From Polytrichum commune (lineage: Eukaryota; Streptophyta; Polytrichopsida; Polytrichales; Polytrichaceae), in contig OX485809.1 of NCBI GenBank assembly GCA_950295325.1, forward strand, positions 29,774,144-29,838,143: a stretch of DNA of 64,000 nt, in the 5' to 3' direction. Position 1 is the stretch's first letter. Every line of letters begins with the position of its first letter. Positions 1-64,000 of this stretch are shown in pieces. The position numbers were made by a program, and so were the translations under genes. The notes under the pieces are model-generated. The model did not search any database and was not told the origin of the DNA. It saw only the letters and a program-made list of their open reading frames with translations.

Positions 1-1660
1 TATCAGGTTGCAAGAAACTGGATCATAGTTGAGAATCCATGTAATAACATACTTTGACTGCCTATTTAGGTTCCAATGCAAATGGAATGATTCTTAGGTG
101 ATCCAGATAACCTAAGAATGATTCCATTGGAAGCTCACCTCATCAATTGAATCTTCATAGACAGAAGACAACTTTGTGTGCGAAGATAGACAACAATGAG
201 GTATTGACTAATGAGAGCTTGCCACTTGAATTTGTTCAGTATTCATGCATGTACTCAAGGACCTTGAACCTTGAAAATTTTATTCTTGGAGCTAGAATAG
301 AAAGAGAATATACTCACACCTGCTTTAAAATGCTATTTTAGATGGTGCTAGTATTGACAGGTGGTGTACCTTGCAGGTAAATCATAGCCATTTGTTACCT
401 TTGCCATTCCAGTTCGGCATCCTCCCTGTATGGCAAGTAGGAATCATTCAGCCTTAACATTCACCCCACACTTGATCAGCTGAAATAAAATTAGGTTCAA
501 CTATCATTGAATTTTACTTTGCTGAAATGCATACTGGAGACTGGTACTGGGAAGACTTCCAGGGAACAATGTAAACACTGATCATATCATCAGACTCCAA
601 AATCACAAGTACTATTGAGAAAGTTCACAAATTAATAATCAAGGGGTAAGAGGTCCCTTTCACCATGGAATTCTTGAATCTAAAAGACTATTCAGATCAA
701 CTTTGAGAAGCCAGAGCATACCAGAGTTGCACACTCCTCTGCAAGCTCGGGTCCAGCAGCTGAGTGTAAGCCAGGACTACTGTGTGCTTCATCCAGATTC
801 TGTAGACCAGGTTTTTAGTGTCAATACTGTCTTCAAAGTGGCAACGTCAATGCTTAGAGTGATGAAGTCACCAATTTAGGCTGGTTTCTAATAGCAACAT
901 CCCGCCAGTATATTGAAAGAACCAGAGTGAAAACAACAGACCTCATTGGAAGAGTTGACGACAGCATCAACCTCTAAGGCCCATGGAGTTCCTCGCCACA
1001 AGTACAGTTTTGCATTGACGTCATGGTCAAGGGCAAACTTCGAGGTGTTTCCAACATTTGTCTCTCCATTCTCGGATCCTGTCAGCAGCATTAACCCAAC
1101 CATCACCAAGAAGAGTCATAAGGTATGGACCTCCCTTCTTGGCATAGAAGTGGTATGTACTTCATCTTAAGGGTGGAGTTCTAGTTCAGATAGCTAGAAT
1201 TCTTAGTCTAGTCCCTTTCACACGGAACCTTACTCATTACATACCACTTCCAGGCATTGTGGCTTAACCCCATTCACATGGAGGCTGTGCACATTAGAGA
1301 GAGACTGATTCCATGTAAGACAAAGTGGACAATGAGTATGCATAATTGTATATGTGGTTCTGGTGTCAAGAGAATAAACTTCTTCAGGGCAGGTTGCAAT
1401 TTGAGCTTATTAAAAGTTCAACCTTCTTAGGATGACCTGGTATTCTGCAACCAATGACACTTGCACGTCCAATGGAGGGATCAGATGCTTGATCGCCACC
1501 ACTTAGATGTTTGAGAAATGGAAGGCAGTTGTGTGCAGTATATGCGAGTCCTTCTTCAAGAGGATTTCTCCTATGCACTAGTGCAATCCCAAGTTTGCAC
1601 TTGAGACATGTGGTCAAGGAATCTTTCATTTTAATCAAGCCCTAAACCCTATTGCAAATA
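1..1660. other. Intergenic stretch, no gene recognised
   Basis: Only short open frames (under 90 codons) on both strands, overlapping each other and lacking any domain I recognise. No clear terminal inverted repeat or tandem structure was seen. Near 1640-1655 there is an AAACCCT motif of the telo-box type, which can occur in plant promoters but is not decisive here. Confidence 0.4.
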
Positions 1661-1667
1661 ATTTAGG

Positions 1668-3066
1668 CATGGAAGAGGGGTACTAGTGCTAATGAATCAA
1701 GTTCCTATGAAGACTGATGCCATCAAATGCCCCCATCATTCAATCAAATGGTGCATGAAAGACATAATTCGCAAACCTGGCGAACTGGTGCACTCAAATG
1801 TGGGGACAGAAACTCTTCATGTTTACCTACACAAAGCCAAGAGGAGAAAGAAAGCTCGGTCTCCATGTCACTCCCAATCGAAATCAATTAAATTAACCAA
1901 AAGCAGCTGACGGGGGCAGATTGCTACATAAATTGGTTGTGACAATTACCTGTAAAAATATAATCTAGGGATGCTCAATCAGGGGACCCCTTGTTTTTTT
2001 CTTTCCTAATGCCAAATCTATTTGGCATCATGAAAGAGGGGTACTAGTGCTAATGAATCAATTTCAACAAAGAATGATGCCGTCAATTGCACCCACCATT
2101 CATTCAAATAGTGCATAAAAGACAAAATTCACAAGCCTGGAGCACTCAGATGTGGGGACAGAAACTCTTACTAGTTTTCTACGCAAGGCCAAGAGGAGAG
2201 AGAAAGTTGGGTGTCCATGTCACTCCAAATCTAAGTCAATTTTATAAACCAGAGGCAGCTAACGGAGGTGGATTGCTACATAAATTGGCTCTCACTTGGC
2301 AATTACCTGTGAGATGATCGTCGTCGAGAGCTCGATCAGGGGACCCCTTGTTATTTTCTTTCCTGTTGCTACAAATTTCTGGCATGGAAGAGGGGTACTC
2401 GTGCTAATGAATTAAGTTCCAATAAAGAACGATGTCATCAACTACCCCCACCATTCACTGAATAGTGCACGAAAGACGAAATCCACGAACCTGGTGCTCT
2501 CAAATGTCGGGACAGAAACTCTTTCTGTTTTCCTACTCAAAGCCAAGAGGAGAGAGAAAGGTCCATCTCCCTGTCACTCCCAATCTAAGTCAATTCAATA
2601 CACCAGAAGCAGCTAATATGGCTCTTGCCACCCAATCTAATTGCTACGCAAAACTGGCTGTTAGCTTAGCAATTACCTGCGAGAGGATCGTCGATGAACG
2701 CCCCATCAGAGGATCCCTTGATTTTTCTTTCCTAATGCTAAATATCTTTGACATGGAAGAGGGGTACTAGTGGTGATGAATCAAGTGCCAATAAAGAATG
2801 ATGCCATCAAACGCCCCCACCATTCACTCAAACAGTGCGCGAATGACGAAATTCGTGAACCTAGTGCTCTCAAGTGTGACTACGCAAAGCCAAGAGAGAG
2901 GAAGAGCAAGGTCGATCTCCACGTCACTCCCAATCTAAGTCAATTCAACAAACCAGAAGCAACCTGATATGATGGCTCTTTGCTACCCAATCTAATTGCT
3001 TGTAACTGAGCAATCACCTGTGAGAGGATCGTCGATAAACGGGGGGTTTTCATCAGGGGATTTTGC
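1668..3066. repeat. Four-copy tandem repeat, ~360-bp unit
   Basis: Copies start at about 1668, 2029, 2383 and 2752 with the motif CATGGAAGAGGGGTACT, so the periods are 361, 354 and 369 bp; the last copy is shorter. Each unit holds the same landmarks in the same order: AATCAAGTTCC near the start, GGGACAGAAACTCTT, AGCCAAGAGGAGAG, GTCACTCCCAATC, CAATTACCTG, then ATCAGGGGACCCCTTG. Copies differ by many substitutions and small indels, so the array is not recent. On the minus strand each unit contains a splice-donor-like CAG/GTAATT or CAG/GTGATT, so the array may derive from a duplicated exon-intron segment. Confidence 0.85.
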
Positions 3067-3192
3067 CCCCCCATGGCAATTAGGTGATGGGGAGAGATGA
3101 TTAGGCTCTTGCTCCACCCATCGAGGCACTTGTTCCAATCGCACTACATGCTGCTCACCGTGCCCACTCCGAATGCTCAGGCTGCCATACAT
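3018..3192 (-). other. Possible first exon of a minus-strand gene
   Basis: A minus-strand ATG at 3192 is preceded by an in-frame stop. It opens a frame that runs to a CAG/GTGATT donor-like site after position 3018. The end of this frame (residues reading SPDENPPFIDDPLTG) recurs in degenerate form in the neighbouring 360-bp repeat units at the same relative place, for example SSDGAFIDDPLAG in the copy ending near 2752. The surrounding 3,000-3,450 is richer in GC than its flanks. No downstream exon, family or function could be identified, and it could be chance. Confidence 0.18.
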
Positions 3193-5077
3193 CCTGGTAT
3201 CCCCTCTTCCTCTTCACCTCACACCACATCTCCATTTGACCTTCGCCGATCCACTGCACAGCTACTACTCCTCATCATCATCATCCCTACCAGGCCCATT
3301 TCCTATCGCCAATTCACCTCCCAAACCATGCGAACTTAACTTTCTGTCCGATCGCCCCAATCCAAGCGGGGCCTTGCACTCTGAAGGATCTCGTGGAAGA
3401 TTGAGCTACGCTTGCACAATCCAAGCAAGCAACGATTGAAGCGGCAATAACAAAAACCCTAACCCCGCTGTGGAGCCACTGTTGGCAAGGAATAATAAGT
3501 TAAAGAGATGCTTCACACCTATGGGTAAGTCCTAATTGTGATTGCTAAACTTACCAATCCTAATGGTAAATTAACCCAATTTTAAGCTAACCTATATGTC
3601 ATTTCATTCACACCTATACATAGGAAAATTTACCACAAACGTCACATATATAGAGTGGGTTACTACTCTTGTTCACACATGACCAACATTAAACTCACTT
3701 TGCTTGCCACGTGTCATGTTGATCACAATAGTTCACTGTCATTGTCTTTACCTTACCACTTTTCTTAGGATGTGAAATACACATTTAATAGCAAATGATT
3801 ATCAAATCCAAATCGTGCATGTCGTCATTTTTCTCATCATTTCTGGAGTTGATATGAATATTCTATTCATTGTCAAAGTGAGGATTTTATGAGTTATTGA
3901 ATGGTCATACAAGTCCCCCAATTATGTTGACTATTACATTTAAAATGGTTAACAACTTTTGAGTACATAGTCCAATCTTTTTTCAACGCACCATTTTTTG
4001 TTGCCCTTTCTTAAATTGTATCCAACCATATACCACTCAAATATATGTGTTTGTTCATGGTCAACCACCAAATTAAGCACATATAATTTAGTGTTGGATC
4101 CATGAACCTCATGCAAATCAACAAGAGGGAATCCGAGATAAGCAAGTGTTAATTGATCACTGTAACACCCGCTTCTCGTAGGTTGCGCAATCAATGTGAG
4201 ATGGTTGTCAAAATGCCAAATCATGTCCATAGCCATCTGTTTCATAATATTCTAAGCTCGTATGCATGTCTTATGCATTGTCAAGAACGAAGATTCTCGG
4301 TGTGGTTAATGGTCATTTCGGTCCTTCCCCACTCATGCTAATTATCAAGCCTTCAATAATTACCATATTTAGAGAAGCGTATACGTGATTACGTTTCATT
4401 TCCTATCTACCACTTCAAGACTTTGAAGCTCGTATTTTTCTACATACACATGCTACTGAAACACTTCTCTCCCTATCAGCCTCATGCTGCAAGAACACTT
4501 TAAAAAAAAGTTAACCTCAATATATGTTACAGGTGTCTTCATTAGTTATTGTTTTATTAATCTCATCGTTTCATAAAGTTGTAACGTGGCAACCATCGCA
4601 AAACAACAAAATCCTCACCTGACCAGAACATTGCCAGTCCCATCAGGGTATGAACATACCAACAGCCATGTAGGTTCCACAACAGGGTATGAACTAAAAC
4701 AGAAACCGGGTATTGTTTACCCTATCCCGGTGTGTTTAAATGGACTTTATCCGGGTATGAAACTGGCAACAAGACCGTGTATTCTTAGGCCTCATCCGGA
4801 TATATGGACCTGTGTATTTGCATGCCTCATTATTCAAATTGGAGGGTTCAACAAAAATTGCGAAAACTGGATTCTTGCATCAAAGGATTTCTTGCTCATC
4901 TCTTCGGTAGCTCGAGCTTCCGCACCGCAACCGAGTTCACTCGTCGCGCAGTTCTTCACCGTGGGTTAAGTTAGCTAACATAGAGCTTGCCTTAGTCATC
5001 CAAATCTTCCCTTTAATGTAACTTCGCAACCGATTTTCTTCGTAAGGTATCCGAGAGAGACATCGTTTGGTAATACG
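3067..5077. other. Intergenic spacer with decayed dispersed repeats
   Basis: Two degenerate copies of one dispersed repeat lie at about 3835-3975 and 4225-4350. They share the theme CATTGTCAA(A)G..GA.GATT..ATGGTCAT..GTCC, and a third copy lies at 41955-42110. About 3960-4060 also resembles part of the repeat at 31400-31480. From 4,640 to 4,800 a GGGTATGAA motif recurs three times. Nothing here looks like a gene except the probable promoter and leader of the PPR gene just before 5,078. Confidence 0.45.
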
Positions 5078-7464
5078 ATGCAAGCAGTTTCGCTCTGCGC
5101 GGCCGGGAATGTTGCACATTTTAAACAGAGTGCGGGGAGGGAAATTGTCGATGGAAACAGCGCACAATTGAAGTTCACGGCGAAAGAATGGGAGAAAATG
5201 AGGCTGCGGTGGTGCGGAGGAATCCGTAATGGAAAATGGCGGGGATGCTGTAGCGCTGTGTATGGATATGTGGAGTTTAGGGCTTGTAGGGTTAGCGACG
5301 GAGATGGTAGACGGAGGAGTGTGATTACGAACGCAAGCTTAGGCAATAGCGAGAGATCTACAAGAGAGCCACGTTTGAAAGGCAATTTGTCACGAAGGGC
5401 GATGCACGCGGTGAAATTTCTGCTTGGATGTAAGGAGAAAGAGCAAGGGAGAGATGTTATTGAGGCGGCATTGCGGCGTTGGGTGGTGAGCATGAGCCCC
5501 AAGCGAAAGGATTGGCTTGAAGTGTTGAAGCAATTCGAGAATGCGCCCGACCGGTCGCTTTATTTCATAGTGAGAGATTCTTTCCTTTTGCTTACGGTGA
5601 TCTTGACATAAAGAAAGGTACCTTGGGGGTTTATGGCAGGTTCAGGGTTTAGTGTTTAGGATTATTCCATTCTAATTTCTCGCATACTCGGTAAGAAGAC
5701 AAAATTTGTCCATTTATGAGAAGAATTGTCAGGGATGAGATTTTTCAGGAAGCGGTCACATGTGTTGGTCACGTGGCTTCGCTGGATTCTCAACCTACAG
5801 AGCCTTCTGAACTGTCTTACTAAGCTGAAGTATTCAAGCAATTCGAGAATGTGGCCGACCTGTCGTTTCATTTCATAGTTAGAGATTCTTTCCTTTTACT
5901 CGTGATTTTGACAGAAAGAAATGTACTTGGGGTTTGCAAAGGGTTTAGTGTTTATGCTTTTTACTACTTTAATTTCTCTCCTACTCGGTGAGAAGACAGA
6001 TTTCTCCGTTTATGAGAAGAATCATCTGGGATAAGATGCTTTAGAAAGCGGTCACATGTGTTGGTCGTGGACCTCGCCGTATCCTCAACCTAGAGAGCCT
6101 TCTCAATTGTCTCACTAAGAAGGTGTTGAAGCAACTGGAGAATGCGGCCGACCGTTCGTTTTATTTCATAGTGAGATCATTTTCTTTTGCTCACGGTGAT
6201 TTTGAGAGAAATTAATGTAATTGAGGTTTGCGTAGGGTTTAGTGTTTAGGTCTATTCCATTCTAATTTCTCTCATACTCGGTGAGAAGACGAGATTTCTC
6301 TGTTTACACCAAGAGGCCTTCTGAGTCTTCTGATTTCTCTGTTTACACTTGTTGGTCATGGACCTTATTGGATTCTTAACCTTAGAGGCCTTCTGAGTCG
6401 TCTCACTAAGCTGAACCTTGCAGATTGCCGAGTGGGGACTTCAAGAGAGCTGGTTTGAAGCCGGCATTCGGGACTACACCAAATTGATAGATAGGTATGG
6501 TAAAGAGGGCTATGTTGAGAAAGCTGAAAGCACATTCCACCTTATGGAGCAGTGTGGAATATGCGCGGATTTGGCGACACACACCGTAATGATAGGAGTT
6601 TATGGTCGGGCTAACATGCTGGAGAGGGCTAGGGAAGTGTTGCGAGAGACCTCGCTTGCAGGTTTTGCATTAGATGCAACTGCCTACAAGGCCATGATTG
6701 TTGCATACGGTTGTGCAGGGTTGCCTGTGGAGGCTGAGACTGTGCTAAACGAGATGGAGTCAGCTGGGGTGACAGGTGCAGCTGACACTTATCTTGCCCT
6801 TATGACTGCTTACGGAAGGTTAGGACAAGCCACCGAAGCACAGAGGATCTTCGATCGGATGCATTGGAATGGCTTTCGCGGAGATTTGAAAGCATTTACA
6901 TCTCTTATGGAAGCCTACACCCATGCCAATGACTTCGAGAACGCCATTGTCATTTTCAGGAGCCTCAGAGCTGCAGGATTGAAACCGGACGACAGAGCAT
7001 TGTCACGTGTTGTCAGCATATATGGCAAGGCAAACCTGCTCGACAAGGCTGTGGAGGTTGTTGCAGATTTAGAGGATGCTGGATTAAAGCTTGGTCCACT
7101 TACTTTGACAGCTCTCGTCAGGTGGTTTGCTAAATTTGGACTCGTCGAAGAAGCAAATCAGGTGATTGAGAAGATGAGAGTTCTGCGGATGCCTGTGAGT
7201 TCGAAAACGTATGCAAATATGTATGCTGCATATGCATCAGCAAGGCAACTCGAAGAGGCTGACAGGGTTTGGGACTTGATGGTAGCAAATGGGATGAAAC
7301 TCTATGAGGATGAGTCGAGTGCTATTGTTGAAGCTCTTATGGCTGCACAGTTTTATGAAAAGGCACAAACGGTATGTATGGAGTTGGAAACACAAGGTTG
7401 GGCCCCTTCTGTGGAGTTGAAGTCTGCCCTTGCTCAACACTTGCAACTTGCAGTTGGTAGCTGA
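5078..7464 (+). CDS. P-class pentatricopeptide repeat (PPR) protein, two exons
   Basis: Predicted exons are 5078-5569 and 6424-7464, joined in phase 0 (donor ATA/GTGAGA, acceptor TTGCAG/ATT), giving about 510 residues. Exon 2 encodes nine consecutive 35-residue PPR motifs with the helix pattern xxYxxLIxxYGxxGxxxxAxxxxxxMxxxG. There is no E, DYW or SMR tail, so it is P-class. The N-terminal 100 residues are basic and Ser/Arg-rich and start MQAVSLCAAG, which would fit an organelle transit peptide. PPR proteins bind single-stranded RNA, mostly in plastids or mitochondria, for stabilisation, splicing or translation. Read in the usual numbering (residues 5 and 35), the repeats give TD, TD, KA, LD, TD, SG, TS, AY, SS; TD normally prefers G. 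The exact target is unknown. The intron contains two duplicate copies of the exon 1 end. The start is the first ATG of the open frame. The family call is firm; the exon junction is inferred from the sequence. Confidence 0.85.
5519..6415 (+). repeat. Three tandem ~300-bp units spanning exon 1 end and PPR intron
   Basis: Units begin at about 5519, 5827 and 6120 with GAAGTGTTGAAGCAA or close variants. Each carries the last ~50 bp of exon 1, the donor (ATAGTGAGAG, ATAGTTAGAG, ATAGTGAGAT), a conserved GGGTTTAGTGTTTAGG stretch, and an end resembling CTTCTGA..TGTCTCACTAAG. Copy 1 is the coding one; copies 2 and 3 lie inside the intron. All three retain a GT donor at the same point. The third unit has a further small internal duplication around 6300-6350. 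Sequence directly before exon 2 is the end of unit 3. Confidence 0.85.
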
Positions 7465-10320
7465 AGGGGTGTTTACACTCAACTACTCGAGTTATTTGTG
7501 GTTGTGGTTTGGGCCCACTTTCAACACACAACTACTGCTTGTAGTTAAAGAGTGTTTTTGCTTTCAATGATTGTCCCTCGTATTGGTGCATCCAAGGAGA
7601 GGAGACAGACACTTTATAGATTTTAGTGGAAAGTTTGTTGAAGAGTGATTGCCTATTACAAATCCTCTCCTGGTACTTTGGCCCTGAAGTTCTCTCCTGG
7701 TGCCACATAGTAACTACAAACAAAATATAACAGAAGAAAGTGAACTACGGCCATCGCAACGACACCCAACTACACCTTGTATCATAGTTGGCCATGGTAG
7801 AGTTGCGAGTGGTTGTGCTTGTGCTTGTCATCAATGCACCTTATCTCTCCTTATCCCCTGAAATCCAAACCAGTGAAAGTAAACTAGAACCATCAACCAC
7901 CTGAACTGTGGTTGTGTGAATGCCCCTTGGAAGAATGTGGTAATGCGACAGAGAAAATTCAGTGCTTGTGATCTTGACAGAGCTTTGGCCATTTTGTGTG
8001 GCTGGCTTGTGTATTGTTTCGGAGCTGACAGGATGATGTATAGAGACTGCACATATTACTTGTGGCAGGAGCCATCACAGGCTTACCGCGACTTAGAATT
8101 GCATCATTGGTGAGCAACAGACTTTCCTTATTCTGCACGAGCATGAACAGGAAGCCTTTTCAGCTGGGACATACAGACTTATCCTAATGTCAATTGTGTT
8201 TGTATGATGCTTTTGTTGCTGCACTGAGCCGATAGTCAAGGATCACCAAGACAGGATTTACATGTTTCGCTATTTCTCTATAGTTCTAAGCAGGTATGAA
8301 GCTTTCTAACCAAACTTTCTCATTCTTGTAATTAGTGTTTGTCAGGAAGGGACCTTCCTCTCATGGTTTACTTAATGTATATCAGTTCTTTTAATTTTGT
8401 CTGGCATGCTTCTGGTCGATGAACAGCCCGAGCCCCATCTACCTAGAATGGTGTGCACATCATCCTAATAAATATGCTAGTGCATGAGTTACCGATGGGC
8501 AGCTATTTACTTGGTATATCATATACCTCAGTTCTTATTATCTTTGCTTAAGCATCTAGCCTCTAATTGCAATTGCTAGCACTGGCCTAAATTGTTGTCA
8601 AATGCAGCCAATCTCATCATGCAATATGCTCACCTCATCCATATTCAAACTCCCTTGAGGAAGACAGTGATTGATTAGGAGGGATGGCACGTTAGACTTT
8701 CAATGGAAGGTGGATGTAAAGAGCAACACAGTGCTACCTCAAGTATAGTTGAATACAGGAGTAAGAGATCATGCTGTACGTTAGTATCAAAATCCTTGAA
8801 AGCATATGGGAAGATAGCCACATAGAGAAAGGATAGCATTTAATCCAGGAGCAAAAGAGACTGCAAGGTAGAATAACAATACTTGGATGGAAAATGGTCA
8901 AAACAACACATCCTACCTCCAAGATGGCGAAAAAAGGGTGGGTTATTTGAAAGGAAGATGCAAAAACAAGAGCTGCAGTATTGGTATTCTCTTTCATTAT
9001 TTCCTGATTTAAGATGAATTAATGAAAAGAGAATTCAACATGCCACCCTTGTGATCTCAAGTCAATGATGCAGAAAACATGGTCATGTGCTCTACCTTGT
9101 ATATAGAGGATCAGCTTTATTAGAGAGGAATTTGAGTAAAGTCGTGATTAGGTAAACCATGGTGGGAAAGGGTCCAAATTTTTTTGACAATTCAGATTTG
9201 TTTCCTTGACAAGGTCAATGACTCCGACTCAAGTGCCTGTTTGTAAACCTGAATTATTTGCAAAGAATATTCAGTTAGTCTGGGCTCAAAATAACTTATG
9301 CCTTTTGGTCATCAACTTCTACAGTCCACCCTTGATATCTGTTAACACTTTGGAGGCTTGGAGCAAGGAAACTTGTAACACTTTTGTGGTGTTAACATTT
9401 TTTAACACTTATTGAGGATATCATAGACAATTTGTAACACTTACATGTAGAATTAAAAATGGTAACACTTATATAAATAAAAGATGAAAACACATACAAT
9501 ATGAATGTCATTATACCTCTAAGCGTAATGGAAGAACAAATCTAAAGTAATTTGATGATATTCTTGTGGAATGTCAAGATCCTATTTCCTTATGAAGTGT
9601 TTGAATGCTTTGGATGAGAGGTGTAACATTAGTAGGTCTTTGTTCCAAAAATTGTTTCAAGATACTCATGCACTTTCAACATCCTTGAATCTTACTCTTT
9701 CCACCACCACATCAAAAAATTGCACATTGTCAACTTCTTCAATGGGTTCATTGTCAGTTGCATCACCTCTTTCATCAAGCATACTTATGAGTTCATCCTC
9801 AATACATATGTAGGAATTGTTTAGATCAAATTCTAGTTCATAATTGATGAATTCATGTGCATTCATAGTGGGTCCAATTTCACTCTTTGCATATACCAAT
9901 GCCAATTGTTCTAATAAGGCAGTAAGCTTAGGGTTAGGGTTTTTTTCATTTTATCCAAGTTACAAGATTTCATAACCTTACTTTCCATCCAAAATAACAC
10001 TTATTGAGGTGAATTCATTGAAGAGGGGAGCATATATAACTTTTACAAATTATGCTAACATTTAACAATTAACACTTGCTAGTGTTTTTTTCTTTTTTTC
10101 TTTCAGGAGTGCAATTTTCCTTCACATATATGTGATTGTAACACTCATTGGGACAACAAATAACAAGGGTGGACTGTAGAATGCTATCATGGAGGTGATC
10201 ATCCCAAGGTTTTCAAGCCATTCGAACTTAGATGCATGTTGTGGTTTCTTGGTTATCCACCACATGTTTTTGTGCTCCTCTTCATCATGTAGGTGGTGAA
10301 TTGGAGGTCTTGTTCCTGCC
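7465..10320. other. PPR 3' flank and AT-rich spacer, no gene seen
   Basis: The first several hundred bases probably hold the PPR 3' untranslated region. After that only short incidental open frames occur. Between 9340 and 10080 the motif AACACTT recurs many times, including two copies of TAACACTTATTGAGG near 9402 and 9999. This is simple degenerate repetition without a clear unit. Confidence 0.4.
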
Positions 10321-10327
10321 ATTTTGC

Positions 10328-10720
10328 AAAGTAAGGTATGTGGGTGTAATTCGGTTCGTTTTTCATGTCCTCCAACTTTCACCAATTAGATGTACACAAC
10401 GAAACTTGTGTTGCATTAGTAAATCTATATTGAAGCATTAGGAAAAATTGGACCTCCCTTTGTTTAATTATGGTTATGGTTATGGTTATGGTGAGCTCTT
10501 ATAAGGGTTTGACTCTCTTCCTTCTCTGTGGAGGTGTGTTGTTTATGTGTGTTTTTGCCATGTTTTAGTTGTATTTGTTAGTGGTGGTTGGTACTCGAGC
10601 TTCAATGACACACGATTGCTATTTACACGACAACACACCAATCAAATTTACTAGATGTCCGATTAAGAAAAACGATTGAATAACCCCCGCTATCCTTACT
10701 GTACACATGTCTTCAAAGAA
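10328..10720 (+). repeat. Dispersed repeat family R1, copy 1
   Basis: Contains AAGGTATGTGGGTGT, CATGTCCTCCAAC, GTTGCATTAG, TGAAGCATTA and GATGTCCGATTAAGAA in that order. The same order occurs at 31145-31510. Part of it occurs at 18719-18896 plus 19290-19400, and an inverted part at 56300-56537. It also holds a short GGTTAT array (four units) at about 10470. No terminal repeats or coding capacity could be defined, so the class is unknown. Confidence 0.55.
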
Positions 10721-11399
10721 ATCATCTATCGTGCACTATAACATATTGATGTCAACATTCATCGTACCTCTTATGATTGGTTGAACAACGATTAAAATTT
10801 ACACCAAGATCATGCAAAAGCACCTCTACACTTCTTTTTGGTCTCAGGCCCATGCTCTCCCATGGTCAAATCCAACAAAAGGGGTACCATTGAATTCAAG
10901 TGGTCCCTCATCTAGTTGTAAACATGTAAACCACCTCTCATTAAAAGATGTTTAGAGAGGCTTAAGTGAAATGCTTGGAAATAAGGGACTAAACTTATCA
11001 AGGTTTAGTCTAGCTAGTAAGATGTTGTTTTATTTCCTAGGATCAAAATCATGGGTGAGTTACACTAACTTATTTGTATGCAAGAGATGGATGGAATAAC
11101 AGGCAGGAGCTTAATTCTAAGAGTAATAAATATATGAATATTGTAGCAATGAAGGGCATTCCAACTAATTGGTTATCACTCGCCACTCAACCACGTTGCC
11201 ATGGGCCGGCCAATTGAGTAACTAGATATGTTAATTTTCAAGTTCAAACTCAACCTCAAGAAGAGGATGAGACCAAACTCGAAACCCTAAACCTTGGATA
11301 TTATGCTTGAGAAAAGTCAACTAGTCTCAAAAGACTAGACATAAGTATGACAAGGCCAAAATTCTCTCACCTTGGCCGCCCATGGAAACATGGGTCCAA

Positions 11400-11720
11400 A
11401 CCAATGTTGGACTAGTATTGTCTTGTTTTATACCATCCGGATATTTATAATGAGAATTTCACTTTTTTGATTTCAATAGGGTACGAGTATTTGAGATATT
11501 TCTATTTTCATGTCATTTGAGTTTGTATACCATTCAAGAACCTTCATACCTAGGTGAAATCACCCTAATAATAAAAAATGGTTTAGAATGGTATTGATCC
11601 AAACATTAACTAGGATACACAAAGATTCTCTCACTTTGAAATATCTACCAAATATTAATTATTGACTTGCATTACAATTTTGATATCCACATGTTCAATA
11701 TTTGATATCATTTAAGCTTA
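11400..11720 (+). repeat. Dispersed repeat family R3 (ATACCA-rich), copy 1
   Basis: Shares CATACCTAGGTGAAA, ATGGTATTGA and similar phrases with 21480-21552 plus 21953-22100, and more distantly with the double copy at 61871-62400. These sequences are unusually rich in GGTAT/ATACC words. Class unknown. Confidence 0.45.
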
Positions 11721-11777
11721 TGCTTATTGAGTTGTTTATTGACAACCTAGCTACTACCATGCATTTACCTGTATATA

Positions 11778-12038
11778 CCGGTGCAACATTTGAACCTTAT
11801 GGCGGGACACCAGTGTCCCATAATACACCGATTAAACCCTAAAGCCCGTGTCGACGTCAAAAATGATTAGTTTAAGATGATCAAAACGGCGTTGAGATTA
11901 TCTCGACGTCTTGTACACACTCTGATGTTTAAAGTTGGTTTCTATTTCGATCACTTCCAACCACAAAACCAATCACAAAGAAGGCTTCGATTTATTTTGG
12001 ACACCGGTGTCCCACCATAATAAGGTACATTTGTCCGG
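11778..12038. mobile_element. Putative foldback/MITE in the lyase promoter region
   Basis: A 261-bp inverted repeat. The left arm (about 11778-11826) and right arm (about 11989-12038) both run CCGG, then an ACATTTG-like stretch, ACCTTAT, then GGGACACC(A/G)GTGTCC, which is itself palindromic. Arms are imperfect. No convincing target-site duplication was found, so the superfamily is open. It ends about 470 bp before the lyase start codon. Confidence 0.45.
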
Positions 12039-12446
12039 ACTCCGGGACCGGCGGCCAAATATTCAAGGCAAGCGCCATGTCATGCTTACGTGGCGTCTTA
12101 CGTGGCGTCTGTCCTGGTTCAATGAATCGCAAGCACTCAATCACACTCACATGGAGGATGAGATCCTTCCATGCTTAAAGAGTTCGTCGTCCTCTCACGA
12201 GCATCATCCACCGTGCATATCATCCTCCATCAACTTTCTCATCCACTTCTTCTCCCTGCAGAAATTCTGCAACGCAGACACATGGAAAGCTCATGCGCAC
12301 TCTACGAGCTCGTCACCAAATTTCTCCGAGAATGTCCCGGATCGCATCGGACACGACTCATCATTGATCAATTTCCCCTCTCCTTCGGACCCCTATGATT
12401 TTTCTCTACACGGAGAATCGAATTTCACGAGCTGAGGTGGACTAAA

Positions 12447-12468
12447 TTCCTTCTTCTTCTTCTTCTTA
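12447..12468 (+). promoter_or_regulatory. TTC/CTT pyrimidine tract in the lyase leader
   Basis: A run of CTT triplets lies 40-60 bp upstream of the start codon, as in many plant 5' leaders with pyrimidine patches. A role in transcription or translation is only inferred. Confidence 0.35.
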
Positions 12469-12508
12469 ATAGAGAATCTGCTTGGGAATTGCGGTTTGCT
12501 TATTAGCG

Positions 12509-14826
12509 ATGGCGGGGCCTCCGCAAGACGGCAACAAATTGGATCGGAGAGTAGATGGAAACCTCCTGGCAGCTCGAGCGTTCGCAAAGGCAGGTGTGGA
12601 GCAGATGTTCGGAGTGGTAGGGATTCCGGTGACCTCGTTCGCAACGTCATGTGTGCGGGAAGGTGTTAGGTTTATCGCCTTTCACAACGAGCAATCAGCC
12701 GGTTATGCAGCCGGTGCAGCGGGTTACTTGACAGGGAAACCTGGCGTCTTGTTGACTGTCTCCGGGCCGGGATGCGTGCACGGCCTGGCGGGGCTGAGCA
12801 ATGCATTTATCAACACATGGCCGTTCATTTTAGTTTCCGGCTCAAGTGTTCAGGCCGACATCGGCAAAGGAGATTTCCAGGAGCTGGATCAAGTGGAGAT
12901 CGTGAAACCGTTTGCGAAGTATGCTGGTAAGGCACACAACATTGCGGAGATTCCAGGAGTGGTTGCACAGGCGGTCGCCGCGGCAGTGAGCGGCAGGCCA
13001 GGTGGCACCTATGTGGACTTGCCTTCGGATGTGCTACATGAGGAGGTTAGCGAGGAGGAAGCTGCGAGATTGCTTGATGGATTGAAACCTTATGTGCCAG
13101 CATGGCAACGGGAGGGGTTGACTAAAGAATTAGGGGCAGGGGATAAGGAGATTCACGAGGCTGCTTCTTTGTTGCGGAATGCAAAGAATCCGTTGATTGT
13201 GTTTGGGAAAGGTGCAGCTTACGCGCATGCTGAAGGTAGTTTGAAGAAATTGGTGGAATCGACAGGCATTCCGTTTTTAGCCACGCCCATGGGGAAGGGT
13301 TTACTACCGGACGCTCATCCTTTGTCAGCTGCAGCTGCCCGATCTTTAGCATTAGGCGAAACTGATGTTGCTCTGATTGTTGGAGCAAGATTGAACTGGT
13401 TGCTTCACTTCGGTGAGCCTCCTCGGTGGTCCAAGGATGTCAAATTTATATTGGTGGATGTGTCACATGAGGAAGTGGAGTTTCGGAAACCTGCTCTTGG
13501 GTTGATTGGTGATGCGGATGTGGTTATTAAGCAATTGAATAAGGAGATCAAGGATGAACCATTCTGCTTGGGGGAGAAGCATCCATGGGTGCAGAAAATT
13601 AAGGCCAAGGTACAAGCAAATGTGCAGAAGATGGCAGGATCATTGAACAAGGATGTAGTGCCTTTCAACTTCTTGACACCGATGCGTATCATCCGAGATG
13701 CCATTCTTGCGGAGGGTTCTCCAGCTCCAATCCTGGTTTCTGAAGGTGCAAATACTATGGACGTAGGGAGGTCAGTGTTGGAGCAAACGGAGCCACGAAC
13801 CAGATTAGATGCTGGGACTTGGGGAACCATGGGGGTTGGGTTGGGGTACGCCATTGCTGCTGCTGTGGTGTGTCCTGAAAAACTTGTTGTAGCTGTTGAA
13901 GGTGACTCTGGCTTTGGCTTTAGTGGCCTTGAAGTTGAGGTATGAGATTCAGCTTAGCACTCTTTGAATACGTGGTTGTCTGTGGCAGGATCCTGGTCTA
14001 CCTCTCCATAATGACACAAAAAACTTCAGATCTACTCATGCAAGAGATTTCAGTATATATCCAGCTGATGCATAGCTACATCTTGGAAAGAGTTGCAATT
14101 TAATGATACCTGTTTGTTTTAATGAGGCACTGTGAGGGAAACAGTCAGTCTACCATCAGACTATGTGTCTGGATGACCACTAAGTCCAATGAACTTAGCA
14201 CTTCTTTGAATTTGTGAGTGTCTGTCGTAGAGTCCTGGTCTATCTCTGCATGATGACACAAAAAACCTGAGAGCTACTTGTGCAAGAAATTCAGTATAGA
14301 TCCAGATGATGCATAGCTACACCTTAGTGACACTTGTTTGTTTTAATTAGGCACTATGAGGAGAACAGTCAGTCTACCATTGAACTATATGTTTGGATGA
14401 CCACGAGGTTTTGCAAGTAATATGGTTTTTAGACATGTTTCTTGAATGCAGCAATGTCAACTGATCAAATGTCCATCTTGGCCTTACTCTGGTGAGTGGA
14501 TTTGTTTGCAGACTTTAGTCCGGTACAAGCTACCAGTAGTTGTGATCATTTTCAACAATGGCGGTGTCTATGGTGGCGATCGTCGACCTCCTGAAGATTT
14601 AGTAGGCCCGCACAAAGATGATCCTGCCCCAACATCTTTTGTCCCAGGTGCTCGTTACGACTTGGTCATGGAAGCTTTTGGTGGGAAAGGGTACCTAGTG
14701 GAAAACCCTGAGGAGCTCAAGGCTGCCTTGAAGGAATCATTTGCTGCCAGGAAACCTGCAGTAATCAATGTGACAATTGACCCATATGCTGGTTCTGAAA
14801 GTGGTCGCATGGGTCACAGAAATTAA
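12509..14826 (+). CDS. HACL: 2-hydroxyacyl-CoA lyase / oxalyl-CoA decarboxylase (ThDP enzyme)
   Basis: Exons 12509-13939 and 14512-14826 join in phase 0 (GAG/GTATGA, TTGCAG/ACT) to give about 581 residues, a normal length for the family. Thiamine diphosphate enzymes of this type cleave 2-hydroxyacyl-CoAs to formyl-CoA plus an aldehyde, or decarboxylate oxalyl-CoA; the plant member is tied to oxalate breakdown. Visible hallmarks are the activating glutamate in FHNEQSAGYAA (Glu61), the VSGPGCVHGLAG stretch, GRPGG.YVDLPSDV, the central FGKGAAYAHAE region, and the cofactor/Mg motif GDS (465-467) to NN (492-493), which spans the intron. It ends SGRMGHRN with no canonical SKL-type peroxisome signal. 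I chose the ATG at 12509 (MAGPPQ) because the frame upstream of it lacks an ATG. The intron holds a tandem duplication. The identity is strong; the exact substrate is not shown by sequence. Confidence 0.95.
13951..14403 (+). repeat. Tandem duplication inside the lyase intron (2 x ~230 bp)
   Basis: Unit 1 begins near 13951 (GCTTAGCACTCTTTGAAT) and unit 2 near 14191 (AACTTAGCACTTCTTTGAAT). Both then carry CCTGGTCTA, ATGACACAAAAAA, GATGCATAGCTACA, TTGTTTTAAT and CAGTCAGTCTACCAT in order, ending TGGATGACCAC. Divergence is clear but modest. Together they make up most of the 572-bp intron. Confidence 0.85.
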
Positions 14827-15081
14827 ACAGAACTTTGGTGTCTGTGAACAGAATGTGTGGCTTCAATTAGACTGGTTCTGAATCCAATGGCTTCTGACAT
14901 TTTTGAGATCAATATGCCTTCATACTAAACAAACCTCTCACCAGGCACCTTGGGTAGGCTGCATTGAGTGGTGATTGTAGAGGTACCTAGCAAATTCTTC
15001 ACAGAATGTATAATTCTAACATATGGAATCCTTCCACTAGTTGCCTATCAAGGCCGATCAAAATAAGAAATTCAAACAAAA

Positions 15082-15300
15082 TTGTGCTCTTTGCACCTGC
15101 TTGAAGTGCGTGTATCAGATGTGCCTCAACTGGAGGCAGCTCAGCTTGTTTCTTGTCATGGATTATGGGCTGCCAACTGTGACTCAGCTACAGGATCTGC
15201 TACTTTTGTACTCAAATGTGAGGGGCGAATTAGTCCTGACAAGTTGGAGCAGGTGTGGCACTCATGTATTTCCACTCCAATGGGTTTTGTGGGTACGTGA
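15082..15300 (+). pseudogene. Unassigned open frame downstream of the lyase gene
   Basis: A 72-codon frame with a protein-like composition (central part QLEAAQLVSCHGLW, then DKLEQVWHSC) ends 474 bp after the lyase stop codon. A second frame overlaps it. I do not recognise the family, and no matching splice sites or further exons are evident. It may be an exon relic or chance. Confidence 0.15.
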
Positions 15301-16522
15301 CAGTGGTTGAAGCTTGAAAATAGGTAGTGCATAAGGGGTATTCTGAACTGGTGTACTCAATTTTAAGCAATTTTCCCACATCTTTCAATTTGGAATATAT
15401 GTGACACAGATAGCAAGTAGGTCCTTGGTCTTGACTTGTTTTTCGCTTTCGTGGATAATTGCTGGCATTGTTTCTGTCAAGAGGTCTTTATGTATTGCAT
15501 AGGAGTCATGATCCGGTGAAAACGGTAGTCGGTCCTACGATTTAAAAATGTGAAATTTATAAAATTTCATAAATTATATTTTTAGTTGATGAACCTTATT
15601 TTTCAAAAAATAAATAAATATTCGTTTCGAGGTGCACGAACCAGCTATGGTGCTACTGGCTTTGCTCAGTGCAGAATTAGGTGTAGTGTAGGTTCGAGAC
15701 AAGTGTTGCAGGTGGTCACAAATTCAGATTGTGATATTGTGCTTTCACATATTGAAATCAAGCTCTGAAAGAACTTATTAAGTGGGAAGTCAGGAGGAAA
15801 GTCAAGACGGAGAAGAAATTGGGGTTGTGAGTTCCGATTGTTCTGCTGTGGTGAGATGCATCTTAAATATCTGCAAGTAGAGTTACTTGTCTTTTCCAGT
15901 ATTGCATAACATGGTGGTGCTACAAGACCCCCTTTACACTACACTGTCTGTGCTAAATACTATGGTTAAAAATGCTATGCACACTGTAAAAAATGAGGAA
16001 ACTAACAGGGAAAAAGTCAGGGATACTATTGTCGAAGCAGACTATATTCCAACCCACAACATACAACATCAGAGGTCTAATTTGTAGGTTACATTATTTC
16101 TATTTGGATGGAAAATAGTGTGCATTTGAAAGACTTTAAAACAAAGTGAGGTCCAATATTTGAAGAGATTGCTGCAAGAAGAATCCCTCGAAGCATAAGG
16201 TTCCATCCTATATGCGTGATGGTGTATATTGTGGATCACAATAGAATGCAACAAAGGGTAAGTTAGACTATAAGTTTGCCCACAATATATACCATAAACA
16301 AAGTAGAGAGGTTGAGAACTTGAAGAAGAGAGTATTGTCATTGGCAGGGAGCTTCTTACTCACACTTGTTCACTCAAATCCACTGTACACTTGGGTTTTC
16401 AGCTTGAGAGCTTGAAATTTTACCGGTTCTATAATGATTGGATTGTGCCTTCAAATATCCTTTGTGGGACAACTAGGACAAGCTCTTGGTTATTATTTAC
16501 AAGCTCTCAATCAAAGTCCTAA

Positions 16523-16916
16523 GAGCATCCTCAGTCGGTCTAGGTAAAGCTCACTGCAAACCAAGACCTATCTTGCTTAAAATTGCTCAAAATTTAGAGG
16601 GAGTGCACCAAATCTTGCTTAAAATGGACAGATCCTCCCACACTCCCTCTAAATGTCAAAAATTTGGAGGGAGTGTGGGAGGATCTTTCCATTTTTAAGC
16701 AAGATTTGGTGCACTCCCTCTAAATTTTGAAAATGTGGTGTTTTCAATGAGGGATTTCACCTACGTCAAATTTTTACAATTCTTTTTTCTTGAGAAATAT
16801 CTCACGTTTATTTAGGTGTGCTTCTAATGATGGTAATTTCAGTTTCTAATTTTAGGTCAGTCAGAAGATAGGTTTTGGTTTGCAGTGAGCTTTACCTAGA
16901 CCGACTGAGGATGCTC
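16523..16916. mobile_element. PIF/Harbinger-type MITE, TSD TAA, 52-bp TIRs
   Basis: The 394-bp element has terminal inverted repeats at 16523-16574 and 16864-16916, beginning GAGCATCCTCAGTCGG. They differ at about one position over 52 bp. It is flanked by TAA at 16520-16522 and 16917-16919, the three-base duplication expected for PIF/Harbinger (Tourist-like) insertion. The near-identity of the arms suggests a young copy or strong gene conversion. It has no coding capacity. Inside it lies a second hairpin. Confidence 0.9.
16587..16730. repeat. Nested ~66-bp-arm hairpin within the MITE
   Basis: Left arm 16587-16654 and right arm 16658-16730 pair with only a few mismatches around a loop of a few bases; both arms contain AGAGGGAGTGCACCAAATC or its complement. 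A transcript would form a long near-perfect stem, a possible source of small RNAs. That role is inference. Confidence 0.85.
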
Positions 16917-17620
16917 TAAGTTGTCTCATCGAATTCTTGCTAAGGAAAGTCGAGAGTTCAAGATTTTGTTTTTGAGCCCCAACCCAATGAACTCTCAAAT
17001 ATTCTTTGGTTTGTCACGACTTCCCTTTTGCTTAGTACCATTTCTCCCATTGATATCTTACTTCAACCCTTCATTGCCAGAGTGTGCATTCCAATGAACT
17101 TGGAACTTTCATACCATCCTTGATGTCAAGAGCAATTCGTCTCACTATCACCAACACATTTTATGATTGGCGACTTGTATGTGGAAACCAACTTCATTAT
17201 GAAGATATGGGAAGACAAAACTCTCCATTTCAACAAAATATGAGAAGATCCCACAGTCGTAAGGTTCAAGTTCCCAAGTTGGGGTAGCTAGTGAAAATGT
17301 TGCATTCTAAATTTGGACATTGGGATAGATGAGGGAGTTTAGTTTGAATATATATCTATATATAGAATACACATATGTGCATTTGAATTTCAAAATTTAG
17401 ACTTCGTATGCCTATTCTAGAGGTGGTCAAAATTCTTTGACCAGATGATTAGTGTTTCTCATAATGAGCTTAAATGCCAATTTTAAGACATTTTTGGTTT
17501 TGGGTGTTGCCCACAAGGAAGGTTGATCCTTGCAATGGTCAACACCTCGGCAGGCATGAAAATTTGCCTCCTCCTACGAGTTATATTAACCTTCTACAAC
17601 CTTTCAAATAACTTTGGAAC

Positions 17621-17846
17621 CTATGATCGGGGAGAACCGGCAGTTAGTTACATATGAACCGGTTGAGTTTGAGAAATAACCGGATGAAGTTCAAGACTGC
17701 AGGAAAATTACCGATCATTTTAGAAGAATTTATAGAATATACCCCGATTTAATAAAGGAAAACCGAAGGATGTCAACATGTAACCGGTTGGACTTGCAAA
17801 CACTAGGATCTCAACCGAATATGCCCAAAAATCTCCCCGATCACTG
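17621..17846 (+). mobile_element. hAT-type MITE (226 bp), copy 1, perfect 8-bp TSD
   Basis: Ends CTATGATCGGGGAGA and the complement of CAGTGATCGGGGAGA, flanked by TTTGGAAC at 17613-17620 and 17847-17854. A perfect eight-base duplication is the hAT signature. A second copy of exactly the same length lies inverted at 57082-57307. The interior includes AACCGGTTGAGTTTGAGAA and GTTCAAGACTGCAGG, which also occur in the 26831-27055 tandem repeat. Confidence 0.9.
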
Positions 17847-18334
17847 TTTGGAACATCATTCTCCTTCAAATCATAACAAAATTAAATTGGACTTGCAACC
17901 AATCCATTCTTGACACATTAAAGAATCTCTATGTTGAGTGGGATCCCCATTGATGACATAAAGCGGCTCCGTGATGACTTCTCTTTCCAAGAGAGGGAGG
18001 CAAAAATCAAAACAAAACAAACAAAAAGTTAAGCAAGACCACTTTACACTTGTTCAAAGTGTTAAAAAGATCGGAGATTGGTCAAACTCTTCGTAGCTTG
18101 GGGTTTGGATGAAAGCTTGAAATCCAAGCACCAAACTCCCAAGAAAACTACACATTCATGCTCTCCACTCGAATTGTAGTGTAAAAAGGGGACGTAAGTT
18201 AATGGGTCAAAGGTTGTTGTTACAAAGTTTTGGTCTTGAAGCAAGGTCGTTCCCAATTACTTAAGGAACTTCTAGTCACTCCACGTAGAAGGGCTCCATG
18301 CAATACAACACTACCTCGCCCTATCCAAACACTA

Positions 18335-18707
18335 CACTAAATATTGTATTTAGTGTCATCAAATATATTTGTCTTGCTCAATACTAATTGTAAACTGTCC
18401 ATGTAGTGCCACCAACACTAAATGTTAACCTAACATTAATTGTCATTCCTTGTAAAAAACAATTGGGCATAATAGTTTTACAATGTTACAATTATTGTCG
18501 CTAACTGGGTGATTTTTCATCCAAACTTCGACCATTGATGACAATATTTCATCACATAAATGTTAGGATGGAAAATATGTCAAAAGTGGATGAACTAAAG
18601 TAAGATGGGATGACAATATTTGTACACTTATTCATAAGACGTGTCATAAGAAAAGTTGCCACAATGACATAAATGCCATATTATGACACTAAATACAATA
18701 TTTAGTG
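18335..18707 (+). mobile_element. TA-flanked CACTAAAT-ended MITE, copy A
   Basis: A 373-bp element with perfect terminal repeats starting CACTAAATATTGTATTTAG, flanked by TA on both sides (18333-18334, 18708-18709). It is the inverted counterpart of copy B (18902-19275, 374 bp); the two are alignable for about 320 bp. The CACTA-like tips suggest that superfamily, but the two-base TA duplication fits Tc1/mariner better. Confidence 0.8.
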
Positions 18708-18901
18708 TATTATTTGTGTTGATCAATGTTCCATCTTCAAACTTTTCTTGCATTAGCAAAGCTATGATGAAGCATCAACAAAAACCAGATTGAAAGTTGG
18801 ATCTCCCCTTGATAGTTATAAATATCACGAGTGCATGTTTGTTGATTCTTTAACTGAATGTATAGGTCTTGCCAATTGTGTTCATTGTTGAGTGTGAAAT
18901 A
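18708..18901 (+). repeat. Dispersed repeat R1, copy 2 (fragment between two MITEs)
   Basis: Holds TTGCATTAGCAAAGCTATGA, TGAAGCATCA and TGTGTTCATTGTTGAG, matching the R1 copies at 10328 and 31145. The family sequence resumes after copy B at about 19278-19400 (CCTAGCCCAATCTCC), so copy B was inserted into R1. Confidence 0.6.
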
Positions 18902-19275
18902 CACTAAATTTAATTGATAGTTAGTGTCATATGATATTTAATGTCACCATGGTTACTTCTTGGATGACACTTCTTATAAATAAGTGAACAAATATTTTCA
19001 TGGATGATGGATGTATTCATCCATTGGCCAAAACCCTACCTTCTCTCGTCAACGACATGTGATGAAATATTGTCGTGGAGGATTGAAATTTGGATGAAAA
19101 ACCACTTGGTAAGTGACAGTAAGTGCAACACTGTAAATCCATAATACCCAGAAATTTACAAGGAATGACAAGTAATGTTGGGTTAACATTTAGTGTTGGT
19201 GACGCTACACCACGGTTCACAATTAGTATGGAGCAAGACAATGAGAATTGGTGACACTATATATCATATTTAGTG
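18902..19275 (-). mobile_element. TA-flanked CACTAAAT-ended MITE, copy B
   Basis: A 374-bp relative of copy A in opposite orientation, flanked by TA (18900-18901, 19276-19277). Removing the element and one TA gives a sequence that aligns with R1 at about 31375-31420 without a gap, which supports both the boundaries and the TA duplication. Confidence 0.8.
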
Positions 19276-19279
19276 TAGT

Positions 19280-20684
19280 TACTAAAATTTGAAGTCCTAG
19301 CCCAATCTCCTTTAAGCACATGCCTTTATGGTGTTTGTTTTTTTATCAAGAATTATCCACACATTGATCAAAGATAGGTGCTTGATTAAGAAAGGCATGG
19401 CAAAATAGCACATGCATAGCTTAATCACAATTAAACATGAACTAAGTGTATGGAACACATAACCGGCAGCAAACTAGTGGATAACAAGTTTTGTAGGATT
19501 CATGGTTTAGGATCTTAATCCTTAACCATACGCCCTAAAACCCTAAACCCCTAGTTGTTTACATGACATAGCCAATCTACTCGTGGATTAAAAACGGGAG
19601 GTTCTTGATGAAATGCTCTATGCATGGATAGAAAAAACACACAATTAGTTGTTGGAAGTGCGACCCACTTATTTGTATTGAACACCATGGGTCCTCCCAT
19701 ACCCGTTGAGATTGCTCAAACACATGTTTGAGCAAATTTGATGGAAAAATATATGTGACAGATTCTCACTAGAGAGCTAGAGGATTGCCGAGAAAAAATA
19801 AGAACAATAAAAAAGAAAACCCCATAAATATTACCAATACCTTCAGGGGATTGTTAATTTGACCATGCACTAGTAATCCACCCACAAAGACACATCATGC
19901 TATTACATGTAACGTCAAAACTTGAACAAATCTAGTTGTGAGCTGAAATATAAAGATAGAGGTAGCAGAGAGTTGATACCTTGCTCCTCTTCAAATGTAG
20001 TGTAAAGAACATATGTGACCAAGATGTCAATCAAATGCTTTTTCATTATCATTCTATGAATGTGGACCCTTCTACATTACTAGTTAATAAATGATGGGGT
20101 TGTGATATTTGGAAGTGTCTTGGTCTCTTAGCTCATATTTAAGCAAATCTAGACATGTTTTCAAAACATGGACTTTTTGGTTGCTACAAAATGGGCGGAT
20201 CCATCCATACACTTGTGATATACCAAAATTTCATGGGAGATATTTGCATCCTTAGTAATTAATCGAGTGTTGTGCTCTTAACACATGATGATAAAACTAA
20301 ATACTTCTCAATGTCAAATCTATGTAATTAAATGTTGCGTAGTGAAAATATGATCAAAACAAATTGCTATGATCTTATCATAATCAACATTGCACATTCT
20401 ATCGTAAGATCTTACCATACAATCCTATCAAAGAATCTTATGATAAAATTCAACACCTTCTCACTGTGGACTCGGACTTAGTCCAATTTTACTTCGATAT
20501 TAGTTTATCGGTTTTGTGTTGGACCCACCACCTTGAAACGTTCCTCATGAAACCTTATCCATTGCATGCCATATAAGATTCCATGTACGTTTTCCATCCC
20601 TTAAAAGTTCCTTGGTTCCTTAAGCCCTCAAAGCTCAAATGTAAAGTCAAGTGGGAACGGTTTATGGGTCCCCAAGCTCTAGTG
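19280..20684. other. AT-rich spacer, no gene seen
   Basis: Apart from the R1 tail (to about 19400), only short open frames and small palindromic stretches such as AAGATCTTA near 20405 are present. Confidence 0.4.
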
Positions 20685-20687
20685 TAA

Positions 20688-21241
20688 GGGCCACTTCACA
20701 CATGAGCCAAGAGCCGTGACCTTGTAATGGTGAGGATCCAAAGGCCGTACCATGGGTGTTGGGAAAGCCATTTTATGTAGTCTTTGGCCCTCAAGCATAG
20801 TGTGAAGTGAGAATGAACCATGTTGCGGGACCATTGCATATTTTGTTGGCGGAAAAAAGAGGGGAGGATTTGGTTTAATATAATATGTCTCCAAGTTTAT
20901 CAATTTAAGATAACTACTTGGTGGTGTTTGTCTGTCCTGGAATCTGTCCTGAAATCTGTCATGTTGGAAAAAATATTAAAAAAGTCATGGTCTCCCGGAA
21001 TTTGTGTCAAGCCCGCCTCTTGGAGGTGGGTCTGACGCAAATTCCGGTAGACCATGCACCCTTATCCACAACTAGCCATGTAGGACTCCATGTAGACTTT
21101 TCATCCACGAACTTTTCTTTGGGCATGTAGGCCTTCACCTCCTAGTGTGAAGTGAACTTGGACGGTCTCCGCCTTTTCGACCAATGAGAGCTCTTACATT
21201 GCCACGGTCAAGGGCCTTCAGCCTTGTGTGTGAAGTGGCCC
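20688..21241. mobile_element. PIF/Harbinger-type MITE, TSD TAA
   Basis: Ends GGGCCACTTCACACA and its complement (left from 20688, right to 21241), flanked by TAA at 20685-20687 and 21242-21244. Interior repeats of TAGTGTGAAGTGA occur near both ends. No coding capacity. It carries a strong central hairpin at 20987-21055. Confidence 0.75.
20987..21055. repeat. Hairpin, 33-bp arms
   Basis: The arms start ATGGTCT.CCGGAATTTG and its complement, and meet at CCTCTTGGAGG with only a few mismatches. It sits in the centre of the 20688-21241 element and could give a pre-miRNA-like stem if transcribed. Confidence 0.75.
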
Positions 21242-21554
21242 TAAAGTGTCCCTTTGCATAATAGACTATAATCAAAGCTAAGCTTATAACCTTTGTAGTT
21301 CAAAGAAACACACAGACTTGCACCCTGTTCAATCACTCTAGTAGGTTCTAGGACACTTTATATTTCTTTGCAATTGAATCATGGACGTTCAACCAATGTT
21401 GTGTGGGTGTTGTTTTTTTCATGCACCAATGGGTAAGGATATTGACAAAAGAACTTAGAATTTTATACTCAACCAGGATAAATTGTTATAAAAATCTTCC
21501 TTTGATACCATTGATGTATCTACAATATATGAGGATTTTGATACTAGCTAGGTA

Positions 21555-21950
21555 CACTAATTATCCCCATTAGTGAGGGAAGACTAATAGTGCGTGTAGG
21601 AAATTAGTGAAGGTGATACTACATTTTTTTATGTTATGGCATTAGTGACACCAAAAGATCTAGGAAGAATAGTTCATCCTGGCACTATTCAATAAAAATA
21701 CTATTCATAGCAACATTATTCATCCTGGCAATGTTCATTGATAAGCATGAGTTTGGATATTATTATTTTTATCGCTCTACAAGCACCTCAGAGCATGCAC
21801 TAAATTTCTTGAAATGTATGCTAAACGAGCACGTAATGATGAATTTAGTATCACTCAATAAAAATTTCAAGCCTCACTAATTTTGAGACTTGGCAAAGTA
21901 GTGTGTGTTTCGGGAATTAGTACCACACACACTAATCGGGATAGTTAGTG
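21555..21950. mobile_element. TA-flanked CACTAA-ended MITE, copy C
   Basis: A 396-bp element with ends CACTAATTATCCCCATTAG and the complement of CACTAACTATCCCGATTAG, flanked by TA (21553-21554, 21951-21952). It interrupts an R3 repeat, which continues at both sides (to about 21552 and from 21953). Same tip and target duplication as copies A and B, but a different interior. Confidence 0.75.
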
Positions 21951-22500
21951 TAGTAACGTGTGGGTATTTTCAAATGTTTGTGTTATCAATACCTTTTTCG
22001 GTCTATATACCATGCAAGAACCTTCATACCTAGGTGAAAGTTTCCTAGTATCAATTTGGTTTGCAATGGTATTGACTTAGATAATAACTTTGTATTTGAG
22101 TGATATGTGGTTAAGTGTGACTCCAATAAAAAATACCAAAAAGACACGTGCTTAAATGAGATTGGACTGTGTGTTTAAAATATGATTACCATCCTAGCCT
22201 CAATATCAACAAGCTCAAGAATCTTAACTCTAATAAGGAGATAGATATTCATATGAGCTCCAAAACTTATGAGGAGAGTGTCTACAACCTCAATTTGGGT
22301 TTCGCCAACCATCTTGTAGTAATCACATGTTTTGTATCCTAGGAGAAGTGGGCCAGTCGGGAATGCCAACCATTTAAGACACATTTACCTTAGACTAGAA
22401 ACGAACGACTTCAGTAGTTGAGGTTTTAGAGGTTCCTTGTCAATACATACTTAAGCTAGAGAACCTTCGGTGAAAGGAGCGTCCATGAAGTGTCCACCCC

Positions 22501-22501
<1 letters not shown>

Positions 22502-22536
<35 letters not shown>
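22502..22536. repeat. (AG)n microsatellite
   Basis: About 17 uninterrupted AG dinucleotides. Confidence 0.95.
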
Positions 22537-22538
<2 letters not shown>

Positions 22539-22657
22539 CTCCCATTCATCCCAACAGAGTAGCCCTAAAATAGTATGCAGCTCGGAGATTACTTGTTTTA
22601 ATTACCTTGACAACAAAACTTGTTTCAAAGACCCCAAATGACTCATCTAGATGTCAT

Positions 22658-22898
22658 TTAACCCTTAAAGGACATATGCTTTCCCAATACCACACCCAAA
22701 ATATCTTTTAAAATTCATTTTAAGCATGATTACCCAATTAATTTACATAAGCTCTATTCTAAAGAAGTATAGATCTTGCCAAGGTGCTCGATTTGGCATT
22801 CTAAAACCCCATTTGGTGCAATGGAGTAGAAATTTTGAACAAGATTCTCCCAAAATAATACCAAGCCCGTGGGACAACATTGTCCTTTAAGGGTTAAA
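22658..22898. mobile_element. Possible small TIR element
   Basis: A perfect 18-bp inverted repeat (TTTAACCCTTAAAGGACA and its complement) brackets 241 bp. No target duplication or internal homology was visible, so the element call is tentative. Confidence 0.35.
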
Positions 22899-22899
22899 G

Positions 22900-24825
22900 A
22901 GATGAATTGGCCACAAAGCTATACGAGGTTGATAAGTTTGGATGTTGGATGGAGGAATGGTACACTAATTCCCTTCAAGGGCCAATGCCTTATGCGACCA
23001 CATACAATGAGCTGTGTGTGGGAAGGAAGGAGGGTAAGTATGTAGTACGAGTGATAAGAACGGCCTACTATTCTCTTTCCAAAAGAAGATCGAGCTTTCT
23101 GACTTTCCTTTCCCGAGGAGACTCGAGAATCTCCACACCTCCTCACCTCTAAGTTTAGCATCTAAGCTTAGACTTTGAGCAAAGCTCACAACATTATTCA
23201 GCTGCATGAGAGAGGTTTTGGGTGGGCCCATGAATATGTCATAAGATTTTTTTTGGACAATTCCCATTTGTTGCTCTGCGTTCTAAAAGATCGAGGCTGA
23301 AAAATTCGAGTCTTCATTTGGTGATTTTGCCAACAATTCTGTGTAGTTGGTTAAAAGGCAGCCATGGTAACCGCATGGAGGATGTTTACGAGCTCCATCT
23401 CCCTAGCACGGTGTTGGCGATCTAACGTTCATGGTGTCCCTTGTGCGCAAGCTACTATCAATCTTTTATATTTGATGCTTGCTTGGGCATGGTCCACGGT
23501 GACGCACATGTTGGATATGGTTGAATAGCGTGGCGGCTTCAGTTAACGATTTGGGGTTGCATGGATTAGCCTCCCCTGCTACCTACCAACCATGTGGCCC
23601 ACACGAAGCTCTGTTTTGGTCATTCCCAATGAATATAACAAAAATCCTAGTCATACTACTTTGAGGAAGCAATGTGGTCACATATCCGCTCTAGATGTGT
23701 GAGTTTTTGGAACTAACATAATGTGCGTGCAACGAGAACATGCTACAATGAGAGATACATCTACTTCTAGTAACTATCATTTTTATCTTAAGGTCCACCA
23801 CATTTGTACATTTCCGTTATGTCTGGAATTCATGAGTCAGTTGGCATTTACTTTGAAGTCTATTTTTGGACTGCATTCCTCAAATCAACCTAAATTCAAT
23901 AAGGTAACCAACATAGTTGGAGGGACCTGTATGATCACACAAGAAGAGAAGGAAATCTTCACTTTCATAGTAGGGATGTTTCTATTACCATAGAGGGCTC
24001 TTCATTTTGACATGTTTTGATTCCTTCCCCCTCAAATTTTGCCAGATGCCAATCCTACATTGGTTGAGAACCCTTGAATCCCACGTAGAAACTATATTCC
24101 AACACTCATAAAATCGAAATAGAGCAGCCTCTCGGGCAGCTCCGAAATTGTGAGGAAAATAAGCTAGGGCCCCGAATTGGAGTCGCCAATCGAATTGTAC
24201 TAATTTTACTTTTTTGCTATCCTAGGAGAAGTGGACTCATTGGGAAAAGGGTAACCATTCAAAGATCATCAACCTCAAGTTACTTTAAGGCCACCATTAG
24301 TTTTCCCCATTTGTTATAGACGGTTCAACTCCCTTTATGTGTCACTCTTCCATTTTGCCCAAACATCTTCACGCGCGTTTAATGTCTCCAAATTACTCGA
24401 GTTTTAGGGTTCCACACCTGGAGCTGCATCTTTCGTGTCCGAATCTCATATCAATTCTATTCAATTCACATAGGCCCCACACACTTTCTCCCAAAACCCA
24501 TGCCACCGGTTAAAGCCGGTAAAAGTCACTTGCTACTAACATAGTGTCTACTCCCTGAAAAGGGTGAAGTAGTATTACATCCAACGCTACTACCCTGGGG
24601 TATGGCCAAGGATGTCCTATGAACATACACTCTATTCACTCCGGCCCCTCCTTTTGGGGTTGGAGTTCTTCTTCTTCTTCAATTCTATCCAGTGGATTTC
24701 TTGATAAGATTACGATCCTCGTAACATCATGAGCGAGGTGTTGGAATTCAATTGTTCATGCTAAGTTTTGGACAAGTGCATATCTCTATATTCATCAAAT
24801 AGCATTCGTGGTTCAACCTTCTTGA
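22900..24825. other. Spacer without recognised gene
   Basis: Short open frames on both strands at 22907-23267 and 23721-23993 overlap each other and show no domain. No repeats with clear ends were noted. Confidence 0.4.
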
Positions 24826-24829
24826 ATAA

Positions 24830-25315
24830 GGGTTGGTACACACATGGTCCCAAACCCTAAGTTCCAATTCCACTTGAGTCAATCCTTGCAATCTCAGCCG
24901 TTGAGAGCATGGAAGGTGGGACCATACCATAATATTATATTCAGTTGATGAGTTGTGTTCAACAATCGTGACTTTCGATTCAGTATGAAATAGTGGGACT
25001 CCAACATCTGGAGTTTGTATTCTCGAATCTATTGTTGAGCCCATGAGTGTAACTCATTAAATGAGTAATGTTATGACTTGCCACTTCACACGAGGTCCTT
25101 AGTCCTAGTTCCCGAATATGACATGAATGCCTACTGGACAACAATTTTGGGAGGCGAGGCTTGGGACTTGTGTTGAGAGCTGGGTCGAGAAAAAAACGAG
25201 ATCCAACTCTCGACACAAGTCATGCGAGTGTTTATTTGCATAAAATAATGGAGATCCGATTTCTTGAGGGCTCCAAAGTTGGGACTTGGGGCTTGGGAAC
25301 CCATGTGACCAACCC
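24830..25315. mobile_element. PIF/Harbinger-type element, TSD TAA, with inner hairpin
   Basis: Ends GGGTTGGTACACACATGG and the complement of GGGTTGGTCACATGGG, flanked by TAA at 24827-24829 and 25316-25318. The interior holds a 60-bp hairpin at about 25158-25217 (GGGACTTGTGTTGAGAG ... CTCTCGACACAAGTC). A relative lies in opposite orientation at about 56995-57490, where the same hairpin is split by a hAT MITE. Confidence 0.75.
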
Positions 25316-26245
25316 TAATTTCATGGCAACCCGGGGGCCTTAATTTGGAGCCTTAAAACATCAATGGAGCGCTTTGAATTCTGGGTGCCATGTTTTGGAC
25401 CAATCCAAGTCCATGGCAGGAGGTATCCACCAAATGAGGAAGGTCTTCCCACTTCGGCTGACTTCCCTTCTTCTTTACTGACTCATTGACTGAGTTCGCA
25501 ATTCATTCATTCTCTTCTCTAAATTGAGGAAGTGTTTTGTGATTTGTTCTTTTAACTCACAAGCAAAAATAAACGTCATATACTATGTTGAAAAAATGTA
25601 GAGACCAGTTCACCCAATGCACTTTAAGGCACGCACTTACGGCCGGTTTACAGAGAGAAGAGAAGAAACGCTGACCATGTGATCAGCGTGATTGGAATGC
25701 CCGTTCAACCCACCCTTGGCATTAAACCCTCAGGGCATAATACCAGTGGTGTAGGACTACTAACCCCTCTCGGGGTGGGCACTATAGTGACACACTATAT
25801 TAGTTCCTAGCTAGCCACTAGTGCCTGAGGACAGGGGTGTTTTTTCACAAGGTCCCTAACATTTCTAGGGACATGTTCATAAAAAAAAACATTTCCAGTG
25901 GACGGGTTCTTAGAAAATGAACCGGTTTTGGGACGTGTCAAATTAACTTTGGACGGGTTCTAAAAATAACATTTTTAAATTTTAAAAATGGTACAAATAT
26001 CAATTACGTTATGTCATATATGACATGTGAATATAAGCATAATGCAATCAAACCACTAATACCCAATCAAACTATCAATCTTGAAGTGCTTGATTCACCT
26101 GCATACATTAATTCATCAACCACAAAATTTAGAACCTTTTTAACATAATGTCAAAGATTGCAATTGAAGGTAAACTTAGTAATTGAATAAGAATTAGTAT
26201 ATACAAACATGTTAAAAAGTTTAAAAATAAAGAGCTACTTACCCT

Positions 26246-26520
26246 TCAAAGAAGTGGATGAATTCTCCTATCCTTCATGTTTCTCCAAACAAGCATCACT
26301 GCATTCCAATCGACGTTTTCAACTGGAATATTTGCACATGAAATGTGCATCAAAGCATCCAAAGTTTCCAACTTCAAACATGTACGTAGATGACTTTTGA
26401 TTAGGTTTTGTTTAGAAAAACCCCTCTCACATATTGCAGTGCTCACTGGAATCACCATAACTCTCCTCCACAAGTTACTCAAACCAGGCCAATTGATTGA
26501 CCACTCTGGAGTGGTACATG
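26246..26520 (-). pseudogene. hAT transposase C-terminal dimerisation domain, fragment
   Basis: The minus-strand frame reads ...CTTPEWSINWPGLSNLW, then VIPVSTAICERGFSKQN and HLRTCLKLETLDALMHIS. The S-T-A-x-C-E-R-x-F-S and following KSxLR..L...LDALM.I pattern is the hallmark of the hAT C-terminal dimerisation domain. It lacks the upstream DDE/RNase-H-like core and the BED finger, so it cannot encode a working transposase. It lies within the bounded hAT element. Confidence 0.85.
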
Positions 26521-26830
26521 CAAACTAATAAATAGACAACGCTTGCACTATCCTTGCAAAGACAACGCTTCCACCATCTTAGCCACATGTAAGGCTCGAA
26601 TATCTACTCATACATTGACCCAACAACTTACAAGCTCAACCCTGCAATTTGCTAGGGTTTAACTCGAATTGACAGAGATTTCCTGCACAACCCTTGAATT
26701 TGCACTCAACCCACAACAAAAGAGAGGAATAAGACTCTGAAGATTTAGGATGCTAATGAATCAAACATATGCAACTGAAAGCTAAAGCAACTGAGAGACC
26801 GGTGAGAGATAACTTGATTGCAATCGTCAA

Positions 26831-27055
26831 ATGAACCGGTTGAGTTTGAGAAAACACTTGTTGAAGTTCAAGATAGCAGGAGAAGATTGTTCCAGCGGCA
26901 TTCTTCAACTTCTTGAATTCGAGTTAGTTTCAAATGAACCGGTTGAGTTTGAGAAAACACCTGTTGAAGTTCAAGATTGCAGGGGGAGATTGTTCCAGCG
27001 GCACTCTCCAACTTCTTGAATTCGAGTTAGTTTCAAATGAACCGGTTGAGTTTGA
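26831..27055 (+). repeat. ~107-bp tandem repeat, 2.1 copies
   Basis: ATGAACCGGTTGAGTTTGAG starts at about 26831, 26937 and 27036. The full units continue with TGTTGAAGTTCAAGAT.GCAGG and TTCCAGCGGCA.TCT. The first ~50 bp of the unit is shared with the interior of the 226-bp hAT MITEs at 17621 and 57082. Confidence 0.85.
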
Positions 27056-27644
27056 GTGACTGAGTCTAGTTCAATTTCTCTGAACTAGTCTGTGGACAAA
27101 CAGACAAAATGGGGCAGTGGCAGGCTGGCAAATTGGTAATTATAATAGAAAAAACAGAAATGAACGAAGATAGTAAGATATTGTTGTTTCCAAGTGGCAA
27201 GTGCACCAATCACATGCCAACATCTTTCGGGTTATCTTTAATTTATCGATTTGTTTTTTCCTTTAACCTTTTCATGGACGGGTTGGTTTAGAAATTACCG
27301 GTTTTGGGACGGGTTGTTTTTTCTTCAACCTTTCCATGGACGGGTTGGTTTTGAAATTACCGGTTTTGGGACGGGTTGCAATTTTTTTTGCCTTTCAATT
27401 CGAGGTTTTGGGATGTGGACGGGTAAAAACTTTGTGAAAAAACAGCCCTGCTTGAGGATACCGGACATGGAATCCCCCCAAAGGGCTTTGAGGTACCCAT
27501 ACAACAAGGTCCAAGGACCCCCCATCATAGTTGGGTGGACTAAGGTGGTGAGCACCACGCCGGCCGGTTTACACTATGGATCAATAAGTCGTCTTAGGGT
27601 GTTGTAAGAGTGTTGATTGGTTGTTGAACTCGTCCCGGGACCAC

Positions 27645-28076
27645 TTTGGTTTACACCAAGGAAAAAATGGTAGAGTGATAATGAAGGTCGAGGTCCCCAA
27701 AATACATGATTAAGGCCTAATTAATACACTGACATGGTCCAACATGTTTTGCGGTGAGAGAGGCAAGAGAGGTGGTCTGGTAGGAAAAGGCCAAGGCCCA
27801 TGGCAGAGAAACGCCGATATAATACATTTTTAATGAATTTCTTTTTGGGGGCTTTATATACAACCTTTCCCACTATGTAAGGCTCACAAGGACCATTTTT
27901 CAACATCTATATGATATAATGAATCTGGAGAAGCAAGTCCGCCCTCTATGTGCCTAGATCATATCGTAGCCCATGAGACATACCATTTCTTTCATGCCCT
28001 ACCCCTTAAACTTACTCCCACATGTTTCATCAAACGATGTGGGACATCTAGAACTCAAGAATTTGAGTACACATGG
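27645..28076 (-). repeat. Possible solo LTR or retroelement promoter
   Basis: On the minus strand, GATGTCCCACATCGT (28034-28048) and, about 185 bp further, GTATATAAAGCCCC (27848-27861) are spaced like the U3 motif and TATA box of plant LTR promoters. No second LTR, primer-binding site or confident target duplication was found, and the limits are approximate. Confidence 0.22.
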
Positions 28077-28079
28077 TGA

Positions 28080-31000
28080 AGCGGGTTGCAAATAATGCTC
28101 AATGTACAACACAAGGTACATGCCACGTGTAAATTACATTGAACATGTACAAATTAAATTGCTCATTTTTATAATAAAAAAATGTTGTGAGAAGATTTGC
28201 AAACCACATCTTCGACACATTTAACAAGAAGTCAAGACAAGTAAAGCTCAAGAAAAGACAAGAAAATGAGCAAACTTGATTTTTTTTTAAATGCCCTTTT
28301 TGGGTATACATCAAAAGAAAATCAGCACATTCACTTCTTTTGGTGCATGGTCATTCTTCTTGGTCAAATCATTCAACAATTTATAATTACCCATAGGGTG
28401 CCAATAATCACAACAACTTAGCATTATTTTGGAAATTAATATGCCTTATAATCCATTCCAATCGTAAATAAACCCCCCATACTATTATTGGGCATTTGTG
28501 AATATCATAACCGTAACATGCCCAAATCAAGTCACGTAAGTGCACAAGATCTACAACCAATCAAAACATTTAGACCCATGTACTTGGACATGTTGAGAGC
28601 AAGCTACCATAGGAAGAGTTAACAATTTACTATATGTTCTCTCTTATGAAAACATGTTTCTATCATCCCCCTTAAGAATAGGTAATTAGCACACCCAATA
28701 TGTGCTTTGGGATGGGAAAGATATGGGATGGAATCTCTCCCCACACATGCACCCGCATATCATTAAAAAAAATCAATAATCCACAACAGTCTTTATTTTC
28801 AAGCATCTCCAAGTCTTCCCAAATACGGAACTAAAAACCCTTGATGTTGTGCTCGAGTATAAAACACTAAAACACCAATACATTGCAACATTGAAAGTGT
28901 TAATTATTGGGTCTATCTACTCAAGTTGACATGACATCCATGCAATGTTCAACAATGAAGTCTTCAACACTTATCAAATGCCATTTTGGCCGTTAGAAAA
29001 GTTTTTTTTTGGGCACTTCACAAAAATGTGCTATGCAAAGTTTCCACCAGTCACAATGAAGGCCTCTCCAAAAATTGTTTGTCACAAAATTCTAGTAGGT
29101 ACGACATCATAAATCTACACAATCAATCATATATAACTTTGGGAAATGATTATAGCTTTTGTACATAAGTCTAATCGTTATTTGTGTGGTTTGTGCACCT
29201 AATAGGAAAGAAATCGGAATTTTGATGAGACCTATGAGGAATGACACATGAGCATCAATGCTATGAGGAAGGCATGTGCTACATACATTAATGTTCACCT
29301 TGTGTGGCCACTAACAAACAACTCTACTCCAAAGAAGACAAAGGGTTGGTAGTCGAGCCAAAGCCACAAACGATCTATAGGCATGACAACAACTCAACTC
29401 AACTTTGGGTGGCGGCAGAGACAATTTTTAAATTGTGTCAAGAAAGATCTTAAAGTCCCAAGCACATGACAACTTTGTGAAGTGATGAAAGCTTCTCTGA
29501 ATCCTTAAGATGGGTGGGTAGATCATGTAATTAATTATATGATTCGATCACTATATTCCAAATGTTGAGAAAATTATAAGATTATAAGAACACATGCACA
29601 AACAACCTCAAACAGAGAGCAATTATAGAGTTGAACCCACCCATTGAACTATGACATTCCGCCAATAACCCCAAAGTTGTATGGTTGGGATCCTACCCTC
29701 TCCATGTCATGTCCAATAGATACAAATGTCACTAGAAATTAGGAAGAGCAATCGATCACAAAACCAAGTACATCAAACCATGAAACAACATTATCTAACA
29801 CACTTGATAAGGAGACATATATAATTTAACTAATATTGATGAGAAAAGAACAAGTATGGACCACTACAATGTTCTCCATGACCCATCCAAAAGAAGTGCC
29901 AAACTTGCGAATTGCTTGTGGACATCTTGCAAAATTAATGTATGCAAACCGCAATAGCATGCAACAATTGCAAACAAAGAGAGAATTCACTCACTTGTTG
30001 GGTGTCACCCCCCCCCCCACCCACCCACCACCTCACATACTCCCACTTGCCACCTTCCCAAATCGTCTCCCCTCACATGTGGGCACCAACCAACACCATA
30101 AGCATTGATGACATCAACCTGCCCACCTCACATCCACATGGCTTCTTGCTAGCCATTTTATCGCCCAAAACCTCACACCCTCCAAGAAAACCAATTTTTT
30201 TCCTCTCAATGTTATTCCACGGTGCTCCCCCCCCCCCCCCCCCGGCTAATGCACAAGGAGACACACTACCTACTTATTACCAAACACAAAACATACCTAA
30301 ATAAAGGAGTCCAATGTGATGCCCTAACACTAACCCCACTCCTTGCAAAGCTCCTTACTTTCTCAAGCCCCCCCCCTTGAAACCCTAGGGGACATCTCCC
30401 ATGTGATTTCGTCTATCCTCAATTCTTTACAAAAGTCAACAATTATTCATTCATTCTCCATAATTGAGGTGCAAGATATTGTATATGATTTTTCATATCC
30501 AGCCCTTTATGTTCATAATATTTTATATGTATCACTATGGTAATCATATGATATGATGTAAAATGCTATATTACATATAATCATGTTTTGTACACCCAAA
30601 GCACCTTATATTATATATAATTATTTTACAAAATTTATCGACGATTAAAATTTGAGACCTTATATTTCATTGCACAAAGTTTTTATGTTTTTCGCCAATG
30701 CCCTCCACAAGGTGGGGTGTGGGGATGGTATCCTTTAGTTGAAGCCCACATTTTTTTTGGGTAACCCACGAACATATGCTAAAGTTTGTGAGAATGGACC
30801 ATTGAATAACATTATGTTATGCATGCAATAATTAGAATGCAAATCTAAGAAAGAAAAAAGACATATTTAACTAGTCACATGCTTAGTACACCACCTTACT
30901 CTCTACATGATTTTGTTTTTGAAAAGTGCTAAACTATTTCATGTGGATAGTTTTTTTGACAAAAACCACAACAAACAAATTAAAAAAAATAACGCCTTTA

Positions 31001-31140
31001 TTTAGGTACCAACATGAATGTGAGTCCGTTAGCCATATGTTGATTACGGTTAACCATTATGCAGTATAGGGTGTTATGCCTCCTTCAAAAACCACAACAA
31101 CTCTTATCCTTTGACATATAGAAACACTTCATGCTAAAGT
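28080..31140. other. Spacer with poly-C tracts, no gene seen
   Basis: Uninterrupted C runs lie at 30008-30018 (11), 30227-30243 (17) and 30368-30376 (9). The open frames crossing them are low-complexity Pro/Gly-rich artefacts. No other structure recognised. Confidence 0.45.
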
Positions 31141-31144
31141 GCCC

Positions 31145-31510
31145 AAAACTAAGGTATGTGGGTGTCAATTGTTTCATTTTTCATGTTCTCCAACCTCTAC
31201 CAAATAGATTTACACAATTCAATTTGTAGTAGCAATTCTACAATGAAGCATTAAGAAAGTATACCAGATTGTAAATCGGACCTTCCTTGACTTAGTTATG
31301 GTTATCAAAATTCTATGTTTGTTGAATTCTTAGTTGAAGACATAAGTCCTTTCAGTTGTGTTCACTGTTGAGGTGGAGTAGTTAATACATTATGAAGACG
31401 TAGTCCAATCTCTTTCAACCATGTGTCTTTACAATGTTTGTTCTTGGATCCTCACCTCATTGCATACCAATCAAATATATAGGTGTCCGATTAAGAATAA
31501 TAACCGAATA
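31145..31510 (+). repeat. Dispersed repeat R1, copy 3
   Basis: Contains AAGGTATGTGGGTGTCAATT, CATGTTCTCCAAC, ATGAAGCATTAAG, GTGTTCACTGTTGAGG, GTAGTCCAATCTC and GTGTCCGATTAAGAAT in order. This is the most complete copy and acts as the empty site for MITE copy B. Confidence 0.6.
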
Positions 31511-31630
31511 ACGTCCACATACCTTAGTATGGTAACTTCGCCAAATTCATATTTGTAGACCAAATGGATTTGCATAGAAGGTGGAAGTTCATCTTCCCAA
31601 GTTCATTGTCGTCCATTTAAAAAGCAATGT

Positions 31631-31873
31631 CCAGCGGTCGCCTGCTTTACCTTCCGTGTACGCATGCCTTCGCCATTGTCCCGCGTGTCCCATCATAATT
31701 CCGAAGTTTTATCCAGCGGTCGCCCAACGCAGACACTGCTGCACTTCCCTCGCTAAGTTCAGAAAGTATCCAGCGGTCGCTGTGATTATCCCCAATATAA
31801 TACCAATAACGTACATCCGACTGCGCTAAATTGAGCGGTTGTCCAGCGGTCGCTTGCTGTACCTTCCGTGTAA
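31631..31873 (+). promoter_or_regulatory. Four CCAGCGGTCGC motifs upstream of the E1 gene
   Basis: CCAGCGGTCGC occurs at 31631, 31713, 31770 and 31843, i.e. 82, 57 and 73 bp apart, all in the same orientation. The first and last are followed by TACCTTCCGTGTA, so ~30 bp was duplicated. The motif is GC-rich in an AT-rich setting and lies 1.1-1.3 kb before the E1 start codon, near the likely transcription start. Whether it binds a factor is unknown. Confidence 0.5.
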
Positions 31874-32160
31874 AGAGAGTTCTCTTTCTTCGTCTTCTCT
31901 TTCAAAGTGTCTCGTCGCTTGTTGCTGTTGTTGGTGTCGTCGTCGTCGTTGTAAACATTTGCTTCGCCTTCTTAGGCCTCGGAGGATTTCTTGTGCAAAA
32001 ATTAGTTAAAGGAATTAGGCTTGCATACTAATCTGCTCGACCTCCATTTTTTTGAAGCTTCTTGTTCCCTTTTAAATTGCAACAATACTCGGGTAAGGTA
32101 AGGAAGATGATCCATCAAGCGAAGAAAGTGATGCAAGTTTTCTTGTTGTGCCTCTGTGCC

Positions 32161-32830
32161 GAGGATTAGCCCTAATTTCAAGTTCTGCACAGCTGCAGAT
32201 TTGGTTTGGTTTGGTCTGGTTTGAAGTTGTGTGTGTGGTTATTTGTGGCTGGGGGCGATTTGAAATGACGGGAATTGTGTTCTGAGGAATTTTGCCCTAG
32301 TTTTTGGTATTGCAGAGCTGCGGGAACTCACTCGGGTTTGAGTTGATTCGAAGCGCTTTTAAGTGTTGTGTGGTATTTTGGTCTCCGAAAAAGTGGTGGG
32401 TGAATGAATTGACGAGAATTCTTTTTTGGATTTTGCGTGAGGAATTTTTCCCTAGTTTATGGTGTTGCAGAGCTGCGGAAAACCGCTCGGGTTTGGTTTC
32501 ATTTGATTGATACGGTTTGGTTTTGATTTGGAGTGTGGGCTGGTTGTTTGGAATCCGAGGAAGTGACGGGAATTTTGTTTAGGGTGTTTGTGGGAGGAAT
32601 TTTGCCCTAGTTTGTGTTGCTGCAGAGCTGCGGGAAATCGCTCGGGTTTGATTTGGTTTGGTTTGGATTTATTTGAAGTGTCGGGTGGTTGTTTGGACTC
32701 CGAAGAAGTGGCGGGTGAATGAAATGACGGGAATTGCATTCTGGTTTTGTGTGAGGAATTTTCCCTAGTTTTTGGTGTTGCAGAGCTCGGGTTTGATTTG
32801 GTTAGAATTTGAAGTGCTGGGTGGTTCTTT
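32161..32830 (+). repeat. Five ~155-bp tandem units in the E1 leader
   Basis: Units start at about 32161, 32284, 32439, 32594 and 32753 with GAGGAATTTTGCCCTAG or a variant, followed by TGTTGCAGAGCTGCGG and CTCGGGTTTG, and later GTGACGGGAATT or similar. Each therefore repeats acceptor-like (CCCTAG, TTGCAG/AG) and, in some copies, donor-like (GTGAGG) sites. The array ends about 100 bp before the E1 start codon, so it probably lies in the 5' untranslated region or a leader intron. Confidence 0.85.
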
Positions 32831-32934
32831 GGACTGCCAGGGGGACTGGGGCAGGAAAGGAACGGAACGGAAAAGATTGTTGATTAGGCATTCGAAGGCG
32901 GATGTGAAGAATCATTAGCCCTACGGATTCGAGA

Positions 32935-35900
32935 ATGGTAACCATGGACGTGGACAATGCGCCAGCGGACGGAGGAGGCATAATCAACGTGGCGACAGTG
33001 TCAGCTCCGTCCATGAAGGAGACGAACGAGCTGCGGTACTCGCGGCTAATCCACACATTAGGCAGGGAGGCAGTTAGCTCGCTGCAGCACAGCCGAGTGC
33101 TGATTGTAGGTTGCAAGGGGGTGGGAGCTGAGGTGGCGAAGAATCTGGTGATGTCAGGTGTGCAAGGGTTAGGGTTGGTGGATGATGAACCAGTTGCCAT
33201 AGCCGATCTCGGGGCACAGTTTCTCCTCAGTGGTGCTGACGTGGGACGAAACCGGGCAGTTGCCACAGCACACAAATTGAAGGAGAGCATCAGCCCATCC
33301 ATTGAGATTGTGACCTTGACATCCGGCCATGCGTTGGAGAGTGCAGTGGGGAGCTATGGTGCTATGGTGGCCACTGTGGGCACATTACCAGAGTTAATCA
33401 GATGGAACTCCATATGTCGCTCCTTGGGTGTTCCGTTTGTGGCAGCCATTTGTCGTGGTGTGTTTTCATCTGTGTTTGTGGATTTTGGAGATGATTTCTC
33501 CATTCTGGATGAAACAGGGGAGCCTCCGGGGGTGATTCTGGTGGAGGGCATTACACAGGACTTTCCTGCCACGGTGACAGTTGTCGAGGAGCAGAGGCAT
33601 GGCCTTGAGGATGGAGACGAGGTGGTGTTTAATGGGATTAAGGGAATGGAGGACTTGAATCGGTCGACACCGTATGCAATTACAGTGGCAGGAGTGAATT
33701 CTTTCACCATACAGGAGGACACACGATCTTATGGCCGGTATTTGTCAGGTGGGTATTTCAGTAAGGTGAAGACATCCAAGAGAGTGGAATTTATGTCTCT
33801 GGAAAGGGCGCTGGTGGCTCCAAAGTTCTGTGTTAGTGACCCTGTGAAAGAATCCCGAGCATTACACCTGCATGTTGCCTTTCAAGCTGTGGATGAGTTT
33901 GAGAGACGACGACGACATCATCATCATAATGGGGAGAATAATCCATCACCATCATCATCATCCTCAAGTGCTGCTGCTATTAGCTCTGACCAATTGCACG
34001 AGGTTGTAGCATTGGCTCGCGAAATTTGGACAAACTTAGATGTTGTGGGTGTTGGGAAGGGGAATGCTAGCAATGGTAGCTTCTCAATGGAAGAGTCAGC
34101 TGAAGCGGCGGAGGAAGAGGAGCCGGCTGAGGTTGTTTTGAAAACTCTTGGGGAAAGAGAACAGGGCCTGAATGAAGAGAGAGGAGCTGGATGTAGCGGT
34201 GTAAACAGTAGCATAGATGGCATGGCGGCAGCAGCAGCCGCCGCTACGGGGGTGATTTTGGGCAATTCACAGGCTGGACCATCATCATTTCGGAAGAAGA
34301 TTGACATAGACGAGGAGTTTGTACGACTTCTTGCACAAGGTGCACATGTTGAACTGTGTCCTGTAGCTGCTGTAACTGGCGGCATTGCTGCCCAGGAGGC
34401 CATGAAGGTACCTTTTAAATTTTCCTATGTGCAACCTAGGGGAGCAGCCATCCATCTGTCGATCTCTGATGATGAAAGTTTGTTCTGGCCGACTGCTGGT
34501 GTGTCCAACATGTTCGTAGCAGTGATGATGGTTCTCACCAGCAATCAATCCTCCACTTCCATGGGCTTTTAAAATCTCTCAAGGGGAGTTGGATAGAACA
34601 TCAATTATTGCACAGCAGACAAAACTTGATCACTATGGTTGGTTGGGTTTTAAACACTTCTCTACGGAGCCTTCTCCCCTGTCACGTCATGCATAGGCAA
34701 GTCAGAAGGAGTTTCCACAACTCTCTTGCAATCTCTTTACATATTGAGGGCCACAATCCATAAATTCAGGATTTTTGTTATGCCCCACTTCTCATTGTGT
34801 TTGATTTGGCATTGACAGGGACTGTCAAGGGTTTTCACCCCACTACAACAGTGGCTATACTTTGATGCTGTGGAGTGCCTTCCGGCTGCACCACTTCCTT
34901 CAGAGGACACCGCCCCTTGTGGGTCTCGTTATGATGACCAGATATCCTTGCTAGGCCGAGCATTTCAGGAGAAGCTTGGGTCCCTTCAGGTGTGTGTGTC
35001 TTTGAAGAAGATGTCTCTTTGTTACAATAACAGTTTCCATTATGACAATTGCAGTCTATATCTGAATACCTACTCTGACGGTCATTAGGCAACCTTCTCT
35101 GTGATGGAACATGGAGACTCAGACTTCAGATTTGTAGGAAGTTTTAGCATTCAAATGATTGTGGTGGCCATTCATAGGGTTGGTTGCTGATTTAGTTTGA
35201 GTGTGTGCAGTGGCTTGTCGTGGGGGCAGGTGGACTTGGTTGTGAAGCGTTGAAGAACTTGGTAATGATGGGTGTGGGCTGTAGCTCAAATGGCAGCATC
35301 ACAATCACAGACATGGATGTAGTTTCCAAGCCCAACCTGGTTGATCAACTCCTTTATCAGCTTGAGGATGTCGATCGTGCAAAGGCGCCGGCAGCTGCAA
35401 GAGCTTTGCGAACAATCAATCCTTCTGCTCAGATTCATGCACTGCAGGTAGTCTGTTCTTCCTCCCCATCACATCCCTTTTAAAGATTTCTCAGCTGTCT
35501 TCCAAGGTCTGGTTCTATTGGGTGGGAGACCATAATGTCCAACACTAGTGCAGGTTCCATCTAGTGTGATGTATTGTAGGTGTGAACACAGGCACATGCA
35601 CTGTTAGGTGAGTCTACAGGCACTGATATTCTCATCAGAGGTTTTTTATCCGTGAGTGAACCTGCAAATGTGCAGGAAAGGTTTGACCCAGAGACGGAGA
35701 CTATTTTTGACTCTTCATTCTTCAACTCAATAGCAGGTATATTAAGCACAGAAAGTCTGGTTAGCACATAAAGCTTGATGATGAATATCACTGAAAAGTC
35801 ATTTAATGTCTGAGGCCACAGTTGCAATGTCTTGGGGATGATGGATATTTGGGTTGGAGTTGCAGGTGTGTTTTCAGCTGTAGATTCTTCATCATCAAGG

Positions 35901-38900
35901 CTTTATCTCGACACTCGATGTGTTTCCAATAGGAGGCCAATGATTGATGGTGGCAAGCATGGAACCAAAGGCAGTGTTCAGGTTGAGCTTTTAACCTAAT
36001 CACGTGATAACATAATACTTGCAGTTTGCCATATATTCATGGTTTTACTGGCCAAGTTATGCCAAGTTCTCACAAGAGGTGGGCTAATAGAGAAGGAGAA
36101 TCAGCTCATCATATGAAGAATCTGAATTCTTGTTTGTGGTAACCTCTTGATGATGCTACCTCCAAGCATTGTATGTTTTCATCCAGGTGTTGAAGCATTC
36201 TTCTCCCAGTTTGCCAAATGTTGGAGATTTGTATTTCCTTCTAGACCATGTAATCCTAAAGTTTGAATGCCTCACCAGTTTTAGCTTCTACTACTGATTG
36301 CAGGGTCTTCATTGTAATGGCAGGTGTTTGTACCATTTTGTACTGAGATGTATGCATCTACTCGGGACCCTCCAGAGCACAAGGAAATACCTATATGTAC
36401 ATTGAAAAATTTCCCTTATGCAACAGAGCATACTCTTAGGTGGGCTGTGGAGACCTTTGATGCTCTCTTCAAGAGTCGACCTGTTGATGTGAACGCCTAT
36501 TTGTCTAGCCGTGACTTCCAGGACAGTATACGTAAATCACCAGCTTCATCACGGCTTCCCATCTTGGAAACTCTTCATGATGCACTTTTGCGACATCGGC
36601 CCTTGAGGTTGGTCTGTCAACCTAGAGCTAAGTCTAGTCAATACCTGCATAAGGTTTTCCCATGCAAGATGCATACTATTAAAATGAAATTATCTCCTCG
36701 TGAAGTTTCTTGAGGTTTTGCTTCATTATATTTTATTGGTGTTATAACTATCTAGCAAACTCTTTTAGGGCTTAATTAAAAAAAATTGGGGACTGCTAAC
36801 TCATAATATTACTCAGAACTTAGTGCTCGTTCAGTGGGCCCTTGGATTATAACAGTCAGATGCTCAGAAAGCTTTGCAGGGAGACTCAGATTTTAACTGA
36901 GCTCCCAGCATCTGACTGCTGTATTCCGAGGGCCCACATCGCTGAGTAATGTTATGCTGCATCAGAGCGTTGATCTATTTATTTCTTTATTGATTTCACC
37001 TGAAAATGCATTTCATTTTAACCGAGAGAAATGCCACTTCCATATTCTGGATTTCTGACAACATCTTCTGTTGCTCAACAAGTACTTGCCAACACTTGTA
37101 AGTTCGGGTAAGAACACTTGCAACTGCAGATAGTTGCAAAAGTGGAGTGTTTATGCTAGTGTGCCTTCTTGAATCAATATCTCTGCTATTATAAAAAGGC
37201 AGATAATGGAAGGTTCTTTGTTCTCTATGGAGGGCTTGGATGCTGATTGAAAGGTCAAGCCTTTCATGAGCATTTACAGATCTCAACATGAGGTTGTGCA
37301 ATTTTGGTACTGTCTAGTTCTTGGGGTAGTATTATCCAGAGGTGGCAAATGGGCTGATGAGAACTCAATTTGTGGTCCAGTTTGGACGCGTGTGTGCAAT
37401 GGGCTCGTTTGCAATTTGAAGACTTATTTTCCAATAGCATCAAGCAGGTATGGTTCTGCTATGTGTGAAGACTACAATTAGGAGAATATCTCGCCCTCTG
37501 ACAAGACATTGTGTCATTATGAGAATGGACGCTTATTTTACAATCACCCCCTATGATGAGTTTATGAATGCCTTAGTTTGTTTGGCTAATCTGTTTTGTG
37601 CACAAGACTGTGAGCTTTATATTGAAGTGCAACATTCTGTAATCTGTACAGTGAGGTATCAGCTGTTGAAAAGAGAAGTAAATATTAGAAGAGAAGAGTT
37701 TTTTTGTATACAAAATTCAAGTTGATTCTTAGAGACTGTCTTATTTTCTGCCCTATTCTATGCATAGCTGTATGATTTATCTTTTATGTTATTATTCACA
37801 TTGGGATCTTAATCTTGGAGGTGGCCAATCTGATTCCACCTAGTAGACTACTATCTTATTTAATATTTCCATCATGATAAATGATGGGCATTGTTTTGCT
37901 TATGTCTACATTGGCAGCTCTGTTTCAATTTTCCTGCTGGTATGACCACAACTGCGGGTGCCCCTTTCTGGAGTGGAACAAAAAGAACTCCAACACCGCT
38001 TGTCTTTGATACTTCTGATCCTCTCCACCTTGACTTCATAATGGCTGCTGCCAACCTTCAAGCCACTGTCTATGGTCTCAAAGGATGCCAGGACCGGGCT
38101 CTTTTTGTAGATCTTCTTCAGCGTGTTGTTGTTCCTCCATTTGAACCCAAAGTAAGTGTTTTTCTGACCTCTCTTTTCAAGGTGTATTACTTTCATGGTT
38201 ATGCATCAAGGTGTTGAATGAAACTTGTGTACAAGTACGACAAGCACAAGTAGCATACTTTGTTCATTGCCAGTAGATGCTTGTCTGCCAGAGAGGTGTG
38301 GTCTATTCCTAAAGGGCTCACCCTCAACATTTGGTCAAAGAAGGCCATCAAATGCAATCACTGCTTTCCTGGTTTCATGTTTTATTTCAATGTTGTTCTT
38401 CAGTACTGCACTTTTCTAGATGATTGTTTTTAAACCTATATCTGAAATTTACACGAAAAATTAATATCCATACATGAGATTTTTTAGTGATTATTCCTAA
38501 ATCCTCCTGAAGAGCTCGAGTTTCTCCAATAAAATGTGGATGTTGACATGAAAGAAAGGGGAGAATGGAGAATGGCATGGGCTATTGCTATTGGTGATGA
38601 GTTGTACTAAAGTGCATGAACACTGTTGTCTTATTGAGATTGAAACCAATAATTTGTTACCGATGGTCTTTTAAATACAATTCTGTTGCATTAACATTTT
38701 ATATGGAGACAATGAGAAATACAAGGAGATACTAGATGTCTCATACTGGTGATGAAGGAAAGGCTTAACAACCATTTAGCCTTTAGGGGTTAGTATCTTG
38801 GTTTCAAGGGATGGAATTTGCAGACTTTGCTACACTGAATATCGCCATTATTGTGAGTTGATAATTAGTCTTACTATCTCGCATTGGCTGCTAATTCCTG

Positions 38901-41557
38901 AACTTATTGAGAATTAACGTCTCTTTTCAAATAATAAACAGGATGTTACATAAAATGAAATATTTGTCAAGTGTGTTATTATATCAACCTAATCTTATTA
39001 AATTACACACCAATTTTTATTTCACAAATAGCATGGACCACAATACCTGGTACATTCATAGCTGGTGTAGTTATTTGTAATCAGCGCTATGTGAATTATT
39101 CATGAACTATTTGAGGTATTATGATATCGCACTGAATGTGGGCCACACTAATGGCTATATCCAGTGTAGTGAATAGAAATATTTCAGTTCATTTTATGTA
39201 TGGAGTTCCACTCAGACCTCTATATCTACAGTGCTCCAATATTTTAAACCATCTTCAAACCTCCTCTCTAATTTTGAGATTGTTTAGCCTCTTTTTAATT
39301 GACCACCAAAGCTTTGGTATAGGAAGGGGTGAAGATTGCAGTAACAGATAATGAGTTGCGAAATCAACCTAGTCAACAACGAAGGGGTCGACATGCAGAG
39401 GACACTGAGGCTGCTGAGTCATGTGAAAGAATTTTACGCGAGCTCCCCACCCCAGCTACTCTTGCGGTTAGTACAGACCTACCATTTTTGAAGCATGGTT
39501 TCCTGTTGATTCAGCTACACTGATATGTGCAATTAGTTTGCCCCATATCAATATATCAACATTCCACACTATTTTTATACGTAACTACCACAGTAACAAT
39601 ATATGGTGATTATTACTATACTGTGGTTGCTGTACGAATGGATTAACAAAGTTGTAAGTTTTTGTTTTCTGATTTTGACCCAAGGTAATATGCATGTGTA
39701 AAGAGACAGCCTATTTGTGAAGGCAGCCTAATTGCACATATTGGCATACTTTGTTATACTTGGAATCGTCATTCACGAGTGTTGTATTTGATGTATGCGC
39801 AGCTAAATTGAAGTACGTTTGTAATTATTGTATACTTATAGAAACTTGGGATTCTAATAGAGCTGTTCTATCATGGAGTTGATCTAATTTGCGTGGTGAA
39901 AGTCACCAGTTCAAGTTACTCAACCTGTGATTTTGGTTATGGTCACTTATTAACATCTTATGATTACAGGGATACAGATTGGTGCCCATTGAGTTTCAGA
40001 AGGACGATGAGCACAGTTTTCATGCCGAGTTTGTGGCTGCAGCTGCCAGTTTGAGGGCACAGAATTATGGCATTCCCAGTACAGATAAATTACAGGTGTG
40101 TGTTGGCCGGGTACTACAATAGAGGGCACTCTATTTCCATGTTTACTAGTGCCAGAATGTAGTTTCCATGTGCGATTTAGAGAGGGGCTCAGCCAATGTA
40201 GGATTGACACATGGAAAATATCAGGGATTTTTAAATTAAAAAAGTCCGTTTGAAATAGAGAGTGGTATAGTCCATTTTGCACCTGTAGGGTAACACTGTT
40301 AAGTGGGTTGCAGGCAAGGCTTGTTGGTGGAAGAGTTATTCCCGCTATCGTGACAACCACAGCGGTGGTGGGAGGTCTGATGTGTTTGGAGTTGTACAAG
40401 CTAATTCAGGGAAAGCCGCGATTCGATTATAAACATGCATACTTCAACTTGGCTGTACCTCTCTTTGCTTTTGCACAACCTATTCAAGCTTTGGAGCACA
40501 CGGTAATTTGCTACCCTTTTCAAACATATTAAATCAGAACCATTTGATTCAACTCTTGTCCAGATATATTTTGACTGGTACAGATAGGTCCTTGTTGTGT
40601 GCAAGTCCTTTGGTTTTTACTGACGAACATTATTTCTGTTGGTTCAGGTGGCAAGGAAGCATGGAACACCGTTAGTGTGGACATTGTGGGACAGGTTTGA
40701 GATGGACTGTCAGAACATGAACTTGGAAACATTTTTAGCTGAATTCCAGCGCCAACAGGGTCTTGAGGTATTTATCTCGTGTACAAGATTTCTCTTGAAT
40801 ATTAGAGTTATCCTCTAACTCAACATAACTTTTTGTCGGGAGTTCGTTGTTTTGCATACAACACCTTCCATGTTTGGTAATTTTATGTCTGCTTGGAGGT
40901 AGTGTAGAGGTTTGAGCGTAGAACATTCTATAGCGGTTCATTGAGGATCAGACTCATTTTTTGCATGCCAATAAGTGCTAAAAGAAGTTTGGCCCTCAAA
41001 TGAACCACCAAAATAGGTTGCTCTTCAATCCAATTCAAACACTACCTCTAAGCATGCACCACAAGTGGAAAGGAATTACTTACTTTGCATGCAAAACTAC
41101 CAAATGGAAAATCAGAGGGGACCAACTCCCAGCAAAAAGTCCCATCGAGGTAAAGGATTACTCTATTGTGACTTGTGACAATTTCTTTATGCTGTGTCTT
41201 TTACTATTGGGATTCCAGAGTATCTCTTGTCAAGAAAAAGGTTTCACTTGCTGTTGTCCAACCTGAAATTTCATTATTTCCAACAAGACAAGAAGAAATC
41301 TAACTGAAGATTTTTTTCTGGGTGACATTGTGGTGCAGATTACTATGCTTTCATTTGGGAAGAGCTTGCTGTATGCCGAGTTTCTTCCTCGAAAAAAGCT
41401 TCAAGACAGGATGCCATTAAGTCTGATCGACCTTGTCACTACAGTGGGCAAGGTGACACTGCCACCCACAGAGAGCAATATCACTTTCTCCATTTCATGC
41501 ACAGATGCAAATGATGAGGATGTTGAGGTTCCGGATGTTGTGGCCAAAGTGCGATAG
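32935..41557 (+). CDS. UBA1: Ubiquitin-activating enzyme E1, divergent, 13 exons
   Basis: Inferred exons: 32935-34407, 34819-34989, 35211-35447, 35676-35736, 35866-35981, 36324-36607, 37381-37447, 37918-38151, 39323-39466, 39970-40095, 40314-40502, 40648-40767, 41339-41557; about 1,146 residues, all GT-AG. E1 adenylates ubiquitin with ATP, then holds it as a thioester. Order seen: inactive adenylation half (RYSR..TLGREA at 34-46, GCKGVG at 59-64), FCCH region, active adenylation half ([10 protein letters not shown] at ~551-560), catalytic-cysteine domain with PICTLKNFP (Cys711), SGAPFWSG-like [14 protein letters not shown], and C-terminal ubiquitin-fold domain (WTLWDRF ... [12 protein letters not shown]). 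Oddities: a His/Ser/Ala/Glu-rich insertion at ~325-450; NLVDQLLY (590-597) replaces the usual [16 protein letters not shown] replaces [17 protein letters not shown] replaces ESGTLGTKG. The frame is intact throughout, so it looks expressed. The exon 9 start could also be 39326. Confidence 0.92.
36812..36946. mobile_element. TA-flanked MITE inside E1 intron 6
   Basis: A 135-bp foldback: ends CTCAG...; arms share GTGGGCCCT.GGA and CAGTCAGATGCT with their complements; flanked by TA (36810-36811, 36947-36948). Stowaway-like by target site, but without the CTCCCTCC tip. It sits in the middle of the 773-bp intron. Confidence 0.65.
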
Positions 41558-44500
41558 GAGGTAGCCAGATCCAATTTCTGAAAGCTCCTATAGATGTAAA
41601 GTACAGTGCAACAATTTCACATGCTGTTAAAAAAAAATCCTTGTATAGTCAATTTGCCACTAAGAATGGCTCTTTGTCCCCCCTTTGAGCACTGATTGAT
41701 GTTGCATTAAGTGAGGAGCCTTTAGTCTGCAACTTACTTACCATATGTTCAAATTGCATGTACTCTTTTGTCCTCTGGGAGCTTCATTGTACGCTTCAGT
41801 ACTTTGAGCAAGTGGTGGCGGGATCCATTTGGAATATAAAGTAGATGGGTCTTAAATGGTTACTTTTTTCCCGTCTAGCCCACTTCTAGGATATGAAACA
41901 TGTGATTGGTATGAGACTCTCAGCAAATCCTAATTGACACTGTAGCCACTTTCCTCATAATTATCGGAGCTCATGTGAATATCTCATTCACTAGCAAAGT
42001 GAAGATTCTCGTGCTCATTAAATGGTCATGTAGGTCCCTTCCAATTATATTTAATATTTAGCCTAGAACGGTTATCATATTGAGCACGTGGTCCAATCTC
42101 AGCTAAGCATTAAACATAATAAACATGTTTAATTTGCATTACACTGAATATTTGTTGTAGCATGGCTCACACTACTCATATTGAGCCAAATTAATTGCCT
42201 TGCAATCATTAGGTGGCAAGTAAGGCGAATGTCACATGACACTTGGTGCTTTATGACAAATCACAAACACCACATACAGAGACCATTCGGATGTTGCCAC
42301 CGGATTAAAATAATGGTGTTGCTTCATTTTTGACTTGGTCTAAATTTATATGTAATCTCGTAAGAGGATTACAAGAATTAGAGAATCCTTGACGACTACT
42401 ACATCCTTTTGAAGGTGAACACCTTGAATAGGCACGAACAAGTTGGTTGGCACTTGTAGTAGAGGCGTCTATTCTCGATCAAGACCCCATTTGCAATTTA
42501 TAGGGTACCATAATTTTGATCATGTTGGGATGGAAATTTGATCAAGCTGGGTTTTAATTAGAGTAATTACTTACCATAACCCCTAAATGCATGAGAAGCC
42601 AAAAAGTGGTTGAAAGATTTCAAGGATAGTTTTCTTAGTGTGGTTCTACATCAAACACAAACAAATTGATGAAAATTATATATTAGACGTGTTCTATGGA
42701 GGATGTTAAAGTTATCCTTAAAGTCTTGGGATGCTTGGTCATACTCAAGTTTCACCTTCAGTTTAGGCTCTTGGGCTATATTTGGCATATTGAGGATCAT
42801 GTGTTAGTAGGTTAAACATAACCACAATGTCAAAGTCTAGGCAACCCGCATTTAGGATCGTCTCCTGGTTTTGCCCCATTTCCAGGGTTTCCACATGGAC
42901 CTACCCTTTTATCCTTTCCATTCACTCCCTCATTCCTCCACCAACGCTTGAATCTCTGAGAGGTTGCCACATCGTTTGAGTCTCAACAACCTTCTTATAA
43001 GGTTGTGCTTTGTGCTTTGTGCACCTTGAACAAGGGCGACATAGTGTGAGAGGGCACAACTATTGATGGGTTTGGGGTTGGGCAACATAAATTGAGGTGA
43101 TCATTGAAGGCGAGTGCATACATGAACTAAGGTAATCATCAAGGTAGAGGACGTATAAGGGAGTGAGGTGATGAGCAAGGGCGGCATTGACAACAAGGTG
43201 AGTGGACCTTCAAACATGTGCTGGGTTGTTCAAATTGCACCTACATGCCTCTAGGGTTACCAAATGTTGGCAAAACCTCTCTTGAATTTGATGGATCACA
43301 ATGCAACCCATTAGGGTTGCTAAATTTTCTAGGAACTAATTCCCGATTTTGGTGGATCAAGTTTAGGCCTTGTAGGGTTGCCAAATTTCTTAGAATCTTC
43401 CTTGCAATTTGGTGAACCTCTGCAACTTTGGGTCTTAGATTTCCATGGATCCTAGTTGTAGCATGTAGTGTTGGTTTCTTTCCTCGCATGGTTACCTATT
43501 ATCCCTATAGTGTCAGCTACTTTCCTGGTCATGGTTGATTATTGGATTATGGCTAGTGTTTCTAACGCTTTTCTTGCTCATGCCTTTTGCAAGTAGTGGT
43601 GACTGTAATTCCAACGGCCTTTTTCCCACGTTTATCCATTTTGTAGTAAGGCATTGATGTCTAGCATATAAGCATAGAGTAGTAATTAGTAGTATATCGA
43701 TAGACGTCATCACCCATGTACTAAGTTTCATGTGCAACTTTGATTAAAGATTGAATACCAAGTGTGAATCATTCTACATTAAACACGGCAAGATGAATTG
43801 CATACATGTCCACATGCAACATTGATATGTGCATGTACATTCTGATTTGAATGCTTGATTTCATATTGTACGTCTTCGCTCGGTTAAACACATCCATGTT
43901 GTTATGACTTCAATGTGTAGATGAATCTACTTGTGTGGAAAATGGATGATGTCTTGACACACGCATGTTAGGATCGGGAACGTCTTGGAACTTTGACTTG
44001 CCCGTCTACACCCCTAAATGGGCATCCACCCTTGAGGGCTTTGATGTTGGTTACATTCTTGAACTACCGAACAACTTGGTGGTGCAACATATTCGCCCGC
44101 ATCTATTGCAATCTTGCGATCCACTTGTTAAAGTCGTCATTGATGACATCATTCCCAAGTGTGTACTTTGTGGGTATTAAACATGAGTGGAGATGGTTTG
44201 TTTCCTCTACACCCAATTATGCAGTATTTCGTGCGGTCAAATATGCGTTGAGAGTTTTTAGGGGTTGTAGACACATGGGTTGATTTGAGAACAAAGTGAG
44301 GACAAAAATATAATCAATACCTTGAAATGTTCAAGGCAATAGTTATTTGTCCTTGTGTCCACTTGTCACCCATTTTCCCAACTTGAGCTTGAAGGAGTTG
44401 GTTGCACTCAAAGATACCCTAAAGGAGGCAAAATATGGTGATTTTGGCGTGAATGCTTAGGATGTGGTTCATAAGTACTTCCCACCAAAGGTGGGACTGT

Positions 44501-45940
44501 TTAGATCACTCGAGAGGCTTAGCATGATAGTTCAAGATGAGTAGAGTAAAATCGCCTATTCTCGATCTTTAGAGTATCTATTTAATTACCAATAATATAG
44601 ACCCCATCATGAATTTATAGGGTACCCGAATTTCAATTAGGTTGGGATTGATTTTAGTAATTTCTTTTCATGGGTGGTTAAAAATAAGGTTCCATGCTTC
44701 ACGGCTTGGGCTTGTGTGCATAGTAGGACATGATTGCCAATTGTCACATTAATTAGAGCATGAACCAGTGAGAATGGTGGCCTATATTATTGGTAAACAA
44801 ATGATTTGTACTAGTTTAAAAGCTTCTACAAGTTGATTTTGAGATTAATGGTGATTATGTGTACACGTGGATGGTCATGAAGAATGTAGTTATGGCTTAG
44901 CGGATTCTAAAACCCGCCATAAGCGACTCACAATTCTGCACTCTCAAATTTATAGGCATAAGTGCATGACTTTGAGATCTACAAACTTGCATTTGCAACT
45001 CTTTGACTACCAACTAACATTATGCCTTGTAAACTTTCTAGCTTCATGCAATAGCAAAAATCAAGTGGTGTAGGTGGCAATTTCATTCTCATTGAGGAAT
45101 TTGAGGCAAGTGCACACCAATTTGCAGTCACATGGTAGAAGCAACAACGGGCGTCATTGAAGAGCAACCGTATGATTATGTTGTACCAAATCAGTTGGTT
45201 GGCAAGGGTATGTTGAGTAGCAATGACGGGTCAAATAATAATGGTAACAAATCTCCAACTAGTAAGTAGCTTGTTGACTACCGTAACTTGGAGGTGTTGC
45301 AAGAGAATTAGTCACGGAGGAGAAATGGCACTTGGAGGAGCAATCTACTAGCACCATGAGTTATCAATCACCAATGTCCATCAACTGCAGCAAGACCATG
45401 TGAGGTTATTATGCTTGAATTCTTATTGATCCTACTCAAAGTGCATTCTCGGAAAGACTTGGAGGCATAATATTCAACACATATTATGTCAATACTCTCT
45501 TTAAGTATTGACTAGGGATTGCAAGCAAGAAAATCAATGTACTTCAACCTAAACCATGGTTTAAAACATGCCTGAACTAATCATGATTTGCAAAATAAAT
45601 TTGCAAAAATAAAAAGTTCCTACCATCTTATTTTCCCTATTGTTGCACTAATCGGTCAGAGAATAATGAAGGTCAAAATTGAATCAGACACTTCTCTCTA
45701 TTGTAACAACTATGAAAATATTTTATTCTAGCTATTGTCATCTAGTTGATATTCAATATGTTCAAATAAAAAAATTGAGAGATACTTGACAATTCATGAA
45801 CAAGCTATGCTTACATGTGTATGACATTGGCAAGTCAAAGTGAGCTATTTGCTGGTGCGCACATGTCAATGAACCAACTAGGCATGGATTCTTGTAGCTT
45901 AACATGCCATAGAGCTTCTAGGAGGCAATTGGCTCATTGA
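41558..45940. other. E1 3' flank and repeat-rich spacer
   Basis: After the probable 3' untranslated region there is an R2 repeat at 41955-42110 (as at 3835 and 4225). Two direct repeats about 2.09 kb apart lie at about 42460-42610 and 44547-44700, sharing CTATTCTCGATC, GACCCCAT, TTTATAGGGTACC and GTTGGGAT. From 43230 to 43440 a GTTGCCAAAT/GGTGGATCA theme repeats loosely. Open frames at 43965-44283 are not recognised. Confidence 0.45.
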
Positions 45941-47739
45941 TCTCAATCCGTGGAGGATATTACAACTACAAGTCCCCCACTGACCCTACATGTCTCAAAA
46001 ACGTTAACCGAGACATCAACAACTCCCAATTCAACAATAGGCATGTGATTGCGAGAGAACAAGGTTGCAAGAGACATAGGCCGATTGCGAGAAAGAATTA
46101 TGAACACATGGAGTGATGAGCAACTTAAGGCAACTATGGCTGCAGTGGACATCAGAACAAACACAATGAAAACATCATATAAGTTTCAGATACCTACTCT
46201 ACTCTTCATGAATGGTGCTATGGGATGTGCATTTCCCGAAAGCACCCCCCCCCCAATTGTTCTAAGTCCACAAGAAATAAAACATATAGTGGATTATTTG
46301 GTGAACATCTGTGACTTAGGATATTGTTTAATGCCCATTGCATTAAATCTTAAGGTTTATGAGATTACCAAAGGAAGGTGGGATCCATTATGTGATGGAA
46401 TCTCAGGGAAACATTGGATAAATTGGTGGTGGAGAAGGCACCCCAAGGTGACCCTATGAGTCATACATGTGTTAGAATTGCCAAGGGCTTAGGCTTGATT
46501 ACAACAAATGCCAAAAATTTCTATGACAATCTTGGGACACTTTACAATTCACATTCCTACTCTCCATATAGAATTTGCAATTGCAACGAGTTGGGCATTC
46601 AAGGAGGGAGGAAATGATGGGCACTTGTTATCATCCGTAGAGGTACATGGAACATTCATTTTGTTGTGCCCGACAAGAGAGAATGGATGTCCATTCTTGC
46701 TAACATGAATGCAGGCGGGGCGACCATTCCTTCATTTTGCAGTTTTGGTGGCAAATACTTCCTCTAAAAGTACATTCAAAGGTGCGAGCCGGGACCCACT
46801 ATGGCTATCCAAGAAAATGCATGCATGTCACATTTTATCCAAAGTGTTGAAAGACTAGGAGGCATCTCACTTGAGAGACAACATTTGTTGATAATGGATG
46901 GACATACTAGTCACATAACCCTTGAAGTGGTAGAAGAAGCGAAACTTGGAAGGTTGGACTTGCTAACTCTCTTGTCCCACACATCCCACACTATACAACC
47001 ACTGACTGTAGCGTCTTCAATCCATTCAAAGAATATTTCAAAGCATACCGTGACTATTGGCAAGCCCAAAATTTGACAAAGACAACCACAAAAGAAACAT
47101 TGGCTCACTGGATTTTACTAGCTTAGAGGAAGGCATAATCGGAAAAGAATATAAAAAACGGATTCAAGGGCACCGAAAATTTTCCCCTCAATAAAGAGGC
47201 CATCCAATGACACTTGAAACCGTCTCAAACATTCTAGCAACCCTTTAAAGAAGAAATGACAACGCGTACTCTCAACCTAAAGCATTGAAACAAACAACAA
47301 ACATGATATTAAACGACCAAAGCAAACATGACAAAGAAGGTGGGGGGTGAAAGTGGTAGATGATGGTGAAGAATATTTACATGATTCTCAACAGAAGGCA
47401 ACAAACACTACTAGAGATTGCGTACAATCTAGACATGTAACATGACATTTATTGAAGTAAACAAAGACGTGACTTAATATCATATATTACTAGAAATTGT
47501 GTTGTCTACGTCATGTCTTGGGGGACCATGCCCTACATCCCATGGATTGTTCATTTGGACATAGCCAATATGTTTAGGACCATTGCTTATGATGTCTGAA
47601 TATACTAATTGTTTTACGGGCTCCACACTAAATTATTACTTAACGTTAAAACGTGCATGCATGTGTAGGGCTATCATTGGTTGATATGTTGAATAATGAG
47701 TGGTCTTATTTTGAATAAAAAAGATATTCATCATACGTA

Positions 47740-47902
47740 AGTCCAATCCTCACCTCCCGAGCCTTGCCATCTATAAGCACCTATAGTTCTATGTGCCTAG
47801 CCTAGTAGGCTAAGCCAAGGGGGGGGGGGCCAAGGGGTTTGATCCTTGAACCTCTTGGCTCTCACATAGAGGCCTTAGCCGCTAAGCCACCACTCCGCGC
47901 AT
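47740..47902 (-). mobile_element. tRNA-derived SINE
   Basis: On the minus strand the head reads GGAGTGGTGGCTTAGCGGCT (A-box-like) and then GGATCAAACCCCTTGG, with GATCAAACC matching a B box, as in pol III promoters of plant SINEs. An 11-base G run (47819-47829, plus strand) follows the head. Flanks CATGATACAT and CATCATACGT may be a diverged target duplication. Limits are approximate. Confidence 0.55.
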
Positions 47903-47939
47903 GATACATTTGAAGTATTTAAAACATTTGTATATAGAG

Positions 47940-48725
47940 GCCCCAAGTTACTATTTATATTTTATTTACTATATACAATATAATATCAACTATATACGGC
48001 ATATATTATTTACTATTTATTATTTACTGCTTATAATTTATTATCCAGTATTTGTTGTATAGTGCCTATTATTTACTATTAAGTGTCTCGTATTTGTTAT
48101 TTACTGCCTTGTATTTACTATTTATATTATCATATTTACTATGTACTGCCTAATATTCATTCTTTATAATTTATAGTATTTTATATATAGTATTTTATAA
48201 TTTCAGTATGTTATTATTATCTACTGTATATAGTATATTATTTACTATTTATGGTATGATATTTACTATTTACTATTTATAGTATATTATTACTATTAAT
48301 GGTCTGATGTTTCTTATTTTTATGATTTTATGATTTTATTTTATTTATTTTATTTATTTAATTTATTTTTAGTAGGTTATTATTATATACTGTATATTAT
48401 ATATTGTTTACTATTTATAGTCTAATATTTAATATTTAATATTCATAGTATATTAGTATTATTAATGGTCTTCTGTTTATTATTTCTATTATTTATATTA
48501 TTATCTATTTTATATAGTTTATTATTTATTATTTTCAGTATGTTATTCTTATCTACTGTATATAGTATATTATTTACTATTTATGGTATGATATGTATTA
48601 TTTTATTATTTTATTGTATTATTTCTATTTATGATGTGCTATTCTTATTTACTATTTATAGTATAATATTTTGCTATTAACAGCCTTTTATTTATTATAT
48701 ACTGGAAACTGTCTACTATTTACTG
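47940..48725. repeat. Degenerate AT-rich minisatellite
   Basis: About 780 bp built from variants of TATTTACTATTTATAGTAT and TATATTATTTACTATTTATG. The hydrophobic open frame at 48465-48680 is a by-product of this composition, not a gene. Confidence 0.8.
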
Positions 48726-49115
48726 TGTATATGATTTTCCACATACGCCCTAAAAATTACCGACCATAATTCAGACAATCTATTATGCAAATTGTCTAAT
48801 GTTGATGTGAGTTGTCCTATAAACAATATCGGGCCGTCAATGTGTCAACAATGACTATTTTCCAACACTTATACTAGGAACATGTCGATTTCCTTTTTTT
48901 CATGAAGTGTTGGTCCAATTAGCACATGCCTGCTAAAACACTGTACTAAAAACCATTGTTTCTCTTGTAGTGAAAATTTGCTAAGGAACGGGAACCTCGT
49001 GTGGAAAATTATTATGTCAATATGGATCCATCTAATTGTGATATGTTGGCGGAGATGGAAGGCTTGGACCTGGACATTAAAGTTGTCAATTCCATCCACA
49101 CCTCTTAATCATGTT

Positions 49116-51998
49116 GTCAATCACCCTGTGCATGACAAGAAGCCTTGAGATTCACTACTAGATTTCACAAAATCCATAGTGATTACTTCTAATGACTACT
49201 TGAAAGTTATAGTAGAACAAGAACAAATAAAAATCAATGGAGCAAACAAAAATGAAAGAACTTGTGCAAAAAAATTAGAAGTGAAAAATGAAAAGTTGTC
49301 AAACGACAAGAGGAGGAATAACAATAGGAGACATGAGCAACAAAATTTGCGGAGGCATGGGCCTTGAGAACATGAGAGCGGAGAAAGCCAAGAAAATGGT
49401 ATAGCGCCTCAAAGCGCAATGGTGGAAGATATTGGAGAATGTGGAGAGGGCATCGGGGTGACAAACAAATCACCTCAAACATGAATGCAATGAGAGCCAA
49501 ATGCATAGTGTAAATGGGATGTCAGCAACAACGCCATTCCTGCCTTTCACTTCTTTTTTAAACCATACAAAAGCACACGAAAAGAAGAAGGAAGTGAGTA
49601 ATTCTAGTCCTACAACTTCATGATTTGGTGTAGGGAGCCAATATATTTGGGGATGGTGCATGTTAGCATGGAATTTCTAAACAAATCTTTGCACAAAATA
49701 CAATAGTGGCAATTACTCTCCATTTTTAAATATTTGTATAAAACCATTCATATCTAATGCTTGTAGTTAATGATTTGTAAATTTACAAAGAGGAGGCATC
49801 AATTCATTCTTGGAAAGAGGGCATTGACAAGAATCCTTTGATACCAACCATTGCATTGTCTCCAAATAGAAAAGGTCTACAATGTCAAATGTAGTTTTCA
49901 AGACTAAGTAAAGGCATAGTCTCTAAATCAAGGTTCATAATCCAAACTCCGTACGTACTTATCTTCACTTCTATGAAAACCTATTAAATTTCTTAACTAT
50001 TTAAGACAAAGCAACTTCAAAATGAAATGTTTTTTGGAACCAAAAGGCATTTGACCCCACACCAAGTTGCATACTAAGACCTTGTATTGTTTCTCAAACT
50101 CTTTGAAGTCCAAAATTTGGCCAATGATTTCTAGTCATAATGAACAATTTTTTGGCCCACAAAAGCATCATCACTGAGTTATTGGTGATTTGTTGAGGCC
50201 CCATGAATATCTTAGAAAAAAAAACCTTGCCTTGATCATAGCCTCAAGAATATTAAGGTAGTTCAAGCTCAAGGATGACTTATTGTGACTTCAAGTTGCA
50301 AGAGAAAGAATGGGCCAAGGTGAAAATTAACCATTTTTAATGCTTCTAATAGATTGATCATTTGTTATTTCACAAACTAGAGAAGCAACATGCTTGGAAA
50401 GAAGGAGGTCATTGAGAGGACTCCATTTGATACCATTTGTATTTGAATTGGGAAACTTGTACACTTTCAAATGTCAAATTTTTAGAAAACACCAAAATAA
50501 AATAAAATTAGAAAGCATGTATTTGTAGGTCACCCCAAGAAGGTATTTATTTTTGCTTCTACAAAAGTGTTTAACACATGCTTACAAACTGAAAGCAACT
50601 CAAAAAGAGTGTATAGAACTTAAAACTCTTTTAGGCTCAGCTCCAAAATTCCAAATGGTTGCGGGTGCTACAAAGAAGAAAAAGGATTGCATGAATTTCC
50701 AGGGTTAAAGAGAAAAGCTCACACACCGATGACAATAGATTTATTTTATTATGATTGATAGCAATGCACACCCTTCTAGCAAGAAAGACAAAGATCCGCA
50801 TCTTCCTCCAAACTCCAAATGTCCAATAGATTTGTGGGTTTGCTCCATGCTCGAAGTAGCCTTTGCAGTGCAACCACTACAAAAAATAGCCATGCCATTC
50901 ATGCCCTACACCACTTCTTTACAATACACTCAACTTCGCCATCGACACCACAACCAACACTAAATCCTTACATGTTTCTACAACCCACTTCTCACCATCA
51001 TTATGTCCACAACTTGTTTGACCTTGGGCATCCACATTGCAAGCAACATCTTCAACTGAGAATGTGGGGGAAATGGAAGGAGTTGTCGCAATTTTGCAGG
51101 TGCATAGTAGTGCTCGAGAGGGGTAGGGAGTTGCACAAAATTAAGGAAATGGGATGGTGGTTCATGGAGCCCTTCCAGGCTAGTGATGGCAAATTAAATG
51201 AGCAAAATTAGGTTCATACAAATGTAAGTATAGTAGACTCTTCTTGCCAACTTGTCCACCAACATCTTTTGGTTTCTAAATCCTCATTTACAGTTATGCT
51301 ATCACCATGGAATGAAGAGTGCCATGACACATGTCCCTAGATTTAATTGAGGAAGAATTTGTCAAAACGAGTGGTTATGGCATACTCTAGACATTGGTTA
51401 TGTGTTGAGGCCAACTTTTGGCTTCAAAAATTCACAATAATTTCAATTTAAAGAATAAAATTACTGGAAAAATTGTAGTCCTCCTAATTTCTATCTTCTT
51501 ATACAGGAAAATTTGCATTGGCTTATACTTCTCTAGATCTGGTGGATAACTTATTAAGTGATTGATTATGGACATCTTTACCTTAGCACTTGTAATCTTT
51601 TGGATGTAGCTCCATATTACTTGCTGATAAGGCATGTCCAACATATATAAAGCAAACATAACTTTCGATTGCAAGGTGTTGGAGAAATGGACTCACCTAA
51701 AGATGCAATAGCAATTATGCCCACATTCGAGGAAGTGCATGGTATTTACAAGGTGCCATCAATTGATTGGAATTCGTACATTGAGCGCACAAAGAGTGTT
51801 GTGGACAAGGCCGTGAAAGAGTTGTTAACATATTACTATTTCTATTGGATCATTAGGATAGAAATTGCAAGCTTGTGGCGGATTTGTTAGAAACTACTTG
51901 AAGACGTTTGCTATTGCTTGTGGATGTGAGATAACATTATGAGGATCCTTTGGATTTCATAAAAACTAAATTTCGACCAATATTCATTCTTATTGTGT
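49116..51998. other. Spacer with weak duplicated blocks
   Basis: Blocks at about 49800-50060 and 50390-50610 share TTGGAAAGA.GG..TTGA.A, TTTGATACCA, AATGTCAAAT and AAAGCAACTC in order, suggesting an old duplication or two copies of a repeat. CACTACAAAAAATAG at 50876 looks like a CACTA tip but no partner was found. No gene recognised. Confidence 0.35.
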
Positions 51999-52190
51999 TG
52001 TTTGTCCTCATGTGTGAATGTGAATTCAATGATGGCTTTTGAATGTAGATTGTGCAACATGGATATCTAGATATGTTAGTTTGTCCTCACTTATGTGAAT
52101 GTGAGGTCAATGATGGCCTTTGAATCTAGGTTATGGAACATGGTAATATTGATTTTGTGATTTGTCTTCATGAGCGAACATGTACATTCA
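51999..52190 (+). repeat. ~80-bp tandem repeat, 2.4 copies
   Basis: Units start with TTTGTCCTCA(TG/CT) and contain GTGAATGTGA, TCAATGATGGC.TTTGAAT and CAACATGG or GGAACATGG; a partial third unit follows. Confidence 0.65.
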
Positions 52191-52559
52191 ATGCAATGTG
52201 GACTAGGAAATCAATCAAGGACATGCAAAAAGTGAGTTCATTGAACTTGAAACTTCAGTGCACTGCAATCCATTTATTAGCAGCTTGTAGGCATTTGCAT
52301 TTCAATAACAGGCATTTAAAAACAATTGCTTCCAATAACAAGCACTCACAAATGGTTATATGTAATTGGAAGCACTAGATCTAGACATATTCAATAGTCT
52401 CCTTCCCAACTACAATCGTCTACAAGCTCAAGGTGGTCACCTATAAAATTGTAGAAGAAATCCAATCTACACTAGTGCATGAAGTTCGTCAAGATGGTTG
52501 CGACTCTAAACAAATGGTTCTACTTCGGTTTGGTGGCATCAAACCATTTCATGAGCCAT

Positions 52560-53250
52560 CAAATTTTACGCTTCACCCACCAATGTACCATTCCACTCTC
52601 ACTTGGTAGCCATCCTGCATTTTGTTGTACACCGTGAATACTCCATCATTCATATATGGGGGCCTCTCTATATTGCCAAGTCTCTGCATAATAAACATAT
52701 TCTCACCAATGTAGGTGGGATCTCCAAGCAAGTATTCAAAGTATCCGTCATCATGAATGAAGTGTGTATGCCGACGTTTATAGAAGTTGGAGTGATGGAG
52801 AATTATAACATCATAAAAAGAACCTGAAATCCCAAGTCCAAGTGACTGAAGAAACCTTCATGTGACACGACAAGCATATTGTTCATACAACACATCTTCT
52901 TATGGCCATTAATATATTTTTGGCACGGTTTGGATTATTCCAAGGCTTTCAGACTTTGACAAGAGTACAATTAATGATTCCGATGCAACCAGGAAAGTGC
53001 GGATTCAATCTTGACAAGCATCTCTGCTCAACCTCTTTGAGCCAAGATATCTCGTGAGCAAGAGCATTATTGATGCATGAAGCAATGAAAATCACTTCAT
53101 CGCACACAATGGAGTGTGCGATGCTCCATTGAAAAGATTTTGAATCATAACTAATGACATTATCATGCTTCAAACACATTATGAAATTGAGCAATCATCA
53201 TGCAACCATCAACTGCATAGGCATATGACTCATAATCCTTTCAATTCTTG
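52560..53250 (-). pseudogene. PIF/Harbinger transposase (DDE_4) remnant
   Basis: Three minus-strand frames give a colinear match to the family: HEISWLKEVEQRCLSRLNPH and FPGCIGIINCTLVKV (52949-53194), then KYINGHKKMCCMNN (about 52900), then YDVIILHHSNFYKRRH, YFEYLLGDPTYIGENMFIM and RVEWYIGG ending at a stop near 52600. Family hallmarks are the I-I-D-x-T, D-V and later acidic positions; here the first reads IINCT, so the first catalytic aspartate is asparagine. At least two frameshifts separate the blocks. It is dead, but shows the superfamily that probably mobilised the TAA-flanked MITEs here. Confidence 0.85.
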
Positions 53251-53259
53251 TGCTACGTG

Positions 53260-55100
53260 CATTGTCGCAATTGGTAAGACATACATAGGAAGCACACTCA
53301 TCGATATCATGAACCTCATAATTAGTCAAAACCTTAGAGGCACCTCAAGCATACAACTAAGGATGTTTGTAACCCCCTCGTTGTGGTTGACAATTGTTTG
53401 GCCTCCTTCTTCAATTTTTTAGCATTATACATGTTGTGAGTGCTAGAAAAAGTTGTCATCATGGTGTAGACTATCAAAAGTGACTTCCTCTAGCTCTTGC
53501 AAGATTTCATCATCCGTGTCCGTTCCCAAGTTGGAGTCTACAAAGGGTACATAATTCATGCTTAAAGATGAGACAAGTGGCATGCTTTGTGATGGTTTGT
53601 ATTTTACAAAGTCTTTAAACCCTAAACCAAGGTTAAAAAACCACATTCAACAATGAGAAACGAAAAAAATTTGATCCAAAATGGAATGGTTCGCCAAGTA
53701 TGTCAAGAACGTGAATTAGGAATGTGAATCGGGAACGTGAGCTCAAAATGTGAGCATGCTATGTTGACTAAGTGGTCAATGCATGGGCCCCGCTAGGTAA
53801 GGACATGCCCATGTGTGCCGGGAGCCAAAACCCTAAACTTTTAATTAAGTAGCACAAACTCAAGACTAGACTCTGAGATGAAACTCTAGCCTCCCGGCCC
53901 CAAGACTTTAGGATAACTTTGTTAAAAGTGGTTGGAATCCTTCAGTTTTTCTTTGTTATATCTTCTTCTCCAATTATATTTTATACTACATCTTAAATTT
54001 GAGTAGGACCCTCTAATCATTCAACCTTGACCTCATGAGACTAGATCTTGGCTTATGAATGACTCTTGAAGGCAACTTTGTCCAAAAAGAAGGTCTTAGG
54101 AAGGTCATAATAGGTATCATTGTGTTACTCATTAAATTTTCTTGGCAATGGCGATGATCCCAATCCATTATGAAAAGATGGTTGTTGACAAGAAATTTTT
54201 AAGTCAAAAATAATGTTTTTTTCCCCTTTGTTCACAGTTGTACAATGTGTATAAATTTCATATTCAGTTTTTTGTGGGCTTTTTTTCTTACCTCAAAGTG
54301 TATATCTATTATTGGTATAATCTTGAAAGTTTGGATTATTATTTTAGTACATATATTTATCATAATTTCTCGAATTTTGATGATTCTAAATCGATTATGG
54401 ACAATTTATGAAAACTACTAAATATTGCTCCCGTATTGATGTGATCTTAAAATCATTAACAACTTGCTTTTTAGATGATCTCATGAAACCACGATACACT
54501 CCATGAAGTTAAGCTTTAAGGTGCACCGATCAATGTGAAAGCCCTTAGCAATCTTACCATCATCAATACATGATTGGCAGGCCCCATAATTTCATGTAGA
54601 TACATGTACACTCGTGTAGATTGCAAGCTTGTGTTGAAAGGTCTGGAATCCATGAACATAGTATTTGTGCAAACAACACATTCACATGTGACGTTTTGTT
54701 TTCAAGTCCAACTCAATTTCTTGTCTTGTAGAGTGCACTTCAACTTTGGGAAAAAAAATTGTATTTGGAAACTAATTTTTGTAATGCCACCTATGGTACA
54801 AGTTCACAACGTAAGAAGAAGTCTTTTATTATTATGATTGTTATGTTTTTGATTGCTATCAAGAGTGTTTGAAGTAATAATGAAATATATAACATTCGTG
54901 ATATGAAATGACTTCTTCCCTCATTATCACTTGCACAAACTACTAGCATTTTGTAAATACATCCAGATGTAGTTGGCAAAAGTTGCCTTCAAATACCAAT
55001 TCTAGCCGGCCTTCCTTGCTTTGAAGAAGAAAAAAAATTTGTGACGTTTTTGTGTGCCATGTGACATTTTCGCAAATACCATGTTCATGATGCTAGGGTA
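53260..55100. other. Spacer, no gene recognised
   Basis: A minus-strand frame at 53443-53646 with an acidic stretch (TDTDDEILQELEEV) could be more of the Harbinger element, but this is not established. Otherwise AT-rich sequence. Confidence 0.35.
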
Positions 55101-55104
55101 AATT

Positions 55105-55290
55105 CAACCATCATGGATGAAGGGGCTCTAGAAAACAAATATGCCCCTTCTAGGCTGAGGGTTGATTCATTCCAATGGTGGATTAATTTGGGGTCTTTGA
55201 TACTACTTTTGTTGTTAAATAGGCTTAATAAAGAATATTTCACTACCTTTCCACCTTGTCAATTGAATGAGTCTAGACGTTGTGTGTGCA
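55105..55290 (+). repeat. Repeat with inverted partner at 57870-58055
   Basis: ATCATGGATGAAGGGGCTCT, TTCATTCCAA, GGGTCTTTGAT and TTCACTAC occur in order here and, inverted, at about 57870-58055. Arms are diverged, so these are likely two copies of one old element rather than the ends of a single one. Confidence 0.55.
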
Positions 55291-55862
55291 TAAAAGTAGC
55301 ACCAACATGAAAGCGGCACCTATCTTTCATCCTTAAACTATCAACATGTGAGTGCGACAATACATGAAGTAAGCCAAAGTTTAAAACCCATTAATCATAT
55401 GAGACATTAAGTACACTATAGCACCAAGTTGGCCAACTACAATGACTATCTTTGATGATTCATCTACTCGCTTAATGAGGCCTTGTAAAGTGAGTTCAAC
55501 AAAAAGGTTAATAAAAGCTCATTCAATACAAGACTCTCACGTGCTTCAAGGTTGTTTTTGTGGTCCATCTCACATGATAATCCTATCAGTTAGTCAAAAG
55601 TCCATATTGATAACTACCTTTTGCTAGTTTCCATAGATTGCATATGAACTCTCAGATTTCCAAAACCAATTATAATAAATATGGTATGTCATCACACCTT
55701 TGCAGATTTACCCTAATTTTATTTTCGATGCGTTTGTGATCTTGGTAAGTCCCCCAAATTGTGCAAAGTGTACGGAGGTGTCGCTTTAAAGCATGCTTAC
55801 CTTGACGTACGCAGATCTTATTCATTTAGTTCATCCTCATCAATGACCTATATTCGAGTTGT

Positions 55863-56125
55863 CACTAGTAGAAAATTATGCCAAAAAGAACCGAAGCCAA
55901 AATCGGTTGTGGTTCTTTTCACCAGCCCGATATGCAGTCGCTAAATGACTGCATATTTATTTTTTGGGTTTAGCGACTGAAATTTCAAGAATTTGGGGGT
56001 GTTTTAAATACAGTTGGAAAGGTCTTGAAAAAATATGTAGTCGTTTAGTTATTGCAAATCAGGCTGGTCAAAAGAGCCGCAACCGGTTTCAGTTGCAATT
56101 TCTGGGGCATAGTTTTTTACTAGTG
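55863..56125. mobile_element. CACTA-type MITE, TSD TGT
   Basis: 263 bp with ends CACTAGTAGAAAATTATGCC and the complement of CACTAGTAAAAAACTATGCC, flanked by TGT at 55860-55862 and 56126-56128. The arms stay alignable for about 100 bp and include AACCG..AAACCGGTTG-like and GACCAGCC stretches. Tips and three-base duplication fit CACTA (CMC). Confidence 0.9.
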
Positions 56126-56231
56126 TGTGTATGGTTCAATCATTTCTAAGAACAAAACCTAACACGACGACATGTGTCCAAAATACATACACCAACCATT
56201 CTAGACACCACAGTCAACACAACCAAGTGAA

Positions 56232-56537
56232 CCTAGATACACATTCATTGAAGACATCAACACACATGCACTTTCAAACCTCATAACTAAATCAAAACAA
56301 GTCCGATTGTCGATCCGATTGTTGCCGATGCTTCATCATAGATTTGCTAATACAGCACAAGTTTCCCCTTAACGTAAAAGTTGCCCTAGATACACATTCA
56401 TTGAAGACATCAACGCACATGCACTTTCAAACCTCATAACTAAATCAAAACAAGTCCGATTGTCGATCCGATTGTTGCTGATGCTTTATCATAGATTTGC
56501 TAATACAGCACAAGTTTCCCCTTAACGTAAAAGTTGC
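56232..56537 (-). repeat. 153-bp tandem duplication of an R1 segment
   Basis: Two units, 56232-56384 and 56385-56537, differ at about three positions. Their minus strand contains GTATTAGCAAATCTATGATG, which matches the dispersed repeat R1. The near-identity indicates a recent duplication. Confidence 0.9.
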
Positions 56538-56676
56538 CAGAGAACATGAAACGATGCCACCGAAGCTTTAGGGTTGCCGCGACTTCTTAAAGCACTTTAG
56601 CGTGCACAAGGAATGCCATGTTCGAAGTTCATGCATTAAGTTATGTATTATACATAAGTGCCTTTGAGAACATGTG

Positions 56677-56697
56677 CCCCCCCCCCCCCCCCCCCCC
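56677..56697. repeat. Poly-C tract (21 C)
   Basis: Longest of several C/G homopolymers in the window. Confidence 0.95.
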
Positions 56698-56994
56698 GAG
56701 GTCAAAACATGGGCATCAATCATCAGCCATGAGGACTGATCATGGGCCCCTTTGCGAAAGAAATTTTCCCACATGGCACTCTCTTATTGGCCAAAGAGCC
56801 AACCTTAACATTGACAGTAATAAAGGGACACCTATAAAGTTGACTTTGGTTCTGTACTACATAGGTACCTACAACTGCTCATTGATAGGCTCATAATTCA
56901 TTTTATAGGCTGCGTTTCAAACTTTACACTTGAGAGTTGATACATGCACTAAACCCTGAACCATGCATTCAAAATATGGTTAATTATGATTAAA

Positions 56995-57490
56995 GTTGGG
57001 TCTTGATTATTTTATGCTAATATAATCGTGGGACTTGTGTTGAGAGTTGGGTCGAGCTTTTTGCTCAACCCAACTCTCAACCAGTGATCGGAGAGATGTT
57101 TGGGCATAATCAGTTGAGATTCTAGTGTTTGCAAGTCCAACCGGTTACATGTTGACATCTTCCGGTTTTCCTTGATTAAGTTGGGGTATATTCTATACAT
57201 TCCTAAAAAATGATCGGTAATTTTCCTGCAATCTTGAACTTCAACCAGTTGCTTCTCAAACTTAACTGGTTCATTTGTAATTAACTGTCGGTTCCCCCCG
57301 ATCATAGCTCTCAACACAAGTCCCAAGCCTCATCTCTAAAAAGTGTTGTCATGTGTGCATCCATCTCATACTTGGGACTTGGGAGCTCTGTGAAGTGGTA
57401 AGTCCCAACTTTCATGATCTTAACGGTTGAGATTATTGGATTGACCTCAAGTGACTTGGGGATTAGGACTTGGGAATATGTGTGAACCGG
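56995..57490. mobile_element. Relative of the 24830 PIF/Harbinger-type element, left end unclear
   Basis: In opposite orientation to 24830-25315 it shares ATTATTTTATGC, GGGACTTGTGTTGAGAG, the hairpin, and AAGTGACTTGGGGATTAGG through GTGTGAACCGGCC. The left end could not be fixed. Its hairpin right arm is split by the hAT MITE at 57082-57307. Confidence 0.55.
57082..57307 (-). mobile_element. hAT-type MITE (226 bp), copy 2, perfect 8-bp TSD
   Basis: Inverted relative to copy 1 at 17621 and exactly the same length. Ends CAGTGATCGGAGAGA and the complement of CTATGATCGGGGGGA, flanked by CTCTCAAC at 57074-57081 and 57308-57315. Removing it restores the hairpin arm that is intact at 25158-25217. 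Confidence 0.9.
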
Positions 57491-57611
57491 CCACGTTCTT
57501 CACCAGTTGGGGTTTACACTATAGCCAAGACTTCTCTAGTGGAGAATTTCAAGCATGGATGAAAAAATGGCATATTTGCCAACATGGCAACATTTTTTTT
57601 TGCTAAAGGGA

Positions 57612-57680
57612 ATTCTCTCGAGGTCAAGTTTCTTGGGCAACCTCAAACCCGCAAACAAGAAACTTGGCCTATGGAGAACT
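57612..57680. repeat. Hairpin, ~24-bp arms, 20-base loop
   Basis: AGGTCAAGTTTCTTG and CAAGAAACTTGGCCT pair, extended outward by TTCTC/GAGAA. Compact stem-loop of unknown role. Confidence 0.65.
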
Positions 57681-57689
57681 CCAACTTAA

Positions 57690-60500
57690 AGTATGTATAA
57701 ATTTTTAATTTTTAAATTAATAATAAATATTTTAATTTTTAAATCCATCTTGTCCATAACCTTGTATTGGGCCGAACTTCTTGACCAACCGGTGCACTTC
57801 CTCACCATGTTCTAAATCAACCTCCATATTACGACACGATTGAGTAAGGATTTGTGGTATCTACATAAACTCATCCATTGCATTGGTGAAAATGTAGTGA
57901 ATTATATTATAGCTTGTAAAGGACTATTTTTGGATAGTTTGACACTGGAAACAACATCAAAGACCCTAGATTAGTGCAATGGAGTGTAGTTGGAATGAAT
58001 TGGTCCTCACATTATATAGGGCAATTGCTTTTACTAGAGCCCCTTCATCCATGATGGACGAGTTCACAGAGATGCTACGAATCTTGAGCCATTACAACAC
58101 TCAATTTATATGACACCTTGACTATACAACACATTTCCCGTCAACCTAACTTTCAAGTGTTGATTTACCCCCATATATACTACCGATTACGATGTACGTG
58201 ATGCAACATTTTGTAGGCTTGAATTGTCATATTAAAGAGGTAATTAATGTGCATAAGTAGTGGGACCCACATGTATTTCAAGGTTCATATGTGATTAATA
58301 CTTTGGAACATGCAGGGGGACCCTTGGCTATGTTGTGAGCATGGGGGAACATTGTGAACATACAAATACAAATGTTCTTCAATACTTAGGTATCTTTATT
58401 ATGTATTCACAAAATGGCATTTTGCATTGAATAAGTCATTTACTTTTTAAACCTTGATAGTACGACATTTGAGGCCAAATCTTCATATTACCAAGAATAC
58501 AATGTTTGGATAATATGACACTTTCTTGCACGACCAAATGTGTCTTAAGAAAGAGGGAGAACAATGCTCTTAAGGTTTTCCATTGTCAACTTCATCTAGT
58601 AATAATACTAGGTAGTAGTAGTTTTTTTCTTGCTTCATTAAAATAAAATGAGATTGATTTTAAACTCCAAGAAGCCGAAATGCTCATGGGACTCAAAGTG
58701 CATTGTGGTGATGTCAAATTGGCTAATCCCTTAAAGTGGTGGAGCGTGGTAGCCTCCGTAAGATAGAGCCTAATGCTGACCTATTGGTCTAGCAAGTGAA
58801 AAAAGTAGAAAAAATATTTCATGTTTTAAGGGTGTCAAAGGTGTTGTGTTTAGGAGAGTGGCATTTAGCTTCGCATGCAGTGCCATTGCTTGCTAGTAGC
58901 TAGATGGTGGGACCCCGTCCCTGGAGGCAAGCCATCACCTAATGTGTAGGTACTACGTATAGAGTCTATTATATTGTTAGTGGGTAGAAGTTTTTAATTA
59001 ATTATGTATAGTATAGGGTGCTTTAGGTGTGTGAAACATTGTTTTATGTAATTTAGAATTAGACATTACATCATAAAATACCTAACAAGTGCATAAAAAA
59101 TACCATAAAAATAAGGAGCTCGATATGGGAAAATCATATACCTTGCATTTCAAATATGGAGAATGGACATATATTTGTTGATGTTTAGTAAAGAACCAAG
59201 GGATGGATGAAATCACTTCTAAAATTGTCACCCCAACAACTTTTAGACCAAGGTTTCATTATCTAATGTCTTCAAAGGAGGTCCAACCCAATGAATGGGG
59301 CTTATAGATTATCATATAATTTAATGTCTTTGGGGAATCGGGATGTTTTTACATATAAGTAGTATAGGTTACCATTAAATCAATCATTCGACAATTTAAA
59401 ATTATCCATATGGTGCTAATAGTCACAACAATTTACCATTATTTTGAGAATTAAACTGGCTAATAAGAATGACCTATGTTTTTCATGATTTATGTTTAGT
59501 GTATATAATGAAGGCATTTATCACAATAGATTAAAACCCTCATTATACATACATGATAGTTTTATAGCATAGTATTAGTAAATATATCCTTATTTTCTCA
59601 TGTATATGGGGTTTTATTTCATATTCACCCACACACGTCATTTAAAATTTCTAATCAAGAGTGGACCCCCCAATGAAAGTTCATGAGTATATCTGCAAGG
59701 ATTTTATATATATTTTTAATATAAATGATGCCAATGTAGAGTAATGGGATCATTGCCAAACATAGCACAACATTATTAAGCATGTGTGGGAAGTTAAGTT
59801 TCTAAATCAATACAATGGCTAGGTCCAGGCTAGGCAACATACCCAAGGGTGGGCTCTTGATTGGAAACCTAGATGATGTGCGTGGGTTACTATGAGATTA
59901 AACCCCCTATATACAAGAAGATTATAAAGAGAAACAAATGTGTACATACTAAAGGGATGCTAGAAAATGGACTCATATATTTATACTAATCTTTTTGGTT
60001 ATGATGTGATAAATGCTCTCACTAAATACAAAAATATAAATCATGAATTAAATAGGCCTTTGTGACTTGTAACATCCACTCTTGCTTTCCAATGGGAAAG
60101 TTTTTTTTTAACATTTTTGCATTCATAGCATGTAACTCAACGACTGCATCAAGCAAACAAAGACAAGAGTACAAATAACTTAGCCATAATTTGTAGAACA
60201 AAAATGAAGTTTATAAAAACCTGGAACTCAAATGCAAACCCTAACAACGATGGACAAGGTAGTTGTTGATGACCATTACCACATGACAACAATGGATGAC
60301 ACAAACCGGGTTAAAATAACATGCTTATTGCCGATTTTTTCTCTAAACCGTAGGGCCCCCTTTTGTACATCTACCTTCACTTCAATATTCTTGATAGCCT
60401 TATTAGATGTATAAATTAAAGAAAAGTAATACCTCTCCTTTATGTATACTATGTACATTAATTTATACCTTTTCTTACACTCACGTTAGTTCATACATGG
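57690..60500. other. AT-rich spacer, no gene seen
   Basis: Beyond the inverted repeat partner at 57870-58055, only short incidental frames were found. Confidence 0.4.
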
Positions 60501-60502
60501 TA

Positions 60503-60625
60503 CTCCCTCCGTCCCAAAATGATTGTCCTACCCCCCGGAGTTTTATATCCCAATATGTTTGTCGGACAAACATTTTGGGATATAAAACTCCGGGTGTTAG
60601 GACAATCATTTTGGGATGGAGGGAG
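60503..60625. mobile_element. Stowaway MITE
   Basis: 123-bp near-perfect palindrome with the classic Stowaway tip CTCCCTCCGTCCCAAAATGA, flanked by TA (60501-60502, 60626-60627). The two halves pair almost base for base through CCGGAGTTTTATATCCCA. The near-identical halves explain the mirrored open frames on both strands. Confidence 0.97.
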
Positions 60626-60870
60626 TATGAAGAGTCTGCCCCTTGGGGCAACATGACATGTGTCTTGTATATGTGGCATTAAACAAAGGCTCTCCTTACT
60701 TATCCACGTGTAGAGATCCTAGCATATCAACTCAAATTACGACATTCACGTAAGCATCCCAAAGGACCAAATGATGTTACGAGAGATGCAAATGTTGTAT
60801 TATCAATTTTATGTTTTCATATTGCATGATCTAAGAAGATGAAATATGAAGATAATCAGATATGTTGAAT

Positions 60871-61401
60871 CACGGGTAGATCACTCTAAGGCATTTTTGT
60901 GCACCACGTGCGGCCGGGGTTTTTTTTTTTGTTTTGGGGCTATTTACCTTCAAGGGCTGAATTAAAGCCTCCCTATAATTACTTAAATTTCAAAAATGAC
61001 TCATTTGTTTGCACCCTTCCATTACTTATATTGTCCAAATCACTGCAATTTTTTGTACTCTATATCCCTTTTAAGTAATAAAAGCTAATCTACTTCCTAA
61101 CGCAATTGACGAGTGTTGAGGGAAAGCATGGAAACAAAGAATCCCCGTGAGTCCTAAACCCATTTACATACCATATTAAACATACCTTCTAGGATCCTTA
61201 TTTTCAGCCCCTATATTAATTTTACAAAAAAACAATGGCCCACGTTTTATGTCCATCTAACTTACTTATAATGGGATTGTCTACATTAAATGGCCCCTTC
61301 ATTATTTGAAATTTATTTATAATTTTTATTTCAAATGATTTTAATCTTCTCTATATTATGCCACACGTCGTTTTTAAAATGCACTAAGTGATCTACCCGT
61401 G
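60871..61401. mobile_element. hAT-like MITE, perfect 8-bp TSD TGTTGAAT
   Basis: Ends CACGGGTAGATCACT and its complement, flanked by TGTTGAAT at 60863-60870 and 61402-61409. Arms remain similar for about 45 bp. The duplication length points to hAT; the tip (CACGGG rather than CAGGG) is slightly atypical. No coding capacity. Confidence 0.8.
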
Positions 61402-61870
61402 TGTTGAATAATTGATTAGCTAAATGCTTGATGCAACTTGATGAATGTTGACTTAGCATCAAAACAATATTAAACATTGAGTAACACGTACATATCATTT
61501 ACATAACGTTACATTACCACCCCCCCCCCTTGGCATGTTCATTTATGTGGTATGGTTCTCATGGCATATTCCACATGATTCTCAATGTGTAGTGAAAGTT
61601 GCCCCCGAGATAACTACCATGCCTTAACCCACAATGGCTTGGTGGGGGAATGATAACCTTTAACCATGACAATGTAGAAGCAATCCACTCATGCTTAAAT
61701 CTTAGAAGGCTTTTATTGGGAAGAACATCTCTCTCACGAGCTAAAAGAATGATACTATGTAAAAATACTCACTCGATATTACCAAACGTTGGCCACTTGC
61801 ATTTTGAGATGGAGTGTTAGTTACTAGATCAATGAATGTGGATCATCATCCCATTTGGATGATTCTAACT

Positions 61871-62400
61871 CACCAATCAAAGTAGAAGGGGTTCAAACCA
61901 ACATTGAATTGGTATCGTCTTTTCTCGATACCACTTGGGTATCTACAATGAGGATATTACAAAATTTTGATACTAATTATGGTATGTGCATTTGATGGCA
62001 TTTTTGTTTTGAGACCACTGAAATTTGCATACCATCTAAAAGACTTGCATACTACACTAGTATCAATATGGTATTAGAATGAACCCACCAATCAAAAGTG
62101 CAGGAATTTCAAACCACTGTTGGATTGGTATTGTCTTTCCTTGATACCACTCGGGTGTCTATAATGAGGATTTTACAAAATTTTGATACCAACACGGTAT
62201 GTGCATTTGATTGTATTTTTGTTTATGAGACCATTGGAGTCTGTATATCATCCAAAAACATGCATACAAAGTACTCTTTTAAAATGGTATGGACCCAAAT
62301 AACAACTTGGGTATTCAAAGATGTTTCTCAGCTTAAGATACCCACCAAGTGAAAAATATTTGACCGGTACTACAATGTTGATACCCGTCGGGTAGGTTCT
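61871..62400 (+). repeat. Dispersed repeat R3, tandem pair (215-bp period)
   Basis: CACCAATCAA starts at 61871 and 62086. Both units continue with TTGGTAT.GTCTTT, GATACCACT.GGGT, ATAATGAGGAT or variant, ACAAAATTTTGATACCAA or variant, and GGTATGTGCATTTGAT. Related sequence lies at 11400 and 21480-22100. Confidence 0.75.
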
Positions 62401-63041
62401 TTGAATACCATTATTGTTATTGGTTATTGATAGCATGTAGACTCTAGTGGATTGCAAAGGCCCAATAACCGAACCACCTACAAAGCGAAATTTGGTCCCA
62501 CTCCGGAGGGCCTCCCAAGCACTCAAATAATAGAGAAACCAACAAAAAACGGATGAAAGTCATCCACTGATGGTAAATATCATCCACATTGTCTTACCAA
62601 GTCCCTCCTGCAGCACGAAGGCAGTGTGACGGACCTTCCCCCTCGCCTCGCCATCGCCCGCGCCCATCGTCATAGCAACAGATCCACCTCGCAACGGCGA
62701 ATTTATCACCTCTATCTCGTTGGGGATTCCCGCAGACCGCATTTAATCGCAAGCGAGCTTCTAATGCGCTTTACGGTGCGCAATTTGGTGCAGAGTTTCT
62801 CCTTTTCGTCCCCCGCGAACATCGATGTGGAGTCGTTCCGGGCTTGTAGATCTGGTTGTGGAGATGAATGGTGGAGTGATAGAGAGGGTGGTTTTGTGGT
62901 CGCGCAATTCATGGTGACAGGGCGGGTAGCAGCGGATTGATTATCTCCCCTCTGCCGCGAGCGCTTGCTATAAGTATCTGTCGCAATACATGTGCTTGTA
63001 TGTAAAAGAGATTGTTCTTGGAGGGAGGAGGCTCTTGGAAG

Positions 63042-63104
63042 ATGGACGTCGCGGGGGGCGTCAGTGTGGAAGGTGTTCACCCGGGAGGCATCACTGCCAG
63101 CCAG
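63042..63104 (+). CDS. First coding exon of a gene leaving the window (partial)
   Basis: An ATG at 63042 opens 21 codons (MDVAGGVSVEGVHPGGITAS, then Q) ending exactly at a strong donor CAG/GTACGTGC, phase 0. The preceding 450 bp is GC-richer than the spacer, as expected for a promoter and leader. I do not recognise the product. The following intron contains a tandem duplication, and an open frame at 63810-64000 may be a later exon. The assignment of the start is an inference from splice context only. Confidence 0.4.
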
Positions 63105-63200
63105 GTACGTGCAAAATGTCTGCCACTTGGCATATTGTTGATGAATGACGAACTGCAATGAAAAGAAGAATCCATTTCGCTGCGTTGTTTCGTGAACGGT

Positions 63201-63755
63201 TCGTCGGTAGCTTTCCCCTTCGACATGTGCTTGTTATGTGGTTTTGGCAATGCGGTCATCGTGTGTTCCAAGGAGGATGAATGACGAAGACTTCAACATT
63301 ATGCATCTCGGGAGGTTGAATTTGAGGAAACAATCTTCTACCTGCGAATTCGCGTATAAATCGCAGTTCGTCTCATTCTGCTTCTCCTCTTCTCGTCGTG
63401 TTATCGATCTTGTCGAAAAAATAGCCTTTGAGCTGCTTCGATTTACATTGGAGTGTCTTGAACTGCTCGTCGGTAGCTCCTTCGTCATGTGTTTGTTATG
63501 TGGTAAGGTAATGTGGTTGTCGTGTGTTCCAAGGAGAGGCCGAATGATGAACAAGTTTGGAGGTAGAAGCCACTCTGGTTCCTAATTATGCATCTCGGGA
63601 GGTTGAATTTGAGGAAAGAATCTACCTGCGAATTCACCGATATATCGTACTGTTCGTGTGTTATTTTGCTTCTCTTCCTCTCGTCCTGCATCGATCTTGT
63701 CGAAATGATAGCCTCCGAGCTGCTTGGATTCCCATTGAAGTTTCTCTTCGGTTGT
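63201..63755 (+). repeat. Tandem duplication in the right-edge intron (2 units, ~270-290 bp)
   Basis: TCGTCGGTAG starts at 63201 and 63467. Both units contain TTGTTATGTGG, GTGTGTTCCAAGGA, ATGCATCTCGGGAGGTTGAA (63301 and 63588), CTACCTGCGAATTC, ATCGATCTTGTCGAAA and GAGCTGCTT in order. Confidence 0.85.
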
Positions 63756-63809
63756 TCAAAGAGAAGAAAGCTTCATCTGTAGAGACTAAATAAGAGCAGA
63801 ATGCAATAA

Positions 63810-64000
63810 AACTACTGGCGGTGTCAATGTCGGCTTCGGCGTCAAGATGATTTTTCACTAAATGATGCATCTTTCGTAAGAAGGCCTAATCTTGCCAGAG
63901 ATTATATTCTCAGAGACTCATATTTTGATCACAGTGCCTTCAGAAACGAAACACTTGGACTCAGTGACATTCTTTTCTCCGGGCTCATGGACAGTCAATG
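63810..64000 (+). CDS. Open frame at window edge, possible internal exon (partial)
   Basis: After a stop at 63807, one plus-strand frame stays open to the end of the window. It reads in part QDDFSLNDASFVRRPNLARD and ends near GLSDILFSGLMDSQ. Its composition looks like real protein (mixed charge, no low complexity). No acceptor in phase with the 63042 exon was evident, so the connection is uncertain, and the family is not recognised. Confidence 0.35.

What the first reader, a model, noticed from the sequence alone, without database searches (positions are those of the whole stretch)
35211..36607. E1 enzyme with altered ATP-site residues but intact catalytic cysteine
Seen: in the active adenylation half the usual NLNRQFLF reads NLVDQLLY, so the arginine becomes aspartate; ALDNVDAR reads [17 protein letters not shown] reads DGGKHGTKG. 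The thioester cysteine in PICTLKNFP (Cys711), the GxGxxG loop, the TDMD aspartates and a lysine in the RAKA position are kept. Known: the arginine and asparagine help bind ATP and the adenylate in E1s. Inference: either a specialised E1 with a changed adenylation mechanism or partner, or a pseudo-activating enzyme that still carries thioester. The frame is intact over 13 exons, so the gene is not simply decayed.
Basis: partly seen in the sequence, partly recalled or inferred. Interest (0 to 1): 0.7.

Follow-up and report, generated by a model that had tools for sequence, protein, structure and literature searches.

The report
Plant ubiquitin E1 with altered ATP-site
A plant gene encodes a complete, intact relative of the enzyme that starts ubiquitin tagging, but an arginine that grips ATP in every relative examined has become an aspartate while the ubiquitin-carrying cysteine is kept, so it may be an E1 whose first step is crippled or changed.

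Summary
Exons 3-6 of a 13-exon, 1146-residue UBA1-type E1 (32935-41557 +) read [16 protein letters not shown] and DGGKHGTKG; Cys711 is kept. The arginine facing ATP's gamma-phosphate (UBA1 R515, MoeB R73) is Asp593; it is Arg in 18 of 18 active-type adenylation domains examined. Other named ATP contacts (Arg37, Asp582, Asp584, Asn590, Gln594, Lys606, Arg629, Asp654) are kept. Changes concentrate in the phosphate-binding g6 element, residues 587-598: 7 of 11 family-invariant residues lost, 28 of 108 elsewhere (stretch chosen after the fact). An earlier claim of mine, that the adenylation half is relaxed and the thioester half conserved, rested on a wrong domain border and is withdrawn. The open frame and conservative substitutions argue against decay. 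Best reading: a UBA1 paralogue with weakened or altered adenylation. Untested: a canonical E1 in the same genome (genome search did not complete), plant orthologues, dN/dS, expression, activity.

The parts
32935..34407 (+). exon 1: start, inactive adenylation domain (IAD), FCCH, partial four-helix bundle with a low-complexity insert (about residues 325-450)
   Evidence: splicing; Pfam FCCH 211-279, 4HB 281-326
33043..33045 (+). codon of Arg37, equivalent of gamma-phosphate contact UBA1 R57 / UBA6 R46, kept
   Evidence: alignment; role from PMC12355090 passages and PMC9391358 section 8
34819..34989 (+). exon 2: end of IAD and start of active adenylation domain (AAD)
35211..35447 (+). exon 3: AAD nucleotide-binding core with [25 protein letters not shown]
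   Evidence: tblastn
35325..35345 (+). codons 587-593 (S K P N L V D), part of the g6 (g1/g2) element that reads E-K-S-N-L-N-R in UBA1; Asp593 replaces R515
35382..35384 (+). codon of Lys606, equivalent of UBA1 K528, kept
35676..35736 (+). exon 4 of AAD
35866..35981 (+). exon 5 of [11 protein letters not shown] and DGGKHGTKG
35883..35885 (+). codon of Asp654, equivalent of Mg-binding UBA1 D576, kept
35955..35957 (+). codon of Lys678, where UBA1 has Thr600 and UBA7 Thr564 (whose backbone contacts the Ubl di-glycine)
36324..36607 (+). exon 6: crossover loop, catalytic cysteine, first part of SCCH
   Evidence: Pfam SCCH 717-972
36396..36398 (+). codon of catalytic Cys711 (UBA1 C632, UBA6 C625), kept
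37381..37447 (+). exon 7 (SCCH)
37918..38151 (+). exon 8 (SCCH)
39323..39466 (+). exon 9 (SCCH)
39970..40095 (+). exon 10 (SCCH, last part; second cluster of changed but mostly similar invariant residues, 939-979, begins here)
40314..40502 (+). exon 11 (reentry loop and AAD C-terminal part with the equivalent of the ubiquitin Ile44-patch surface)
40648..40767 (+). exon 12 (start of UFD)
41339..41557 (+). exon 13: UFD and stop codon, with the acidic DEDVEVP stretch

Best explanation
The gene encodes a full-length, divergent UBA1-type E1, probably of a plant, in which the part of the ATP site that holds the beta and gamma phosphates has been changed. It most likely still folds as an E1 and still uses Cys711, but adenylates ubiquitin poorly or by an altered route, so that it works as a low-activity or regulatory (pseudo-)E1, loaded slowly by itself or by back-transfer from E2~ubiquitin. 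Shown: the intact gene, the residue changes, the kept residues, their concentration around the g6 element. Inferred: weak adenylation, ubiquitin and E2 binding, the loading route, a regulatory role, and that a canonical E1 exists elsewhere in the genome.
For: UBA1 architecture (Pfam; NCBIfam TIGR01408 975.5 bits against a cut-off of 750.05; best PDB match UBA1, 857.7 bits). Asp593 sits where R515/R508 contacts phosphates (PMC12355090 passages; PMC9391358 section 8); Arg in 18 of 18 domains examined. PMC10409785 section 8 says that mutation of the equivalent arginines significantly decreases E1 activity; a table passage of PMC10169658 lists reduced activity for E. coli R14/R73 double mutants. 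Of 119 residues invariant in six canonical E1s, 7 of 11 in 587-598 are changed against 28 of 108 elsewhere (Fisher p 0.015). With four UBA1-type references, 585-606 keeps 7 of 17 here and 14 of 17 in L002, although both are equally far from UBA1 in the AAD (46.8% and 47.1% identity). Crossover loop and cysteine: 10 of 10 invariants at 693-716 kept; Thr712 and Lys714 kept. AAD mismatches against UBA1 are conservative (mean BLOSUM62 0.08, null -0.85, z 5.0; thiol part z 3.6).
Against: Arg37, Asp582, Asp584, Asn590, Gln594, Lys606, Arg629 and Asp654 are all kept, more than a dead ATP site would need; Thr626 and Lys628 of UBA6, kept here as Thr712 and Lys714, act around the adenylate in the thiolation state, so adenylate chemistry may go on. 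No general contrast between adenylation and thioester halves: 40 of 58 and 44 of 61 invariants kept, branch ratio 1.09 against 0.52-1.14, highest in 80 of 200 bootstraps. SCCH residues 930-981 lost 12 of 27. No expression, orthologue, structure or assay is at hand.
Confidence: 0.45

Rival explanations
1. A fully active but specialised E1: the site is rebuilt so that another basic residue (for example Lys678 beside the ubiquitin di-glycine) or a shifted metal replaces Arg515, perhaps for another ubiquitin-like protein or E2 set.
For: Eight named nucleotide contacts and both thiolation residues are kept; Lys678 replaces Thr at a position whose UBA7 equivalent contacts the Ubl di-glycine; conservative AAD changes; Ser587 is as in MoeB; no general relaxation of the adenylation half relative to the thioester half.
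Against: None of the 18 active-type domains examined lacks the Arg; compensation by Lys678 is untested and no structure was made.
Confidence: 0.28
2. A gene losing its function: a paralogue under relaxed selection that has not yet broken its frame.
For: Loss of a catalytic residue constant in 18 of 18 domains examined; 35 of 119 residues invariant in six canonical E1s are changed, spread over AAD and SCCH alike, as general relaxation would give; low-complexity expansion in the four-helix-bundle region (Pfam 4HB matched over 2-47 of 70).
Against: 1146 codons open and 12 GT-AG introns despite a terminal branch of about 0.95 substitutions per site; mismatches conservative in both parts, z 5.0 and 3.6, close to S. 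pombe Uba1 (5.9 and 3.9); 10 of 10 invariants kept at 693-716.
Confidence: 0.22
3. Artefact: wrong splicing, sequencing or assembly error hides canonical residues.
For: No RNA data were available.
Against: The changed residues lie inside continuous exons; tblastn with UBA1, L001 and L002 at E up to 1 found no second copy of the exon-3 segment in the window apart from cross-matches between the two adenylation domains; the codon is GAT, two base changes from any Arg codon of the CGN type, and several neighbouring codons differ too.
Confidence: 0.03

Closest known systems
UBA1 (ubiquitin E1; PDB 9mc4, 6dc6, 4ii2, 9qgg)
   Same: All domains in the same order, catalytic Cys, crossover loop, Mg aspartate, lysine and arginine finger; 43.8% identity to the 9mc4 UBA1 over aligned columns of the parts used
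   Different: R515 to Asp, S511 to Pro, E509 to Ser, N514 to Val, T600 to Lys; insert of low complexity in the four-helix-bundle region
UBA6 and UBA7
   Same: Same E1 architecture; UBA7 also has Ser after the Mg aspartate
   Different: Lower PDB scores than UBA1 (UBA7 up to 644.1, UBA6 up to 584.5 bits); UBA6 36.1% identity over a 471-residue fragment; both keep the Arg
UBA3 and UBA2 (NEDD8 and SUMO E1 catalytic subunits)
   Same: Share GAGG[IL]G; UBA3 shares Asp-Ser in the Mg motif and DGG
   Different: Separate subunits with another domain make-up; keep the Arg
MoeB / ThiF / Uba4
   Same: Adenylation fold; MoeB has Ser where this protein has Ser587 (by eye)
   Different: No SCCH or UFD (recalled); keep SNLxRQ
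Inactive adenylation domains (IAD) of E1s
   Same: UBA1's IAD also lacks the Arg (alignment)
   Different: This is the active domain, which keeps its Mg aspartate, lysine and other contacts; the IAD of this protein shows no NLxRQ

Membership tests
UBA1-type ubiquitin E1 | IAD, FCCH, 4HB, AAD, SCCH, UFD in one chain | tested here: met
   Pfam (4HB matched over 2-47 of 70 only); TIGR01408 above cut-off
UBA1-type ubiquitin E1 | catalytic cysteine in the PxCTLxxFP helix | tested here: met
   Cys711
UBA1-type ubiquitin E1 | complete ATP site (two phosphate-binding arginines, lysine, Mg aspartate) | tested here: not met
   Arg37, Lys606, Asp654 kept; second arginine is Asp593
UBA1-type ubiquitin E1 | surface for the ubiquitin tail and Ile44 patch | tested here: inconclusive
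   crossover loop DPPE kept; hUBA1 F926, F933, S937 are Tyr1014, Leu1021, Ala1025
UBA1-type ubiquitin E1 | ATP-dependent ubiquitin adenylation and thioester | not testable with these tools
   needs an assay
pseudo-E1 (catalytically dead E1) | loss of catalytic activity with kept fold and frame | tested here: inconclusive
   frame open and substitutions conservative; activity unknown
pseudo-E1 (catalytically dead E1) | a canonical paralogue supplies the cell's E1 activity | not tested
   The genome search did not complete
UBA6 / UBA7 | closest sequence similarity to UBA6 or UBA7 | tested here: not met
   UBA1 scores 857.7 bits, UBA6 up to 584.5, UBA7 up to 644.1

The most novel reading that the evidence does not exclude
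A plant lineage keeps under selection an E1 in which the phosphate-binding element of the ATP site has been dismantled or redesigned while the cysteine and crossover loop are kept: an E1 that receives ubiquitin mainly by transthiolation, or that adenylates without the arginine found in every relative examined here.
Probability: 0.2. Interest if true: 0.75.

Novelty: new variant of a known kind. Interest (0 to 1): 0.45.

Why it matters
E1s are the gate of the ubiquitin system. Pseudo-forms are well known for kinases but, as far as I recall, little described for E1s (my searches, listed none, on capped lists). An E1 under selection without this phosphate-binding arginine would test whether the residue is really needed, and whether an E1 can serve as a ubiquitin-thioester or E2 regulator without activating ubiquitin efficiently itself.

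Tried and rejected
Withdrawn: 'adenylation half relaxed, thioester half conserved'. Searches split the protein at residue 930, but SCCH runs to about 981 (Pfam 717-972; UBA6 SCCH 615-892, mapped). With wrong borders the contrast looked strong (interaction z -3.8 against L002; highest branch ratio in 88 of 100, and 173 of 200). With right borders it is gone: 40 of 58 against 44 of 61 invariants kept, interaction z -1.8 against L002 (z -3.5 against the recalled, unverified plant E1), branch ratio 1.09 while the 9qgg UBA1 has 1.14, highest in 80 of 200. Odds were lowered for this: best 0.50 to 0.45, novel case 0.25 to 0.20, interest 0.50 to 0.45; decay raised 0.18 to 0.22, active 0.27 to 0.28.

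Role swap (the IAD taking over ATP binding): the IAD reads [10 protein letters not shown] and shows no NLxRQ. Alternative exon: none found in the window. Viral contigs: 161 pattern matches, none confirmed. Genome contigs: 475 matches, 8 loci, none titled as a plant; two eukaryotic-type E1s lie in records titled as bacterial MAGs and served as canonical controls. Paper searches for plant E1 variants or pseudo-E1s listed no paper that by title or abstract start describes such a gene; searches matched 1,223, 209 and 69 papers and listed 20, 15 and 15. Read beyond listings: passages of PMC12355090, PMC10169658 and PMC5615770, passages and section 8 of PMC9391358 and PMC10409785. The tree does not resolve whether the gene groups with plant or opisthokont UBA1 (support 38, recalled plant sequence included). 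The labels for 697, 702 and 705's table were misnumbered by me; one search has the right mapping.
Full report
What is there. The finding's interval is exons 3 to 6 of one gene on the + strand. I spliced 13 exons from 32935 to 41557; all 12 introns are GT-AG, phases fit, and the frame gives 1146 residues and a stop. Pfam finds ThiF, SCCH, UFD, FCCH and part of the four-helix bundle; NCBIfam's Ube1 model is passed with 975.5 bits against a cut-off of 750.05. The best solved relatives are UBA1s (up to 857.7 bits); UBA7 reaches 644.1 and UBA6 584.5. The window also holds a PPR protein frame (6415-7464) and a thiamine-diphosphate enzyme (12473-14826); that the organism is a plant is inferred from these and from gene structure, not shown by a named record.

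The changed residues. I mapped residues by alignment with PDB numbering checked. In UBA6, R46 and R508 face the gamma-phosphate; A470, R508 and Q509 bond the alpha-phosphate of the adenylate; D569 binds Mg; D499, E502 and N505 a second Mg; K521 helps with pyrophosphate (PMC9391358, section 8). Here R46, R508, Q509, D569, D499, E502, N505 and K521 are Arg37, Asp593, Gln594, Asp654, Asp584, Ser587, Asn590 and Lys606. UBA1 R551 (ATP contact, passage of PMC10169658) is Arg629, and D504 is Asp582. So one of two phosphate arginines is replaced by an acidic residue, one second-Mg ligand is lost, and the other named contacts are kept or, at A470/Gly556, changed to a residue seen in UBA2, UBA3 and MoeB. 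Asp593 is unmatched in 18 of 18 active-type domains. Pro589 is unmatched too (17 Ser, one Thr in L005). Lys678 replaces Thr of the three UBA1s, UBA6, UBA7, UBA2, UBA3, L001 and L002. By contrast Leu557, Ser655, Gln598, the DGG motif and Ser587 each occur in a relative (L002 and UBA3; UBA7 and UBA3; UBA2; UBA3; MoeB).

Where the changes lie. Six canonical E1s (9mc4, 4ii2, 9qgg, L001, L002, UBA6) share 119 invariant residues between 525 and 1035; this protein changed 35 of them. A control: L002 is as far from UBA1 in the AAD as this protein (47.1% and 46.8% identity), yet keeps 14 of 17 UBA1 invariants at 585-606 where this protein keeps 7 of 17. A second cluster, 12 of 27 at 930-981 (p 0.06), lies in the last part of SCCH; its changes are mostly to similar residues, none with BLOSUM62 below 0. 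The crossover loop and cysteine helix (693-716) keep 10 of 10.

A claim withdrawn. I first concluded that the adenylation half is relaxed while the thioester half is conserved. On checking, my border at residue 930 was wrong. With the border at 981 the two parts do not differ: 40 of 58 and 44 of 61 invariants kept, branch ratio 1.09 within the canonical range 0.52-1.14, highest in 80 of 200 bootstraps. The protein is divergent as a whole, with a local focus at the g6 element.

Not simple decay. Differences from UBA1 are conservative: z 5.0 in the AAD and 3.6 in the thioester part, against 5.9 and 3.9 for S. pombe Uba1 and 5.7 and 3.8 for L002. Part of that signal may date from a canonical ancestor. 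With no orthologue, dN/dS could not be measured.

Mechanism. In E1s the g6 (g1/g2) element holds ATP's beta and gamma phosphates and then moves away so that the cysteine can swing in (PMC9391358 section 8; PMC10409785 section 8). This sequence keeps the second act (Cys711, Thr712, Lys714, crossover loop) and alters the first. The simplest reading is an E1 with poor or altered adenylation, still able to carry ubiquitin thioester. UBA1 D576A, which loses a different ATP residue, has essentially no adenylation (PMC5615770 passages); an effect of R515D of that kind is plausible but not measured. A compensated, active E1 is the main rival, because so many nucleotide contacts remain; a gene under relaxed selection comes third.

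Limits. The genome search did not complete, so whether a canonical E1 exists in the same genome is open. The only plant E1 compared rests on recall. Species, expression and activity are unknown.

Noticed in passing
window 32166-32835: The leader just upstream of the E1 start codon holds three to five degenerate direct-repeat copies with spacings mostly near 155 bases (families D1, D2, D5, D6, D9).
   Followed up: partly
window 31628-31872: TCCAGCGGTCGC recurs upstream of the gene, twice within a 33-base copy that is 94% identical (family D8).
   Followed up: no
window 6415-7464: Pentatricopeptide-repeat protein frame (Pfam PPR 1.5e-43), with an upstream open frame at 4979-5611 (no Pfam match) that may be its N-terminal part.
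   Followed up: no
window 12473-14826: Thiamine-diphosphate enzyme in at least two exons (TPP N, M and C domains); by eye like 2-hydroxyacyl-CoA lyase/oxalyl-CoA decarboxylase (recalled, not tested).
   Followed up: no
L002 115-4542: One open frame of 1475 codons, in a rumen record titled Clostridia, reads by eye as a dihydropyrimidinase-like protein continuing without stop into a eukaryotic-type E1: a natural fusion or a misjoined contig.
   Followed up: no
L001 288-3584: Complete intronless eukaryotic-type UBA1 in a record titled Planctomycetota MAG; probably eukaryotic contamination (not tested).
   Followed up: no
window 33907-34284 (residues about 325-450): Low-complexity insert (His, Ser, Glu and Ala runs) within the four-helix-bundle region of the E1.
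   Followed up: no
window 39970-40337 (residues 930-981): The last part of SCCH lost 12 of 27 residues invariant in six canonical E1s, mostly by similar residues; its meaning is open.
   Followed up: partly
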